Source: an uncultured cyanobacterium (GTDB taxonomy: Bacteria > Cyanobacteriota > Cyanobacteriia > CACIAM-69d). From it: a DNA stretch of 64,000 bases. The position numbers and the translations under genes were made by a program. The notes below the pieces were generated by a model. It was not told where the DNA came from and made no database searches. It saw only the letters and a list, made by a program, of their open reading frames with translations. Positions 1-64,000 of the stretch are shown here, piece after piece (position 1 is the stretch's first letter; each line of letters opens with the position of its first letter). The stretch spans positions 1-64,000 of the forward strand of contig CALGDE010000101.1 of the NCBI GenBank assembly GCA_937883785.1, written 5' to 3'.

Positions 1-307
1 CGTAATTACAGATTAACCTCCGTTAGCTTTCTTACTTTTCAGACGTCCTCTGAGCATGATGGCGACTAACTAAGAGATTTTACGAAAAAATCTTGAGCGT
101 TTTCAATCAGATGCTTGAGCACTAAGACATGGATTGCTTAACAGGAATTACGCAAAACTTTGAGCCCCAAAATAAACGTTGCATCAGCTTTCCTCTTGGT
201 AAAAGGGGCTCTGCGTAAGTCCTGCTTAATAGACAGGGCAAAAGCTGCCTGTTACGCACCTAAACGACATCCTTTGCTAGTGGCTTTGGATTTCGTTTAC
301 TGCAAGG
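1..307. other. Intergenic, no gene seen
   Basis: Spacer at the left edge, downstream of the metal-binding lipoprotein gene. I see no convincing reading frame, RNA or clean terminator. A weak imperfect hairpin (cagg...cctg) around 234-253 could end the lipoprotein transcript, but it has no clear U-tract. Confidence 0.5.
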
Positions 308-1306
308 CTAATTATCAGGATTAAACGGCGTAAATTCTCCTCCTAACGCCATTACAACTGTTTCCGTGTTGGCAATAATCATATTGACGTAGGAGTCTCC
401 TCGGCTGCCCGGTTCTCCGATCGCGTCAGCATAGAGTTCATTGGGAGCCAGTTCAACCCCGGCCTCTTCCGCCACGGTGGTAATAAGCGCTGGATTAATG
501 GTGGTTTCGGCGAAAATGCTGGGCACTTTTGCGTTGCGAATTAGATCCGCTAAACGCTTTACCGTTTGGGCGCTGGGCTGCTCTTCGGTGCTGATGCCAA
601 TAAGGGTGCCCAGCACCGGCAGCTCATAGGCTTGGGCGTAGTACTGGAAAGCGTCGTGGGTGGTGACTAGCTTTCGTTGGTTTTCAGGAATTGTGGCGAT
701 TTGTTCTGCCACCCAAATGTCCAGCTTTTCCAAAACTGCGATCGCCCGTTCCGCATTAGCCTGAAACACCGCCGCATCTTCGGGAAATTCTTCACTTAAA
801 ACATCGCGGATTTTCTCCACCATGGCGATCGCATTTTTCACATTTCCCCACACGTGGGGGTCCGGCTCCTGCTGTCCGTCGTAATCCATTTGTAGTGGCG
901 GCACCGCCTCCGCCACCGGCACCTTCGCTTCTACTCCCGACGCCTCGATCATTCGAATTAGCGCTGGTTCGAGGTTATAGCCGTTGTAAATAATCAGATC
1001 CGCCCCTTCCAATGTGACCGTATCCTGAGGCACCGGCTCGTACACGTGGGGATCGTCCCCCGGCTTCAAAATGCCTGATACCTCCACCTCTTCCCCGGCA
1101 ACTTCTTCCGTCAAATCCGTCAAAATCGTCGTTGTGGTCACCACCGTAGGCAAATCGCCGCTTTCTGAGGATTCGCCCCCGCCGCCGCAGCTCACTAAGG
1201 CAACGCTGCACGCCCCGATTATGCCCATCATCACATTGGACAATCGCCAACTGCGGCGCGTCTTCAGTGCGTCTATTTTCGATGCATTTGTTTTCAATAC
1301 AGCCAT
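308..1306 (-). CDS. Metal ABC transporter substrate-binding lipoprotein (TroA/MntC/ZnuA family)
   Basis: Periplasmic, lipid-anchored receptor that captures Mn2+ or Zn2+ for the importer encoded divergently at 1565-3292. A lipobox (ALVSC, then a Gly/Ser linker) lies near the N-terminus. The four expected ligand positions can be read as His in DDPHVYEP, His in PDPHVWGN, His in TTHDAF and Asp in LYADAIGE. This His-His-His-Asp set resembles TroA; structurally studied Mn-specific MntC/PsaA proteins have Glu at the third position. The His-rich loop of classical ZnuA is absent, so Mn versus Zn is open. The reading frame extends to 1339, but the ATG at 1306 has an AAGGAG about 12 bases upstream and gives a shorter n-region. 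Confidence 0.85.
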   Translation of the reverse strand: MAVLKTNASKIDALKTRRSWRLSNVMMGIIGACSVALVSCGGGGESSESGDLPTVVTTTTILTDLTEEVAGEEVEVSGILKPGDDPHVYEPVPQDTVTLEGADLIIYNGYNLEPALIRMIEASGVEAKVPVAEAVPPLQMDYDGQQEPDPHVWGNVKNAIAMVEKIRDVLSEEFPEDAAVFQANAERAIAVLEKLDIWVAEQIATIPENQRKLVTTHDAFQYYAQAYELPVLGTLIGISTEEQPSAQTVKRLADLIRNAKVPSIFAETTINPALITTVAEEAGVELAPNELYADAIGEPGSRGDSYVNMIIANTETVVMALGGEFTPFNPDN

Positions 1307-1564
1307 AGGAATTGCCCACTCCTTACTTTTTTCGTTCATTGAAACCGTTGCTGAAACCGCCGTTAAAATTCCGCCCGTTGCGGTGTAGCCAGCGACGGGG
1401 TCTATCCCGTGGTCAATATTTCTACACCTGTTTCACCGCCCATTTAGACAGCGATAGAGGTGAAAAATGAAATTAATTCATTTTCTTTTCATTATTCTTT
1501 CATTTTTTCGGTAAGCTTACTACAGCGAACTAAATTCGTTTACCGAGTCTGTGGCGAGATACCT
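1307..1564. promoter_or_regulatory. Divergent promoter region of the metal importer
   Basis: About 260 bases separate the lipoprotein gene (minus) from the ATPase gene (plus), so both promoters and any metal-responsive operator should lie here. A pyrimidine-rich stretch at 1476-1508 repeats the hexamer TTCATT three times. No Fur/Zur-like palindrome was recognised. Control by a metalloregulator is expected for this family, but I cannot name the site. Confidence 0.4.
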
Positions 1565-2341
1565 ATGGATGCCATGTCTTCTTTTTCTTCGTCTTCTTTT
1601 TCTGCTGCGAACCCCCTTCTGGAGGTGGAACATCTCAGCGTGTTTTATCGCACCGTTGAGGCACTGCGAGATATTTCCCTGGTAATTCGACCGGGGCGGG
1701 TAACCGGGGCCATTGGTCCCAATGGGGCTGGAAAAAGCACGTTGATTAAGGCAATGTTGGGGCTGATTCCGGTGGCGGGCGCTCAAATTACCTACGGCGA
1801 TCGCCCGCTAACGAATCAGTTAGATCGAGTTGCCTATGTGCCCCAGCGATCCCAGGTGGATCTGACCTATCCGGCAACGGTGTGGGACGTGGTGATGATG
1901 GGGCGGGTGCGGCAAACGGGCTGGTTTCGGCGATTTTCTGCATCCAGTCGCCAGGAAGCACGGGCTGCACTGGAGCGGGTGGAGATGTTGGACTTTTGCG
2001 ATCGCTCCATTTCCGATCTGTCTGGCGGTCAGCAGCAGCGAGTATTTCTGGCGCGATCGCTGGCGCAGCATGCAGAAATCTTCTGCTTTGACGAACCCTT
2101 TGTGGGGGTTGACCGTAAGACGGAAGGGATTCTATTCAATATTTTTAAAGCATTGGCTAGCGAAGGAAAGATCGTGCTAGTGGTTAACCATGACCTAGGC
2201 GAATCAATCACTAATTTTGATGATTTGATTTTGCTAAATCGCGAGGTAATTGCCGCTGGAAATCGTCGCATTGTTCTAAACGACAATAATCTGACCCGCG
2301 CCTACGGCTCCCGCGTGAACTTTTTCCAAGAAGCTGCTTAA
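1565..2341 (+). CDS. Metal ABC transporter ATP-binding protein
   Basis: Cytoplasmic ATPase of the Mn/Zn importer, about 258 residues, the usual size. Visible motifs are Walker A (GPNGAGKST), Q-loop (VPQRSQVD), signature (LSGGQQQR), Walker B (FCFDEPF) and the H-loop (VVNHDLG). The frame is open from 1460, but the first 35 residues are low-similarity and precede the natural fold. The ATG at 1565 (MDAMSS) is the better start, and one at 1574 is also possible. The permease follows 60 bases downstream on the same strand, so the two are probably co-transcribed. Confidence 0.88.
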   Translation: MDAMSSFSSSSFSAANPLLEVEHLSVFYRTVEALRDISLVIRPGRVTGAIGPNGAGKSTLIKAMLGLIPVAGAQITYGDRPLTNQLDRVAYVPQRSQVDLTYPATVWDVVMMGRVRQTGWFRRFSASSRQEARAALERVEMLDFCDRSISDLSGGQQQRVFLARSLAQHAEIFCFDEPFVGVDRKTEGILFNIFKALASEGKIVLVVNHDLGESITNFDDLILLNREVIAAGNRRIVLNDNNLTRAYGSRVNFFQEAA

Positions 2342-2401
2342 TTTCTTGAGCGTCACATCGTAGAATTCGGGAATTTTGATCAAGATTTACGATTAGTTTT
2401 T

Positions 2402-3292
2402 ATGCCAATTGATGCTTTCTTCGAGCCGCTGCAATACGGCTTTATGCAGCGATCGCTCGCTATTGCCGTATTAACGGGAATTTTGTGTGCCGTGGTGGGC
2501 AGCTACTTAATGGTGCAGCGACTGGCGCTTTTAGGGGACGCAATCAGCCATTCGGTGTTAGCTGGTTTAGCCGTTGCGTTTATCTTAGGGGTCAATATTT
2601 TTGTGGGGGCATTTATCGCCGGAGTGCTGAGCACAGGGGCAATCAATTTAATTCGAACGCGATCGCCAGTGAAAGAAGATGCAGCGATGGGTATCGTTTT
2701 ATCAGCCTTTTTTGCCCTGGGAATCACGTTAATTACCTTGGTGCAAAAGGATAACAAAATTGACCTGAATCATTTCCTATTCGGCAATATTTTGGCAGTA
2801 ACTGGTAGCGACGTTCGCGACACGGCTATCATTTCCGTCTTTATTTTGGCCGTGACCGTTTTGCTCTACAAAGAACTGCACTTTTACACCTTCGATAAGC
2901 TGGGGGCCCAGGCTGTGGGGCTGCCGGTAAATCTATTGGACTTTGGACTGACCTTGGCGATCGCCCTAACCATTGTGGCCAGCATGAAAGCCGTTGGTGT
3001 GGTGTTGGTATTGTCGATGTTAATTACGCCCCCAGCCACGGCATACCTCCTAGTTCCTCGGCTACATCAAATGATGGTCCTAGGGGCGGCTGTGGGGGTC
3101 GTTTCCAGCGTTAGCGGTATGTACCTAAGCTATTTCTACAATTTGCCGTCGGGACCGGCGATCGTCCTTGTGGCGTCGGGATTATTCCTATTGGCATTGC
3201 TTTTTAGCCCCCGCCACGGTCTGCTCACCCATCCCGCAGGGAGTCAGCAACCGTCACCTCTGTTGCAAGAAATTAAACGGCTTCGGAAATAG
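2402..3292 (+). CDS. Metal ABC transporter permease (ABC-3 family)
   Basis: Inner-membrane channel subunit of the Mn/Zn importer; 296 residues with about eight hydrophobic helices. The segment GDAISHSVLAGLAVAF is characteristic of ZnuB/MntB permeases and is the coupling region to the ATPase. It is the second gene of a probable two-gene operon with the ATPase at 1565-2341. The Lys/Arg-rich C-terminus is cytosolic. The substrate cannot be set from the permease alone. Confidence 0.9.
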   Translation: MPIDAFFEPLQYGFMQRSLAIAVLTGILCAVVGSYLMVQRLALLGDAISHSVLAGLAVAFILGVNIFVGAFIAGVLSTGAINLIRTRSPVKEDAAMGIVLSAFFALGITLITLVQKDNKIDLNHFLFGNILAVTGSDVRDTAIISVFILAVTVLLYKELHFYTFDKLGAQAVGLPVNLLDFGLTLAIALTIVASMKAVGVVLVLSMLITPPATAYLLVPRLHQMMVLGAAVGVVSSVSGMYLSYFYNLPSGPAIVLVASGLFLLALLFSPRHGLLTHPAGSQQPSPLLQEIKRLRK

Positions 3293-3429
3293 GAAAAGCT
3301 CCGAGTAGAAGTTTCCATTATGTTTCCATTATTTAAAGCCAGAATTTTTGTGTCTAGGGGCTATCATCGCTTGAACTTCCAAGCCTTGAATGACAAGAAT
3401 TTTAGCTCCTAGACTGTCTTGTTTTAAAG

Positions 3430-3483
3430 GGGCGTGTACGTCCCACTGTGTAAGGCTTCTGATGCTTAATGGACGACACGCCC
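3430..3483. repeat. Strong imperfect inverted repeat, possible mobile-element end
   Basis: The arms 3430-3443 and 3471-3483 pair over 13 bases with a single bulged T and enclose a 27-base loop. The structure lies just downstream of crtR. It lacks a U-tract and is unusually GC-rich for its surroundings. It could be a terminator for crtR, a structured RNA, or a relic of an IS200/IS605-type right end; no transposase is present in the window. A 70-codon frame running through it (3329-3541, minus) is probably fortuitous. Confidence 0.45.
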
Positions 3484-3541
3484 TAGCCTTTATGAACTTC
3501 TGCTGGTTAATCGCCAATGCGTTGATCACCAGCATAACCAC

Positions 3542-4510
3542 TTAAGTGTTCTTCTTTTTCTTACTGTTCTCCTCTGCAGGTCCATGGTGAAGACGAATGC
3601 CTAAAAAGATGTCGTAAATAAAGCCCCAAAAGTCCTTCTTCCTCTCCAAAATTCCCAAGGATTGGGGACTACCCTTTGAATCCAACAAAGGCTTTACGGC
3701 AATGTATGCAGGTTCGTACTTGTACCAAGGAATGGATGGCCACAGGTGGTGAACCAGATGATAGTTCTGTCCCAAAATGAGCCAGTTAAGTAGCTTGCTG
3801 GGATAAACGCGAGCATTTTTCCAGCGATCGCGTTCCTCAAAGGGACGGTGGGGTAAGTAGTCGAAAAATAGCCCCAAAGCCAAGCCCACCACCAGCGCCG
3901 GAGAAAACCAGTAGTTCATCACAAAGCCAATAAAGTCGTAATGAATAGCAATTAGAACGATCGCCACCAAAAACGCTCGACTTAGAAACCACTCCAACAA
4001 TTCATATTTTCGCCAAAGCCGCCGCTGGAAAAAGAAAAATTCATGGTAGAAAAATCGCGCCGCCACCAACCACAGGGGACCGCCAGTGGATACAAAATGG
4101 TCGGGGTCATTCTTGGGGTCATTAACGTTAGCGTGGTGCTGCAAGTGAACGCGAGTAAACACTGGGAATGCAAAACCCAACATTAGGGCACTGCTGTGTC
4201 CCAGCACGGCGTTCATCGTTTTGTTTTTATGGGCGGAATTATGAGAGGCGTCGTGAATTACCGTTCCCGACAGGTGCAATGCCAGCACATTCATGGAAAA
4301 GCACACCCAATGGTACCAATTCCACAGCCAATAGCCAGCAGTGGACAGGGCGACGATCGCCGTAGCCGCCACCATCATGAGCAATGTGGGATTGACCCAG
4401 GCTTTGGAAGGACCGAGAAACTCTCGAGGCACCGATGCCGGACCTGGACATGTGGTTTTAGAAACTTGAGGCTGGCTTGGCTGATTGGGGGGGGATACCA
4501 CCGCAGTCAT
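3542..4510 (-). CDS. crtR: Beta-carotene hydroxylase (CrtR family, desaturase-like di-iron)
   Basis: Membrane di-iron hydroxylase of the fatty-acid-desaturase superfamily that adds 3-hydroxyl groups to beta-carotene-type rings on the way to zeaxanthin and related xanthophylls. Histidine boxes are visible: HDASHNSAH (residues 86-94), HLQHH (122-126) and HLVHHLWP near residue 250. About four hydrophobic helices surround them, and length (322) fits CrtR. The ATG at 4510 has a strong AAGGAG five bases upstream. The C-terminus is a lysine cluster. It stands alone, with a long spacer upstream. Confidence 0.92.
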   Translation of the reverse strand: MTAVVSPPNQPSQPQVSKTTCPGPASVPREFLGPSKAWVNPTLLMMVAATAIVALSTAGYWLWNWYHWVCFSMNVLALHLSGTVIHDASHNSAHKNKTMNAVLGHSSALMLGFAFPVFTRVHLQHHANVNDPKNDPDHFVSTGGPLWLVAARFFYHEFFFFQRRLWRKYELLEWFLSRAFLVAIVLIAIHYDFIGFVMNYWFSPALVVGLALGLFFDYLPHRPFEERDRWKNARVYPSKLLNWLILGQNYHLVHHLWPSIPWYKYEPAYIAVKPLLDSKGSPQSLGILERKKDFWGFIYDIFLGIRLHHGPAEENSKKKKNT

Positions 4511-5073
4511 AGTCGCTCCTTACACCTTCGGACGTTGTGCTTTTACGCTGTGCTCTTACGCTTCGAGACGGTTCCGCCTCATACGGCAACATTTTGTACC
4601 CCTTTGAGATGATGGGCAAACCGCCAACGCATTTCTACGTCTAAGGTTTACCAATTCCATGTCACATCTGTATCGGTCACCGCCTTGTGAACTTCCCTAG
4701 TCAATGACTTGGACGGAGGTCAGTGCTCTACCAATGCGTATGGCTCTCTTGGTTTAATGCCAGCGAGGAAGCCCACTGAAGTCTGTCGCGGCACAGAGTG
4801 TCACTCACGGCCGCATCAGATTCAATTTTTATAGCTCCGTAATTGTAAACATTTATTTACGGCAAGGGAAATTTTTATCATTCAAGGACGGAAATTTACC
4901 GTTGACGTCGATGGAAAATATTGAAAAATTAAATAGTGTTACAGGATTCACACTTTTTATGTAGTCCAATAAGGGATTTCCCCAGAGCAAGGACGATCTG
5001 ATAAGTTGAAATTATTAAAATTTATTTTTGTTGATATTCTTCAAGGATATTTTTCACGCACAAGGGAGTTGTT
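4511..5073. other. Long intergenic region upstream of crtR
   Basis: About 560 bases between crtR (minus) and the small reading frame at 5074 (plus). It must hold the crtR promoter and probably one for the small gene. The stretch from about 4850 to 5040 is AT-rich. I see no RNA gene, repeat or larger reading frame. Confidence 0.4.
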
Positions 5074-5235
5074 TTGCTGGGACAGTTTTTGATTGAGAGG
5101 CTTTGGGTTGGAGTTGCATTTGTGGTGGCGATCGCCTTGATGGCGCTTCCGCCCCAGGGAGAGAAGAAAGAGGCGCTGTTTAAAGTGGGTGGACACCCGC
5201 TGATGCCCCAAATTGAGCTGATGATGTGGGATTAG
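5074..5235 (+). CDS. Small single-span membrane protein, unknown
   Basis: A 53-codon frame starting with TTG, preceded at five to six bases by a good Shine-Dalgarno AAGGGAG (5062-5068). The product begins LLGQFLIERLWVG, continues into one hydrophobic helix (about residues 11-26, WVGVAFVVAIALMALP) and ends with a short polar tail (PQGEKKEALFKVGG then HPLMPQIELMMWD). I do not recognise it. It contains a HIP1 octamer within the helix codons. It is convergent with the helicase gene at 5269. A real small membrane protein is plausible because the ribosome site, helix and stop are all well formed, but the TTG start lowers confidence. Confidence 0.4.
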   Translation: MLGQFLIERLWVGVAFVVAIALMALPPQGEKKEALFKVGGHPLMPQIELMMWD

Positions 5236-5268
5236 GGGGTTGGGCTGGCTGTTGAAATTAGATCGCCG

Positions 5269-7647
5269 TTAGTCAGCTTTGCGCAGTTTTGCGTATTTGG
5301 GATCGAGGATTTTTTGTCCGAGCCCGTCGAATTTAACGGCGATAATCATTTTGCTGCTGCCTTTGTCGAAAATGCGAGTCACTTGCCCTTCGCCAAAGCT
5401 GGGGTGCACCACGCGATCGCCCTCTTCCCAGTTTTGAACGGTGGCAGCGGGTCGGTTGATGCTGCTGGTGCTGCGGGATTTTGGCGGCACATTGAGGGAG
5501 CGCCCCTGATTTTTGCCGGCTTTTTCCCGATGTGCCCGATCCATTCTTGGCGATCGCACATCGCCGGTTAAATATTCCTGGGGCAGCTCGTCCAGGAACA
5601 TGGAGGGGATAGCGGGCTCCCGATTGCCCCATAGACGACGCTCGCGGGCGTGGGTGAGGAATAGCTGCTCCTGGGCGCGGGTGATGCCTACGTAACAGAG
5701 GCGGCGCTCTTCTTCCAGGGATCGCGGATCGTCGATGGACCGGAAGTTGGGGAACAACCCCTGCTCCAGCCCTACCAGAAACACAATGGGAAATTCCAGC
5801 CCCTTGGATGAGTGCAAGGTCATTAGCGACACTGCGTCTTTGGAGTCATCAAGTCCGTCCAAATCGGAGGCCAGGGCCGCGTTTTCTAGAAATCCTGGCA
5901 GGCTTTGGTCGGAGGTTTCTTCGGCGTATTGGAGCATGGCATTGTTTAGCTCCGCCAGGTTGGTAAGGCGGTCCGACGCTTCATCGGTGCCCTGGTTTTG
6001 CAAATCCTCCGCATAGCCCGACTCTTCTAGAATTCCCTCCAAAATTTGCGCCGCCGGCACGTGCTCAATTTGCTTTTGCCAGCTGTGCAACATGGAGGAA
6101 AATTGCAGAATTTTTTTCGCCGTGCGCCCCGCCAAGGTTTTAACGGAGGTTTCGTCGGTAATAATTTCCCACAGGGGCATTCCTAACTGATTGGCAGCGG
6201 TATCAAGCTTATCCAAAGTGGTCTTGCCAATACCCCGCCGGGGCACATTAATAATACGTTTCAAACTAACCGTATCTGCTGGGTTGGTTAGCAGCCGCAG
6301 GTAAGCCAGTGTATCCTTGATCTCTCGGCGATCATAAAACCTTAAACCACCCACCATGGTGTACGGCGTTCGGGTACGCACCAGCACGTCTTCAAAAGCG
6401 CGAGACTGGGCATTGGTGCGATATAAAACACAGAAATCTTTCCAATTTATCTCGGGATTTGATGATACTAAATGGCAAATTTGTGACACCACAAAATCCG
6501 CCTCAAATACCTCATTTTCCGCGCGATAGCACACCACTGGCTCCCCCGCGCCCCGGGTGGGCTTTAGCACCTTATCGATACGCTCAGTATTGAGTTCTAT
6601 CAGGTCATTAGCCACCTGTAAAATGTTTTCTCGGGAGCGGTAATTCTCCTCTAGCTTCACCATGGTACGGGTGTCGTCATCATCCAGCCCATCACCAAAG
6701 TCCTGCTGGAAATCCAGAAGAATCGTAAAGTCAGCCGCCCGAAAAGAATAAATGGACTGGTCTGCGTCCCCCACCACAAATACCGAGCGATCGCCCCAAA
6801 GCCCCTCTTGGTTCACCGCCTTTCCATTCGTTGCCAACAGACGAATTAAATCGTATTGGGTACGATTGGTATCTTGATATTCGTCCACTAAAATATGGCG
6901 AAATTTGCTGTGCCAGTAATTTAAAACCTGTTCATTTTGTTGGAATAATTCCACCGGAAGTCGAATTAAATCGTCAAAATCTAAGGCATTATTTCCCGCC
7001 AACGCTGCTTGGTATTGGCGATATACTTCGGCGATCGCCCGCCCTCGGTAATTGGGCTCGCTGCGCTCAAATTCGTCGGGATCTTGTCCCTGATTTTTAG
7101 CATTACTAATGGCGTAACGCACCTGGCGCGGCTGAAACTTTTTGTCGTCTAGATTCAGCTTTTTAATAACGATTTCCTTGATGACGCTTTGCACATCGGA
7201 CTCATCAAAAATCGTGAAGCTGCGGGTCCATTGGTGTCCCTGGGGATCGCGATATTTTTCAATATCAAACCGCAAAATTCGGGCGCACAACGCGTGGAAA
7301 GTGCCAATCCAGGCTTGCTTAATGGTGTCGCGATACACTTCCGATTGCAGCCGCATTTGCTCGTCGGAGCGCAACGTTTCGAAGGGCTGTCCGTAGCGAT
7401 CGCGGGCAATTTGCTGGGCAAACAGGCGCTCAATGCGCTCCTTCATTTCCCGCGCCGCCTTGTTGGTAAAGGTGACCGCCAGAATATTTTCCGGGTTGAT
7501 GCGGTGGGTTTGGATTAGGTTGGCAATGCGAAAGGTGAGGGCGCGGGTTTTGCCCGATCCGGCTCCGGCAACCACCAATAGCGGACCGCAGTAGTGCTCC
7601 ACCGCTTGACGTTGGGCGGGGTTTAGCTGAGCCAAAAAATCAGACAT
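5269..7647 (-). CDS. pcrA: ATP-dependent DNA helicase PcrA/UvrD type
   Basis: Superfamily 1 3'-5' helicase for DNA repair and replication-fork maintenance; 792 residues, typical of PcrA. Motifs in order: Q-motif LNPAQRQAV (8-16), Walker A AGAGSGKT (27-34), motif II DEYQDTN, motif III GDADQSIYSFRAAD, motif V LHSSKGLEFP and motif VI VGITRAQEQL. The C-terminal 60 residues (GDRVVHPSFGEGQV...) form the Tudor-like tail that contacts RNA polymerase in PcrA. The gene is last in a long run of minus-strand genes and has its own 70-base upstream gap, so operon membership with the stress protein gene is uncertain. Confidence 0.95.
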   Translation of the reverse strand: MSDFLAQLNPAQRQAVEHYCGPLLVVAGAGSGKTRALTFRIANLIQTHRINPENILAVTFTNKAAREMKERIERLFAQQIARDRYGQPFETLRSDEQMRLQSEVYRDTIKQAWIGTFHALCARILRFDIEKYRDPQGHQWTRSFTIFDESDVQSVIKEIVIKKLNLDDKKFQPRQVRYAISNAKNQGQDPDEFERSEPNYRGRAIAEVYRQYQAALAGNNALDFDDLIRLPVELFQQNEQVLNYWHSKFRHILVDEYQDTNRTQYDLIRLLATNGKAVNQEGLWGDRSVFVVGDADQSIYSFRAADFTILLDFQQDFGDGLDDDDTRTMVKLEENYRSRENILQVANDLIELNTERIDKVLKPTRGAGEPVVCYRAENEVFEADFVVSQICHLVSSNPEINWKDFCVLYRTNAQSRAFEDVLVRTRTPYTMVGGLRFYDRREIKDTLAYLRLLTNPADTVSLKRIINVPRRGIGKTTLDKLDTAANQLGMPLWEIITDETSVKTLAGRTAKKILQFSSMLHSWQKQIEHVPAAQILEGILEESGYAEDLQNQGTDEASDRLTNLAELNNAMLQYAEETSDQSLPGFLENAALASDLDGLDDSKDAVSLMTLHSSKGLEFPIVFLVGLEQGLFPNFRSIDDPRSLEEERRLCYVGITRAQEQLFLTHARERRLWGNREPAIPSMFLDELPQEYLTGDVRSPRMDRAHREKAGKNQGRSLNVPPKSRSTSSINRPAATVQNWEEGDRVVHPSFGEGQVTRIFDKGSSKMIIAVKFDGLGQKILDPKYAKLRKAD

Positions 7648-7719
7648 GGCAAAAGATTGGCGAGAAATTGGCAGGCAATGATGGTTGACGGACAGTTATT
7701 CAGTCATTAATGGAAGTCG

Positions 7720-8181
7720 CTATTGCTTCACGACCAAAACCGAGCAGGGAGCGGTTTCTAAAACTTGGTTGCTGACGGAGCCTTTGATCACGCGATCCAC
7801 CCCTTTTAAGCCCCGGGTGCCAATAACAATTAGGTCGCTTTTGTAAATATTGGCGAGGCGCACCAGCTCATCGGCGGGATCGCCTTTGACGATTTCGATA
7901 TCGTAGGTGCAGGGGAGGCGATCACCCAGGATTTCTAGCTGTTCTTCAATGGCGCTGTACTGATCCGCTGAGTCTTCATGGGGGCGATCGGCGGGCTCGG
8001 AATCCTCTAAAGGATTGCTCACCACGTGGGCGAGGACGGCAAGGCTATCGGGGCGCAGGGAGAGAAATTGCAAAAAATCCAGCTCCAGCAGAGATAATGC
8101 CGTGCGGTCGATCGCCACCAGAACCGTATTTAATGTTGCCGTCTTTGTTGTGGTTTTTGCTGGAGCCATCTGCACCGCCAT
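7720..8181 (-). CDS. Universal stress protein (UspA family)
   Basis: Single Usp domain of 153 residues with the ATP-binding signature near the C-terminus (VIGTRGL, then KGSVSNQVLETAPCSVLVV). This matches the G-2x-G-9x-G(S/T) pattern of ATP-binding members. The N-terminus (TVLVAIDRT) starts the first strand. Usp proteins bind nucleotide and act in stress signalling; the specific partner is unknown. It lies 41 bases downstream of the carotenoid isomerase-like gene on the same strand, so the two may share a transcript. Confidence 0.88.
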   Translation of the reverse strand: MAVQMAPAKTTTKTATLNTVLVAIDRTALSLLELDFLQFLSLRPDSLAVLAHVVSNPLEDSEPADRPHEDSADQYSAIEEQLEILGDRLPCTYDIEIVKGDPADELVRLANIYKSDLIVIGTRGLKGVDRVIKGSVSNQVLETAPCSVLVVKQ

Positions 8182-8222
8182 TTCACTGACTAAGTCCTGC
8201 TAGGTCAATTTTCCCAAAGGAT

Positions 8223-9782
8223 TCACCACAGTCCCACTTCCTTCAACATAGCGATATGTTTGGACGTGGGTACCAAGGTGTGGGCAGCAATCATACCGCT
8301 GGCGGCAACGGCGGGGACACCGATGCCAGGAAAGGTGGAGTCGCCGCAGCACACCAGGCCGGGCAGGGGTGTTTTGGGACCGGGGAATAGGGTATCGCCC
8401 GCATACAGCGCTGGACCGTAAGAGCCGCGACTCCGCCGTAGAAATCGCTCATGGGTCAGGGGCGTTCCCACCATGGTCACTTCCGTTCGCTGGCGCACGT
8501 CGGGGATGACTCGCTCCAGCGCCTGCCACATCACCTGCGATCGCTGCTCTTTCTGCTGCTGATACTTATCGCTTTTCCGGTCCAGCCCCTCCCATTTTTC
8601 ATAGGGCTCGTTGCCGGGGGTGTACACATGAACGGCATGTTTACCTGGGGGTGCAAGGCTCGGGTCGAGCACCGACGGAATGGAAATTAGCACCGCGTTT
8701 TGGGGTGCTTCGATGCCCATTTCCCAATTCAACAGGGACATATAGTGACACTGCAATTTTGTCTCCACGGCGGCGGGCAGGTCCGTGGCGTTGATACCCA
8801 GGTGAAGATGCATAAAGCTGGCGCAGGGGGGCGTTGCTTGGCGATCGCGGCGAAATTTTGCTGGCACACTATCCGCCGGCAGCAGCCCCAACGTATCCCA
8901 CACGGACGCATTGGACACCACCGCCTGCGTTGCCCGCACCCGCTGCCCGTTGCGCAACACCACCCCTGCCGCGCGGCCATTTTCCACCAGCACCTGATCC
9001 ACATGGGCATTGAGCTGAAGCTGTCCACCATGCTTTTCCAACCCCCGCACTAGCGCCCCGATCAACGCCCCGCTGCCCCCCATGGGATAGTCAAGCTGCA
9101 CGTCCGGCTCGTACCATTCCGCAAACATAAACGCCATTTCCGCCGTGCTGATGCCCTTTGCCGGCACCCCCGCCAGCAAAAAACACAGCAAATCTAGCCA
9201 GCGCAAAATAAACGGATTATCCACAAACTGACGCATCACCGGCTCAAACGACCCCGCCATCTTGCCCAGGCTGGGGAGCGATCGCAGTAAATTCGGCGCA
9301 AAATGTCCCACCGTTTGCAGCACGCCCAAATCAGACCGCAACGCCCCCGCAGGCATAGCCGTCGCCGCCGTTGCCAAAGGCTTCATCTTTGCTTGCAAAC
9401 GCCGCCACTGGGGAATTGCCCCCGGTCCCCCCAGCTCCTCCAATACCTCACAAAACGCATCAGCTCCAATACGAAAATTAAACTCCCCCTCCGGTAAAAA
9501 CACCCCCCAAGAATCGTACTTGGCGCAAGGCAACGACTCCCCCAGGGCATCCAACACGTGGCGCATGGGATTGGGCGATCTCTTACCGTCGAGCCCCGAA
9601 TGCAGCGACGGACCCGAATCAAACGAAAACCCCTGGCGCGAAAAACTATGGGCTGCCCCCCCAGCAATGCTGTGGCTTTCACACACCAGCACCTCCAAAC
9701 CGTACCGCGCCAACAGCCCAGCACAGCTCAATCCCCCCAGCCCGCTGCCAATCACTACCACATCCACCGTTTCCGGAATCAT
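8223..9782 (-). CDS. FAD-dependent oxidoreductase, carotenoid isomerase/phytoene desaturase-like
   Basis: A 519-residue flavoprotein with the N-terminal Rossmann dinucleotide site VVIGSGLGGLSCAG (9-22), the acidic end of the second strand (VCESHSIAGGAA), and the C-terminal FAD signature with GLVCCGDSTFPGIGVPAVAASG. The architecture is that of the CRTISO/CrtI superfamily. It differs from Synechocystis CrtH and CrtO as I remember them and looks closer to the plant 'CRTISO-like' branch, whose substrates are not settled. A carotenoid or prenyl-quinone role is inference. The upstream gene (pentapeptide protein) is separated by a tandem repeat. Confidence 0.8.
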   Translation of the reverse strand: MIPETVDVVVIGSGLGGLSCAGLLARYGLEVLVCESHSIAGGAAHSFSRQGFSFDSGPSLHSGLDGKRSPNPMRHVLDALGESLPCAKYDSWGVFLPEGEFNFRIGADAFCEVLEELGGPGAIPQWRRLQAKMKPLATAATAMPAGALRSDLGVLQTVGHFAPNLLRSLPSLGKMAGSFEPVMRQFVDNPFILRWLDLLCFLLAGVPAKGISTAEMAFMFAEWYEPDVQLDYPMGGSGALIGALVRGLEKHGGQLQLNAHVDQVLVENGRAAGVVLRNGQRVRATQAVVSNASVWDTLGLLPADSVPAKFRRDRQATPPCASFMHLHLGINATDLPAAVETKLQCHYMSLLNWEMGIEAPQNAVLISIPSVLDPSLAPPGKHAVHVYTPGNEPYEKWEGLDRKSDKYQQQKEQRSQVMWQALERVIPDVRQRTEVTMVGTPLTHERFLRRSRGSYGPALYAGDTLFPGPKTPLPGLVCCGDSTFPGIGVPAVAASGMIAAHTLVPTSKHIAMLKEVGLW

Positions 9783-9809
9783 TCCATACCCCTCCCCAAG
9801 AACCCGTAG

Positions 9810-9872
9810 TAGAAATATTGATTTAGTTGATCTAGAAATATTGATCTAGAAATGTTGGTCTAGAAATATTGG
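9810..9872. repeat. Short tandem repeat (14-base unit)
   Basis: Units at 9833-9846 (tagaaatattgatc), 9847-9860 and 9861-9872 follow each other directly. A further copy at 9810-9823 is separated by nine bases. Units differ by one or two bases. The array fills the gap between two minus-strand genes. Such short tandem arrays are common in cyanobacterial spacers, and the copies are far too short for CRISPR. Confidence 0.8.
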
Positions 9873-9879
9873 CCGGTAG

Positions 9880-10533
9880 CTATGCCTTTTTCGCTGGGCG
9901 ATCAAACGCCGTTCCTGTAACGCAAGCGCCCGTTAAGTTAGTGCCGGTAGTATTGGCTCCGTCCATGTTGGCGCAGAGAAAATTTGCCTGGGAGCACACG
10001 GCTCCAGCCAAATTGGCTTGGTTTAGATTCGCCTCTTCCAGATTGGCCTCGCTTAGCACAGCCCCGCTTAAATCTGCCCCGCTTAAATCTGCCCCGCTTA
10101 AGTCCGCATTGCTAAGGTTGGCCCCCCGTAGGTCTGCACTGCGTAAGTCGGACCCTGATAAGTTGGCGCTCATCAAGTTTGCCCCGCTGAGAAAGGCGCT
10201 GCCCAGGGAACTGCGCTTGAGGGTGGCCCCCATCAAAGTGGCTCCTCGCAAATTGCACCCGCGCAAATCCGCCTCCGTTAGGTCCACCTGCATCAAGTTT
10301 GCCCCTACCAAATTGCCCCGCAGATCTGCTCGCGTTAGCGTTGCCCCCAAAGCGTTAACGCCGGACAGGGTGGCATTATTCAAGCTCGCTTCCGTTAGGT
10401 CCGCCCCCACTAATGTTGCCCCGGTTAAAGTTGCGCCACTAAGCTGAGCCTGTTTTAGGTCGAAGTCTTCCAGATCAGCACCGGCTAATTTTTTTTGGGT
10501 GCCGCTGCGAACGGCGTTAGGGTCGAGGGTCAT
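9880..10533 (-). CDS. Pentapeptide-repeat protein, cytosolic
   Basis: About 217 residues, almost all in A(D/N)Lxx pentapeptide repeats (LSGADLSGADLSGAVL and similar), which fold as a right-handed quadrilateral beta-helix. There is no signal peptide or membrane helix. The frame is open to a TTG at 10584. I prefer the ATG at 10533 (MTLDPNAVRSG), with an ATG at 10569 as the alternative; neither has a clear ribosome site. The repeat makes a long false frame on the opposite strand (9869-10447). The C-terminus carries three Cys within the repeats. Function is unknown, as for most of this family. Confidence 0.82.
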   Translation of the reverse strand: MTLDPNAVRSGTQKKLAGADLEDFDLKQAQLSGATLTGATLVGADLTEASLNNATLSGVNALGATLTRADLRGNLVGANLMQVDLTEADLRGCNLRGATLMGATLKRSSLGSAFLSGANLMSANLSGSDLRSADLRGANLSNADLSGADLSGADLSGAVLSEANLEEANLNQANLAGAVCSQANFLCANMDGANTTGTNLTGACVTGTAFDRPAKKA

Positions 10534-10707
10534 AGTTGGGAAAGTTGAGGCTTGATGGGGGCTGTACATTATGCCGATCCCCAAACTACCGCAAATTATT
10601 GCCCGTGAGGGAGCATCTTGGCGAAGCTTATGATTAGCGTATTCCGCACTGCCATGGGCTCAGAATTGCTGAAGGTTGCGCTTATTTACAGATAGGGCAA
10701 TTTTTTC

Positions 10708-11475
10708 TTAGCTTAGGGTGGCGATCGCTTCCCAGCTATTTACATCTTGCCAAAGAGCTTCATAGCCAGAATCGTTGGGGTGCAAGCCGTCGGAGCCCAT
10801 GCGATGCTCCAGCCAGTGGGCTCCACGATTAATCCACAAATCAAAAATATCTAAGTAAGGAATATCCCGCTGGGCGCATAGCTTGCGGGTAATTTCCTTG
10901 TAAGCAAACTGGTCAGCGTGGCTGTAATACAAACAATCCATAAAAGGCATTTTCGTCGGCACCACCGGCACCATGCCCACAAAATACACGGGACAAAGGC
11001 GACTGGCGGTATCTAGCAACGACGCCATAGACGCCTGAAAATCGGAGGGAAGGGTCATGGGTTTCCCTTGGGAGCGCCCCACCCGCGGCGAATCATTGGT
11101 GCCCACGGACAAAATCAGCCGGTCGGGCACTCGGTTGCGTAGCTCTCCCCGGCTGCGAAATTCCATCTCCAGCCGCGCCAACACCTGATCCACCTTGTCG
11201 CCCCGCACCCCCAGGTTGTACATCACATTGCCGGAACTGCTGGGATGCATCCACTGCCGCCGCAGTCGCTCCACCCAACCGCCGCCGCTAACATCGCCAT
11301 AGCCGTAAACAACACTGTCACCGATCGCAATTACCTTGAGGGGTTGGGTAATTTTGGGATGATAGCGTTCCTCTGGTTTGGGGTTGTGCTGGGGGGCAAC
11401 GTAAGTGGGTTTTTGACTGGGTTGGGTAACAAACAAATCAGATAGATCAGATTTGGGATACGTGGAAACAGCCAT
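10708..11475 (-). CDS. SGNH/GDSL-family hydrolase
   Basis: A 255-residue esterase-type hydrolase. The four SGNH blocks are visible: AIGDSVVYG (catalytic Ser), the Gly of block II in YNLGVRGDKV, SVGTNDS (oxyanion Asn) and DGLHPNDSGY (catalytic Asp and His). The first 45 residues are Pro/Lys-rich and lack a signal peptide, so the enzyme is probably cytosolic. The substrate, an acyl or acetyl ester, is not predictable. The neighbours on both sides are unrelated minus-strand genes with gaps above 120 bases. Confidence 0.88.
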   Translation of the reverse strand: MAVSTYPKSDLSDLFVTQPSQKPTYVAPQHNPKPEERYHPKITQPLKVIAIGDSVVYGYGDVSGGGWVERLRRQWMHPSSSGNVMYNLGVRGDKVDQVLARLEMEFRSRGELRNRVPDRLILSVGTNDSPRVGRSQGKPMTLPSDFQASMASLLDTASRLCPVYFVGMVPVVPTKMPFMDCLYYSHADQFAYKEITRKLCAQRDIPYLDIFDLWINRGAHWLEHRMGSDGLHPNDSGYEALWQDVNSWEAIATLS

Positions 11476-11773
11476 AAATTCAGTGTGGAGAGGGTGCGAA
11501 GGGCAGGTGATTGGAACGGAAAATTAAAATCTGCGCTCATCGTACGCCAATAGGAAAACATTAAAAATATTTTTCTATGGTGCTCATATCCATTTTAGGC
11601 TAGGAAACTAAGTGAAAATTTTTACCCGGCAGCGTCCCTAAGTTAGAGAGCATCTCTAATTCAATGTTTGAATGATCTTACTTGAATGACCTTTATTCGA
11701 ATGATCTTCAAATAAAAGGGCGTAGGGGCTTTAGCTTAATCACCACTTGCAATCAATCCGGTGAAAGGACTGG

Positions 11774-12736
11774 CTAAAACTGACTCCAGAATTCTGGGGG
11801 TGGTGGGACTGTCACGGTGATAGGGCGATCGCGGCGAGGATGGTAAAAGGTGAGGTGATGGGCGTGGAGGCTATAACCACAGTCTCCTGGCAGCGGGTGG
11901 GGGGGCTGGGGATTTAATCGGGGAATGCCGCCAGTTTGGTAAAGGGAATCGTTAGCAAGGGGGAAGCCTGCTGACGCCAAATGAATACGAATTTGATGGG
12001 GGCGACCGGTTAGGATTCTGACTTCGATTAGGCTGCGTTGCCGCTGCAAGTCTCGGTGTTGCACGTGGCAGGTGGAGTGGGCAAATTTACCGGTGATTGC
12101 GCTTTCGGACACTGCGCCATAGATAGTGCCAAGGGTGGGGTGGGGGAGTTTACCGATGGGAGTGGTGATGGTGAATTGGTTTTTGGGCGGTGATCCAGCG
12201 GCAATTCCCCAGTAGATTTTGCGTAAGTGGCGATCGCGCATTTGCTGGGTAAGCTTTGACTTGGCTAGGGGCGATCGCGCCAGCAACATTAACCCAGAGG
12301 TGCCACGCCCGAGACGATGGATGGGCACCGGGGGAAAATCGCCAGGATATTGTCGTTGCAGTTGCCGCAGCAAGGTGTGCTCCAAAAATCCCCCCGCTGG
12401 CATCACCGGCAAGCCCGACGGTTTGGATACCACCAGTAAGTCAGCGTCTTGATAGAGAATTTCAATGTTGAGAGGGACGGCAGGCTCTCGCCAGGGGGGG
12501 CGATGATATTCCAGCTCTTGACCGGCTTCTAAGATTTGGTTGACGGTGGCGGGGCGTTTCCCTAGCCCATCGTCCCAGTAAATTTGCTCAGATTCGATGC
12601 GATCGCGCCACGTCTGCTCCGACGAGTGACGATAGCGGCAGGTGTAAAAATTCAGAACCGTTTGCCCTGCATCTTTGGGGGTGAGGCGATCGCGGTATAC
12701 CCACCCGGAATTAAGTTCAGCCTTCACCTTACACAC
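11774..12736 (-). CDS. RluA-family pseudouridine synthase-like protein with Asp-to-Gly change
   Basis: A 320-residue protein with the RluA fold: LLVVSKPSGLPVMPAG (101-116), the motif I region PIHRLGRGTSGLMLLAR (138-154) and the C-terminal RPHQIRIHLASAGFPLANDSLY. In canonical RluA/RluD enzymes motif I reads HRLDxxTSG and the Asp is the catalytic nucleophile. Here that position is Gly143, coded by GGG at 12308-12310. I recall plant pseudouridine synthase 5-type proteins with a similar HRLGRGTSG, so this may be a conserved subfamily. Activity is therefore uncertain. GTG start; the pentapeptide gene ends 12 bases upstream, suggesting co-transcription. Confidence 0.85.
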   Translation of the reverse strand: MCKVKAELNSGWVYRDRLTPKDAGQTVLNFYTCRYRHSSEQTWRDRIESEQIYWDDGLGKRPATVNQILEAGQELEYHRPPWREPAVPLNIEILYQDADLLVVSKPSGLPVMPAGGFLEHTLLRQLQRQYPGDFPPVPIHRLGRGTSGLMLLARSPLAKSKLTQQMRDRHLRKIYWGIAAGSPPKNQFTITTPIGKLPHPTLGTIYGAVSESAITGKFAHSTCHVQHRDLQRQRSLIEVRILTGRPHQIRIHLASAGFPLANDSLYQTGGIPRLNPQPPHPLPGDCGYSLHAHHLTFYHPRRDRPITVTVPPPPEFWSQF

Positions 12737-12748
12737 GGCGGAAAAACA

Positions 12749-14149
12749 CTAACCCGGCAGCCACAAAAAATAGCCCAGCGCCAGTCCTGAGGCGGTAACC
12801 AAAAAAGACACAATAGAACGCTGCTTGGTGGTCAGCCCCTCCGATTCCATCATGGGCCACGCTAGGGCGCATAGGGTTACCAGCGCTGTGCTGAAAATCG
12901 AGAGAAGGGCAATGGGCAGAGATGCGTAGGATACGCTGCCTCCAGAAAAAACAAATAGGAACAGCATAATTACCGAGACAACCCCTTCCATGCACCATAA
13001 GGAGGCTTGTATTGCCTCTGCGGAGGACCAGCCCACGGAAATTTTTCCACTAATGCCCAGCGCCAAACCCACCACGATCGCCGTCGCTGCAATAAATGCT
13101 GAAAACGTGGGCGCCAGGGACAACAGAATTGCCAAATAGCCAATAAACGGCACGTAGGGAATGGCAGCAATTTCGGCGGCGGGCATTAGGGAGCCTAGTA
13201 ATATTAAGGCGATCGCCGCCATGGGAGCACTGAGCAGCTTCATAACTGCGCCCCATCCCGCGTAAGCACACACCAACCCCACCAAGCCGGTCCAAGGTAG
13301 CCGCTGTCCCAACTCCTGGATCATCTTCGGTGGTGCTGGTTTTTTCGGTCCAACGTCAGGGACCTTGAAAAAAGGATTGACCAGTAAAAAGCGATTGGGA
13401 CGCTCAAGAGTTTGGGGCTGTGGCGGCGACGATGGACGCAGATAGGGCACCGGTTTTGCCTGGATTTGGGGGGGCTGCCAATTTTCATCAAAGGCAACAC
13501 CGTCGGGCATAATCGCGCCGGTAAAAATTGCATTTTCCAGGGGATTTTCTCCCCAGGTGAGCTTTGCCCCCCTTAGATCTGTCTCAGAAAAATTGGTGCC
13601 GTCTAAGATGGCTTCTTGTAAATTTGCTGATCGCAAATCCGCGCCCTGAAAATCACACTGGGCTAAATTTGTCTCCGATAAATCCGCCCGCACCAGTTGT
13701 GCCTTAGACCAGTTGCTGCCCGTAAGCTGAGCCCCTTTAAGGGTCACCTCCGTGGCAAAACTCTCCCCACACTGGGCACCGGTTAAATCGCTTTGGGTTA
13801 GACGCACCTGCTCCAGTTGCGCCTTCGTTAGCCGTGCCTGGGTTAATTGAGCTTTGTGTAAATCGCTGTGATTTAAGATTGCCGCCTCAAAATTTGCCCC
13901 ATTAAACAGAGCATTGGTTCCACGCACGTCATTTAAAATGGCTTGGGAAAAATCAGCGCCGTCTGCCTGCACTTTGATCAGGCTGGCTTTAGCTAAATTT
14001 GCCAGTTCTAAATGGGCTGTCTCTAGCTTTGCCTGTCGCAAGTTACAGTGCCGCAGGTCCAGCGATCGCAAATCCTGACCTCGCAGATCCACCCAGGTAA
14101 AGTCGGTCCTTTGGCGATCGCGGCACTGGAGCAGCTCATCACGGTCCAT
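12749..14149 (-). CDS. Pentapeptide-repeat protein with C-terminal membrane domain
   Basis: About 466 residues. The N-terminal cap MDRDELLQCRDRQRTDF is followed by roughly 200 residues of pentapeptide repeats (DLRSLDL, ADFSQAIL and similar), a Pro-rich linker (VPYLRPSSPPQPQ), and about six hydrophobic helices in the last 180 residues. The repeats should face the cytosol, tethered to a membrane. The same cap (MDRQELLQRY) starts the pentapeptide protein at 24465-25016, so the two belong to one subfamily. I chose the ATG at 14149, matching that cap, rather than 14158. Function unknown. It precedes the RluA-like gene by 12 bases. Confidence 0.85.
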   Translation of the reverse strand: MDRDELLQCRDRQRTDFTWVDLRGQDLRSLDLRHCNLRQAKLETAHLELANLAKASLIKVQADGADFSQAILNDVRGTNALFNGANFEAAILNHSDLHKAQLTQARLTKAQLEQVRLTQSDLTGAQCGESFATEVTLKGAQLTGSNWSKAQLVRADLSETNLAQCDFQGADLRSANLQEAILDGTNFSETDLRGAKLTWGENPLENAIFTGAIMPDGVAFDENWQPPQIQAKPVPYLRPSSPPQPQTLERPNRFLLVNPFFKVPDVGPKKPAPPKMIQELGQRLPWTGLVGLVCAYAGWGAVMKLLSAPMAAIALILLGSLMPAAEIAAIPYVPFIGYLAILLSLAPTFSAFIAATAIVVGLALGISGKISVGWSSAEAIQASLWCMEGVVSVIMLFLFVFSGGSVSYASLPIALLSIFSTALVTLCALAWPMMESEGLTTKQRSIVSFLVTASGLALGYFLWLPG

Positions 14150-14433
14150 AGCAAACAAACATTCCTGATAGCGTCAACGGTGGCACCTCTAATATGCCCC
14201 GTAACCTCTAGCGTCCCCACTTCACAGGTAATGTCCCTTAATTATTTTCTTTTGGCTGGGGACGCACTGAGTTTGACGGCGATCGCCCATGACAGAACGA
14301 AGGAATATATGGAAAACTATCGATAGCACTAATTGAAACAGCCACAGCGATATGCCCTCTCCATTGAAAAGGGCTTTGCTACTATTGGTCGCTGTAATCA
14401 ACCCATAGAATTCTGCTTTAAAGCTTCCCAGCC

Positions 14434-14955
14434 ATGCCAAGAACTCAGAAAAACGACAATTTTATCGATAAGACGTTTACGGTAATGGCGGACCTGATTT
14501 TAAAAGTGCTGCCGACCAACCAAAAGGCAAAGGAAGCGTTTATCTACTACCGCGACGGCATGTCTGCTCAAGGTGAGGGGGAATATGCCGAAGCCCTGGA
14601 CAATTACACCGAAGCTTTAAAGCTGGAGGAAGATGCCTACGATCGCAGCTTTATCCGATACAACATGGGGCTGATTTATGCCAGTAACGGTGACCATGAA
14701 AAGGCGATCGAGCAGTATCACGAAGCTTTAGAAGATAACCCCCGAATGCCTCAGGCGCTGAACAATATCGCTGTGATTTACCATTTCAAGGGTGAAAAAG
14801 CTCAACAGCGTGGCGAAAAAGAAGAAGCCGAATCGTGGTTTGATCAAGCGGCAGACTACTGGAAGCGAGCTGTCAGCCTGGCCCCCAACAACTACATTGA
14901 GGCGCAAAACTGGTTAAAAACTACCGGGCGCTCCAATATGGACGTTTTCTTTTAG
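14434..14955 (+). CDS. ycf3: Photosystem I assembly protein Ycf3
   Basis: TPR protein of 173 residues that assists assembly of the photosystem I core at the thylakoid membrane. Three tetratricopeptide units can be read: [40 protein letters not shown] and [20 protein letters not shown]. The N-terminus ([19 protein letters not shown]) and the C-terminus (SNMDVFF) agree with chloroplast and cyanobacterial Ycf3. Full length, with no membrane segment. It stands divergently from the pentapeptide gene upstream. Confidence 0.95.
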
Positions 14956-15041
14956 GTTGCCCGCGCTCTCAGCAGTTTCTTGCCCGATTTTTTCTGCCCA
15001 ACGTTCTTAAATTCAACTTCTTAAATTCAACGAGGTGAGCC

Positions 15042-15332
15042 GTGAGTATTAGCTTGGACGAAGTTCGTAAGGTGGCGCTGCTGTCTCGCATCGCCCTCAC
15101 TGATGATGAAGAGGAGAGATTTGCTGCCCAGCTCAACGATATTTTGGATTATGTGGAACAGCTTAATGAGCTGGATGTGGAAGGTGTGGAGCCCACGACT
15201 CGAGCGATCGACGTTAGCAATGTAATGCGCCAAGATGCCCACAGCACCTACGAAAACCGCGAAGGCCTGTTGAATAATGCGCCGGACCGCGACGAAGACT
15301 TCTTTAAGGTGCCCAAGATTTTAAACGGCTAG
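15042..15332 (+). CDS. gatC: Aspartyl/glutamyl-tRNA(Asn/Gln) amidotransferase subunit C
   Basis: GatC stabilises the GatA-GatB amidotransferase that converts Glu-tRNA(Gln) to Gln-tRNA(Gln). The 96-residue product has the typical VRKVALLSRIALTDDE start and the LNELDVEGVEPTT turn. The start is GTG, preceded by GAGGTG at 15031-15036. gatA and gatB are not in the window, which is usual for cyanobacteria where the subunits are dispersed. Its 3' end overlaps the convergent SAM hydrolase gene by four bases. Confidence 0.95.
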   Translation: MSISLDEVRKVALLSRIALTDDEEERFAAQLNDILDYVEQLNELDVEGVEPTTRAIDVSNVMRQDAHSTYENREGLLNNAPDRDEDFFKVPKILNG

Positions 15333-16240
15333 GACTCAAGCAGAACCTGCACGGAATCGCCATAGGTTAGCCCGGTGGCGATCGCCCCGTTTCCCTGATT
15401 CTGAGCCACCTCTATCCATCCATGGCTGCCCACCAGCGCCAATAGATCTCCCGGCTTTGTTTCGCCATAGGCGCGACAGCCGGGAATTTTATGCGGGTTA
15501 CTTTGCTGGCCAATGTGCGGGTGCTGTGCAGCGTGTGGGCTGCTCTGTTGACTCAGGGGCAATGACCACTGTTGATCCCCTACGACGTCGCCAGGAATAG
15601 TGGTAACCACGTTGCCAAAGTGGTCAATGTACTGAACAACGCCCTCCCAACCCCCGTCAATTTTTTTGAGGGATGGCGGATTGAGTCGCGTCAACGTATT
15701 GGAGGCGATCGCCTCTCCCAGGTCCTTCAACGGAACACCGTTAGCAAGGTGGGCCGCGACCGGAGCAAAGATATCCCGTCCGTGAAATGTATTGCTCGGG
15801 CTTAAGCTTCGCCAGTAGTTAGCATTGGTTAAACTGACCGCATCTATGGGCATATTACTGTCAAGAATGGCGCTAAAAATGCCATTGTCAGGACCTACAA
15901 AATACTGATTTTTTAATTGGTTTTCTGCCTGTTTTTTTATTTTAAAAGCGATCCCTCGCCGCTCAGTGCCCACCCCCGGATCCACCACTCCCAAAAACAC
16001 GGTGTTGTCAGGAAAATAATCCACAGCGGTGTCCAAAACATAGCGAGCCGCAGCAAGGTTTTGAGGCGGGATTTGGTGGGTAATATCGGCGATCGCCACA
16101 TCGGGCGCAATGCCCAGCATCACCCCTTTCATCACCCCCACATAGTTATCGATTAATCCAAAATCACTAACCATTGCCACCAGCTTTCTCGATAATTGTG
16201 ATGGGATTATGTCGCCAGTATTGCCCTGAAGATTGCTCAC
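15329..16240 (-). CDS. SAM hydrolase / DUF62-type S-adenosyl-L-methionine hydroxide adenosyltransferase
   Basis: A 303-residue member of the fluorinase/chlorinase superfamily. MVSDFGLIDNYVGVMKG opens the domain; DITHQIPPQN, GVVDPGVGT and YFVGPDNGIFS follow, all typical of the DUF62 class. Members with these motifs hydrolyse SAM to adenosine and methionine rather than halogenating it. A loop of about 30 residues rich in Gln/His/Ser (around 228-256, SQQSSPHAAQHPHIGQQ) interrupts the C-terminal domain and looks like a lineage insertion. The GTG at 16240 gives the listed length; an ATG at 16174 would start at the first strand. Confidence 0.9.
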   Translation of the reverse strand: MSNLQGNTGDIIPSQLSRKLVAMVSDFGLIDNYVGVMKGVMLGIAPDVAIADITHQIPPQNLAAARYVLDTAVDYFPDNTVFLGVVDPGVGTERRGIAFKIKKQAENQLKNQYFVGPDNGIFSAILDSNMPIDAVSLTNANYWRSLSPSNTFHGRDIFAPVAAHLANGVPLKDLGEAIASNTLTRLNPPSLKKIDGGWEGVVQYIDHFGNVVTTIPGDVVGDQQWSLPLSQQSSPHAAQHPHIGQQSNPHKIPGCRAYGETKPGDLLALVGSHGWIEVAQNQGNGAIATGLTYGDSVQVLLES

Positions 16241-16388
16241 TACTACCCCTTTCGTCGTACTGTTCTGCTGTTGAAAAGGTAACGAATTAATTCAATAGTT
16301 AGAAATAGTAAAGAATAACCGGCTTTCGCGATCGCCACCTCAATGAAAGTTTTATCCTAGAACTGTGGGACGGAGTGAGGTATTAATT

Positions 16389-16883
16389 ATGAAAAAAAGG
16401 ACAAAGAAACTAGGCATTGGTGTTGTTTTAGGACTTTTAGCAACTGTTGCAGTGCCCTTCAGTGCAACGGGCAGCGCCGCTGAGCCAGAGGATTTAAAAA
16501 CGCTGCGAGAAACAGGGCTTTGTGGCGGCTGTGATTTGTACGGTGCTGATTTAGCTGGCGCCGACTTGAGCGACAGTCATTTGATTGGCGCTGATTTGCG
16601 AGGGGCAAACTTGCGCAATGCGGATTTGTCCCATGCGAATTTGGAAGGTGCTGATTTAGCCGGTGCGGACCTGTCCGGTGCAAATCTAACTGGTGCTTAT
16701 TTGTCCCAGGCGGATATGAGCGAAGCTAACTTGGACCAGGCGAACCTAAGCGCCACCACCCTTTACGAAGTGGATGTTTACGGAGCCCAGATGGACAATG
16801 TGACGTTAACTGGGGCAAGCGTTTTTGAAACTGGCATAGGTGTTGGCGGTGAAGAGGGAGTTGAGCTACAAGATCGTCCGTAG
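16389..16883 (+). CDS. Secreted pentapeptide-repeat protein
   Basis: 164 residues with a Sec signal peptide (MKKRTKKLGIGVVLGLLATVAVPFSAT, likely cut near GSAAEP), then LRETGLCGGCDLYGADLAGADL and about twelve pentapeptide repeats. The LCxxCDLxGADL start is common in exported cyanobacterial pentapeptide proteins and may allow a disulfide. It should reside in the thylakoid lumen or periplasm. ATG at 16389 follows GGAGTGAGG with normal spacing; the frame opens at 16365 but without a signal peptide start. Function unknown. Confidence 0.88.
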   Translation: MKKRTKKLGIGVVLGLLATVAVPFSATGSAAEPEDLKTLRETGLCGGCDLYGADLAGADLSDSHLIGADLRGANLRNADLSHANLEGADLAGADLSGANLTGAYLSQADMSEANLDQANLSATTLYEVDVYGAQMDNVTLTGASVFETGIGVGGEEGVELQDRP

Positions 16884-17013
16884 AGTAAGTTTTGGCGCAG
16901 CTTTTTAAGGGGCTTTGGGGTGGATGTGTTTTTTCAGGCAGATCTCCCCAAGTTCTTCTTTAGCACTGGCTGCCTAATCCCGTGCTCTGCTGTTGTTTTC
17001 TGGAGCTGCCCCT

Positions 17014-17811
17014 ATGGCAAATCAACTGACGCAGTTTGGGTTAACCGTATTCACCGGGTTAGTTAAAAGAACCTCCCGAGTCGTTTTATCCACTGCGACG
17101 TCGGGCGTGATGTGGGGACTGGTGGGGACAGCGATCGCTCCCATGGGCGCTACGGTAGTGGCACAGTTGGCTGTCATGCCAGAGGCGGTCGCTCAGACGG
17201 CCCCCCAGCGCATCATTAGCGTGGGTGGTCGCGGCGCAGTGGCTATCCCCTCAACCCACGCCCTGATTACCCTAGGCATCGAGGTGCAGGGGCGTGACGC
17301 ATCGGACACCCAAGCTCAACTGGCTGCCCAGTCCAATCGCGTAGTGAACTGGCTGAATCAGCAGCCCATAGAAGATTTACAAACCCAGTCCATTTCTCTG
17401 TCACCCCGCTATGACAGGAATTCCGTGCTGATTGGCTACACTGCCCGCACAATGCTAACTCTCCGCACGGCGATCGCCGATTCAGGCACAATCATTGATG
17501 GCTCAGTGAAGAACGGAGCAACACGCATCAATAATATTTCCCTAACGGCTACCCCTGAGGCGCTACAAAAAGCCCGCCGACAGGCCCTAGCCCTCGCCGC
17601 CCAAAGTGCCCAAGAGGAAGCAGATATTGTGCTGGAATCGTTAGGGCTGAGCCGCCAAGAAATTATGAGTATCCAAGTTCAAGGGGCGCCTACGGTGCAG
17701 TTTGCGAGTCGGGGTGATTTTGCTACTGCGGAAGCAGGGGCCCCACCTGTACCCGTGGTGGGCGGCGAGCAAACGGTAAGTGCTTTCATTAGCCTACAAA
17801 TTCGCTACTAA
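17014..17811 (+). CDS. SIMPL-domain (DUF541) exported protein
   Basis: About 265 residues: an N-terminal hydrophobic region ending near AVAQTAPQ, consistent with a signal peptide, then the SIMPL domain beginning RIISVGGRGAVAIPSTHALITLGIEVQG and ending VSAFISLQIRY. Proteins of this family (bacterial YggE and relatives) are periplasmic and linked to stress responses, but their biochemical role is unclear. The ATG at 17014 is preferred over the TTG at 16993. The nitrilase gene converges from downstream with a 23-base gap. Confidence 0.85.
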   Translation: MANQLTQFGLTVFTGLVKRTSRVVLSTATSGVMWGLVGTAIAPMGATVVAQLAVMPEAVAQTAPQRIISVGGRGAVAIPSTHALITLGIEVQGRDASDTQAQLAAQSNRVVNWLNQQPIEDLQTQSISLSPRYDRNSVLIGYTARTMLTLRTAIADSGTIIDGSVKNGATRINNISLTATPEALQKARRQALALAAQSAQEEADIVLESLGLSRQEIMSIQVQGAPTVQFASRGDFATAEAGAPPVPVVGGEQTVSAFISLQIRY

Positions 17812-17834
17812 ACCTGGTTTTGGGCGCCGACGTT

Positions 17835-18644
17835 TTAGCCAAAGATGCGATGTTCCAGGCTAGGCATTTGGCGGCGCACTTGGTAAATGCGGTCGGGGGA
17901 GATTTCGGCGATCGCTAGCCCCACCTCGGTGCCTGCATCTGACAGCACCACCCCCCAAGGATCGATAATGGCGGCGTGACCATGGGTGTAGCGACGGCCG
18001 TAATGCAGCCCCGTTTGAGCTGGGGCGATCGCATAGCAGGTATTTTCAATGGCTCGCGCCTGGAGAAGCACCTGCCAATGATCCTTGCCAGTGTGGGCCG
18101 TAAACGCCGCCGGAATAAACAACACTTCCGCGCCCTTTTTCGACAGGTGACGGTATAGCTCTGGGAAGCGTACGTCATAACACACAGAGATTCCTAGGGT
18201 GCCCAGCTCCTCCGAGGCGTAAACCGGCGGTAATGCTGTTCCCGCTCGCACCGTTTCCGACTCGCGATAGGTGTTGCCGTCGGGCAGGTTTACATCGAAT
18301 AAGTGCACTTTCTCATAGCGCACCTCGCCGCCGTGGGGATCAACTAACATCGCCACATTGGCCACTTTGCCGTCGCCGACGGGGATGGGGAAGCCGCCCC
18401 CAAGCACCGTAATTTGGAACCGGTGCGCCATTTTTCGTAAAAACTTTTCGCTGGCGGTGGCGATCGCCTCTAAGTTTGCCAGCTTATCGGCTTCCTCCCC
18501 CAGAAAAGAAAAATTTTCCGGCAGAGCCACCACCTCAGCCCCGCGTCGCACCGCTAAATCCACCAGTTCTTCCGCCTGGGTCAGATTTTTCTCTAAATCC
18601 GGGCGGCTGTTCATTTGGAGCGCGGCGGCCAAATAAGACTTCAT
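17835..18644 (-). CDS. Nitrilase-superfamily carbon-nitrogen hydrolase (NIT1-like amidase)
   Basis: 269-residue cytosolic amidase. The catalytic triad is visible as Glu in LPENFSFLG, Lys in RYEKVHLFD and Cys in ISVCYDVRFPELYR. The sequence pattern is that of the Nit1 branch, whose characterised members hydrolyse deaminated glutathione as metabolite repair. The assignment to that reaction is by family and not proven here. It reads away from dnaA, across a long spacer. Confidence 0.9.
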   Translation of the reverse strand: MKSYLAAALQMNSRPDLEKNLTQAEELVDLAVRRGAEVVALPENFSFLGEEADKLANLEAIATASEKFLRKMAHRFQITVLGGGFPIPVGDGKVANVAMLVDPHGGEVRYEKVHLFDVNLPDGNTYRESETVRAGTALPPVYASEELGTLGISVCYDVRFPELYRHLSKKGAEVLFIPAAFTAHTGKDHWQVLLQARAIENTCYAIAPAQTGLHYGRRYTHGHAAIIDPWGVVLSDAGTEVGLAIAEISPDRIYQVRRQMPSLEHRIFG

Positions 18645-19402
18645 AGGAATAACGGAAAATTAACGACGAGAAATTAATAATCAAAAGTCATAGGTAGAGA
18701 TTAACGGAACCCGCTCAAACAAGCCACTTCAATAAGCTACGAATTTTGTTTTTTTGGAAAGTTGAGACAAAAACCATTTAAAACTAAGATGCGCTGGAAA
18801 AAGGCACTAGAAATTAGTACTTTATTGGAAGCTTAGCTTTGGGCTATTCTTCAGATCTCTAGCCCCTTAGTTAATAGCCTAAGGCTTAACAATCGAAGAA
18901 TAAAGAGAGCACAGTGGCGATGCTTTGTAGCGCAAGTTTTGTAATAAATCAATATTGCGAAACAAGTCAACATTATTCTGTTTCACCGCCAACGACCTCG
19001 AAGGGAATCCCTGGAATCCTGTAAGGGCGAGGCTTTTGGCGTTGTGAGGACCGTTGGCGGAGGAAACCTAAAGTTTATCGGAAAGTTTGGCTGGGGAACC
19101 GGCCGGGAGCCGATAGAATGACCACTCTAGGAAGCAACTTGGCGTTTCTTGATTCATTCTTCAATTAATTTTCGAGTCTTTTCGCCCTGCTTTTACTCGC
19201 CTCTAATCCTTAGAAATGCCACGATAAAGAAGCAATAAAGAATTTTAGAGTTTGCGTTTCTGGCAGTTAGCTATTACTGCCGTCGTTTTGTGCCCATCGC
19301 TATTTTGCACTGGCATTTTGCCGCTGTTGCTTTGCTGTTGCCTTGGGCTGTTTCCTTGCCCGTGCCCTGTTTGCCTAGCCATTTTTACGAGGGAGTTTGT
19401 CC
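18645..19402. other. Long spacer upstream of dnaA
   Basis: A 758-base non-coding interval between the amidase gene and dnaA. It contains the inverted-repeat region at 18984-19116, described separately. I looked for clusters of DnaA boxes (TTATCCACA and one-base variants) and saw none, so there is no sequence support for a replication origin here. The promoter of dnaA and perhaps an independent RNA gene are expected in it. Confidence 0.5.
18984..19116 (+). ncRNA. Candidate structured RNA or dnaA leader element
   Basis: Three nested or adjacent stems can be drawn. The outer one pairs ccgccaacg (18986-18994) exactly with cgttggcgg (19052-19060). Within it cctcg (18996-19000) pairs with cgagg (19028-19032). 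Directly downstream tatcgg (19076-19081) pairs with ccgata (19110-19115), enclosing ggctgg/ccggcc with a GGAA loop (19089-19104). It does not match 6S RNA, tmRNA, RNase P, SRP RNA or a riboswitch class that I know. Strand is assumed from dnaA. It may be a 5' leader or a free small RNA. Confidence 0.45.
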
Positions 19403-20845
19403 GTGGACAAATCGCTAGAAAGCCTCTGGGCGGAGATCTTGGAAATTTTGCAGGATCAGCTCAGTCGCCCCACTTTTGAAACTTGGATTAAAACGGCGAT
19501 CGCGGAACGAATCGATGATCGGACGCTAATTTTGCGCACCCCGACGCCCTTTGCCCGCAACTGGTTGCAAAAGTACTATATCCAGGCGATCGCCCAGTCG
19601 GCGGAGTCGGTGCTGGGGCGTCCTGTGGAAGTGGAAATTGTTGCCAACCGCAATGGCGATGGACCGGATCCCGTAGAGCAGTCGGTTAATGTTTTTCTGG
19701 AACCTCAAGATCCTGCGGCGGTGGGTAAGTCCAACGGCAGTAACGGACTCGGTGGAGCCAATGGCAAGGCGAAAACCGGGGGGGCAAAGTCTAAGGAATT
19801 GTCCCTTAGCTCTGCGTTGCTCAATACGAAATATACGTTCTCGCGCTTTGTGGTGGGGGCCAACAACCGTATGGCCCACGCCGCTTCCCTGGCAGTGGCG
19901 GAGTCCCCTGGACGGGAGTTTAACCCTTTGTTTTTATGCGGCGGCGTTGGGTTGGGGAAAACCCACTTGATGCAGGCGATCGGGCATTACCGGCTGCAAA
20001 GCGATCCTGATGCTCGCGTGTTCTATGTGTCCACGGAAAAGTTTACGAACGATTTGATTACGGCCATCCGCAAAGACGGGATGCAGCGGTTTCGGGAGCA
20101 GTACCGGGCGGTGGACGTGCTGATTGTGGACGATATTCAGTTTATTGAGGGCAAAGAGTACACCCAGGAAGAGTTTTTCTACACCTTTAATACGCTCCAT
20201 GAGGCGGGAAAGCAGGTTGTGATTGCTAGCGATCGCCCCCCCAATCAGCTTTCACGTTTGCAAGAGCGCCTGTGTTCGCGGTTTTCCATGGGGCTGATTG
20301 CTGATATTCAGTCGCCAGACTACGAAACGCGCATGGCGATTTTGCAGAAGAAAGCCGAGTACGAAAATATGCGGCTGCCTCGGGAGGTGATTGAGTACAT
20401 TGCCGCTCGGTACACGTCGAATATTCGAGAACTGGAAGGGGCGCTGATTCGAGCGGTGGCTTACGTGTCTATTTCTGGGCTGCCGATGACGGTGGACAGT
20501 ATTGCACCTGTGCTAACGCCGGTGACGGAAACAGTGGAGGCTTCGCCAGAGTCTGTGATTGCGGTGGTGTCGGACACCATGGGGGTGGCGGTGGATGATT
20601 TAAAAAGTAATTCGCGGCGACGGGAAATTAGCCAGGCGCGGCAAATTGGCATGTACTTAATGCGGCAGCATACGGACTTAAGTTTGCCCCGCATCGGTGA
20701 AGAGTTCGGGGGCAAAGACCACACCACGGTGCTATATAGCTGCGATAAGGTCGCCCAGCAGAAGGATTCTAATCCGGACACGGCTCAGCTTTTGCGGCAG
20801 TTAAGCGATCGCATTAACCTAACGGAAGATCCCCAGAAAAATTAG
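19403..20845 (+). CDS. dnaA: Chromosomal replication initiator protein DnaA
   Basis: AAA+ initiator of about 480 residues. Domain I ([22 protein letters not shown]), a Gly/Asn-rich domain II linker, AAA+ domain III with Walker [11 protein letters not shown] and Walker [10 protein letters not shown], and domain IV with the DnaA signature [15 protein letters not shown] at 19403 follows GAGGGAG (19389-19395) and gives the natural N-terminus MDKSLESLW; a TTG two codons upstream is less likely. dnaN is not adjacent, which is common in cyanobacteria. The epimerase gene follows 46 bases downstream on the same strand. Confidence 0.97.
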
Positions 20846-20891
20846 GCTGATCGAGGACGTGCATCTGGATATAAGCATCGAGGAAAAGCGG

Positions 20892-22136
20892 GTGAAGATT
20901 TTGATTTTGGGCGGAACGGTGTTTCTGGGGCGAGCGATCGCCAACGCAGCCCTTACGGCCGGTCACAACGTCACCCTATTTAATCGAGGCGTATCCAAGC
21001 CTGATTCGTTTATTGCCCAGGAATTTTCCCATCCGGAACGCCTTACGGAATTGCAGGGGGATCGCCATAATGCTGACGCAGTTAGGGCTTTAATTGCTGA
21101 TGCCCCCTGGGACGCCATTATCGACACCTGCGGCACAGCGGTGGATATGATTGCCAACACCGCGCCGCTGATTAGGGATCAGTTAGCGAGATCGCCCCAT
21201 TTTCGCTACATCTATCTTTCCACCATCGCCGTTTACGAAGATTTTGGGATTCCCGGCATTACCGAAAGCGATACGTTGCGATCGCCCCCGTGCACGATGG
21301 AAGTTGCCGATGAATCTGACGATGGCACGCCTACGGTAATCACCAAAAATCCGGCAACGGCGGCGAATTCCGGCGGCATTTACGGCACCGAACGGGCAAA
21401 CTGCGAGCGATCGCTGGAAAAACTCTTCAAAGACCATCCGGCCAATTTAATTATTCTGCGCCCTAGTTTACTGGTTGGACCAGGCGATCCCACAGACCGG
21501 CTTACCTACTGGGTAAGGCGATTGACCCAGCCTGGTGAGGCGATCGTTCCCCATGCGGGGCAACAATTTTTGCAATGGGTGGACGTGCGGGATTTAGCGG
21601 CGTGGATTTTGGTGCTGCTAGGGCGCGATCCGCGAGAGGAGGGACCGATTTACTTCCCGCGAGTGTTCAATGTGGGGCATCCAGAGAAAGAATTAACCTT
21701 GGGGGATGTGTGGCGCTCATGCTTGGCGCTGGTGGATAAGCCGGCGATGTTGGTGCCCATGGACGAGCTATTTTTGCTGGAGTCGGGGGTACAGCCTTGG
21801 TTGGAGGTGCCGCTGTGGGTGCCCAGCTTTGACAAAACCATGCGTGGCTTTACCCGAATGGACACGCGAAAAGCGGAGCGGTACGGGTTAGGGCTGCGTC
21901 CCATTCGTGACACCCTGCGAGATATTTTTGAGTGGGATCAGCGTCGCGCAAAAGCATCCGATTCCCCCGACCAATTAAGGTCAGGAATTGGAGGCGATCG
22001 CCAAACTAAGCTATTAAAATCCTGGTCAGACAACGGCGTAAAAATTGAGGCAGAACGAGCGATTCCCTCTGCTCCACCTGAACAACAGCCCAGTCAATCA
22101 GAACTAGAAGCCTGGCTAATTGAAGGGGACGATTAA
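20892..22136 (+). CDS. NAD-dependent epimerase/dehydratase family protein
   Basis: Extended SDR-type Rossmann protein of about 414 residues: ILILGGTVFLGRAIA at the N-terminus binds the dinucleotide, and YLSTIAVYED, then GGIYGTERANCE supply the Ser/Tyr-type active-site area; the Tyr-x3-Lys motif reads YGTER, so the catalytic Lys is replaced by Arg. This may make it a non-canonical, RNA-binding or atypical member like CSP41 proteins. GTG at 20892 has GAGGAAA eight bases upstream; the frame opens at 20859 without usable spacing. The last 18 codons are duplicated at 22742-22793. Confidence 0.82.
   Translation: MKILILGGTVFLGRAIANAALTAGHNVTLFNRGVSKPDSFIAQEFSHPERLTELQGDRHNADAVRALIADAPWDAIIDTCGTAVDMIANTAPLIRDQLARSPHFRYIYLSTIAVYEDFGIPGITESDTLRSPPCTMEVADESDDGTPTVITKNPATAANSGGIYGTERANCERSLEKLFKDHPANLIILRPSLLVGPGDPTDRLTYWVRRLTQPGEAIVPHAGQQFLQWVDVRDLAAWILVLLGRDPREEGPIYFPRVFNVGHPEKELTLGDVWRSCLALVDKPAMLVPMDELFLLESGVQPWLEVPLWVPSFDKTMRGFTRMDTRKAERYGLGLRPIRDTLRDIFEWDQRRAKASDSPDQLRSGIGGDRQTKLLKSWSDNGVKIEAERAIPSAPPEQQPSQSELEAWLIEGDD
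22078..22129. repeat. Direct repeat, copy A (3' tail of the epimerase gene)
   Basis: These bases encode the last residues of the epimerase (QPSQSELEAWLIEG). They recur at 22742-22793 with roughly 85 percent identity by eye, including the core agaagcctggctaa. Together the copies bracket the small gene at 22425-22724. Confidence 0.8.
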
Positions 22137-22424
22137 CTTGCTAGTATTATTGGACTTGTAATGGTTGTTCAGCTAAGTTGACTAATGTAATCTGACAGTA
22201 ATTAAAGCCGTCAATATCCGTCAACTTTCCTGAATTATTAAGGGTACTTATTTTTGATTTAGTACTCGTTAAGCAATTAGTTTGAGATTATTAGTTTATA
22301 GCTCAATTAAGTTGGAAGCTATATTGTTCGCGCCTCATGGTTGTTAGTTATGCTTTACTCATGGGGTGGTCTGAACGTGCAGTTTTTCGACTTATAGCCA
22401 CTACTTGTAATTTCCATATTTTCA

Positions 22425-22724
22425 ATGAGATACCCAAGTTCGATAAAGCTTACTGGTATCGAGAAAGCAGTGGCTAGAGAAGGTTTTTCAGAGCCTTATC
22501 ATAAGGTCACTTTTGATTTGATTTCAGAAGGCATTCCTACGAGCCAAATGTCAGTCTGGGTACATCCTGCATATCCAGAAGCTGAACTCGTCCGTGTTTC
22601 TCGAACCTTTGTATGGAGTAGGCTGGCGGCTCTGCTAGAAGCGTCTAAACAAGAGACATTTTCTGAAGATGAAATTCAAGACCTGTGGGAGCGCGTAAAA
22701 CCGGCTGAGTTTTTTCCAAAGTGA
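22425..22724 (+). CDS. Small protein of unknown function
   Basis: 99 residues, soluble, with an ATG start and a mixed charged composition (IEKAVAREGFSEPYHKVTFDLISEG; WVHPAYPEAELVRV; ALLEASKQETFSEDEIQDLWERVKP). I do not recognise the family. It sits inside a 0.6-kb AT-richer segment framed by a direct repeat of the neighbouring epimerase tail, so it may have arrived with a rearrangement. The upstream 288 bases (22137-22424) hold nothing else that I can see. Confidence 0.55.
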   Translation: MRYPSSIKLTGIEKAVAREGFSEPYHKVTFDLISEGIPTSQMSVWVHPAYPEAELVRVSRTFVWSRLAALLEASKQETFSEDEIQDLWERVKPAEFFPK

Positions 22725-22741
22725 GTTGAAATAAGAGATCG

Positions 22742-22793
22742 CTGAAACAGCAGCCAGGTCAATCAGAATCAGAAGCCTGGCTAATGAAGAGGA
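22742..22793. repeat. Direct repeat, copy B (orphan duplicate of epimerase tail)
   Basis: Partner of 22078-22129. Here the sequence has one-base gaps and no longer forms an open tail. It lies between the small gene at 22425 and pyrC. It can be read as a relic of a tandem duplication or as the far side of an insertion. Confidence 0.75.
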
Positions 22794-22814
22794 AAATTTG
22801 CGAAATTTCATCAT

Positions 22815-23855
22815 CTAAACCCTGCCTTCAGTTACCTTCCATTCAATATCTTCCCCCGCCCGTAAGGGAACCAAAGGTGAATCGGGAAAGGGCAATTCCC
22901 TGGGAATAGTCCAAGACTGTTTAGTCAAGGTGATCGTGCCCGTGTTGCGCGGCAATTTATAGAAATCAGGACCATGGAAGCTGGCAAACGCCTCTAATTT
23001 GTCCAGCGCGTTTACGCTTTCAAAGGCTTCTGCATATAGCTCCATGGCGTGCAGAGCAGAATAACAGCCAGCGCAGCCGCAGAAGCTTTCCTTTCGGTTA
23101 CGAGCATGGGGCGCACTGTCCGTTCCCAGGAAAAATTTAGGATTACCTGAGGTGGCTGCCTCCAGTAAAGCTTCCCGATGGGTTTCCCGTTTTAAAATGG
23201 GCAAACAATAGAAATGGGGACGTAATCCCCCTTGAAAAATACTGGTTCTGTTTAACAGTAAATGCTGCGGCGTAATGGTGGCGGCAGTATTATCTGAAGA
23301 CAACACAAACTCAACAGAATCAGATGTGGTGACGTGTTCAAGCACTATGCGTAACTTGGGAAATTTTGATCGCAAGTCAATCAAATAGTTCTCAATAAAC
23401 GCTCTTTCTCGATCAAATATATCGACATGACGATCCGTCACTTCCCCATGGAGCAATAACGGCAGATCAACGGACTCCATCGCCTTAAAAACGACGTCGC
23501 ATTTACTAATATCAGTAACGCCAGAATCGGAGTTTGTGGTAGCCCCAGCGGGGTAATATTTAACCGCTTTCACAAATCCCGATTCACTGGCAGCAACAAT
23601 ATCGTCAGGACTAGTATTGTCCGTTAAATATAGGGTCATTAAGGGTTCAAACGTTGCACTGTGGGGAAGGGCTGCGAGGATGCGATCGCGATAGGCCGTA
23701 GCATCAGCAAGGTTGCGCACCGGGGGCTGGAGATTGGGCATGGCGATCGCCCGAGCGAACTGCCGCACTGTATGGGGAAGAACGGCCTTTAACGCCTCGC
23801 CGTCCCGTAGATGCAAATGCCAGTCATCGGGCTGAATAATGGTTAGACTTTCCAT
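22815..23855 (-). CDS. pyrC: Dihydroorotase, class II
   Basis: Zinc enzyme of de novo pyrimidine synthesis that cyclises carbamoyl-aspartate to dihydroorotate. 346 residues, with the metal-binding [10 protein letters not shown] near the N-terminus, the carboxylated-Lys region [10 protein letters not shown], metal-ligand His residues in LLLHGEV and VLEHVTT, and the C-terminal [14 protein letters not shown]. The ATG at 23855 is taken; the frame extends two codons to a TTG. It is divergent from the cytidine deaminase gene 135 bases away, which places de novo and salvage pyrimidine steps side by side. Confidence 0.95.
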
Positions 23856-23990
23856 GGGCAAATTATAGAATGTACCTACCCGCTAAAGTGTCAATAAACA
23901 ATCAAGTTTTAGGCGTTATTTCGATTGAAAATTTCAATAAAAATTCAACCTAGTGCCGTGACTAGTCATCCTTACTAAAGAGTGAGACAA

Positions 23991-24380
23991 ATGCTTTCCG
24001 ATAACCAGCTTTACGCTAAAGCGAAAACAGCATCCCAAAACGCCTATGCACCGTATTCTCAATTTAAAGTTGGTGCGGCAGTTTTAACTGAATCAGGCTC
24101 TATTTACAGTGGCTGTAATGTTGAGAACGCATCCTACGGAAATGCAATTTGTGCTGAGCGGGTGGCGATCGCCAAAGCCGTTTCAGAAGGAGATCGGAAT
24201 ATTCGTTCAATCGCTGTTTATACAGAAGGCAAAGATTTATCTCCCTGTGGGATTTGTCGTCAATTCATTAGTGAATTCGGCTCGAAAATCACTGTAATTT
24301 ATCGATCATCAGGGCAGATTATTGCTAAGGAAATATCCGATCTGTTGCCTGACTCCTTTTCAAAGAAAGATCTGCGCTAG
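23991..24380 (+). CDS. cdd: Cytidine deaminase
   Basis: Homotetrameric-type zinc enzyme converting cytidine and deoxycytidine to the uridines; 129 residues. The motifs are complete: NVENASYGNAICAERVA (substrate Glu/Asn and first Zn Cys with catalytic Glu) and PCGICRQF (two Zn Cys). ATG at 23991 is chosen; GTG at 23982 is the in-frame alternative. It is divergent from pyrC. Confidence 0.94.
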   Translation: MLSDNQLYAKAKTASQNAYAPYSQFKVGAAVLTESGSIYSGCNVENASYGNAICAERVAIAKAVSEGDRNIRSIAVYTEGKDLSPCGICRQFISEFGSKITVIYRSSGQIIAKEISDLLPDSFSKKDLR

Positions 24381-24385
24381 AAAAA

Positions 24386-24421
24386 CTCTGACTGAAGCTC
24401 TAACTAAAAGCTCTGACTGAA
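24386..24421. repeat. Short imperfect tandem repeat
   Basis: The undecamer ctctgactgaa occurs at 24386-24396 and 24411-24421, with a variant ctctaactaaa between (24398-24408). It lies in the gap where cdd and the pentapeptide gene converge. No function evident. Confidence 0.6.
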
Positions 24422-24464
24422 ACGCCGACGCTGATTGCCTGGGTCAGAAAAGGGGCGACAGCCT

Positions 24465-25016
24465 TCAACTTTCCAGAGGTTCTTGCCGAATAAATTCAGC
24501 CATCATGTCATTAGACACTTTGATGTTTTTTCGCTGAACCCCGTGCAAATTTGTGTTAGTCATTTCCACTTGCCACAGGTCGGCGCCGGATAAATTGGCA
24601 TTCATAAAATTGCTATGGCTAATATCAGCATCTGCTAAATTACAGCCCACCAAATCTGCTCCGATTAGACAGCAGTGACGCAGGTCGCAGCGCTCTAGGG
24701 TTGCCCCAGACATAACCACTTCGATCATGCTGGCACGGGTAAAACAGGATTCTATCAAGGTGGCACCGATCAATTTTGCCCAGGTCAAATTTGCTTGCTT
24801 TAGGTCAGTGGCGATCGCCTCAACACCAATTAAATTTGCACCGCTAAGGTTCGCTTGGGTAAGTCGGGCCCCACTTAAATTCGCCAAAATCAAATTAGCA
24901 TTGCTTAGGTTAATTCCCGTTAGATTTGCATTGCTTAAATCGATTTGGGATAAATCAACACCAGCAAATTCTCGCTCACCCTCGGCATATCTTTGCAGCA
25001 GTTCCTGGCGGTCCAT
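24465..25016 (-). CDS. Pentapeptide-repeat protein, cytosolic
   Basis: 183 residues: the cap MDRQELLQRYAEGEREF, then about 25 pentapeptide units (ANLTGINLSNANLILANLSG and similar), ending in a polar tail. Cap and length relate it to the membrane-tethered pentapeptide protein at 12749-14149, here without the membrane domain. The ATG at 25016 follows GGAAGGA at normal distance; the reading frame extends to 25124 but the added residues look non-coding. Several Cys residues sit in the repeats. Function unknown. Confidence 0.85.
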   Translation of the reverse strand: MDRQELLQRYAEGEREFAGVDLSQIDLSNANLTGINLSNANLILANLSGARLTQANLSGANLIGVEAIATDLKQANLTWAKLIGATLIESCFTRASMIEVVMSGATLERCDLRHCCLIGADLVGCNLADADISHSNFMNANLSGADLWQVEMTNTNLHGVQRKNIKVSNDMMAEFIRQEPLES

Positions 25017-25409
25017 AAAAAGCGTCCTTCCGAGGACAATTCTCGGGTTAGTAAACGTAAATTCAAAAGCACTCAGCTGTGCATACTTAGCAGTAATCCA
25101 CCCATGCCCAACGAATAAACACACATAGAGAAATTAGAAAAAGAAAAGACTTTGATGCACCAGTTCCATAATAGTAGGTGGCAAAGTCGGAGAAGGAGAG
25201 AGTTGGTGCTCCCCCTCCTTTCCGGAGCGCTCCTAAGAATCGTTTTTGCCCTGTTCTTATTTACCGAAACTTTTGTCGCGCCATAATCTTTTATCGAGCC
25301 ATAGTTTAGACCATCTGACGAACGTAAGATTTTAGACATCTCCTTCAGGGGGACAGTATGATGAGCTGGATCGATTATGGGACTGTTTGAAGGAGTGGGG
25401 TGTCTGTAA
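25017..25409. other. Intergenic, divergent promoter space
   Basis: 393 bases between the pentapeptide gene (minus) and the protein at 25410 (plus). A minus-strand frame of 88 codons (25073-25339) crosses it but has no start signal or recognisable composition. I see no RNA or repeat of note. Confidence 0.4.
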
Positions 25410-25961
25410 GTGAGATGGTTGTTTACCTTAAAAGAAGCCTATCGCTGTCAGCTCAGTGACTATTTAGATACGCGATCGCTGTCCCAGCTAAAAGGGGAAG
25501 TGCGAGAGGATATCGATTTTATTGATGGGGGCCCTTGGCCACAGGTTCGCGCCCGGATTACGCCCCAGGGAGAGCTTATTATTCTGAAAGGCTATAGCTG
25601 GGATGGAAATTCGCCCAAAGTCAACGTTTTAGACTTATTTTGGCTGGGGACCCCTGACGGAATTAGAAATGTAAAAACGGATAAGCCAGTTACTTACTAT
25701 GCCAGCTTGGTTCATGATGTTTTAGGGCAGTTTAAAAACGATCCTAAAATGCCATCCCTGTTTCGATCTAATCCCGTTGATTTTTGGTTTGCGCCAGGAA
25801 AGTTGGGTCGAGATACGCTGTACTTGAAAATGCTACAGGCAGACGATTTCGCCCTAAGCTGGATCTACTTTCTGGCGGTATCCTTACTGGGGCCCCTATC
25901 CAATGTATACGTTATGTTGGCGAAGGGCGTGAGATTTAGGCGCAGCGGCAAAGTGGCATAA
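25410..25961 (+). CDS. Conserved-looking protein, DUF1353-like pattern
   Basis: 183 residues from a GTG start. The middle reads LKGYSWDGNSPK, GTPDG, then YYASLVHDVLGQF; this resembles the pattern of DUF1353 proteins (G-x-x-x-DGxSxP followed by AxxxHDxLY). The C-terminal third has a hydrophobic segment (LSWIYFLAVSLLGPLSNVYVMLA) that may anchor it. DUF1353 has no established function in cyanobacteria. Assignment is tentative. The start is weakly supported; a GGAG lies about 20 bases upstream. Confidence 0.6.
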   Translation: MRWLFTLKEAYRCQLSDYLDTRSLSQLKGEVREDIDFIDGGPWPQVRARITPQGELIILKGYSWDGNSPKVNVLDLFWLGTPDGIRNVKTDKPVTYYASLVHDVLGQFKNDPKMPSLFRSNPVDFWFAPGKLGRDTLYLKMLQADDFALSWIYFLAVSLLGPLSNVYVMLAKGVRFRRSGKVA

Positions 25962-26110
25962 TAAGGCAGATAAACGCATGAAGTAAGTAGCGTTAGCTGA
26001 CTGTAATCAAGGGTAAGTCAGCATAAATTTAAACTGTTTCCAGTACCGCAGGAATTACGTGGTTTGAGATTTTATAGACTTGATTTCACACACTTAAGAA
26101 GGAAGTTGAA

Positions 26111-27364
26111 ATGGGATCTGCTGAGATTATTTGCGTAGGTACTGAGCTGCTTTTAGGTGATATTTTAAACAGTAATTCTCAGTACCTAGCGCAACAGTTT
26201 GCTGACTTAGGAATTGCTCATTACTACCAAACGGTGGTGGGCGATAATCCCCAGCGAATTCACCAGGCAATCGCCACCGCCTGTGAGCGATCCCAACTGC
26301 TGATTTTTACCGGCGGCTTGGGACCTACTCCCGACGATTTGACCACCGAGGCGATCGCTCATTACTTTGAAACCCCTTTGGTGGAGCACCCAGACGTGCT
26401 GGCGGATATTGCCGAGAAATTTGCCCGGCGCGGTCGAGAGATGGCCCCCAGCAATCGCAAGCAAGCTCTCCAACCCCAGGGAGCCCAGGTGTTGCCCAAT
26501 CCGGTGGGCACTGCGCCAGGCATGATTTGGCACGCGAAGGGTGATGTGTTGATTATGACTTTTCCAGGGGTGCCCACGGAGATGCGGGCAATGTGGCAAG
26601 AAACGGCGGTGCCCTATTTGCGATCCCACGGTTGGAGTCAAAGCACTATCCAAACGCGCACCTTGAAATTTTGGGGCATTTCCGAATCTACCTTGGCGGA
26701 AATGGCAGGGGATTTTCTGGCGATGGAAAATCCCACGGTGGCTCCATACGCCAACCACGGAGTGGTGAAGTTGCGCATTGGGGCGCGGGCCGAGAACCAG
26801 GCAGCGGCGATCACCTTAATCGAGCCGGTGGAAGAACAGCTCAAGAAGCTGGGGGGCATTCATTATTTTGGCAACGACGACGACACCCTAGCCATTGCGG
26901 TAGGGCAGTTGCTGAAACAGCGAGGAGAAACGGTGGCGGTGGCAGAATCTTGCACCGGCGGCGGCATCGGACACCTGTTAACGACCATTCCCGGCAGCTC
27001 GACGTACTTTCGGGGCGGCATTATCAGCTATGACAACCGGGTTAAGGTCAAATGTTTAGGAGTATCGGAAGATACCTTGACTAAGGTCGGCGCCGTCAGT
27101 GCTGAGGTGGCGGAGCAGATGGCGGTGGGGGTGCGGGAGTCTCTGGGCACCACCTGGGGCATTAGCGTTACCGGGATCGCTGGTCCCGGTGGTGGCAGTG
27201 AAGAAAAGCCAGTGGGGCTAGTGTATGTGGGTATTGCTGGTCCCAAAGGTGTAGCCCACGAGCGTCTGAATTTGGGGGAGACGCGATCGCGTCAATGGAT
27301 TCGTAATTCCAGCGCCTGTTCCGCCCTGGATTTACTGCGACGATCCCTCTTATCGGACTCTTAA
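26111..27364 (+). CDS. cinA: CinA family protein (MoaB-like plus nicotinamide-nucleotide amidase domains)
   Basis: 417 residues in two domains. The N-terminal MoCF/MoaB-like domain (about 1-170: EIICVGTELLLGDILNSN, FTGGLGPTPDDLTTEA) is the COG1058 ADP-ribose pyrophosphatase type. The C-terminal domain (about 255-417: VAESCTGGGIGHLL, GGIISYDNRVKVKCLGV, SVTGIAGPGGG) is the PncC type that deamidates NMN in pyridine-nucleotide recycling. Both motifs look intact. AAGGAAGTTGAA precedes the ATG. It is a single gene with spacers on both sides. Confidence 0.95.
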   Translation: MGSAEIICVGTELLLGDILNSNSQYLAQQFADLGIAHYYQTVVGDNPQRIHQAIATACERSQLLIFTGGLGPTPDDLTTEAIAHYFETPLVEHPDVLADIAEKFARRGREMAPSNRKQALQPQGAQVLPNPVGTAPGMIWHAKGDVLIMTFPGVPTEMRAMWQETAVPYLRSHGWSQSTIQTRTLKFWGISESTLAEMAGDFLAMENPTVAPYANHGVVKLRIGARAENQAAAITLIEPVEEQLKKLGGIHYFGNDDDTLAIAVGQLLKQRGETVAVAESCTGGGIGHLLTTIPGSSTYFRGGIISYDNRVKVKCLGVSEDTLTKVGAVSAEVAEQMAVGVRESLGTTWGISVTGIAGPGGGSEEKPVGLVYVGIAGPKGVAHERLNLGETRSRQWIRNSSACSALDLLRRSLLSDS

Positions 27365-27609
27365 TCTACTGGCAAGGTTTACTTTGGGATCGTTGCGATT
27401 GCTTTATTTAGGACTGGGTTTGAGCGACCCTTGATTGACACTTAAGACTAAACGCAGCACGGCTTTCATTGAACGTGTTGAGTTCAGGTATTTAGCTATT
27501 GAGGTTGTTATGAACGTTCTTATTGGAACTCAACATTCCTGTTATCCAAAGTGGCTGGATGCAGAATAAGACAGCTAATATTAGGATTAACTGCGCTTTA
27601 GCGACACCT

Positions 27610-28506
27610 ATGCTCAATCCCACCCGTACCCTGGTTAAAGAATTAATCCGTGAGTTGTCTGAGGGCTACCACCAAACCTATGGGGGAATGAAACACAGCT
27701 ACGCGGAAATTTTAGGCTGGGTGGCCAGTATGGCTCTAGAAAACATTGCCAATAGCAACGCGCTGTATCACAACACCGAGCACACCATGTACGTGACTCT
27801 GGTGGGGCAAGAAATTCTTAAGGGCAAGCATATTCGTGAAGGGGGTGTTACCTGCGAAGATTGGCTGCTTTATCACCTGTCCCTTCTATGTCACGACATT
27901 GGCTATGTGCGGGGAATTTGTCGACAAGATTGCCCTCAGGATCGCGTTTATGCCACTGGGGTAGGAGACGAAACGGTCCAGCTTGGTCCTGGTGCCACCG
28001 ATGCCAGCATGGCTCCCTATCATGTGGATCGAGGTAAGCAGTTTATTAGCGATCGCTTCAAGGGGCACAGCCTAATCGATGTATCGGTGATTCAAACCAA
28101 TATTGAACTCACGCGTTTCCCAGTTCCCAACGACAGCGACCATGAAGACACTACGGATTATCCAGGCTTGGTGCGCGCCGCTGATTTGATCGGGCAACTG
28201 TCGGATCCACGCTATTTGCAGAAGATTCCAGCGCTCTATTACGAGTTTGAAGAAATTGGCATGAATAAGGAGCTGGGATATAGCAGCCCCGACGATCTAC
28301 GGCAAAAGTATCCTGGTTTTTACTGGAACGTGGTTCACCGCTACATTGAACCAGCATTGACCCATTTGGAGCTAACCCAGACGGGTAAGCAAATTGCCGC
28401 CAATCTGTACGCCAACGTATTTCGCGTTGAACACAATCAGATGTTGCCCACGTTGCCCAGCCAAATGAGGGGACAAATACCAGTGTCGTCGGGGCAGCCT
28501 AATTAG
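27610..28506 (+). CDS. HD-domain metal-dependent phosphohydrolase-like protein
   Basis: 298 residues. The HD signature can be traced: His in ALYHNTEHTMYV, the HD pair in SLLCHDIGYVRG, and a downstream Asp in VRAADLIGQL. That makes a typical metal-binding HD set and suggests phosphomonoesterase or phosphodiesterase activity; the substrate is unknown. A family of closely related cyanobacterial proteins exists. The frame opens at a TTG (27523). I chose ATG 27610 (MLNPTRTLVKEL), where the helical domain starts; ATG 27559 is the alternative. Confidence 0.8.
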   Translation: MLNPTRTLVKELIRELSEGYHQTYGGMKHSYAEILGWVASMALENIANSNALYHNTEHTMYVTLVGQEILKGKHIREGGVTCEDWLLYHLSLLCHDIGYVRGICRQDCPQDRVYATGVGDETVQLGPGATDASMAPYHVDRGKQFISDRFKGHSLIDVSVIQTNIELTRFPVPNDSDHEDTTDYPGLVRAADLIGQLSDPRYLQKIPALYYEFEEIGMNKELGYSSPDDLRQKYPGFYWNVVHRYIEPALTHLELTQTGKQIAANLYANVFRVEHNQMLPTLPSQMRGQIPVSSGQPN

Positions 28507-28796
28507 CAAGGGTGCGGTGACGTTGGGCGAGTGGATGCTAGGTAAGCAATAAATCAGCGATTAATTAAGCGCATAAAGAGCTTTGACGATTTCGTGGGGT
28601 TGATCGTCATGTTTCATTGGACAAAATGATTTTGATCAGACAGCTTGGCTGGGGCGCCATTGCCTTTAACAAAAGCGTCATAAAAGTACAGGGGGCGTAA
28701 ACCGAATAGCTTTGGGGCAGGTTTCTACTGCGCTTCTCCCTAATTTCGAGGCACAATAGGAATTAACAAAAGCATTCAAAAACTACGTTTCCAAAT

Positions 28797-29525
28797 ATGG
28801 CAACAACAAGTAACTTTCGTAAGGCAATGCAAGACGCCCGAGGCAACGCGCTTGTTGGGCCCAATGTCATTGCCAACGCCCTTCCCTACGTGGGAGGCGG
28901 TTTGGTCCTCACGGCGATCGGCACCTACGCTGGCCTAAACGTTTTCGCCAATCAGCCTGAGCTATTTATGCCCACCTTCATTGGGGCATTTGTCGTTGAG
29001 CTAATCCTGTTCTTCGTGGGCTCATCGGTGGCGCAGAAGGCAAAGAATTCGGTGGCGCTGCCCCTGTTGGCAACCTACAGCTTGCTGTCTGGCTATACCC
29101 TGACGGGTTTGGTGGCTGTTGCCCTCGACACCCCTAATGTGGGCCTACCCGGCATGGGCGTGGCGGCTCTGGGGTGTGGAATTGCCTTTGTGGTGGGTAA
29201 AAAAATTGGTTCAAACCTGTCTGAAGAAGACGGTTTTGCCTTGACTCGCACTTTCCAAATGGGGCTTATTGGCCTGTTGGCAGTGCTAGTCATCTCCCTA
29301 GTCCTAAGCTTCTTCGGCATTTACACTCCCACCTTCCTAGATGTGGCCATTTCTGGCTTTGGGGTCGTCCTCTTTGCCGGTGGCGCTGTGGTGGATTTCT
29401 TTATCTTGCCTCGCACCTATGACGACCGTCAGTATTTGGCAGCAGCCCTGTCTATGTATCTGACTTACATCAACCTGTTTGTGTTTATCCTACGTCTGCT
29501 GATTGCCATCAATAGCCGGGATTAA
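28797..29525 (+). CDS. Bax inhibitor-1/YccA-like integral membrane protein
   Basis: 242 residues with about seven transmembrane helices and a short N-terminal cytosolic tail. Helix content and the C-terminal YLTYINLFVFILRLL resemble the Bax inhibitor-1 (UPF0005) family, whose bacterial members act as Ca2+/H+ leak channels or as protease regulators. No further role can be read. A perfect terminator follows at 29580-29613. Confidence 0.8.
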   Translation: MATTSNFRKAMQDARGNALVGPNVIANALPYVGGGLVLTAIGTYAGLNVFANQPELFMPTFIGAFVVELILFFVGSSVAQKAKNSVALPLLATYSLLSGYTLTGLVAVALDTPNVGLPGMGVAALGCGIAFVVGKKIGSNLSEEDGFALTRTFQMGLIGLLAVLVISLVLSFFGIYTPTFLDVAISGFGVVLFAGGAVVDFFILPRTYDDRQYLAAALSMYLTYINLFVFILRLLIAINSRD

Positions 29526-29579
29526 TGGCTTGCAGGTCTACGACTTACTAGGCAGTGCAACAGCACAGTTTGAATAAAC

Positions 29580-29613
29580 AAAAAAGGAGGAGCCGTTGGT
29601 AGCCTCCTTTTTT
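29580..29613 (+). terminator. Rho-independent terminator
   Basis: aaaaaaggagg (29580-29590) pairs perfectly with cctcctttttt (29603-29613) across a 12-base loop, leaving a run of six T. It ends the membrane protein gene at 28797-29525; the A-tract on the other side lets it serve the convergent gene at 29676-30293 as well. Confidence 0.9.
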
Positions 29614-29675
29614 GCGTCTTTTTTGAGTGTCTTTCTATGGCTGTTTCTTGCAGCAATGTCAGGAGCCCAGCAGCG

Positions 29676-30293
29676 TTATTGAGACTCATTAGCTGCGGTC
29701 CAATCAAAACAGCGATCGCCCTCCACGCCGTAAGGATGCATAGCGCAAATCAACAGATTCCCGTCATAGCTGCGCCCGTGAAAATTCTGGCATCCCTTAC
29801 AAGCGGAATGCCAGTTTTCACTGGGTTGAGTCTTCGGCGCGATTTCATTCCACAGCGCCTCCTCGTTCCACGATTCAGCCTCCCCTTCAAAATCTACGCC
29901 CAGATATTCCAAAAAACCGAACATTACCTCATCAACAGCCTGCTCCGCCTCTTCCCAGGCTTCCATCGTTTGGGGATCTAAATGCCAGTTTAAAAAAGGA
30001 GCCATCCACGGTTGCAGTAGGCTCTCCCATTGGTCAAAGGTTTGCTCTACAGCCTGATCCAACTCTTGTCCCAGGGGCAAAACAGTTTGGTCCAACCACT
30101 GATCCAAACTTGATTCCAGGTGCGTCAGATTCTCATCTAACCGGGCTGTAAACTGATCTATTTCGTGATTTGTGGCGGCTGTGGACTGGGAAAACCATTG
30201 CCCTACCGATTCCACCGCCTGAATCTGAACTTGGTCCGCTACTTCGGCGATCGCCTCTGCCGTTTCTTCCCACCACGACAACCAATCAGCCAT
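29676..30293 (-). CDS. Cyanobacterial protein with C-terminal four-cysteine motif
   Basis: 205 residues. The first 150 are acidic, helical and Trp-rich (LSWWEETAEAIAEVADQV; LDQWLDQTVLPLGQELDQA), with heptad-like spacing suggesting coiled coil. The C-terminus reads ACKGCQNFHGRSYDGNLLICAMHPYG, then RCFDW: four Cys (CxxC, C, C), likely a small metal site. I recall similar CxxCxNYHG...CAMHPYG tails in several cyanobacterial proteins of unknown function. It is convergent with the membrane protein upstream in the window. Confidence 0.7.
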   Translation of the reverse strand: MADWLSWWEETAEAIAEVADQVQIQAVESVGQWFSQSTAATNHEIDQFTARLDENLTHLESSLDQWLDQTVLPLGQELDQAVEQTFDQWESLLQPWMAPFLNWHLDPQTMEAWEEAEQAVDEVMFGFLEYLGVDFEGEAESWNEEALWNEIAPKTQPSENWHSACKGCQNFHGRSYDGNLLICAMHPYGVEGDRCFDWTAANESQ

Positions 30294-30565
30294 ATACCCT
30301 CCCAGCCCTTAGACTACTGAGATCATCTCTGCCTATAACTTTGCCTATTTTTGGGATGTTTATTCAGCGGTCCACTCCAAAATAAAAGAAACCAAACACC
30401 TCGCAATAAAACTATGCTTGTGGTTGGCTTCTTTTTGGGGGGCTTTTGGACTTAGTATCTTTTTACCCAGTGTCTTTTTCCTCGGTGCTTTTGCTGGCAC
30501 TTGCCATTGACACTTTTAGTTGTTGCTTTCAGTTGACGCTTTAAGGGCAGCGTCTTCTAAAGTGC

Positions 30566-30958
30566 TTAAGAGTCCCGCTTCAGCCGCCGTAACTCCTCTT
30601 CCAGTGCCTGTACTTGGTCCCGCATCGTTTGCACATCAGAACCTTCTTTGGTTCCGCTGCCCTCATCTTCATCAGTGATGTCAATAACGTTGATACATCG
30701 GGGAGCAGTATTTTGGGGGCTCTCAGACTGTGGCGTCCCAGAATTAGGCATTGCCTGCTGGGCCTGCTGCACCGCATCCTCTACCATTTTTTTTGCTTCC
30801 TCCGCCGACATTTCGCCGCGGGCTACCATTTCGTCAGCCATTTCCTGAGCCTGGCGACGCACATCATTAAAGGCTTCGTTTGCTTTTTCCCCGGCATAGG
30901 ATGCGATGCCAATTCCCAGGTACAAAGCTTTCTGGGCTAAATCACCAAAGTTTTGCAT
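30566..30958 (-). CDS. Phasin-like small helical protein
   Basis: 130 residues: MQNFGDLAQKALYLGIGIASYAGEKA, then an alpha-helical region (EEAKKMVEDAVQQAQQA), an acidic linker, and a short coiled-coil tail (RDQVQALEEELRRLKRD). It resembles cyanobacterial phasin-family/YceH-like 'thylakoid-associated' proteins of unknown role; polyhydroxyalkanoate association is not demonstrated. ATG at 30958 is preferred over the TTG at 30967. Confidence 0.65.
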   Translation of the reverse strand: MQNFGDLAQKALYLGIGIASYAGEKANEAFNDVRRQAQEMADEMVARGEMSAEEAKKMVEDAVQQAQQAMPNSGTPQSESPQNTAPRCINVIDITDEDEGSGTKEGSDVQTMRDQVQALEEELRRLKRDS

Positions 30959-31375
30959 GGTTCTCAAAAGTGACGTTTAAAAGGGGTGGTCTTAGCTGCT
31001 TATTTCGCTATTTAAAACTAGCTGCCTCGGAAATGCTTGAGAAAGATTGAGAAAGATTGAGACAGGCAATTTCCTTAACACCATTGTGGCAAATTCGATT
31101 TCAATAAATTCAGTTTTACAGTTCTGCCCACTTGCCGTCGTTCGCCAATAACAGAACAGTCAGAGAGTTTTGAGCGCCTAAGCAAAGTCTAAATCTGAAT
31201 TTCGACTAAGTTCGACGATCGCCGGCTGCTCCATAAATTAGCGAGCTGGTATAAAAGTTGGTAAGGGACGTTGGTGGCAAAAGCTGACAAAAAAATAGCC
31301 TGCCTGGTGGGGCAAACTATTTCTGAGATTTTCACTAACGTAGAGGGGGTGTGAAAATGGTGAAATAACTGGAAA
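30959..31375. other. Intergenic
   Basis: 417 bases between two minus-strand genes. A perfect double repeat of gagaaagatt occurs at about 31039-31058. A minus-strand frame (31189-31425) overlaps the end of the DUF928 gene and is not credible. Nothing else seen. Confidence 0.4.
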
Positions 31376-32146
31376 TTAATCCAAGAAGCTAGCTTCAGTA
31401 ATGGCTGCCTCAGCGCTGTCATCAAACTTCAGGGACGACACAAGCTCAGTCCATGCCTCAGGTTCACTGGTGTACAAGCCAGCGGCGATCGCCAAAGTAT
31501 CGTAGCCCAAGTTCTTATTTAGGCTCAGCTCCGCCTTTTCCAAGCCCTCAAGACCTGCAAGCTCCTCTTCCTCGGTTGCTTCTAGGTTGACCACCTCAAG
31601 TTCACCCAAATCAAAAGGATCGCCAGCCCGGTCAGAGCTATTGGCGTCACACACCAACATTACGCTCCAGCGGTAGGTGCCCGGCTCCAGGATCAAATCC
31701 TTAGGCAGCAGAGACACGGTTACCAAGCCGCTCTTGCGACCATCTAGGCTAATGCGGTGAGGCTCTACAGGACCCACTAGGTTGAACCCTGAGTCAAACA
31801 TGCGCACTTCGATATCAGAGGCAGAGGTGTCGCCCACATACACCACAATTTCTGGAGTCGTGTCGCTGGTTTTATTGTGGGTTGCCGGAGGGACGATCGC
31901 CTGAATCGGCACCGCTTCACCTTCAGCAACGCATTCTCCACCGCGGGTACCTCCACCGGTACTGCGGCTGGGAGATCCTAGATCTTGGGTGGGAGGGAAC
32001 TTTAGCCTTGCGCCAAACTCAGCAACGCCGCCTAACAGTCCAGCTTGGCTAGGCAATAGGGACAATCCTAGGTGTCCCAGGACTAAGGCGCTGACGGATA
32101 AACATTTTGCCAGGGGATGGATGCGAGTGTTAAGTCGGAATGACAT
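31376..32146 (-). CDS. DUF928 exported protein
   Basis: 256 residues. A signal peptide (ALVLGHLGLSLLPSQAG) is followed by the DUF928 core: FPPTQDLGSPSRSTGGGTRGGEC, TPEIVVYVGDTSASD, and LEPGTYRWSVMLVCD. DUF928 is largely cyanobacterial and often found next to CHASE2-domain genes; none is adjacent here. The C-terminal 60 residues are acidic and helical (EEEELAGLEGLEKAELSL). Periplasmic or outer-surface location is likely. Function unknown. Confidence 0.85.
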   Translation of the reverse strand: MSFRLNTRIHPLAKCLSVSALVLGHLGLSLLPSQAGLLGGVAEFGARLKFPPTQDLGSPSRSTGGGTRGGECVAEGEAVPIQAIVPPATHNKTSDTTPEIVVYVGDTSASDIEVRMFDSGFNLVGPVEPHRISLDGRKSGLVTVSLLPKDLILEPGTYRWSVMLVCDANSSDRAGDPFDLGELEVVNLEATEEEELAGLEGLEKAELSLNKNLGYDTLAIAAGLYTSEPEAWTELVSSLKFDDSAEAAITEASFLD

Positions 32147-32709
32147 GGGGTTTTCCCTCCAGAGAATGCGACAGTGGGCGTTATGAGCGTTAACGCTACG
32201 TTGGCAATAAAGTAGTTAGTTAAGTTTTAGCCCCAAACCCTTTGACGTAAGCTGCAAGAATTTGCTCCAGGTAAAGGTGTTTACTAGCTTTATTCTTCAT
32301 AATCACTAGCTTCAGCAAATTCAGACTTCGGCAACGTTTTACTAATAACTTTCTAGTAAAACTCTTTGATGAAATTCTGCCGACAAAATTTTGCTGGACC
32401 TTACGTTTACACCTTTACCTTATTGAAGCTTATTTGGAGCCTTGTAATCCATTGTCCGGCGATCACCAGATAAATCCGGGAGCGGCACCTGAGGACAACA
32501 GAATTAATGTAGGCTGATTTACCCTGGAATTATTTAACGCTTACTTTATTTCTAACAACCTCTTTTTATGGCGTGTAGCAGTCACGGACAGTTGCCGAAT
32601 TGGTTTGACGCGGGATCAACGTTCACCAGAGAAATCTGCCATCTAAAAAGTACCGTGAGGCAATTTTGTATCGGAATTTATAACAGGAATACTTCCAGTG
32701 AAACCTGCG
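32147..32709. other. Intergenic with one AT-rich inverted repeat
   Basis: About 560 bases between two minus-strand genes. gttttacta (32336-32344) pairs with tagtaaaac (32354-32362). The promoter of the DUF928 gene should lie here. The plus-strand frame 32568-32804 runs into the SRPBCC gene antisense and is not supported. Confidence 0.45.
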
Positions 32710-33150
32710 TTAAGAATTATATTGCTGGGCGTAGTCGCGAAAGCGTTCCAGGTCCGCTTGGAGGGTTGACTCCACCAGATCACCTAAAAATAGGTTGTCC
32801 ATAAGGGTGCCGATGATGCCGGGAATGGCATAAGAAATGGTGAGACGCACAATGCTGCTGTCCCGGCGATCATAGAAGCGAATTGCCCCTTGATTGGGCA
32901 AGCCGTCTACGGATTCCCATTGAATTAACTGGCGATCCACCATGCGAGTGATGCGCGATCGCCAATCGAAAGCGAATCGCCCCGATGCAAATTTCCACAC
33001 GGACAGCTCCGGGTCCTGGTCGGAAATTTTCACCGAGTCAATCCACTTCATCCATTCGGGCATTTTCTCCAAGTCTGACCACAGCTCCCACACTGTTTCG
33101 ATGGGAACCGGCACTTCCACCTGGACGCTATGCTCAAGCCAATTTGACAT
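32710..33150 (-). CDS. SRPBCC (START-like, polyketide cyclase/dehydrase) protein
   Basis: 146 residues of the SRPBCC lipid-binding fold: VQVEVPVPIETVWELWSDLEKMPEWMKWI at the start and VESTLQADLERFRDYA as the long C-terminal helix. It follows crtQ by 37 bases on the same strand. This pairing with zeta-carotene desaturase recurs in cyanobacteria as I recall it, so a hydrophobic carotenoid or lipid ligand is a reasonable guess. No catalytic residues can be assigned. Confidence 0.85.
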   Translation of the reverse strand: MSNWLEHSVQVEVPVPIETVWELWSDLEKMPEWMKWIDSVKISDQDPELSVWKFASGRFAFDWRSRITRMVDRQLIQWESVDGLPNQGAIRFYDRRDSSIVRLTISYAIPGIIGTLMDNLFLGDLVESTLQADLERFRDYAQQYNS

Positions 33151-33187
33151 GGGGTTCCTGTGAAAAAGCTGGGCTCAACGATGCCCT

Positions 33188-34651
33188 TTAGTTTGCCAGA
33201 ACCGGCTGGGGTGCGGGAGCCATTTCCAGCATAGCCGCTGCGGCCTGGCGACCGGAAATCGTTGCGCCTTCCATGCTGTCAATATAGTCCTGCATGGTGT
33301 AGCTGCCGGCCAGGAAGAAGTTTTCCACGGGAGTTTTCTGGCTGGGACGGTAGGGATCCATGCCGGGGGCCTCTCGATACAGAGACTGGGCGAGCTTTAC
33401 GGTGTTGGACCACAGCAGGTTTAGCTTGCGGGAGGAGGGGAATAGGGCGTGCACCTGTTTCAGCACGTGCTCAGTAATTTCTTCGTTATTTTTGCCGATA
33501 AACGGGTCGCCGGGGGTGAGCACTACCTGGAGCAGTGAGCCTTGTCCTTCCCGGTAGTAGTCAGCGGGGCTGGCGATCGCCAAATCCGCAAAGCAAGAAA
33601 AATCAGCATCGGCAGTATAAAGCAAATTATCCAAACCGGTGGGCTTGTCTAAATCTTTCATTGCCGCTTCATCTTGCAGCTCAGTCACCCAGCCGTCAAA
33701 GCGCATTTGCACAGTGGCTACGGGGACGGCATCCAAAGCATAAATATTGTCAAATTCTGACCATTGCCGCCACTCTTTTGGCAGCAACTTTTGAATGCCG
33801 GGCACGTCGCAGGCGCACAGGTACTGGTCAGCAGTGACGGTGGTTTCGGGATCGTTAACGCCCCCCATCACGAGCCCGGTCACCTGGGTTTTGCCGTTAA
33901 TTTCTTCGTGCTGGATTTTCTTGACTCGCTGGCGCAAATGAAATTTAACGCCGCGATCTTCTAGATATTTAACGATGGGCTTGTGAAGGTATTCGTGAGG
34001 AGAACCTTCAAGCATCCGCAGTACCGACGCTTCGGTTTTGCTGGCGAAAAACTGGAAAATGGTCAGCATGCACCGGGCTGAGATATTTTCCGTGTCGATA
34101 AAGCCTAGGGCGTAGGCGATGGGGTTCCACATACGCTTCAGGCTGCCGTTGGAGCCGCCGTGGCTCCGGAACCAGTCGGCAAAACTGACGGAATCCAACT
34201 TGCGGATATCCTTCATCGCACCTTTGAAGTCCACCAAGCCGCGGACGATGGGGCTGGTGCCCAGGGCGATCGCATTTTGCGCCTTGTCTAGGGCGGATAG
34301 CTGAGAGGTGGTGAAAAATGCTTTTAGTCCATTGAAAGGAGCGCCGGTAATAAACCGAAAGTCCAATGCTCCCAGGTTGCCGCCTTCGTTAACAAAGGTG
34401 TGCACGTGATCCTTGAGGCGCAGATTGTCCGCCGCCCCCACCTTTCGCATTAGCTCGAACAGGTTGTAGTAGCAGCCGAAGAAAACATGCAGCCCCATTT
34501 CAATATGGTTGCCGTCGCGGTCCACCCAGCTGCTGACCTTGCCGCCAACAAATGAGCGAGATTCGAAAATTTCCACGTCATGTCCGGCGTCTGCCAGTTC
34601 CACCGCCGCTGACATCCCCGCCAACCCAGCACCAACAATTGCTACTCGCAC
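33188..34651 (-). CDS. crtQ: Zeta-carotene desaturase (CrtQ/Zds)
   Basis: 487-residue FAD enzyme that desaturates zeta-carotene at 7,9 and 7',9' on the way to lycopene. [21 protein letters not shown] (3-23) is the FAD Rossmann motif, [20 protein letters not shown] is typical of plant-type desaturases, and [24 protein letters not shown] is the C-terminal FAD signature. It is clearly the plant/cyanobacterial type rather than bacterial CrtI. GTG start. It probably heads a transcript with the SRPBCC gene. Confidence 0.95.
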
Positions 34652-34779
34652 GGCTGCTCCAACCTGAATTTAGTAACGATTAGTCGATTCAAAATCGATT
34701 TAGAAATTGTAACATTTTGCTCCGGTGCTGACTTTCAAAGCTCAAATTGAAGCTTCAACCAAACTCTCCAATCAAAACC

Positions 34780-35373
34780 CTAGGGAGTGCTGACCGGCTG
34801 ACGGAATCCTTCAGGTAAATCCAGCTCGATATTTTCGCCGCGATCATAAATTTCAATATCCCACTGCCCTCGGGAGCCGCTTTCAAAGGCAATAAACCGC
34901 CCGTCAGAGCTGATGCGGGGCGATCGCACCCAGCCTCGATAGCCTTGGGTAATTACCTGAACCTGTCCCGTGGCGCGGTCATATAGCTCCACTTCCGGGC
35001 GGGCGTAGTCGCTTGCGAGATAAACCAAGTAACGCCCGGTGTAGCTGAGGCTCGGGTGTTCAGCGATGGTGTCGTTGCGATTGACCCGGTTGAGGGGGAC
35101 GTACTGGCGCAGGCTGAGGTCATATACCAGCAAAGTGCGCCGCCCTTCTCGGTTAGACACAAACGCCAAAAATCGCCCGTCGCCACTGAGGGCGGGCTGC
35201 TCGTCGGTGTAGCGCGAATTAACTGAGTTGGTGCCAGGAAGAACCGGAGCGCTAGAGCAACTGCTTAGGAGAAACATTCCAAGGCTCAATAGCTTAGACG
35301 CCCGACAAAACGTTCTTTGAAGTGGATTGCTCGACTTCCTCGACACCTTATGGGCGGTCGTAGCGATCGCCAT
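34780..35373 (-). CDS. TolB-like (PD40 beta-propeller) lipoprotein
   Basis: 197 residues. A lipobox (FLLSSCSS) ends a signal peptide near residue 39. Three PD40-type blades follow: QPALSGDGRFLAFVSNREG, HPSLSYTGRYLVYLASD, and SPRISSDGRFIAFESGSRG. Too short for a complete propeller, so it may oligomerise or be a reduced form. Its start overlaps the 3' end of ycf66 by 26 bases, indicating translational coupling. Function unknown; periplasmic location inferred. Confidence 0.82.
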   Translation of the reverse strand: MAIATTAHKVSRKSSNPLQRTFCRASKLLSLGMFLLSSCSSAPVLPGTNSVNSRYTDEQPALSGDGRFLAFVSNREGRRTLLVYDLSLRQYVPLNRVNRNDTIAEHPSLSYTGRYLVYLASDYARPEVELYDRATGQVQVITQGYRGWVRSPRISSDGRFIAFESGSRGQWDIEIYDRGENIELDLPEGFRQPVSTP

Positions 35374-36547
35374 CTAAATCTCTATCGGAATAACCGCCGT
35401 CTAGATCATCGTCATAACCACCACGTCCACTGCTGGCGCGGGGACCCGCTTCATCAGGAAATAGGGGCTCATCAATGGCGGCGGGGCGATCTTGGTTGTC
35501 CCGATCATCGCGACCCTGATCGGCAGGGGGTTCTGCGCCACCGTCCGCCGGCGGACCGTCTAGGGGCTGATAGTCCACGTAGCTTTCGTCGCTGGTATCC
35601 CGAGGCTGCTCTCGGCGGGGCTCTCGTCCCATGCCAGCCCCATCATCGAAGGAGTCAGACGGCCGATCAGCAGGTGGACCCGGTTGACGGCGCGATCGCG
35701 GTTCGTAAGGCTGGTCGTCAAAGAGGGTTCCTTCGCTGCGTCGCCCATTGGAGCGGGGACGGCGAGATTCGGAACGGGAATCAGCGCGGGTGTCAGACGG
35801 GGGCGGCTCCAAATTTAGGCTTCCCCGGCGAGACCGAGAGCGATCGTCCATACCAGGGGCAGCCCCATCGCTGGGACCAGGACCACGGCGGGATGGGGGA
35901 CGACCAGAGCGGGGACCGGAGCGCGGTGGACGGCTTGGCGGCACATCATCCCCCCCCCAATCATCTTCTGCCATGGGACGGCGACCGTTGGGACGACGGG
36001 AAGAAGGCTGGGACGGGCGGCGGTTCGACGGCGTAGGACGACTGCTGCGGGGGCGATCACTCCCAGGACGGCGAGACCGAGGATCGTCATAATCATCGTC
36101 TCGGTAATCTCTCGATCGCTCTAGCTGCGGATCTCGCGAACCTAGAGCGCCACGAATACGGCGGGGATAAAAATCCTCTTCCTCATCCAGCGCATCCATT
36201 TCATCATCCAGCTCAGCGCGATACACCCGACTCACCGGGCGATCATCATCCACCACCGGAGTGCTCCGCTTCGCCTGCTCGGTAGTTACCCCCCGCAAAC
36301 GAACACTTTCATAAGCAAAGAAAATTGTGGAGCCAGCCAGCAAAAACTGACTGAACTGCAAAATCGGGTCGAGACGCCAGCTATTAAAAAATAGAATGCC
36401 GCCACACAACAGTCCCACTGCGGCAAAGAAAATATCGTAATCTCGCGCCAAACCAGGGCGTACGGACCGCAAAAAATACAGAGACGCCCCCGCCACCGCT
36501 AACACGATGCCAATAAAGCTGCCCCAGCTAAACCCAATATTTACCAT
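35348..36547 (-). CDS. ycf66: Ycf66 family protein with long charged tail
   Basis: 399 residues. The N-terminal 100 residues hold the Ycf66 domain with three membrane helices (GSFIGIVLAVAGASLYFLR; DYDIFFAAVGLLCGGILFF; FLLAGSTIFFAYESVRLRG). The remaining 300 residues are low-complexity, rich in Arg, Asp, Pro and Ser, and likely disordered and cytosolic. This tail produces long false frames on the other strand. Ycf66 is confined to cyanobacteria and some plastids; its role is not known. psbX lies upstream on the same strand, and the TolB-like gene overlaps downstream. Confidence 0.9.
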   Translation of the reverse strand: MVNIGFSWGSFIGIVLAVAGASLYFLRSVRPGLARDYDIFFAAVGLLCGGILFFNSWRLDPILQFSQFLLAGSTIFFAYESVRLRGVTTEQAKRSTPVVDDDRPVSRVYRAELDDEMDALDEEEDFYPRRIRGALGSRDPQLERSRDYRDDDYDDPRSRRPGSDRPRSSRPTPSNRRPSQPSSRRPNGRRPMAEDDWGGDDVPPSRPPRSGPRSGRPPSRRGPGPSDGAAPGMDDRSRSRRGSLNLEPPPSDTRADSRSESRRPRSNGRRSEGTLFDDQPYEPRSRRQPGPPADRPSDSFDDGAGMGREPRREQPRDTSDESYVDYQPLDGPPADGGAEPPADQGRDDRDNQDRPAAIDEPLFPDEAGPRASSGRGGYDDDLDGGYSDRDLDGDRYDRP

Positions 36548-36839
36548 TGTTTCCTACAGCTTCTCCTGTCCCGTTGATGCTGCTCTGCCAAGCTTGCCCC
36601 CTGAGTCACCGCTGAATAACTAAAAGCTACCCAGCCAAGGCAAGGCGATTAGATTTTGCCAAACCTAGTTCACCTTATATTTTGCCAAACCTTTCGGCGA
36701 AATTTGTTCGGCAGGGTTTATCTGGCGGAATCTATATGATTAAAGCCGCTTGGGCATTTCTAAAAGTAGAGAGACTTCGGACGGTGACTGAACACCAGCT
36801 ATGCCCTGGTCTCTCTCATCTTGAGCGATAACCGAGCCC

Positions 36840-36965
36840 CTAAAAATTGCGGCGACGAATTTTGTCCCGCTGGCTAATAAATACCAGCGCAACGGTAATT
36901 GGAATCACCACGATCGCACCGCCCAATAAAAGGCTCCATAAAAAGTTAGCTAGAGAAGGGGTCAT
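36840..36965 (-). CDS. psbX: Photosystem II protein PsbX
   Basis: A 41-residue single-span thylakoid protein: [18 protein letters not shown], then [14 protein letters not shown] and a basic tail DKIRRRNF. The start [12 protein letters not shown] and the central FISQ-x-DK element match PsbX, a peripheral low-mass subunit near cytochrome b559. ATG at 36965 is preceded by GAGGA at six bases. It precedes ycf66 by 292 bases on the same strand. It is easily missed because of its length. Confidence 0.93.
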
Positions 36966-37190
36966 TGCTATCCTCAGCTCGAAATAACAGGATTAATTAA
37001 AGCTTATTGTATCGGTCCTTTCACCCCCTGCGAATTAATCCTTAAGACTATGAGATAGGGCTTGGGGCAAAGCGGGCGGGGAAAATTCTGGGAAAGTGAA
37101 GCTGTGTTGCTGGTTTGGCGCTAGTGTTTTTGGGGAGAGTAGCCTAAATAAACGGCATTTTCCCAAATAACCTACCCTCGTTTCCTAGCT

Positions 37191-37478
37191 ATGACCATCG
37201 ACTCCCTTGCTCCCATTGGGCTCAGCGTCTTCCTTGGCGCGGGCATCTTTCTATTTATTATTCGCATTGTGCTCACTTGGTACCCCCAGGTGGAGGGCGA
37301 TCGCTTCCCCTTCAATTTGGTCATTTTGCCTACGGAGCCGTTCCTAAAGCCCACCCGCAAAGTGATTCCCCCCATCGGCGGCGTGGATATTAGCCCGATT
37401 ATTTGGGTGGGCATTATCAGCCTGGTGCGGGAAGTGCTGCTAGGTCAGCAAGGGCTGATTACGATGAGTTTGTACTAG
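37191..37478 (+). CDS. YggT/Ycf19 family membrane protein
   Basis: 95 residues with two membrane segments (LGAGIFLFIIRIVLTWYP and IIWVGIISLVREVLLG) and the YggT core FNLVILPTEPFLKPTRKVIPPIGGVDISPI. Family members are linked to thylakoid or septum organisation and c-type cytochrome or osmotic phenotypes; no precise function here. The methyltransferase gene starts 30 bases downstream, so the two are probably co-transcribed. Confidence 0.92.
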   Translation: MTIDSLAPIGLSVFLGAGIFLFIIRIVLTWYPQVEGDRFPFNLVILPTEPFLKPTRKVIPPIGGVDISPIIWVGIISLVREVLLGQQGLITMSLY

Positions 37479-37508
37479 AAAACCCCAAATCTTCGTATTT
37501 ATCTAGCC

Positions 37509-38198
37509 ATGGCTAACGCCACCCAAGATCTGAACCGCCCCAACCCAGATGATTTTAATCCCAGCGAGCCCGCAGCATCGCAAGGGTGGAACCAACGCTA
37601 TAAGGATCAGGATACGGGTTGGGATTTGGGGCAGCCATCGCCGGTTTTGGCGGCTTTTTTGCCGGAATATTTAAAGCAACATAATTTTCTGGTGCGATCG
37701 CCTAACGCATCCTCCAAAGCCGCAGTGGTGGGCTGTGGTCGCGGTCATGATGCTCGGTTTATTGCCAAGTTGGGAATAGAAACGGTGGGCTTTGATTTTG
37801 CGCCCTTGGCAATTAAAGAAGCGCGGGAATTAGCGGCGCGATCGCAATTAACGGAAAAGCAATTGCGGTTTGAGCAGATGGATATTTTCGCAGTTGCTCC
37901 ACAGTGGCAGGGACAGTTTGACTTGATTATTGAGCACACCTGTTTCTGTGCGATTAATCCAGAGCAGCGTCCTGATTATGTGGAGTCCATGCGATCGCTG
38001 CTAAAGCCAGAAGGGATTTTGGTCGGCGTTTTCTTTACCCACAATCGTCCCGGTGGACCTCCCTTTGGCACCAATGAAACGGCGGTTCTGGATGTATTTT
38101 CGCCCCGGTTTAAGCGAGAATCTTGGCAGCTTAGCGACCATTCAATCGGTCGCCGCAAAGGTGATGAGCACGTGGGTGTGTTTCGGGCGATCGCCTAA
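37509..38198 (+). CDS. SAM-dependent methyltransferase, thiopurine/thiol methyltransferase-like
   Basis: 229 residues. WNQRYKDQDTGWDLGQPSP at the N-terminus and AAVVGCGRGHDARFIAKLG as the SAM-binding motif I fit the TPMT-like family; the EHTCFCAINPEQRPDYV block follows. This family methylates thiols or halides (plant HTMT/HOL type), so the substrate could be sulfide, thiocyanate or halide. Substrate assignment is inference. It overlaps nothing and probably shares a transcript with the YggT gene. Confidence 0.85.
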   Translation: MANATQDLNRPNPDDFNPSEPAASQGWNQRYKDQDTGWDLGQPSPVLAAFLPEYLKQHNFLVRSPNASSKAAVVGCGRGHDARFIAKLGIETVGFDFAPLAIKEARELAARSQLTEKQLRFEQMDIFAVAPQWQGQFDLIIEHTCFCAINPEQRPDYVESMRSLLKPEGILVGVFFTHNRPGGPPFGTNETAVLDVFSPRFKRESWQLSDHSIGRRKGDEHVGVFRAIA

Positions 38199-38306
38199 CT
38201 TTTTTCATTTCCTCTGGATTTTCTGAGCGCACTCAAGCGGCAGAATATTCAACCGTGAAGTGTGTGGAAGACAGCGCGGCAGCAAAGCTGTATACCTAGG
38301 TACTTT

Positions 38307-39533
38307 CTAGTTCAGAATCCCCAAAGATTTCTCCAAAACCTCCAACACAGCATCACAGTGGGCTTGGCTGTGGTCGGCGCGAACGGTAAATCTTAGGCGG
38401 CTGGTGGGAACGGTGGGGGGGCGGATGGCACCAGCAAGGATTCCACCGGACCGTAACTGTTCACCCAAAGTTAGTACCGTCGCCGTATCAGGCACCTGCA
38501 TGCACATAATCGGTGTATCGCTGGGCAGCAACCGAAAGCCGCGATCGCCCCAAGGTGCCACCACGCGCCGTAGCCCATCGCGCAAATAATTGGACATATT
38601 TAGTAAGGACTCGCGCCGCTCCGGCTCTGCCTTGACCCGATCAATTGCCGCCAGCGCCGCCGCCGTATCTGCCGGAGACAACGCCGTGGAATAAATCCAA
38701 CTGGCGGAGCGGTTGCGCAAAAAATCCACCAGCGCCGCCGACCCCGCCACATAGCCTCCCAAACTAGCCAGCGCCTTACTTAAAGTGCCTACCTGAATTA
38801 ACGGCTTCCCGGTACATTCCAAAAACTCCACAGCCCCCGCCCCCGTTGACCCCAGCACTCCAGTGGCATGGGCTTCGTCGATTACCACCATGGCTTCAAA
38901 TTCTTCAGCGATCGCCAAAATTTCCTTTAGCGGACACAAATCCCCATCCATACTAAAAACGCTGTCGGTCACAATGGCACACCGACGAAATTGCGATCGC
39001 TGCCCCATCAAAATATCCCGCAGCGCCGTCATATTTCCATGGTCATATTGTTGAAAACCTGCCCCACTTAACTTGCAGCCGCTCATTAAACTAGAGTGAT
39101 TATATGCATCGCCCACCAATAAATCTTTTGGGCCAACAATGGCACTTAAAACACCAATGTTTGCCGCATAACCGGAGCTATAAACAACCGCGTCTTCTGT
39201 ATTTTTTAAGGCCGCAATTTCCCGTTCCAAAGTCCGATGAATGTCTCGATGCCCCGTAATTAATCGGGATCCCGTACTGCCCGTTCCCCACTGTTCCACC
39301 GCCGCCGTGGTCATTGTAATTAATTCGCGACTCCCCGCCAATCCCAAATAATCATTACTGGCAAAATTAAGCACCGCCTCCCCGTCCATCATCATCACGG
39401 GTCCCGGTAAACCATCTAAAGCTTGGGGCGATCGATACCAGTTCGCCTGGTGAATGGTGGCGAGCGATCGCTCGATCCAACCATAGGGATTTCCCACTAT
39501 CTTCTCGGGATTTATCAATATAACTTCCGCCAA
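38307..39533 (-). CDS. bioF: 8-amino-7-oxononanoate synthase-like PLP enzyme
   Basis: 408 residues of the alpha-oxoamine synthase family. FASNDYLGLAGS, GTGSTGSRLITGHRDIHRTLE, VVIDEAHATGVLG (PLP-ring Asp and His) and GTLSKALASLGGYVAG (Schiff-base Lys) are all present. BioF condenses pimeloyl thioester with alanine in biotin synthesis. No other bio gene is adjacent, and related enzymes such as KBL or serine palmitoyltransferase share these motifs, so BioF is the best but not the only reading. Confidence 0.87.
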   Translation of the reverse strand: MAEVILINPEKIVGNPYGWIERSLATIHQANWYRSPQALDGLPGPVMMMDGEAVLNFASNDYLGLAGSRELITMTTAAVEQWGTGSTGSRLITGHRDIHRTLEREIAALKNTEDAVVYSSGYAANIGVLSAIVGPKDLLVGDAYNHSSLMSGCKLSGAGFQQYDHGNMTALRDILMGQRSQFRRCAIVTDSVFSMDGDLCPLKEILAIAEEFEAMVVIDEAHATGVLGSTGAGAVEFLECTGKPLIQVGTLSKALASLGGYVAGSAALVDFLRNRSASWIYSTALSPADTAAALAAIDRVKAEPERRESLLNMSNYLRDGLRRVVAPWGDRGFRLLPSDTPIMCMQVPDTATVLTLGEQLRSGGILAGAIRPPTVPTSRLRFTVRADHSQAHCDAVLEVLEKSLGILN

Positions 39534-39571
39534 TTCTTGTGCCAGTTTTTCCGATGATTCTAAATATTCTT

Positions 39572-41698
39572 TCAGCTGTCCACTTCTGAATTTTCCGATT
39601 TTCTACCTAATAACCAATAGGTTTTCATCGCTCCTTTACCCTTAATTTGAAACTCCCCTCGAAACTCTAATTCAAACCGATCTCGCAATAGCAAATAGGT
39701 TTCATGGGTTACCTGGATTCGCCCCGGCGTTCCCTGGGATTCCATACGGCTAGCCACGTTAACCGTGTCCCCCCAAAGGTCATAGAAGAACTTGTGAAGT
39801 CCCACCACGCCGGCGGAAACTGGTCCCGAATGGATGCCAATTCTTAACCGAAATGGTTCGTTTCCTGTGGGCGATCGCCGGGAAAACTGTTTAATTGCTA
39901 CCTGCATTTCCAATGCCATCTCTGCCATCCTCTCCGCATGATCTGCCACGGGAATGGGTACCCCAGAAACCGCCATATAGGCATCACCAATGGTTTTGAT
40001 TTTCTCAATTTGGATCTTTTCAGCTAGCAAATCAAATTCAGAGAAAATCTTATTTAAAACCGTCACCAACTCCGAAACATTAGTTTGGGAAGCCCACTCG
40101 GTAAAGCCAACAATATCTGCAAATAAAACCGTCGATTCGCTGAAATTATCTGCCACCAAGCCTGGACTTTTCTTCAGGCGCTGAGCAATCATTTGGGGCA
40201 AAATATTCAGCAACAACCGCTCAGACTGCTGCCTTTGTTTACGCAGGTTCATTTCAGCCTGACGCTTCTCCGTTACGTCCTTAACGCTCCCCTCTAGATA
40301 CAAAATATCGCCGTTATCATCGGTAACTTGGCGAATACTTTCTGACACCCAAATGCGTTGACCACTCTTCCGCTGCACCAAAGATTCAAAATCAGTAAGC
40401 TCAGAGAACTGATCGAGGTAAGCCAGTATTTCCTGACGCCGCTTCGACTGCACATAAATTTGAGAATCAATATGCTCAATCTCCTCAATCATTTCCTGAG
40501 GGGAAGCATATCCATAAAGCTGAGCCAAAGCCGGATTAACGCTGATAAACTTCCCCTCTACAGAGGCTTGAAATAGTCCTTCTACAGCATTTTCAAAAAT
40601 AGCTCGATACTTTTCTTCCGCTAGCCGAAGCTGTTCTTCTGCCTGTCGCTGCTTGGTTACGTCATTAATAACACCAACAATACCGAGGCTTTTGCCATTT
40701 TTATCCAGTAAAGGTTGTCGAGTTACATCAAGCCAACGCTGCACTCCATTTTGGTCAATTTTGGCTTTCTCCATTGATTCTTCAATGGCTGTTCCCGTTT
40801 CCAGTACCTTGCGGTCCTTTGATTGAAACTGTTGCGCCAGGGCCGGATTATCGACCATATCAAAGTCAGTTTTTCCAATGATCTCGCTTTCATCCCGAAT
40901 CCCAACAGCATTTGCCCAGCGTTGGTTGCATCCAACAAACTTTAAGTCGTTATCTTTCCAAAAAACCTGTTGGGGCAAGTTATCCAAAATAATCCGCAAA
41001 TAGCAGTTTTCTATGGCTAACTTTTGCAAATTTTCACGTTGATCATGACTGATTTGGCTATTCTCATAGCCAATTTTCTGCTCGCCGCTCTTATTTTGTA
41101 AAACTTGGTTGTTTGATGAATTATCCTCGCCTGGCATTGAAGTCAGGGTGTGACTTAGCTTTAAAAATACGCTGACTTTAGCTTCCAGTTCAGCGGCAAC
41201 AATAGGCAAGGTCAAATAATCGATCGCCCCCGCCCTAAATACATTATTTTTGATAGCGAGGTGGGACGCTAACTCCTGTCCATCGCTACTGTCAGACGGA
41301 TCACCATTAACGATGACAATGGGAGCAGAAAAATCAGGATAATGCTCTTTGAATTGCGCCAGAAACTCTACCCCGTCCATATCCCCTAAATCCATCGCCA
41401 CAAAAAGCAGTTCAACGGATTGCTGGGAAATCTTTTGGGTTGTTTGGGTGAGGAAAGGAGATGATGCTAGATTCTGACTTTTCGAGATTTGAGCCAGTTG
41501 AGCCAGCGCTGACTGTCCCGAATGAAAAATGGTGGTGGATTGAACCGTTGACGGCAGCTTTTGAATTAGCTCTCCACTTAAAGCTGACTGGTTAGAAATA
41601 ACCCAAATATGCCCTCCCAGGGCTGAATCAGCCTGAGCTTTCACTGCGGATTCAGGCGAACCCGTGGGAAGGGAATCTTCTGTGGAGAAACCAGTCAT
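39572..41698 (-). CDS. Adenylate cyclase with degenerate receiver and two PAS domains
   Basis: 708 residues. A receiver-like domain (about 31-180) keeps the phosphoacceptor-position Asp (D103 in FVAMDLGDMDG) but lacks the acidic pair (VISNQS) and the conserved Lys (DYLTLP). Two PAS/PAC units follow (about 235-350 and 360-480). A class III cyclase ends the protein: VLFADIVGFTEW, KIKTIGDAYMAVSG and DLWGDTVNVASRM. Lys in KTIGD and Asp in YDLWGD are the ATP-selecting residues, so the product should be cAMP. No membrane helix. It is a soluble sensor, with the signal unknown. Confidence 0.92.
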   Translation of the reverse strand: MTGFSTEDSLPTGSPESAVKAQADSALGGHIWVISNQSALSGELIQKLPSTVQSTTIFHSGQSALAQLAQISKSQNLASSPFLTQTTQKISQQSVELLFVAMDLGDMDGVEFLAQFKEHYPDFSAPIVIVNGDPSDSSDGQELASHLAIKNNVFRAGAIDYLTLPIVAAELEAKVSVFLKLSHTLTSMPGEDNSSNNQVLQNKSGEQKIGYENSQISHDQRENLQKLAIENCYLRIILDNLPQQVFWKDNDLKFVGCNQRWANAVGIRDESEIIGKTDFDMVDNPALAQQFQSKDRKVLETGTAIEESMEKAKIDQNGVQRWLDVTRQPLLDKNGKSLGIVGVINDVTKQRQAEEQLRLAEEKYRAIFENAVEGLFQASVEGKFISVNPALAQLYGYASPQEMIEEIEHIDSQIYVQSKRRQEILAYLDQFSELTDFESLVQRKSGQRIWVSESIRQVTDDNGDILYLEGSVKDVTEKRQAEMNLRKQRQQSERLLLNILPQMIAQRLKKSPGLVADNFSESTVLFADIVGFTEWASQTNVSELVTVLNKIFSEFDLLAEKIQIEKIKTIGDAYMAVSGVPIPVADHAERMAEMALEMQVAIKQFSRRSPTGNEPFRLRIGIHSGPVSAGVVGLHKFFYDLWGDTVNVASRMESQGTPGRIQVTHETYLLLRDRFELEFRGEFQIKGKGAMKTYWLLGRKSENSEVDS

Positions 41699-41840
41699 GG
41701 ATTCAGCAGTACTTGAAAAGGGCTGGGAAAGGTCTCAGCGCATCCTTTTGGCGTGTCCTTAAGCAGCGGACCAGCGGTTAACAGGCCATGTGACGTCTGA
41801 GGTGGGCAAATGCAAATGTATTTTTACCGAGTTTAGACCA

Positions 41841-44800
41841 TTAAATGACGGCTAATGGTTGGATTTGAGCCTCAAACCCTGCCTGCTGTAATGCTTTGGC
41901 CACCGCATTGGGATCCTCCACGCGGAACTGGGCTCCAAATCGCACAAGTTGGCGCTGTCCTTTGCCGTCGGAAATAATAGCAACCACGGGCATTTTCGGC
42001 GTTTCTCCTTGGTTGCTAAGGAGGGTGTTTCGCAGGCGATCGCGATGTTGAATTTCCCCTGCCACATCAGGCGTCAGCTCCACCATTAAAATTTCCACCG
42101 ACTCGACGGTTTCTGCGTCTTCAATGATGTACTGAATAGAATCGTCACGCCAGTCCACTTTGCCCCAAATAATCAAGCGAGCATCGGGCTGGATTAAATC
42201 GCCAATGCGGGCAAAGGATCGCGGGAATACCACCCCTTCCACCGACCCCGTCAGGTCCTCCACCTGCACGATGGCCATGCGATCGCCTTTCTTAGTAATC
42301 ACCGGTTTCATGGTGGAGATCATCACAATGGCGCTGACGGTGCCTTTGTTGCCGCCGCAGTAATCGCCCAGGTCTTTAATCTCCACAGGAGCTAACATTT
42401 GCGCCCGCCGCTGCACTCCTTTTAGGGGGTGGTCCGACACATAAAAGCCCAGCAATTCCTTTTCTAGCCGCAGCCGCTCTTGCTCTGGATAATCGTCCAC
42501 GGGGGGCGCTTTCGGAGCCATTTCTAGCCCGCCCCCCTCCTCCGCGTTGCCGCCCATTAAATCGAACAAACTGCCTTGACCACTGGCGCGATCGCGAGCC
42601 CGCCCCTGGGCCCAATCAATTACTAATGGCAAATCTTCCATGGTTTGCCGACGGTTAGAGCTAAGGGTATCCAGGGCTCCGCTATGGGTCAGTGCTTCTA
42701 AGGCGCGCTTGTTGATGGATCTTAGGTCCACGCGATCGCACAAATCCGCTAACGACTCGAACGAGCCGCCCTCCTCCCGAGCCGTCAAAAGACTTTCGAT
42801 CGCCCCTTCCCCTAAATTTTGCACCGCCGACAATCCAAATAAAATTCGATGATCTGTTGCGTCCCCTTCACCATCACTAATTAACGGCGTAAAATCTAAA
42901 CCTGATCGATTAATATCCGGTGGTTCCACCTCAATTCCCATCTTTAAACAGGTGGAAATATACGCCTGAACCTTATCCTGATTGCCACTATTTGACGTCA
43001 ACAAAGCCGCCATATATTCCACAGGATAGTTCGCCTTTAACCAAGCAGTTTGATAGGTTACATAGCCATAAGCCGTCGAGTGGGACTTATTAAAACAATA
43101 CTCAGCAAACTTCACCATCTGGTCAAAAAGACCATCTGCCAGCTTAGTTTTAATGCCATTTTTCGCCGACCCATCCACAAAAATAACGCGCTGTTTTTTC
43201 ATCGCCTCCAGCTTCTTCTTACCCATGGCCCGCCGCAGCAAATCCGCCTCCCCCAAGGTATATCCCGCCATATCCTGAGCCACTTTCATGATTTGCTCCT
43301 GATACACCAAAACCCCGTAAGTTTCGTTTAGGATTGGCTCCAGTACTTCGTGATCGTAGGCAATCTGTTCCCGCCCATGTTTTCGGTTGATAAACATCGG
43401 AATGAGCCCTGCATCTAAAGGACCCGGTCGATATAAGGCTAAAACTGAAGAAATATCTTCCAAAGACGACGGCTTCAGGTCACGCACCACCTGACGCATT
43501 CCCGAGGACTCTAACTGAAAAATGCCAGCAAGCTCCCCTTGAGCTAACAGCCTATAGGTGGCAGGGTCTTCCAGAGAAATACCGTCAGGATCAACCTGTG
43601 TGCCACGAGTTTCTGATATTAAATCAACGGTTTTTTGAATGGTCGTCAGGTTTTTTAGCCCCAAGAAATCCATCTTTAGGAGACCCATTGCCTCCACATC
43701 TTCCATATAATACTGAGTAATTACGGCACCATCGTTATTGCGCTGAAGGGGAACCACCTCCGACAGCGGCTGAGCTGAAATCACAACCCCCGCAGCGTGG
43801 ACCCCAAAGGTTTTATTAGTGCCCTCAATGCGCATCGCCATATCCAACCAGCGACGATAAGTCATACCGGTGGGGGCTTCGGGAATTTGAGAATCCTTAT
43901 CGTATTTTTCTTTGAATTCTGGCGCTGGGGTCTCGTCAGAAATCATCACCTTCAGCTTGGCGGGCTTCCCTCGCGCTACGGGAATTAACTTCGCCATTCG
44001 GTCCGATTCACCGTAGGGAATTTCCAATACCCGAGCCACATCTTTTAGCACTGCTTTTGATGTCATTCGGTTAAAGGTGATAATTTGAGCAACCCGATCT
44101 TCACCGTATTTTTGGGTTACATAGTCAATGACTTGATCTCGTTTTTCAATACAGAAATCCGTATCCACATCAGGCATCGATTTCCGTTCAGGGTTTAGAA
44201 ATCGCTCGAACAGTAAGCCATGATGGACAGGGTCAATATTGGTGATTCGCAAACAATAGGCCACCAAAGATCCCGCGGCACTACCCCGTCCAGGACCCAC
44301 AGGAATATTGGCATCGCGGGCAAATTTGATATAGTCCCAAACTACTAAAAAATACGCAGAAAACCCCATTCTTTGGAGCATCTCTAATTCGTAAACTAGC
44401 CGATCTGCATACTCTTTTTTATTACTTAAAATATCCTCTTTAGAGGCTACACCCAGTCGCTCGATCAAACCTTCCCAAGCCACGTGCTCCACATAGGTGT
44501 CAGCGTTATGTCCCGTGGGCACTGGGAAATCTGGAATTCGAGGCTCCCCCAAAATATTGTACGCTTCCACTTTTTCCGCAACCTTTACGGTGTTAGCGAT
44601 CGCCTCTTCAATTACCTCCTCTTCCAGATGATCTCGAAATAACAATTTCATCTCGTTGGCGCTTTTTAAATACTCGGTACCGCTATAGCGCAACCGCTTA
44701 TCTTCAGTGACATTCTTCTTCGTTTGAATGCAAATAAGTGCGTCGTGGGCTTCCACATCAAAGCAGGAAATAAAATGGGAATCGTTAGTGGCAATCAGTT

Positions 44801-45413
44801 CAATATTTAGTTGTTTCGCAAGCTTTACAAGCTGCACATTAACCACGCGATCTTCTTGGGATCCGTGATCTTGAAGTTCCAAATAGTAATCGTCACCAAA
44901 TACGTCTTTGTACCAACTGGCGACCCGCTCAGCCACATCCAGCCGCTGGGCCATAATTGCTTGGGGAATTTCTCCGCCCAGGCAGGCGCTGGTTACAATC
45001 AGCCCTTCAGCATTTTCTGACAGCAATTTTTTGTCAATACAAGGGCGAGAAAAAATTCCACTTCCTCGTACCCCGTCTAAATGGGAAACAGTTGTTAGTT
45101 TTACCAGGTTTTGATAGCCCACCTTATTCTTAGCTAAAACCACCTGGTGATACTTTCTTAATCGCTTTCTTGGGTTTTCTTTTGTGTCATCAAGAACACC
45201 ATTGACGATATACATTTCGTTGCCAATGATGGGCTTAACGTTGGTGCCTTTGGTGGTTTTTAATAGCTCGATCGCCCCATACATCACCCCATGATCCGTC
45301 AGGGCGATCGCCGGCATTTCCAGCTCCTCTGCCCGTTTCACCAAGTTCGGTAGCTGACTCGCTCCATCAAGCAAACTGTAATCGCTGTGGATATGGAGAC
45401 CAACAAAGGACAT
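41841..45413 (-). CDS. dnaE: DNA polymerase III alpha subunit, uninterrupted
   Basis: 1190-residue replicative polymerase. The PHP domain opens the protein ([15 protein letters not shown]), the catalytic palm contains [16 protein letters not shown] and PDVDTDF (metal Asp residues at 415, 417 and 419), and a C-terminal OB fold reads [19 protein letters not shown]. In many cyanobacteria DnaE is made as two proteins joined by a split intein after KFAEY and before CFN. Here [13 protein letters not shown] (768-780, junction Cys codon 43095-43097) is continuous, so the gene is intein-free. The first methionine gives the standard N-terminus. Confidence 0.97.
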
Positions 45414-45673
45414 AGAAGTTTCCCTGGGTTTTGCTGAAAAATAGGGCGGTTGGGCGGCGATCGCTTAGCGCCTGACCCCAATCGTAACAAGGGTTTGCGA
45501 TAACGGGGGCGTCGCTTTTTAAGGGATATGCTTGAAACAGCGATGGCACGGGGATGGGCAAAAATTACCGCAAAAAATTGTTGTATTTAGCCGGTTTGCC
45601 TGTTGCAAAAATTAATCTATATGCAACGTGTTTTGTCCTCGATTTTCTTCTTCCCTATTGATGTAAAAGATTG

Positions 45674-46333
45674 ATGTTAAAGCAGATGGAAAACTCAGAC
45701 AATCAGTGGCGATCGCCTGCCCATGCCTTGCATTATTTAAGCCGCGCCGATAAAATTCCCCATCGCACGGAAGGGGAGGCATTAGTGTTGGAATTGGTGC
45801 CAAAAGATGTGAGAAAAATCTTAGATTTGGGCACTGGCAATGGTCGGTTATTGGCGCTTTTGAAAATTGAACGTCCTCAGGTAAAAGGGATTGGACTAGA
45901 TCTTTCGAGAACAATGCTAGGGGAAGCAGGAAAGCGTTTTGAAGACGACGATTCTGTTAGTTTAGTACAGGCAAATATGGATGAAGGTTTGCCCGATATT
46001 GGTGATTTTGACGCAATTGTGTCTAGTTTTGCCATTCACCATTGCGAGGATGATCGGAAGCGAACTTTATATGGAGAGATTTTTGATCGATTGAGACCCG
46101 GTGGAGTTTTTTGCAATTTAGAGCATGTATCGTCGCCAACGGAGACCCTGCATCGTAAGTTTCTACTGGCGATTGGTTATCCGCCGGATTTTGAAGATCC
46201 ATCTAATAAATTATTGGATGTGGAAACTCAGCTTCAGTGGTTTCGGGAAATTGGTTTTCAAGAGGTGGATTGCTATTGGAAATGGCGTGAGATGGCGCTG
46301 TTGGCAGGCTATAAACCGGCAATTAACCGTTGA
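45674..46333 (+). CDS. SAM-dependent methyltransferase, class I
   Basis: About 219 residues. KILDLGTGNGRLLALLK is the SAM-binding motif I, GLDLSRTML gives the acidic residue of motif post I, and FDAIVSSFAIHHCEDD is motif II/III. The substrate is not predictable. The 3' end overlaps the convergent aminotransferase gene by 11 bases. Start is taken at the ATG 45674; 45686 is also possible. Confidence 0.85.
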   Translation: MLKQMENSDNQWRSPAHALHYLSRADKIPHRTEGEALVLELVPKDVRKILDLGTGNGRLLALLKIERPQVKGIGLDLSRTMLGEAGKRFEDDDSVSLVQANMDEGLPDIGDFDAIVSSFAIHHCEDDRKRTLYGEIFDRLRPGGVFCNLEHVSSPTETLHRKFLLAIGYPPDFEDPSNKLLDVETQLQWFREIGFQEVDCYWKWREMALLAGYKPAINR

Positions 46334-47492
46334 TAAAAGTGCCGATAGTTTGAGCGGCACTTTGTAGTTCTTTGGGCGATCGCACCAGGGCAAACCGCAC
46401 ATATCCTTCCCCTGATTTACCAAATCCATACCCTGCGGAGGCGGCAATACCAGTTTTCGCTAATAGTTCGGTGCAAAAATTAACGGAGTCAAATTCCCAT
46501 TGTTCCGGTAGTTTTGCCCAAGCAAACATGGTGGCTTGGGGAGTGGGGATCGACCAGCCGATATTCGCCATGGCGTCTACGAAGGCGTCGCGGCGCTGTT
46601 GGAAAATATCGAGGCGTTGTTTTACTGAAGATTGGTCGCCGGTTAATGATGCGATCGCCCCCCGTAAAATTCCCTGATACTGATTAAAATCAACAGCAGC
46701 TTTGACCTGTTTTAAAGCCTTAATTAACTCCGCATTGCCAATGGCATAGCCCACTCGAAAACCACCCATTCCATAGGCTTTTGATAGGGTAAAAAACTCA
46801 ATTGATCGCTTTTTATTTCTATCCGCTTGAAGAATTGATGGGTGAGATTGGTCGCTAAAGACCATTTGATCGTAGGCAAAGTCGTGCACTAAAACGATGT
46901 CGTGGTGATCGCAAAACTCCAGCGCCGCTTCAAAAAAATCTAGCGTTGCTGTAGCGGTGGTGGGGTTGTGGGGATAGTTCAGCACCATTAGCCGCGATCG
47001 CCGGGCAATGTCATCGGGAATGGTGGAGAAGTCGGGCAGGAATTGGTTTTCCGCCAGCAGCGCCATGGGATAGATTTCCCCCCCCGCCAAATGAACGCCG
47101 CCGTAGTGGGACGGATAACCGGGATCGCTCAGGAGCGCCACGTCGCCTGGGTTAAGCACCGCTAACGGTAAGTGCGCCGTACCTTCCTGGGAGCCAATTA
47201 GGGTGAGCACCTCCGTTTCAGGATCCACCGGTACCCCGAAAGTTTGTTCATAGCGTTGGGCGACTGCTTTTCGGAACTGGGTATTGTTGCGAAATAGCTG
47301 GTAGCCGTGGGTGGCAGGGTCCTGGAGGGCTTCGGCGATCGCCTGGAGCACGTGGGGGGGCGTGGGCAAGTCCACCGATCCCAATGACAGGTCCACAATC
47401 TCCAACCCCTTAGCGGCGGCTTCCGCTTTTGCCGTGTCCATGGCGGCGAACACATTGAACTGGAGCGGGGCGAGGCGATCGGCAAATTTCAT
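46323..47492 (-). CDS. Class I/II PLP-dependent aminotransferase
   Basis: 389 residues of fold-type I. Motifs: SLGSVDLPTPPHVL (N-terminal arm), GSQEGTAHLPLAVLNPGD, LNYPHNPTTATA (Asn contacting PLP), VLVHDFAYDQMVF and FTLSKAYGMGGFRVGYA (Schiff-base Lys). This pattern resembles LL-diaminopimelate or succinyl-diaminopimelate aminotransferases such as DapC/AspC-like enzymes, but specificity cannot be fixed by eye. ATG at 47492 is preferred; the frame runs to 47555 through a poorly matching leader. The peroxiredoxin gene diverges 85 bases away. Confidence 0.85.
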   Translation of the reverse strand: MKFADRLAPLQFNVFAAMDTAKAEAAAKGLEIVDLSLGSVDLPTPPHVLQAIAEALQDPATHGYQLFRNNTQFRKAVAQRYEQTFGVPVDPETEVLTLIGSQEGTAHLPLAVLNPGDVALLSDPGYPSHYGGVHLAGGEIYPMALLAENQFLPDFSTIPDDIARRSRLMVLNYPHNPTTATATLDFFEAALEFCDHHDIVLVHDFAYDQMVFSDQSHPSILQADRNKKRSIEFFTLSKAYGMGGFRVGYAIGNAELIKALKQVKAAVDFNQYQGILRGAIASLTGDQSSVKQRLDIFQQRRDAFVDAMANIGWSIPTPQATMFAWAKLPEQWEFDSVNFCTELLAKTGIAASAGYGFGKSGEGYVRFALVRSPKELQSAAQTIGTFING

Positions 47493-47577
47493 GGGGCAGA
47501 TTTGAATGAGGCGAAATTCTGGGGATAGTCCTGCGATACCATAGGAGCCACACAAAAGTTAATAAACCCTGTGGATT

Positions 47578-48042
47578 ATGGCGATCGCAGTGGGCAACAA
47601 GGCCCCTAATTTTACGTTGCCGTCCCAGAGCGGCACCAACATCACCCTCAGCCAGTTTCTCGGCAAGAGCCCGGTGGTGGTCTACTTCTACCCCAAGGAT
47701 GATACTCCGGGCTGCACCATGGAAGCGTGCCAGTTTCGGGATGAGTATCAGGCGTTCCAAGACGCGGGCGCGGTAGTTATTGGCATCAGCAGCGACTCGG
47801 TGGCATCCCACCAATCCTTCGTAGACAAGCACAATTTACCTTTTGTATTGTTGAGCGACGTGAAAAACGAAGCCCGCAATGCTTTTGGTGTGCCCAATAC
47901 CCTATGGGTAATGCCCGGTCGAGTGACCTACGTCATCGATAAGGAAGGCGTTGTGAAAAGCATTTTCAACAATATGTTGGATGCTAAAGCCCACGTTTCC
48001 GAAGCCTTGAAAACCATTGAAGGGCTTACGACAGTGGCTTAA
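47578..48042 (+). CDS. Peroxiredoxin, BCP/PrxQ type
   Basis: 154-residue thiol peroxidase that reduces H2O2 and organic peroxides with thioredoxin. The peroxidatic Cys is C46 and the resolving Cys is C51 in the PGCTMEACQFRDEY motif, a 1-Cys-4-residue spacing typical of PrxQ. No signal peptide, so cytosolic. It lies 92 bases before the glutathione peroxidase-like gene on the same strand; together they form a peroxide-defence pair. Confidence 0.94.
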   Translation: MAIAVGNKAPNFTLPSQSGTNITLSQFLGKSPVVVYFYPKDDTPGCTMEACQFRDEYQAFQDAGAVVIGISSDSVASHQSFVDKHNLPFVLLSDVKNEARNAFGVPNTLWVMPGRVTYVIDKEGVVKSIFNNMLDAKAHVSEALKTIEGLTTVA

Positions 48043-48133
48043 ACCTCTCAAGTTTTGATTCACTCCCATCCCTCTGAATTGGATTTTCAGGGCATCAAAC
48101 TATTCCACTTCATTGTTAACAAGGAACTCAAAA

Positions 48134-48616
48134 ATGGCTAACGTTAGCGATATTGCAGTCAAGACCATTGACGGTGCAGACACCACCCTGAGCGCTTATT
48201 CCGGTAAGGTTACGCTGATTGTCAACTTGGCATCCAAGTGCGGCTACACCAAGCAGTACACCAGTTTGGAAGCCCTGTACCAAAAGTACAAGGACCAGGG
48301 GTTTGAAGTTTTGGGTTTCCCCTGCAACGACTACGGCGCTCAGGAACCGGGCACCAACGAAGAAATCAAGAAGTTTGCCTGCGAAAACTACGGCGCAACC
48401 TTTGACCTATTCGACAAGGTTCATGCCAAAGGTGCTGAGCAGCATCCCCTGTATGCAAGCTTGACCAGCAATGCCGACCCCACCGGTGACGTGCAGTGGA
48501 ACTTTGAAAAGTTCTTGGTCAGCAAGACCGGTGAGATCGTCGGTCGCTTCGGCAGTGGTGTTACCCCCGAAAGTGCTGAGTTGACTGGGGCAATCGAGGC
48601 TCAGTTAGCTAAATAA
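48134..48616 (+). CDS. Glutathione peroxidase-like thiol peroxidase (Cys form)
   Basis: 160 residues. The catalytic tetrad is present: Cys36 (NLASKCGYT, Cys in place of selenocysteine), Gln70 (GAQEPG), Trp122 and Asn123 (VQWNFEKF). The second block reads FPCNDYG, where most homologues have FPCNQFG. Cys-type enzymes of this family in cyanobacteria use thioredoxin or NADPH rather than glutathione, as known for Synechocystis. ATG at 48134 follows AAGGAACTC; the TTG at 48113 is rejected. A strong terminator follows. Confidence 0.95.
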   Translation: MANVSDIAVKTIDGADTTLSAYSGKVTLIVNLASKCGYTKQYTSLEALYQKYKDQGFEVLGFPCNDYGAQEPGTNEEIKKFACENYGATFDLFDKVHAKGAEQHPLYASLTSNADPTGDVQWNFEKFLVSKTGEIVGRFGSGVTPESAELTGAIEAQLAK

Positions 48617-48641
48617 TTGTTACTGACGGTAGATTAGATCG

Positions 48642-48687
48642 AGCCTCCTTACCTTGCGACATTGACAAGGTGAGGGGGCTTTCTTTG
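48642..48687 (+). terminator. Rho-independent terminator after the peroxidase gene
   Basis: agcctccttaccttg (48642-48656) pairs with caaggtgagggggct (48666-48680) over 15 positions with two G-U pairs and a nine-base loop, followed by ttctttg. It lies across the first possible codons of the next reading frame, which argues that the next gene starts later (48739). Confidence 0.88.
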
Positions 48688-48738
48688 CCAAAGCATCATT
48701 GCCGTAGCTATGATCGTGGAGTAATCGTTCACAGCGAT

Positions 48739-49380
48739 ATGAATAGAAAGCGCATGATCGCATTCGTTGCTTCAGTAGTTGGCTTTGTCGGGTCTATTGC
48801 ATCGATCATCTCTTTGTATCAACCTGGAAATCCTGATAAAGCCTCTGGTAATACACACGGAGTTGACATTGGAGGAAGCAGCACCGGCTCCGTCTTCAAT
48901 GTCTCAGGAGGAAATGTAACAGTTCAGCCAACAGTCCAGCCTCGGGAAAATATGAAGACGCCGAGGGAAGCAACACAGGTAAGTACAAAATCATATGTGA
49001 ATCACGGACTCAAGCATGCTCAACGCATTGATTTACATTTGTTTGACGACAATTCCATTACCGGTACTTATTTAATCAGTGTTGGATACTCTGATCAAGA
49101 GGAAGATAAGCTTGTGCATGGCTTTAAGGGACATATTAAAGATAATCAATTAACGGTTGATTTTATCGATCAGCGTTTGCCATACCAAACTGATCCTGAT
49201 GATGAGAATTCAGATATTGGCAAGGCGACATGGCGTATGAAGCGGTATGCCGGAGGAAAAGAGTCGATCGCTATTCAGACCTATGGTCGTGACTATAGTC
49301 GCGAAGAGATTACATGGCGGGAGTATGTTATGGAGTTTGAGCAAGTGAATCCTACGCAGAACCCAAGGCATATTTATTAG
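48739..49380 (+). CDS. Membrane-anchored protein of unknown function
   Basis: 213 residues: a basic start (MNRKRM), one membrane helix (IAFVASVVGFVGSIASIISL), a Gly/Ser-rich linker (GVDIGGSSTGSVFNVSGGNV), then a soluble domain with alternating strands (RIDLHLFDDNSITGTYLISV; GFKGHIKDNQLTVDFID). The layout suggests a small beta-sheet domain on a membrane stalk. I recognise no family. The frame opens at 48670 but would run through a terminator. Composition is AT-richer than the core genes nearby. Confidence 0.6.
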   Translation: MNRKRMIAFVASVVGFVGSIASIISLYQPGNPDKASGNTHGVDIGGSSTGSVFNVSGGNVTVQPTVQPRENMKTPREATQVSTKSYVNHGLKHAQRIDLHLFDDNSITGTYLISVGYSDQEEDKLVHGFKGHIKDNQLTVDFIDQRLPYQTDPDDENSDIGKATWRMKRYAGGKESIAIQTYGRDYSREEITWREYVMEFEQVNPTQNPRHIY

Positions 49381-49454
49381 TAAATCAAAAAGTATTGAAG
49401 GCGAACTTAAGATCTTTACATGTCAACCTTTTTATCTTGTGAGAATTGATACGG

Positions 49455-49847
49455 ATGATTCAGACAACAGAGCATTGCTACATCGTGAAAAGCGACGCAA
49501 TTTTGGATGGTGAGCCCATCGTTAAGGGAAGTCGCACTCCTGTACGAGTCATTGTTGAGATGTGGCGTGTGGGAGTGTCCCCTGAAGAAATTCCACAGCG
49601 GTTGCCCCACCTGAGCTTATCGAAAGTCTTCAACGCTCTTAGCTACTACCTCGATCACCAAGCAGAGATCAACGAATATATTGAGCGGAATCAAGGTCTA
49701 GAAACGCCCCTTGATTCATCAGCAGAGAATCCTAAGAAATCTCAGTGGCCAGAAGAACTTCTAAACTTTGAGGGCGATCCTGATTTCCCTCCCTTTGAGT
49801 CTTACCGTGATGAATTGCTACCTCCCCGTGAGCCAGAGTTATTTTGA
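49455..49847 (+). CDS. DUF433-domain antitoxin-like protein
   Basis: 130 residues. The N-terminal half is the DUF433 domain (ILDGEPIVKGSRTPVRVIVEM, GVSPEEIPQRLPHLSLSKVFNALSYYLDH), a winged-helix-like fold that commonly serves as the antitoxin of PIN-type toxins. The C-terminal 45 residues are acidic and Pro-rich (EGDPDFPPFESYRDELLPPREPELF) and could wrap the toxin. The next gene starts within its stop codon. ATG at 49455 is preferred over the TTG at 49446. Confidence 0.82.
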   Translation: MIQTTEHCYIVKSDAILDGEPIVKGSRTPVRVIVEMWRVGVSPEEIPQRLPHLSLSKVFNALSYYLDHQAEINEYIERNQGLETPLDSSAENPKKSQWPEELLNFEGDPDFPPFESYRDELLPPREPELF

Positions 49848-50251
49848 TTCGCTATCTGTTCGATACCTGCGTTGTCAGTGATTTTGTACGCAGGGAAGTT
49901 GGTACCGTTCAAAGATTTGATCAAGCATCTCCTGAAGACATTGCTATTTCATCAATGACCGTCATGGAATTGCGATATGGCCTTGTCTTGAATCCGCAGC
50001 AAGCTAGCAAGATTGAGCGCGAAATCAAGAGTCTCTTATCAACTGTGACGATCCTGCCCTTCACCAGCGCAGAGGCAGACCAAGCTGCTCAAATTCGCGC
50101 CCTACTAAAATCCAAGGGCACACCCATCGGTCCATACGACGTTTTGATTGCTGCCACAGCACTTCAGCATAATTTGATTATGGTGACCGCCAATCAACGG
50201 GAGTTCGAGCGGGTGCCGGGTTTACGGCTTGAGAATTGGCGACAGGGGTAG
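49844..50251 (+). CDS. vapC: PIN-domain toxin, VapC type
   Basis: 135-residue PIN ribonuclease: FDTCVVSDFVRRE (first acidic residue D7), SSMTVMELRYGL (Glu), IGPYDVLIAATAL (third acidic residue) and MVTANQREFERVPGL. These are the metal-binding acids of a VapC-like toxin. It overlaps the DUF433 gene by four bases (TTGA), so its start is TTG and translation is probably coupled. The pair is a type II toxin-antitoxin module. The RNA target is not predictable. Confidence 0.85.
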   Translation: MIRYLFDTCVVSDFVRREVGTVQRFDQASPEDIAISSMTVMELRYGLVLNPQQASKIEREIKSLLSTVTILPFTSAEADQAAQIRALLKSKGTPIGPYDVLIAATALQHNLIMVTANQREFERVPGLRLENWRQG

Positions 50252-50357
50252 CGGAGGAAGCGATCGCCCAAACAGAAAAAATCATTCGCCTCTGTTGTCC
50301 AGAATCGTTACTCTGAAATTAACGAAGCAAATGAACTTAACGAGGCTTGCGTTAAAG

Positions 50358-50984
50358 ATGGCTCGCTTACTTAGAATTGACTCTAGTTCACGCTTGGACG
50401 GTTCACGCACCCGCGCTCTTGCTGATTATTTCCAAACAGCTTGGTTGGCAAAATATCCCGACACAGAAGTGATTGCCCGGGACGTGGTGGAAACGGAAAT
50501 CCCTCATATTTCGCAAACAGCGATCGCCAGTTCCTACACGCCTCCAAACCAGCGATCGCCGGAGATGACGACAGCCCTTGCCCTTTCCGACACCCTGATT
50601 AATGAGCTAATGACCTCGGAAACATTGGTATTCTCCGCGCCGATGTATAACTTTTCCGTGCCCTCTGCCCTCAAGGCTTGGATTGACCAAATTGTTCAAA
50701 TTAATCGCACCTTTACCTTTGATGGCACCACTTACGAGGGCTTGGTTACCGCAAAACGCGCCTTTGTAATTTGTGCCTATGGCGCAGCAGGCTACGTGGG
50801 CGACGGTCCTTTTTCAAGCCTTAATTTCCTGTCACCTTATATGGAAAGTTTGCTGGGATTTTTAGGGGTTGCCCAAGTGCAATGTTTTCATCTAGAAGGA
50901 ACTGCCTTGGATGGTGAAACCATTACCGCCAATGTGAAACAAGTACAGCAGGACATTGATGGGGCGATCTCTCAAATTTTGTAA
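50358..50984 (+). CDS. FMN-dependent NADH azoreductase-like protein
   Basis: 208 residues of the flavodoxin-like AzoR family. RLLRIDSSSRLDGSRTRAL opens the first strand and phosphate-binding loop; FSAPMYNFSVPSALKAWIDQI is the FMN-binding segment typical of AzoR. These enzymes reduce quinones and azo compounds with NAD(P)H; in cyanobacteria a quinone substrate is likely. The start at ATG 50358 (MARLLRI) removes a leader that overlaps the toxin gene; ATG 50331 is the alternative. Confidence 0.9.
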   Translation: MARLLRIDSSSRLDGSRTRALADYFQTAWLAKYPDTEVIARDVVETEIPHISQTAIASSYTPPNQRSPEMTTALALSDTLINELMTSETLVFSAPMYNFSVPSALKAWIDQIVQINRTFTFDGTTYEGLVTAKRAFVICAYGAAGYVGDGPFSSLNFLSPYMESLLGFLGVAQVQCFHLEGTALDGETITANVKQVQQDIDGAISQIL

Positions 50985-51051
50985 GTAATACAAGCAATCA
51001 AGCTATTAACAACACAAAATTGATTACTGTCCGCTAACAACAGAAACTACC

Positions 51052-51573
51052 GTGGATGATATTCAGCAACGAGCAAACGACTTGATCGCGAAGGCAAAGG
51101 CGTTGTGGGCAAATGCGCAGTGGGATGGCAATGCCATGCACCATAGGCGAGCTGAGCAGCTTTATGATGCTGCTATGTATTACACGGAAGCGGCGCAGCT
51201 TTACGATCCCTACCGCACCTTTTTCCTTGTTGCCGGTGAATGCTATCTCAAAGTGGGAAGTTATGGCGAGGCGGAGGGGAGTTTTCGGTCGCTTGTGGAC
51301 TTTAGACCTAACCATCACCAAGGATGGTGGATGTTGGGGCAAGCCGTGTTGTCACAAAATCGCCCTAATGATGCAGAATCCCATTTTGATCGGTCGATTG
51401 AGCTGGGATCCACTGATGTTGAGCCTTACTACTACGGGGCAATGGTGAAGAGTTTGCTGGGCAAGAATGATGCCGTATTACCTTTGCTGCGAAAAGCATT
51501 GGAGATTCAACCCAGTTGGAAAATCCAAGCACGAGAAGAGAGTTGGCTGCGCGACTACGTGGACCTGCTTTAA
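51052..51573 (+). CDS. TPR protein
   Basis: 173 residues, entirely helical, with about three to four TPR units (AAMYYTEAAQLYDPYRTFFLV; FFLVAGECYLKVGSYGEAEG; GWWMLGQAVLSQNRPNDAES; PYYYGAMVKSLLGKNDAVLP). It probably mediates protein contacts; no other domain is present. GTG start. It converges with the haloperoxidase gene, with a shared hairpin between them. Confidence 0.8.
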   Translation: MDDIQQRANDLIAKAKALWANAQWDGNAMHHRRAEQLYDAAMYYTEAAQLYDPYRTFFLVAGECYLKVGSYGEAEGSFRSLVDFRPNHHQGWWMLGQAVLSQNRPNDAESHFDRSIELGSTDVEPYYYGAMVKSLLGKNDAVLPLLRKALEIQPSWKIQAREESWLRDYVDLL

Positions 51574-51671
51574 GATTGTCATTGGCTAAAGCTAAGGGTA
51601 AAAGCATGTTTATTCTGCTTCAGTCTTCATTTTTGCCGTAGCAATCTCTGCTTAATTGCTTCTCCAAAACC

Positions 51672-51708
51672 AAACCGCTACCTGTTTAAAATCAACAAGT
51701 GGCGGTTT
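51672..51708. terminator. Bidirectional hairpin between convergent genes
   Basis: aaaccgctacctgtt (51672-51686) pairs with aacaagtggcggttt (51694-51708) with one G-U pair and one mismatch. The ends carry A and T runs in both directions, as for a two-way terminator of the TPR and haloperoxidase genes. Confidence 0.72.
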
Positions 51709-51788
51709 AAGAAACAAAGCTAAAATAAACTTTCAAAGCAAAACGGTGATAGTCCGGTGCTCAAGAGTTTATGGTTTCTGCGGCTGTT

Positions 51789-53690
51789 TTAGATTCGAAT
51801 CGTGCCGCCATCAAAGAGGGGTACAGTCATCGAGAAGTTTTCAGAATAAGTGAGCTTTTGCTCTTCAAGGATACTGATCGCAATCTGTTCGCCAAGACGA
51901 ATCGACTCGATGTAATCCGAGAAATAGTGAACACCAGCCCAGTCACGCCCAATCGAAATATTCGACGCCAACTTATTAAGCTCGCCTTCTACAGTCAAAG
52001 AGCCATTGTCTACAGGTTCTCTCTCTAGCATTATCCCATCCTCCGTAGGAACAAAAGCTGTTTTGTCATCACCAGCAATTGTTAAAGGATGAGCATGATC
52101 GAAGAATGCCTTCAAAATCGTGACACAAGCACCAGCCACTGTGGCATGACCTGCGCCGTAGGAAGGATGCATCGGTGAACCTTCACAGAAAGCCATTGGC
52201 AGTAAGTAATTCTTATTGCCCAGCTCTTTTGTCTTTCCGTTTTTCTTGGCAACCCAACTCAAAATCGTGGAAAGTAGTTGTGGTTCTCCTTTCCTACTCA
52301 TGAACATATCGTTCAGCTCTTGAACCTTCAACTTCTCAGCACGGGCTAAACGAGCAGCTAAAGCTTCTGGACGCAAACGGCGATGCACGTTAAATTTCTG
52401 AAAACGAACTGCTTTTAAAGCACGGGTCGCCACCTCAGTCACTAGGGAAAGGATATGAGGTCCGCCAAACTGTGCGAAGCCTTGTTGGCGGTCAATGGAA
52501 TCGCCACGACCAAAAGGAAGACCTGGATCAAAGGGAATTTCAGCACTTAGCATTAACAAACAAGCGTTGAGATAGGCTTCGTACAGAGCATCATAGTGAA
52601 CATAAGTTGCTAGATCACGGGGAGTAGTGATGAATCTCCGACCGGCCGACCCTTCCTCATATTCCTCTAATCCTCGCAAGTCAGCCCCTTGCTGCACATC
52701 GAGCCACTCATCCCAAGTGGTCATGTAGTCTACAGGTTTCGCAACACGGACCTTCTGATCAATGTTGATTGCTCCATATGTAATCAAACCATCACGGGCA
52801 CAGCGCTCTCTATCTTTAGGGTTAATTCCTGTATTACCTGCAAGGAGGAATTGGGAAATGTAAGGGCCAACATTGTCTCCTGGGGTAATACCGCGAAATA
52901 CGGTTTTACCTGTGAATTTGCCCCGTTGACGACTCTGCTCAGCGGGGGAAAGGTTAGTGAGCGGGCAACCACTGAACCAAGGCAGCTTATTGAGCTCGCC
53001 AATCATTTCCCCAACGCTAACTTTGATAGCGCTTCGAGCTTTCCCAAGGTTTACTGTCCAGTCTTCATCCACAATTGCGGTGAAAGGCGCGTCTCGCAGT
53101 AGTGCTTGCACATACACTTCAGCCATTTCCGCAGTCAGTTCAGCACTACCTAGTGCAGGGGCAGGGGGCATGGTTACAGCCTGGGCATCAGGTCCTTCGA
53201 GATCGAAAGTATTACCTGCACTTTGACTTTCCCAGGCACGAACTTCGGCTGGCTTAAGGGACAGCTTCTTTCCTGCCTTTTTGGCTTCTTCTTCTGCTTC
53301 TTTTTGTTCTTCTTCCGTCCGAGCATTACAAGCTTTATCAGAACGCCAACCTTTTCCCTTGCCATTCCCTTTGGGACCAAGGGGAATAGCTTTAAAATCA
53401 TCCTCAGTACCGCTGTCGATCGCCTTCACAAACTGCTGAAAATCATCAGGATTACAAATCAACCCGGTCTCTTTATCGTGAGGTAGCCCCTTAGTGTAAC
53501 TAGCCAGATAATTTGGCTTATTCCCTGGGTCTACATTTCTACATTCTTTCTCTCCTGACTCTCTAGGGAAGTCTTCGCGGAATTTTTGTTCGTCGCCGTT
53601 GGCGATGTGGGGAGGATGGGGGCGATTAAAAGCTAAGTTGGCAGCGGCGATACGGACGTCTAAGGATTGTTGTTTGCGGTCTGCACTCAT
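51789..53690 (-). CDS. Vanadium-dependent haloperoxidase (PAP2 superfamily)
   Basis: 633 residues, the size of cyanobacterial vanadium bromoperoxidases. Vanadate-site motifs are read as Lys/Arg in FQKFNVHRRLRPEA, Ser-Gly-His in MHPSYGAGHATVAG and Arg/His in SIGRDWAGVHYFSDY. It oxidises halides with H2O2 to a hypohalous species that halogenates organic acceptors. A charged, Lys/Glu-rich insertion near residues 100-150 (TEEEQKEAEEEAKKAGKK) is unusual. ATG 53690 follows CAGGGA; the frame extends to 53774. No HIP1 octamer occurs across this gene. Confidence 0.9.
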   Translation of the reverse strand: MSADRKQQSLDVRIAAANLAFNRPHPPHIANGDEQKFREDFPRESGEKECRNVDPGNKPNYLASYTKGLPHDKETGLICNPDDFQQFVKAIDSGTEDDFKAIPLGPKGNGKGKGWRSDKACNARTEEEQKEAEEEAKKAGKKLSLKPAEVRAWESQSAGNTFDLEGPDAQAVTMPPAPALGSAELTAEMAEVYVQALLRDAPFTAIVDEDWTVNLGKARSAIKVSVGEMIGELNKLPWFSGCPLTNLSPAEQSRQRGKFTGKTVFRGITPGDNVGPYISQFLLAGNTGINPKDRERCARDGLITYGAINIDQKVRVAKPVDYMTTWDEWLDVQQGADLRGLEEYEEGSAGRRFITTPRDLATYVHYDALYEAYLNACLLMLSAEIPFDPGLPFGRGDSIDRQQGFAQFGGPHILSLVTEVATRALKAVRFQKFNVHRRLRPEALAARLARAEKLKVQELNDMFMSRKGEPQLLSTILSWVAKKNGKTKELGNKNYLLPMAFCEGSPMHPSYGAGHATVAGACVTILKAFFDHAHPLTIAGDDKTAFVPTEDGIMLEREPVDNGSLTVEGELNKLASNISIGRDWAGVHYFSDYIESIRLGEQIAISILEEQKLTYSENFSMTVPLFDGGTIRI

Positions 53691-54065
53691 GATTGTGTCC
53701 CTGTAAAGAGAATGAGAATAGTGGTCGCAGTTCCCAATAATCAGAAAACTACGGAGCTTACTATTCGAATACAACAGAGACTCAGCTTTGATCCGGGTAT
53801 TTTTTAAGTCAGCTTTAGAAGTATTGGTAAGTTTCTTTAAGAGAGGCGTTTTGAACTCTTATAAGTTCAGGTTGTTAGAAATTTACTTACCTCTTCTAAT
53901 CTTGGTTTTGGGCAGAATTGGATAGTGGTTTTGCAATGGCTGAATGACGTTCAAACTTTTAGTGTGGAATTTGGGAACGGCAACCTTGTTTCTCTACTCT
54001 TAGAGCGATCGCCCACCCTTTATAATTAAGGGCTAGATTGCTGCTTGATAACTATTGGTTTTGGT
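53691..54065. other. Divergent spacer between haloperoxidase and prfC
   Basis: 375 bases that should carry both promoters. One HIP1 octamer lies at about 54005. Only a small hairpin (gaact...agttc near 53853) was seen. No RNA gene recognised. Confidence 0.4.
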
Positions 54066-55691
54066 ATGACCACTGCTGCGACGTTAAATTCCGGTGCGTT
54101 GACAACTGAGGTGGAGCGGCGGCGCAATTTTGCGATCGTGTCTCACCCTGATGCCGGTAAGACCACCTTGACGGAGAAGTTGCTGCTGTATGGGGGCGCG
54201 ATTCATGAGGCGGGGGCTGTGAAGGCGCGGCGATCGCAGAAGCAGGCGATTTCCGATTGGATGGCGATGGAGCAACAGCGGGGAATTTCGATTACCTCGA
54301 CGGTGTTGCAGTTTCTCTACAAGGACTATCAAGTTAATTTGCTGGATACGCCGGGTCACGCGGATTTCAGTGAAGATACCTATCGCACGTTGTCTGCCGT
54401 GGATAATGCGGTGATGTTGATTGATGCGGCAAAGGGGTTGGAGCCGCGGACTCGTAAATTATTTGAAGTGTGTCGGCGGCGGCGATTGCCGATTTTTACG
54501 TTTGCCAACAAGATGGACCGCCCTACCAAAGAACCTCTGGAACTGCTGGATGAGATTGAGCAGGAGCTGGGGATGGATACCTATGCGGTGAATTGGCCCA
54601 TTGGACAGGGCGATCGCTTTACGGGGGTGTTTGATCGGCTGGAGCGTAAGGTTCACTTATTTGAGCGCAGTACCCACGGGCGGAAGGCGGCGGAAGAAAC
54701 GATTTTTGAGCTGGATGATTCTCGATTGGAGGAGTTGATTGACTCGGAGTTGTACGAACAATTTCGGGAAGAGCTGGAGATTTTGGATGAGCTGGGGGGC
54801 GAGCTGGATGCGGAGATGGTACACGCCGGGGAATTGACGCCGATTTATTTCGGTAGCGCCATGACCAATTTTGGGGTGCAGCTTTTCCTAAATTCGTTTT
54901 TGGATTATGCCCTTAAGCCTGGTCCTCGCAGCAGCGATAAAGGGGAGATTGCGCCGACGCGTCCGGAGTTTTCTGGGTTTGTGTTTAAGTTGCAGGCGAA
55001 TATGGACCCAAAGCATCGCGATCGCGTGGCGTTTGTGAGGGTGTGTTCCGGCAAGTTTGAGAAGGATATGACCGTTAGCCATGCGCGCACCGGAAAAAAT
55101 GTGCGGCTGGCGCGTCCCCAAAAGCTGTTTGCCCAGGGGCGGGAGTCGGTGGATGAGGCGTATCCCGGCGATGTGATTGGTTTGAATAATCCGGGGATGT
55201 TTGCGATCGGCGACACGATTTATGTGGGCAAAAAGCTGGAGTACGATGGCATTCCTTGCTTTACGCCGGAGCTGTTTGCCTATTTGCGCAATCCCAATCC
55301 GTCTAAGTTTAAGCAGTTCCATAAGGGTGTGACGGAGCTGCGGGAAGAGGGGGCGGTGCAGATTATGAGTTCGGCGGATGAGGCGAAGCGGGATCCGGTG
55401 TTGGCGGCGGTGGGACAGCTACAGTTTGAGGTGGTGCAGCATCGGATGGCGAACGAGTATGGAGTGGAAACGCGTCTGGAAATGTTGCCCTACAGCACGG
55501 CTCGCTGGGTATTGGGAGGCTGGGATGCCCTTGATGGGGCGGGCAAGATTTTTAACACCATGACCGTCAAAGATTATTGGGATCGTCCGGTGTTGCTATT
55601 TAAAAATTCTTGGAATTGTGACCAGGCAGCCGGTGACCATCCTGAGCTGAACTTGAGTGCGATCGCGCCTTTAGGCTCTTTCTCTAACTAG
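54066..55691 (+). CDS. prfC: Peptide chain release factor 3
   Basis: 541-residue translational GTPase that recycles RF1/RF2 from the ribosome. GTP motifs: G1 [15 protein letters not shown]3 [15 protein letters not shown]4 [15 protein letters not shown] long domain II/III follows with the C-terminal [16 protein letters not shown] 54066 is preferred over the TTG at 54045. Divergent from the haloperoxidase across about 375 bases of spacer. Confidence 0.96.
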
Positions 55692-55837
55692 CAAGACATA
55701 TGGTTTGTAAATCCTGATCTAAAGAGATGATTTTATAAATTTCAAAAACTATCATATGGAGAAATGCTATTCGTAGGCTGTTCCATTCAAATGATACAAA
55801 TCAGGTTTCTGTACTTTAATCTATTGAGGAAGCTCAG

Positions 55838-56158
55838 ATGAGGCTGTACGTAGTTAACCCAAAGGATGGCAGCAAGTCTTACCTTCAACACACAGCGAAA
55901 AATCGTGCAGAGCTAAGGAAAGCTATCGGAGGGAAGCATTTCAAATTAGCAGACAACACGTATTCTGTTGAGGTTGTTAGGGCAGAAACGAGCAGCAATG
56001 ATATCAGCGTCAGCGCAGCTATTGGAAGTGCTGTTGGAGGATTGATTCTAGGTCCAGTGGGATACGCAAGCGGAGCATTAGCAGGGCTCATCTTAGCTCG
56101 CAGAAATTTGAGAGGAGAAAAGAAGGAAGTTGAGGGGTTCAATAGGAGCTCAGTATGA
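55838..56158 (+). CDS. Small protein with glycine-zipper membrane segment, unknown
   Basis: 106 residues. The first half is soluble and strand-rich (MRLYVVNPKDGSKSYLQHTA; LADNTYSVEVVRAET). The second half contains a glycine-zipper hydrophobic stretch (AAIGSAVGGLILGPVGYASG, then ALAGLILARR), a pattern seen in proteins that assemble in membranes. The basic tail ends GEKKEVEGFNRSSV. I do not recognise a family. It overlaps the next gene by four bases (ATGA), so the two form one translationally coupled cassette. AT-rich and free of HIP1. Confidence 0.6.
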   Translation: MRLYVVNPKDGSKSYLQHTAKNRAELRKAIGGKHFKLADNTYSVEVVRAETSSNDISVSAAIGSAVGGLILGPVGYASGALAGLILARRNLRGEKKEVEGFNRSSV

Positions 56159-56694
56159 ATGCGAAAAAACGTTTGAATCCTCGCAGAGCCTTAATACTTG
56201 CGGCAGCATCAATTCTCTCCGTTTTACTGTTCGCGTTCGGTGAAAATATGAAATTGGCAACAGGGTTGTTACTCTCTTCATCGTGGTCCAGAACGGGAAT
56301 TTGCATATACTGCACTCTTGCAGTGGTATTCAATGGGATCTACACAGAGAAAGCGCCGAATAAGAGTGGGCTACTATTTAGGCATTTCAATGAATACGCT
56401 GACATACTTTTTGGGGCAGGGACTTTTGTCTTCGCAGGAACAACGTCTCTTTCTTTGATGAAAGGACTTTATTTTCAATTCTTTTATGAAAAAACTCACT
56501 TTACTCAGTTTGATAATTTTGACCTTGTCTCAATACTTCTCATATCTTCTTTTTTGCTGTACTACTGTTTATATAATTCAACGATGATGATAATCAATAC
56601 TTTGTATTTCGTTGATGCAGAAGAGGCCCATCCTATTTCTGTTGATACAGAGGCAGCAGGTGACGGATTCGATGTAGATGAGTTGCCAGAGTAG
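56155..56694 (+). CDS. Multi-span membrane protein, unknown
   Basis: 179 residues with about four hydrophobic helices (RALILAAASILSVLLFAF; ICIYCTLAVVFNGIY; ILFGAGTFVFAGTTSLSL; LVSILLISSFLLYYCLY) and an acidic C-terminus (EEAHPISVDTEAAGDGFDVDELPE). No family recognised. It is the second gene of a coupled pair with 55838-56158. The partners could be a membrane-acting module, but nothing visible assigns a role. Confidence 0.6.
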   Translation: MNAKKRLNPRRALILAAASILSVLLFAFGENMKLATGLLLSSSWSRTGICIYCTLAVVFNGIYTEKAPNKSGLLFRHFNEYADILFGAGTFVFAGTTSLSLMKGLYFQFFYEKTHFTQFDNFDLVSILLISSFLLYYCLYNSTMMIINTLYFVDAEEAHPISVDTEAAGDGFDVDELPE

Positions 56695-56915
56695 TTAAGT
56701 GCAAAGTCTTGGCTATATTGAGAGTAATTCACTGACCTCCCGTGCACAGCAACCATCCCAATCTAAATTTGATCGATGGCAAAAGATTTGGAACATTAGC
56801 TCCAAAATCGTAAAAATTCGATAATTGGAGCTGATCTTATCGAAGTGAGGGCTTCACGGGGGTTGTAAGCACTTTGGCATAAGTAAAGCAAATTCAGTAT
56901 TAGCCAGATGATCGC

Positions 56916-57221
56916 CTAACCCACAGCCCTAACCGGCATAACAATATCTTCGACTGCAACTCCCCCTGCAATCAAAACTTCAGTTAGGCTTTCCTCAAAA
57001 TTATCTTCCTCAATAAAAACCCGCTGCTCAACTAAGCAAGCATGAAATAACACCGCATTCATCCAGCGTTTTTTATCCCAACCAGTAGCAAGCACAAGGA
57101 AGTGTCCCGCCTCTATATCGCAGATGGGATAGAGCTTAATCGCCTGTATGCGGGGTTGATCTGCTACTGCGTCTTGCACAGTTTTCTTGAGGATTTCTGC
57201 GTAACTCAGGGGTCGATCCAT
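56916..57221 (-). CDS. xisI: XisI family protein
   Basis: 101 residues matching the XisI pattern: SYAEILKKTVQDAVADQPR at the start, CDIEAGHFLVLATGWDKKRW in the middle and VAVEDIVMPVRAV at the end. XisI and XisH were named as excision-controlling factors of the Nostoc fdxN element, yet pairs occur widely in cyanobacteria without such an element and their activity is unsettled. The ATG overlaps the 3' end of the truncated xisH by 16 bases, as in intact pairs. Confidence 0.85.
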   Translation of the reverse strand: MDRPLSYAEILKKTVQDAVADQPRIQAIKLYPICDIEAGHFLVLATGWDKKRWMNAVLFHACLVEQRVFIEEDNFEESLTEVLIAGGVAVEDIVMPVRAVG

Positions 57222-57352
57222 TGCAGAATAATCTCCTGGTTGGGGTCGAAGACTAACAAGTTAATTTTATTGCGCTGCACAGCCAACTGAAAGATTGGTT
57301 TCTGAAAGTGTTTGATGTAAATGTCTCGGCTGATAGCTAGAAATAGCGATCT
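57206..57352 (-). pseudogene. xisH: xisH remnant, C-terminal third only
   Basis: Reading the minus strand upstream of xisI gives RSLFLAISRDIYIKHFQKP, then AVQRNKINLLVFDPNQEIIL and QWIDP before TGA at 57206. This matches the C-terminus of XisH proteins. An in-frame TAG lies just upstream of RSLF and no start codon is available, so about 90 N-terminal residues, which hold the nuclease-like core of XisH, are missing. The break lies beside the AbrB-type gene at 57413. Confidence 0.8.
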
Positions 57353-57412
57353 CTAATCGAGCTTTGACTTTATTAGAATGATTGCAGTGAGCTACATTTC
57401 ACCATCCCAGCT

Positions 57413-57658
57413 ATGCTGACTACCACGGTAACTGACAACGGACAAATCACATTACCCGCAGAGATTCGAGAGCATCTCAAGCTGGTAAGTGGCAGTCGCA
57501 TCGAATTTGTTATTAGCGAGGACGGGCAAGTCAAGATTTGTCCACTTGATGTAGCGGTTGAAACCCTCTCCGGCATCCTGCATCGTCCCGGTATGCAACG
57601 GGCTTCTCTTGAGGATATGGAAATGGCTATTTCTGAAGGTGCTAGTGATTGGACTTAA
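57413..57658 (+). CDS. AbrB/MazE-type antitoxin, apparently orphan
   Basis: 81 residues. The N-terminal SpoVT-AbrB DNA-binding fold reads TVTDNGQITLPAEIREHLKL and RIEFVISEDGQVKICPL; the C-terminal 30 residues (LSGILHRPGMQRASLEDMEMAI) look like a toxin-binding tail. Such proteins usually precede a PIN toxin gene, but the next 250 bases contain none. It may act alone, regulate a distant toxin, or be a remnant. Confidence 0.82.
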   Translation: MLTTTVTDNGQITLPAEIREHLKLVSGSRIEFVISEDGQVKICPLDVAVETLSGILHRPGMQRASLEDMEMAISEGASDWT

Positions 57659-57733
57659 TGTAAAAAGATCAAAAATGGACCGGACTTTGAATGTTTGGAG
57701 TAGGGACGCTTTCCAGATTTTTGATGGGTGATG

Positions 57734-57784
57734 GAGTGGCGATCGCCCCCCATTTTGAAATGAACTAACGGGCGATCGCCACTC
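57734..57784. repeat. Perfect inverted repeat built on two HIP1 sites
   Basis: gagtggcgatcgcc (57734-57747) and ggcgatcgccactc (57771-57784) are exact inverted copies with a 23-base loop; each arm contains a GCGATCGC octamer. It may fold as a terminator-like hairpin between the AbrB gene and the lactate permease, though no U-tract follows. Confidence 0.85.
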
Positions 57785-57907
57785 TAAAATGTCCTGATAG
57801 CTACAAAATTCTGATTTGTGTAAACCCTGAACCCAAGGAAGCAGTTAGCGCGCTACTACTGAAGAAGGGTTCTATCTGCTTGTGCCTTGCACAAACATCA
57901 AATCATT

Positions 57908-59587
57908 ATGTTGCTGCTCTATTCCCTCGTTGCAACGTTGCCAATCCTGTCGGTGTTTTTGCTGTTGGTGGTAATGCGACGCCCGGCGGGACAGGTGATG
58001 CCCATCGCTTATCTCATTACTGTGGCGATCGCCCTAATTGCCTGGCGAATGCCCATTATCGAGATTGCGGCATCTAGTATTCAGGGGCTATTTGCCACCT
58101 TTGAAATTCTCTACATTGTGTTTGGGGCGGCGCTACTGCTCAACACGCTTAAGTTATCGGGAGCGATTACAACCATTCGCCAAAGTTTATTGGGAGTATC
58201 GCGCGATCGCCGCATTCAGGTCATCATTATTGCCTGGTTATTTGGCAGCTTTATTGAAGGCGCTTCGGGGTTTGGCACACCGGCAGTGATTACCGTGCCA
58301 TTGCTAGTGGCAGTGGGGTTTCCAGCGATGGCTGCGGTTATGGCTGCTCTGATTATTCAAAGTACTCCGTCTACCTTTGGCGCTGTGGGTACGCCATTGA
58401 TAATTGGCATTAACAACGGGCTAGAAGGAGACTTAGCCGTTCAGCAAAGTCTAAGTGAACTAGGTCTAACTCAATCCGAATACCTACAGGTGGTGGGGCA
58501 GTGGGCTAGCCTATTTCACGGCATTATCGGTACGTTTTTGCCATTGATATTAATCATGGTGATTACCAAAGGGTTTGGCGATCGCAAATCCTTCCGTGAT
58601 GGTCTTGCTCTGTGGCCGTTTGCCCTGTTCTCGGGACTAGCATTGACCGTCCCCTACGTATTGATTGCCTGGCTTCTGGGTCCTGAATTTCCCACTTTAA
58701 TCGGTGGACTGGTAGGGTTGGCGATCGTGGTAACTGCAGCTCGAAAGGGCTGGTTCACACCGAAAACCTACTGGGATTTTCCCCCTTCCGAACAATGGCC
58801 AGAAAGCTGGCGAGGACAGGCGGACATTGCCCCACCAAACCTCTCCACTTATCAATCAATGACAGCCTTTAAAGCATGGTTGCCCTATGCCTTGCTAGGG
58901 TTTCTGCTAATGCTGTCTCGGCTAACGGCATTGCCTATTCGAGGTTGGCTCCAGTCCGTCACCTTGACCTGGAGCAATATTTTGGGCACGGACGCCAACG
59001 CTGCCATTCAGCCTCTTTATCTGCCTCCTACGATTTTTATTGTGGTGGTAATTCTGACTGTCTTTATTCACAGGATGCCCCTGAAGTTGCTGGGAGCCGC
59101 AACGGCTCAAACTTTGCCCGTGCTGAAAAATACAGCGTTGGCGTTGGGGGCTGCGATTTTAATGGCGCGATGCTTTATCAACACTGGCGTAAACGCTGCC
59201 GGGCTAGACAGTATGCCCCTGACGTTGGCCGACGGTATGGCGACCCTTGCCGGGCAAACTTGGCCGATCTTTGCGCCATTAGTCGGTCTGGTGGGTTCTT
59301 TTGTGGCAGGCAGCGTAACGGTGAGCAACCTCATGTTTTCGCTGTTTCAATTTGGAGTGGCTGTGAAGATAGGAGTCTCAACGGCAGCTATTTTAGGATT
59401 GCAATGTGTGGGCGCATCGGCGGGCAATATCGTCTGTGTATCCAACGTTGTGGCGGCGGAATCTACAGTGGGATTGGTGGGGCGTGAAGGCTTATTGATT
59501 CGTCGGGTTTTGTTGCCAACACTGTATTACGTGGGCTTTGCTGGAGTGTTGGGTAGCGTGGCGATTTATTGGCTAACAATGCTCTAA
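57908..59587 (+). CDS. lldP: L-lactate permease family transporter
   Basis: 560 residues and about 13 hydrophobic helices. The segment SFIEGASGFGTPAVITVPLL and TPSTFGAVGTPLIIG are the repeated family signatures of LldP/LctP proton-coupled lactate and glycolate carriers. In cyanobacteria glycolate import or export is a plausible alternative to lactate, so the substrate is open. ATG 57908 is preferred over TTG 57887. The next gene follows by 31 bases. Confidence 0.9.
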   Translation: MLLLYSLVATLPILSVFLLLVVMRRPAGQVMPIAYLITVAIALIAWRMPIIEIAASSIQGLFATFEILYIVFGAALLLNTLKLSGAITTIRQSLLGVSRDRRIQVIIIAWLFGSFIEGASGFGTPAVITVPLLVAVGFPAMAAVMAALIIQSTPSTFGAVGTPLIIGINNGLEGDLAVQQSLSELGLTQSEYLQVVGQWASLFHGIIGTFLPLILIMVITKGFGDRKSFRDGLALWPFALFSGLALTVPYVLIAWLLGPEFPTLIGGLVGLAIVVTAARKGWFTPKTYWDFPPSEQWPESWRGQADIAPPNLSTYQSMTAFKAWLPYALLGFLLMLSRLTALPIRGWLQSVTLTWSNILGTDANAAIQPLYLPPTIFIVVVILTVFIHRMPLKLLGAATAQTLPVLKNTALALGAAILMARCFINTGVNAAGLDSMPLTLADGMATLAGQTWPIFAPLVGLVGSFVAGSVTVSNLMFSLFQFGVAVKIGVSTAAILGLQCVGASAGNIVCVSNVVAAESTVGLVGREGLLIRRVLLPTLYYVGFAGVLGSVAIYWLTML

Positions 59588-59618
59588 GACTTTATGGGCG
59601 ATCGCCACCGACTGCGAT

Positions 59619-60368
59619 ATGAGAAAACTCGATACAACTCTTCCTCAGCCCGGCTTATGTTCGTTTCAGCAGTTGCCCGATCCTTACCGATTCGCATTTC
59701 AGCAAGGTTATGCCCATCATCTGCCGGGGCAGTTTTTGCCGGCTGAAGTGGATTGGTTTTCCCAGATTTTTATGCTGCCGTTTTGGCTAATCTATGCGCT
59801 GCCCCCGTTGATCATGTTGCCAGCCCTTTTAAGCGAAGTGGTTTTGCAATCTGAAGGTTACACTCGCTTTTTGCAAGCCATCAGTCAGCAAAGTCTTGGG
59901 GAAAACGCGTTGACGCTGGGCTTGTTTGTGTTGTGCGGCGGGCTGCTGATTTACTCAGCCTGGTTTGCATGGGATGGAGGCTCATCTTTTGTTAGAACTT
60001 GGCAGGCACACCGGCTCCAGAAATGCGGCGACCATGGCTTTGGTTTGGTTTTGCTGGAAAGGGGGATTATTGCACGGTTAATTGACAATATCGACGGACG
60101 CAATTGCATCTGGTTACCGCGAGAGGCGATCGCCGATATTCTTTGGCATCGAGGGCGCGAAGAAGGAGCCAAACACTCCCGCTGGGTTTATCGCACTCAA
60201 CTGTGCTACATCACAGAACATCGAGGGAAACCGCAGAAACGCTGGATCAAGTTGAAAGGTTCCATGGTGAAAACGGGTATTCCCATCGAAAATTCTTCCG
60301 TAAGGGATTCGAGGGGCGATCGCTGCCTGTTTGAGCAGCTTGATCACTGGTGGAGAAATTCGGCTTAA
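59619..60368 (+). CDS. Membrane protein of unknown function
   Basis: 249 residues: a short soluble N-terminus (SFQQLPDPYRFAFQQGYAHHL), two membrane helices (FWLIYALPPLIMLPALL and LTLGLFVLCGGLLIYSAWF), then a cytosolic domain of about 125 residues rich in strands (GFGLVLLERGIIARLIDN; HSRWVYRTQLCYITEH). The domain resembles the two-helix plus PH-like layout of bacterial YcxB-type proteins, but this is a guess. Probable operon partner of the lactate permease. Confidence 0.65.
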   Translation: MRKLDTTLPQPGLCSFQQLPDPYRFAFQQGYAHHLPGQFLPAEVDWFSQIFMLPFWLIYALPPLIMLPALLSEVVLQSEGYTRFLQAISQQSLGENALTLGLFVLCGGLLIYSAWFAWDGGSSFVRTWQAHRLQKCGDHGFGLVLLERGIIARLIDNIDGRNCIWLPREAIADILWHRGREEGAKHSRWVYRTQLCYITEHRGKPQKRWIKLKGSMVKTGIPIENSSVRDSRGDRCLFEQLDHWWRNSA

Positions 60369-60682
60369 GCATTTTGCACAGATTTTCGGCAGATTTCTGG
60401 GGTGATCGCTCTCCAGTTTTCACCACTTCCAAATACGCAGGTTGAGCGCCTTTCGATGCCCGTCAAGCACGGGGCAAATGCTTAGCTGCACTGGGCAGCG
60501 ATCGCCAAGAAATTGATCTTTATTCCTTAACTGATCGCAAAACAACTTAATTTAAATACTATTTTTTAAACTTAAATACTTAAGTTGTACGAGCTTTGTG
60601 TAGTTAAGTTTGCATCAACAATGCTGTAGCTAAATGAATAAGTAGAATTGCCTCAATGGTCAAAGTTTACTTAGGGAGAAGC
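60369..60682. promoter_or_regulatory. Upstream region of petE with inverted repeat
   Basis: 314 bases before plastocyanin. aacttaa (60569-60575) pairs with ttaagtt (60580-60586) around a four-base centre. petE is often under copper-dependent repression by a BlaI/CopY-like regulator (PetR), which binds dyad sites; whether this dyad is that site is unproven. The region is AT-rich. Confidence 0.45.
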
Positions 60683-61078
60683 ATGAAAATCATCAATATC
60701 TGTAAAGATAAGTTTACGAAAATCGCCCGAATGTTGGGCTGCGTAGCTTTAGTATTGGCTTCTATTGCTAGTTTTCAGTCACCCGCCTCAGCCGCGACAG
60801 TTAGTGTTGATGCCAATAGTGTGACTTTTGATCCGGAACAGGTGGAAGTTCAGCCTGGAGATAGTATCCACTTTGAAATTAAAAATTCCCCTCCCCATAA
60901 TGTGGTTTTCGGTTCGAGAGGCCCCAGCGACCTAACAGAAATTAGCCACAGTGAAATGGTGATGAACGGCGGTTTTGATATCACTATTCCTGAAGATACA
61001 AAGCCGGGCACCTATCAGTACTGGTGCTCACCACACCGGGGCGCAGGCATGATTGGCGAAGTTGTTGTTAAAGGTTAA
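60683..61078 (+). CDS. petE: Plastocyanin
   Basis: 131-residue precursor of the lumenal copper protein that carries electrons from cytochrome f to photosystem I. The signal peptide is basic then hydrophobic (VALVLASIASFQSPASA, cut before ATVSV). Type 1 copper ligands are His72 (PPHN), Cys115, His118 and Met123 (YQYWCSPHRGAGM). The mature protein is about 93 to 98 residues, typical. The ATG at 60683 (MKIINI) is preferred over the frame start at 60656. A perfect terminator follows. Confidence 0.96.
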   Translation: MKIINICKDKFTKIARMLGCVALVLASIASFQSPASAATVSVDANSVTFDPEQVEVQPGDSIHFEIKNSPPHNVVFGSRGPSDLTEISHSEMVMNGGFDITIPEDTKPGTYQYWCSPHRGAGMIGEVVVKG

Positions 61079-61140
61079 TGTGCGCCAATGTTTGGGCAAA
61101 TGTGTGAGCAATTAGTGTCCAAAAGCTTTCTGTAAGCGAG

Positions 61141-61185
61141 ACAACGCGCCTTCCCAATAGAAATGGGCAAGGCGCGTTGTTTGTT
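61141..61185 (+). terminator. Terminator after petE
   Basis: acaacgcgcctt (61141-61152) pairs exactly with aaggcgcgttgt (61169-61180), with partial further pairing at the loop and tail ttgtt. It is the expected end of the petE transcript. Confidence 0.85.
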
Positions 61186-61321
61186 AGCCATGCAATATTG
61201 AATCTATAACCATAAAGTGCTCCTCGCAGTTTTGGCTTTGCCAGCCCTTCGCGAATGATGCCCCTCAGCGATCGCTAACTGTTTTACCAATTCAAGGACC
61301 GACTATGTAGGGGCGATCGCC

Positions 61322-61659
61322 TTGAATAGAGCGACGATAACGGACAATAGCAGCAGTAGTGGTGCGTTTAGTCCTCGTGTGAGTGTGGAGCATCAACCCA
61401 TCGAGGAAATTTCCATTTACGGCAATTTGTTGGCGAACCTGGCATTCTTCAATATTTATAAGGAAAATGTGGCGATCGCCGATCCAGACAATCTTGGTTT
61501 TTCGATCAGCGGTGATGGTGCAACCGGTAATCGTTTGTTTAATGTGCCTGAAAATAACTGCAATATTTGGAGCAATTACGAAGTGCAGACGATTCCCTGA
61601 AGGGGCTAAGTTTTGGTTTGGATTTTAACTATGTAGATGAGTGCTTTATTGAGTTTTAA
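61322..61659 (+). pseudogene. TonB-dependent receptor remnant
   Basis: Reading from 61322 gives SGAFSPRVSVEHQPIEEISI, then FFNIYKENVAIADPDNLGFS and NRLFNVPENNCNIWSNYEV; after a frame change at about 61600 it continues GLSFGLDFNYVDECFIEF before TAA at 61657-61659. These phrases match the beta-barrel C-terminal half of cyanobacterial siderophore receptors (FhuA/IutA-like). Internal deletions and a frameshift are evident, and the plug and signal peptide are absent, so this is decayed. A 92-codon open frame survives within it. Confidence 0.78.
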
Positions 61660-61813
61660 TCGCGGTGAAGGTGCGTGAACTTTAGAGCTTGCCGTCAACT
61701 AGGGGCTGACATCGTTGCAATTTCTATTTGTGAATTGATTAATAACAGCTCCACCAGGTTTTCATTTAAGAACGTTGCAACAGTCCGAAGTAAAGCTCAA
61801 GGAGGGGCGACCT

Positions 61814-62107
61814 ATGGGCTTTGATTTATACTTCGACAAATTTCACCACACGGTGGAGCATCACCAGGAATGGGTGCTGGATCTGGCCACTGACCCGCAG
61901 CGCTTTCCAAAATTGTGCTGGTTGCGATCGCAATGGTATGACGACCCAAAGCTCCAACCATCGGAATGCAACGATCTTGTGCACGAATTAATCGAGCTGC
62001 AGCAACACACAGGCGATCGCAGTGGCAAGCACGCACTGGAAAAGCTAATGCTATTTTTCTCCCGAGCTTACCGTAGCGATACAACTGTGGAATGCTACAG
62101 CGATTAA
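61814..62107 (+). CDS. Small soluble protein, unknown
   Basis: 97 residues starting MGFDLYFDKFHHTVEHHQEWV, rich in His, Trp and Glu, with no membrane segment. The ATG at 61814 follows a textbook AAGGAGG at eight bases, which supports expression. Motif LCWLRSQWYDDP, then ALEKLMLFFSRAYRSD. I do not recognise the family. It stands between the receptor remnant and the Nfu-N gene. Confidence 0.65.
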   Translation: MGFDLYFDKFHHTVEHHQEWVLDLATDPQRFPKLCWLRSQWYDDPKLQPSECNDLVHELIELQQHTGDRSGKHALEKLMLFFSRAYRSDTTVECYSD

Positions 62108-62215
62108 AAGGGTTTGTCTTGCCGATAGAATTTGAGACGCTTGAGATTTAAGATCTGACACTATGGAAGCCTGAGATCAAGCTTGTTTGCCGTCGTCGCA
62201 CCCAGTCAAACCCTG

Positions 62216-62572
62216 ATGAAACTGCGCTCAATTGAGACCACCCCTAGCCCAAATTGCATGAAGCTCAATCTGGATGCCCCAGTGAGTGCCAAGGCGATTA
62301 CCCTCAACCAGACACGCGACAAAGCGGCAGATAGCGACTCCCCCGCAACACCAGCCTTTGCCCAAGAATTAATGGCGATCGCGGGAGTGAAATCCGTTTT
62401 TATTATGGGCGATTTTATTACCTTGACCCGCCGAGGCAACGTAGACTGGCAGCCGATTCTAACGGCAGCGGGCAACTTGATTGGTCTATCCGATGCCGCC
62501 GATCCAACCCTTGCCCAAAGCATTACTGCACCCGAGCCAAGCAAAGACCCTAAAACAGCAGCGCCGGCGTAA
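62216..62572 (+). CDS. Nfu/NifU N-terminal domain protein (N-terminal half of CvfC-like)
   Basis: 119 residues. RSIETTPSPNCMKLNLD and AIAGVKSVFIMGDFITLTR are typical of the Nfu N-terminal (scaffold) domain. Staphylococcal CvfC-type proteins carry this domain fused to HEAT repeats; the next gene encodes exactly the HEAT half and is in the same frame, separated by a TAA at 62570-62572 and four sense codons. The C-terminal tail here (SDAADPTLAQSITAPEPSKD) is linker-like. The ATG at 62216 is preferred over TTG 62183. Confidence 0.8.
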   Translation: MKLRSIETTPSPNCMKLNLDAPVSAKAITLNQTRDKAADSDSPATPAFAQELMAIAGVKSVFIMGDFITLTRRGNVDWQPILTAAGNLIGLSDAADPTLAQSITAPEPSKDPKTAAPA

Positions 62573-62596
62573 AATTTTGGGCAGGTGGAAGTGGCG

Positions 62597-63421
62597 GTGC
62601 AGATGTTTCGGGAAATTCCGGTGCAGGTGAAAGCAACGGCGGGGTCGGGGGAACAGTCTCGGGTAGCGCTGCCGGAGCGATTTTCCCAGGCATTGCAGCG
62701 GGCGATCGCGGCGACGGGGGCGGACTACGTGGCAGAGCGGCGTTGGGCACCGTACCAACCGCAGTTTGGTGACGCAGCGGAGATTGCCCAACAGGTCGCC
62801 GATGAGCTGGTGGCGCTAATCAGTGAGCAGGATTTAACTCAGCTTGAGCAACGGTCCATTGATTCTGCGCAGGCAAAAGGAACGTCAGCATCGGCATTGT
62901 CCCAGCAAAAGTTATCGGCAGATCTACAGCATTCTGACTGGAAGCGTCGCCTCAAAGCGGTTCAGGAAGTTGAGGTGGATGACGATAACTTTGCCACTGT
63001 CGTGACTCTGCTCAAGGATGAAAAGGTGGCGATTCGACGTTGGGCGGCAGCGCTGTTGGGATCCAGTGAATGTGCTGAAGCGATTCCGCCATTGTGTGAG
63101 ATGTTGCATGGCGATCGGTCGGCGATCGTCCGGCGTACGGCAGGGGATGCGCTGAGTGATTTGGGTGATCCCCAGGCGGGTGAGGCGATGATTACATCCC
63201 TGCAAGATAATTCCAGTTTGGTACGGTGGCGAGCCAGTCGATTTTTAACGGAGCTGGGGGATGAAACCGCTGTGGAGCCTCTGATGCAGGCGCTGGAGAC
63301 TGAGGCTGAGTTTGATGTGCAGGTGGAAATGCAGGCGGCGATCGAGCGAATTCAGTCTGGGGGAGAGGTACAGCTGCCGATGTGGGTGCGCATTAGCCAA
63401 GGCGCGAGTTGTGATGAGTAG
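62597..63421 (+). CDS. HEAT-repeat protein (C-terminal half of CvfC-like)
   Basis: About 275 residues. FREIPVQVKATAG and VALPERFSQALQRAI match the mid-region of CvfC proteins; HEAT/PBS-lyase-like repeats follow (SDWKRRLKAVQEVEVDDDN; VAIRRWAAALLGSSECAEA; IVRRTAGDALSDLGDPQAGEA; LVRWRASRFLTELGDETAVE). In-frame with the upstream Nfu-N gene apart from one TAA. Start candidates are GTG 62585, GTG 62597 (AGGTGGA seven bases upstream) and ATG 62603; the middle one is listed. Role unknown; assembly or iron-sulfur related by association. Confidence 0.82.
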   Translation: MQMFREIPVQVKATAGSGEQSRVALPERFSQALQRAIAATGADYVAERRWAPYQPQFGDAAEIAQQVADELVALISEQDLTQLEQRSIDSAQAKGTSASALSQQKLSADLQHSDWKRRLKAVQEVEVDDDNFATVVTLLKDEKVAIRRWAAALLGSSECAEAIPPLCEMLHGDRSAIVRRTAGDALSDLGDPQAGEAMITSLQDNSSLVRWRASRFLTELGDETAVEPLMQALETEAEFDVQVEMQAAIERIQSGGEVQLPMWVRISQGASCDE

Positions 63422-63503
63422 TTGATGTCATAGTCAGAATCTCATCTGGATAACGCCCCATTTTGGATACTGATAAAGTAATTCTGAACTCACGGAGTTA
63501 CCG

Positions 63504-64000
63504 ATGAATAAAGGAGATGCACTAGCCTTTACTAAGGCTTTAACTTACAAAGAAGTAGCAGAAGGAGCTGCTGTTTCCTCGTTTTCAGGCAACGTTATTG
63601 AGCTTTGCTATGACTCATATCTCCAATGGCCTTGGCCCCGTGAATTTAAGTACCGACTGGAGTATTTTGCAGTGGCCGAAGTATTCGAGGTCGCTTCGGC
63701 AATCGATCTTGAGCACGAGATCGTCGTCAATCTGTTTCATCAGGATTTAGTATCCCAGGAGAAAGTCCTGCACGAGTTGGGTCTCACCCGTGCCTGGAGC
63801 AGCCCAATTATGGGGCACGATCTTGCACAGCCATGGCTGCGACCAGTCCCTTCGGAGGTTAGTGCTTGTGAAGTAACCTCTAGCAGAGATCGGAATCGCT
63901 TCAATTCCATCTCAGGAATATCGAATCAGTCTGACATCCTAGACAATTGCATCCACTACTTCTTTTTTGAAAACGACGCGCAAGTTATAGCGAAAGGGCA
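63504..64000 (+). CDS. Unknown protein, truncated by the window edge
   Basis: Open from ATG 63504 (ACGGAG six bases upstream) to the end of the window, 165 codons without a stop. It begins MNKGDALAFTKALTYKEVAE and continues with LCYDSYLQWPWPREFKYRLEYF. HEIVVNLFHQDLVSQ and a Trp-containing segment (TRAWSSPIMGHDLAQPWLRP) follow. No family recognised; no membrane segment. The stop is outside the window. Confidence 0.6.
   Translation, partial: MNKGDALAFTKALTYKEVAEGAAVSSFSGNVIELCYDSYLQWPWPREFKYRLEYFAVAEVFEVASAIDLEHEIVVNLFHQDLVSQEKVLHELGLTRAWSSPIMGHDLAQPWLRPVPSEVSACEVTSSRDRNRFNSISGISNQSDILDNCIHYFFFENDAQVIAKG

What the first reader, a model, noticed from the sequence alone, without database searches (positions are those of the whole stretch)
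62216..63421. CvfC-like protein divided by one in-frame TAA
The Nfu-N gene and the HEAT-repeat gene are in the same frame, separated only by TAA (62570-62572) and four sense codons. In the CvfC family I know from Gram-positive bacteria they form one protein. The split could be gene fission, stop readthrough, or a recent null mutation. AGGTGGA before GTG 62597 suggests the second half can be translated alone.
Basis: partly seen in the sequence, partly recalled or inferred. Interest (0 to 1): 0.6.

Follow-up and report, generated by a model that had tools for sequence, protein, structure and literature searches.

The report
Two-domain CvfC gene split by stop
A gene that makes one two-part protein in nearly all related cyanobacteria has here been cut in two by a single-letter change to a stop codon in the floppy linker between the parts; both parts look intact, so it is a modest, probably recent gene split rather than a new kind of system.

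Summary
Nfu_N (62216-62572) and Virulence_fact+HEAT (62585-63421) lie in one frame, parted by TAA 62570-62572 and four sense codons. The ancestral state is fused. Of 32 cyanobacterial genomes found with the Virulence_fact domain, 29 have one frame of at least 389 codons; the exceptions are this genome, its same-genus MAG, and Oscillatoria CS-180, with a frameshift in the same linker. The closest intact relative (82% identity, L068) reads CAA where the window reads TAA, so one C-to-T change suffices. The stop falls in a linker predicted to be disordered, leaving each domain whole. Neither half shows relaxed constraint, but a null from roughly the last tenth of the branch would escape notice. 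The Shine-Dalgarno-like AGGTGG before GTG 62591/62597 is inherited codon sequence, also seen in an intact homologue. The same-genus MAG has a different in-frame stop, but 3 of its 17 control genes, pcrA and prfC included, also carry stops, so I discount it. Best reading: recent linker fission, probably still giving two proteins. A recent partial null or base-call error is not excluded. Low novelty.

The parts
62216..62572 (+). N half: stand-alone Nfu_N protein, 118 aa, ending in TAA
   Evidence: Pfam PF08712 residues 6-87, 63.6 bits; nearest solved structures are the stand-alone Nfu_N proteins SAV1430 (1pqx/2ffm) and SeR13 (2k1h)
62570..62572 (+). TAA that splits the ancestral frame (CAA in L068 and G001; codon 119)
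   Evidence: codon alignment
62477..62584 (+). inter-domain linker, codons 88-123; predicted disordered around the stop
   Evidence: AlphaFold pLDDT below 50 at residues 106-120; most variable part of the gene
62583..62589 (+). AGGTGGA, Shine-Dalgarno-like, inherited from Gln-Val-Glu codons
   Evidence: duplex with 16S tail -11.1 kcal/mol, strongest of 31 orthologues compared; 2% of 781 internal in-frame ATG/GTG in the window's genes do as well
62585..63421 (+). C half: Virulence_fact (PF13769) plus HEAT repeats; possible starts GTG 62585, 62591, 62597 or ATG 62603
   Evidence: PF13769 82.7 bits, HEAT_2 76.4 bits

Best explanation
An ancestrally fused CvfC-like gene (Nfu_N - disordered linker - Virulence_fact - HEAT) was divided in this lineage by a single CAA-to-TAA change in the linker. 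Shown: the fused ancestral state, the position of the stop in the linker, the completeness of both halves, and no detectable loss of constraint in either half. Inferred: one mRNA is translated into two proteins. Ribosomes ending at TAA 62570-62572 would re-initiate, or new ones would start, at GTG 62591 or 62597, 18-24 bases downstream, helped by the codon-derived AGGTGG. The halves would then act as separate polypeptides that may associate.
For: 29 of 32 genomes with PF13769 are fused, and L068, 82% identical, is intact with CAA there. The stop lies between domains, in a stretch with pLDDT below 50, while most of the domains score 85-98; pTM is 0.47, so the domains are not rigidly placed in the model. 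Stand-alone Nfu_N proteins of similar length have solved structures. Lineage-specific N:S changes are 9:17 (Nfu_N) and 18:43 (C half) for the window, against 9:12 and 21:44 for the intact L068; the upper 95% bound on the neutral share of the branch is about 0.09 for both halves together. Both indels in the window are whole codons. The window's Shine-Dalgarno-like duplex is the strongest of 31 orthologues. The same linker is interrupted independently in Oscillatoria CS-180, also leaving both halves open. No second copy in the genome.
Against: No expression, ribosome or protein data. The AGGTGG is pre-existing codon sequence, present in unsplit L069, so it is not an adaptation. The selection data allow the stop to be very young. 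The family is present in only about 8% of sampled cyanobacterial genomes, absent from the other four genomes of the order, and decayed in an Aliterella MAG, so it is dispensable and nulls are expected.
Confidence: 0.52

Rival explanations
1. Recent null or partial-null mutation: the TAA truncates the protein to its Nfu_N part, the C half is made little or not at all, and the gene is at the start of decay.
For: Single substitution; dispensable, patchy family; decayed relative in an Aliterella MAG; selection analysis cannot see a lesion from the last ~10% of the branch; the start options for the C half are GTG or a more distant ATG.
Against: Lesion lies in the linker (about 10% of the gene between Pfam domains) and not in a domain; no second lesion; both halves constrained as in the intact relative.
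Confidence: 0.3
2. Base-call or assembly error: the organism has CAA and one fused protein.
For: A single C/T difference; reads could not be examined; the same-genus MAG shows that such artefacts probably occur in public assemblies.
Against: The genome is near complete with low contamination (99.99%, 0.44%), and none of the 17 window genes compared with the same-genus MAG has an in-frame stop inside it.
Confidence: 0.13
3. Stop-codon readthrough or reassignment gives a fused protein as well.
For: Same frame on both sides; no frameshift.
Against: TAA ends 25 of 45 window ORFs and long conserved genes such as dnaE (1190 aa) contain none; no relative has a stop at this position, so there is no conserved recoding signal.
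Confidence: 0.05

Closest known systems
CvfC family (S. aureus conserved virulence factor C; Bacillus subtilis is the one control genome with PF13769)
   Same: Nfu_N, Virulence_fact (PF13769) and HEAT domains in the same order (domain order of the Gram-positive members from my own knowledge; PF13769 in B. subtilis)
   Different: Split by TAA in the linker; cyanobacterial; the S. aureus operon and thyA context (cited in PMC13009471) is not seen here
Stand-alone Nfu_N proteins (SAV1430, 1pqx/2ffm; SeR13, 2k1h)
   Same: The N half alone corresponds to these in sequence and fold
   Different: Here the C-terminal partner follows in the same frame 12 bases later
Translationally coupled adjacent genes in prokaryotes (PMC3711429)
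   Same: Downstream start close to the upstream stop, downstream domain complete
   Different: Here only one lineage and one in-frame substitution; coupling not tested

Membership tests
CvfC-like (Nfu_N + Virulence_fact + HEAT) | Nfu_N domain at the N terminus | tested here: met
   PF08712, 63.6 bits against cut-off 27
CvfC-like (Nfu_N + Virulence_fact + HEAT) | PF13769 Virulence_fact followed by HEAT repeats | tested here: met
   82.7 and 76.4 bits
CvfC-like (Nfu_N + Virulence_fact + HEAT) | all domains on one polypeptide | tested here: not met
   TAA at 62570-62572; fused in 29 of 32 cyanobacterial genomes
Two-gene bicistron by fission | both halves complete and under constraint | tested here: met
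   Pfam coverage; N:S counts
Two-gene bicistron by fission | downstream half translated on its own | not testable with these tools
   Only a Shine-Dalgarno-like match, reached by 2% of internal sites
Pseudogene | relaxed constraint or multiple lesions | tested here: not met
   a recent lesion is still possible
Readthrough gene | stop conserved at the same position in relatives | tested here: not met
   CAA in L068 and G001, sense codons in all other orthologues

The most novel reading that the evidence does not exclude
The linker of cyanobacterial CvfC-like genes is a recurrent fission point: stop or frameshift lesions arise independently there (window TAA, CS-180 frameshift, possibly the G001 TAG), and in the window's lineage the inherited QVE codons (CAG GTG GAA) supply a ready-made ribosome site, so the protein works equally well as two chains.
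Probability: 0.2. Interest if true: 0.4.

Novelty: new variant of a known kind. Interest (0 to 1): 0.22.

Why it matters
If both halves are made, this is a fission caught soon after one substitution, with an intact near relative for comparison, and a natural test of whether the CvfC domains need to be covalently joined. If not, it is an ordinary broken gene. I found no described biochemical role for the CvfC family in cyanobacteria.

Tried and rejected
Genus-wide fission shared by the same-genus MAG G001: its TAG sits at another codon, and 3 of the 17 control genes of that MAG that I could compare also carry in-frame stops (pcrA in helicase motif VI, an aminotransferase, prfC), while a contig end carries Illumina adapter sequence, so I give its stop little weight. 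Stop reassignment in the genus: the residues opposite the G001 stops are E, L, N, N, with no pattern, and window stop usage is normal. The Shine-Dalgarno match as proof of a new start: rejected as proof, since it is inherited codon sequence and predicted strength at ordinary starts in this window is low. Laying the whole genome in the Python box was not available. Literature searches for YpgR/Nfu_N and for CvfC in cyanobacteria found nothing relevant.

Full report
Observation. The window carries an Nfu_N ORF (62216-62572, 118 aa, TAA) and, four sense codons later and in the same frame, an ORF with Virulence_fact (PF13769) and HEAT repeats (62585-63421). Translated straight through, the TAA is the only internal stop.

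Ancestral state. In a sample of 390 cyanobacterial genomes 31 have PF13769; 28 of these have an open frame of at least 389 codons around it and three do not: this genome, the only other genome held for its genus (G001), and G082, which is Oscillatoria sp. CS-180. One more fused genome came from a family search, giving 29 of 32. Alignment shows that the long frames are the fused gene, Nfu_N included. Bacillus subtilis is the only one of 14 control genomes with the domain. The other four genomes of the order lack the gene.

How it was split. The closest intact gene, on a contig of MAG.87 (L068, 82% identity), has CAA at codon 119 where the window has TAA; G001 also has CAA there. One C-to-T change is enough. 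In CS-180 the linker carries what looks like one extra T in a run of four (GATTTTGGGC), which puts the two halves in different, overlapping frames (the single inserted base is my inference from comparison with relatives such as L042). In the tree of C halves the CS-180 gene lies well apart from the window/G001/L068 clade, and its nearest neighbours are intact, so that lesion is independent.

The same-genus MAG. G001 has a TAG at alignment column 88, at the end of Nfu_N (L031 1505-1507). I tested that genome's reliability by comparing other window genes with their G001 counterparts: 3 of 17 (pcrA, an aminotransferase, prfC) also contain one in-frame stop in G001, two of them in highly conserved genes and with unlikely neighbouring residues in pcrA. 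In the reverse comparison none of these window genes has a stop inside its own frame; the few 'stops' listed lie upstream of the start codon or in shadow frames. I therefore treat the TAG in G001 as unreliable and do not count it as a second fission.

Consequences for the protein. AlphaFold2 on the read-through sequence with 22 homologues (mean pLDDT 85.4, pTM 0.47) gives Nfu_N to about residue 104, a stretch of pLDDT below 50 at 106-120, then the beta/alpha Virulence_fact domain and HEAT helices with pLDDT up to 98. The stop is residue 119. The Nfu_N part matches the stand-alone protein SAV1430 (2ffm, TM 0.84 by its length), which is the best sequence match in the PDB too. So the split leaves two whole folded units.

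Selection. Window, G001 and L068 are about equally distant (dS 0.74-0.89; dN/dS 0.11-0.12 over the whole gene). Changes specific to the window lineage are 9 N:17 S in Nfu_N and 18 N:43 S in the C half; in intact L068 they are 9:12 and 21:44. If a share f of the window branch had evolved neutrally, its 95% upper bound is about 0.07-0.09 for both halves together. This excludes an old pseudogene but not a young null. The linker itself has more N changes in the window (14:5), but the numbers are small and linkers vary in intact pairs too.

Translation of the C half. AGGTGGA at 62583-62589 precedes GTG 62591 (3 bases after AGGTG), GTG 62597 (9 bases) and ATG 62603 (15 bases). Its duplex with the 16S tail (consensus tail assumed; the genome's own 16S was not read) is -11.1 kcal/mol, the strongest among 31 orthologues, and only 2% of 781 internal in-frame ATG/GTG in window genes reach it. 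The motif is Gln-Val-Glu coding sequence and occurs in the fused L069, so it is a lucky inheritance, not an adaptation. Coupled re-initiation close to a stop is known in prokaryotes (PMC3711429). No expression evidence is available here.

Verdict. Most probably a real and rather young interruption that gives two proteins, possibly a partial null, less probably a base-call error; readthrough is unlikely. The case is modest: gene fission by one stop in a linker is a known kind of event.

Noticed in passing
L088, L086, L085 (G001 C583, C219, C189); L032:1-50: Same-genus MAG (TPA_asm SRR3401492_bin.38) carries in-frame stops in pcrA (TAA), an aminotransferase (TAA) and prfC (TAG), and an Illumina adapter plus inverted fold-back at a contig end. 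Probably assembly or sequence errors; the residues opposite the stops show no pattern.
   Followed up: partly
L080:4001-5183 (= L060): Oscillatoria sp. CS-180 carries the CvfC-like gene with a frameshift in the same inter-domain linker; both halves open, in overlapping frames.
   Followed up: partly
L081:3992-4693: Uncultured Aliterella MAG holds a decayed CvfC-like remnant: frameshifts, an in-frame TAG and loss of the rest after the start of the second domain.
   Followed up: partly
L068 (JAKSDM010000166.1): MAG.87 is placed in another family (f13; 7.7 Mb, 1840 contigs, 5% contamination) yet its CvfC gene is 82% identical to the window's: either a misbinned contig from the window's genus or transfer.
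   Followed up: no
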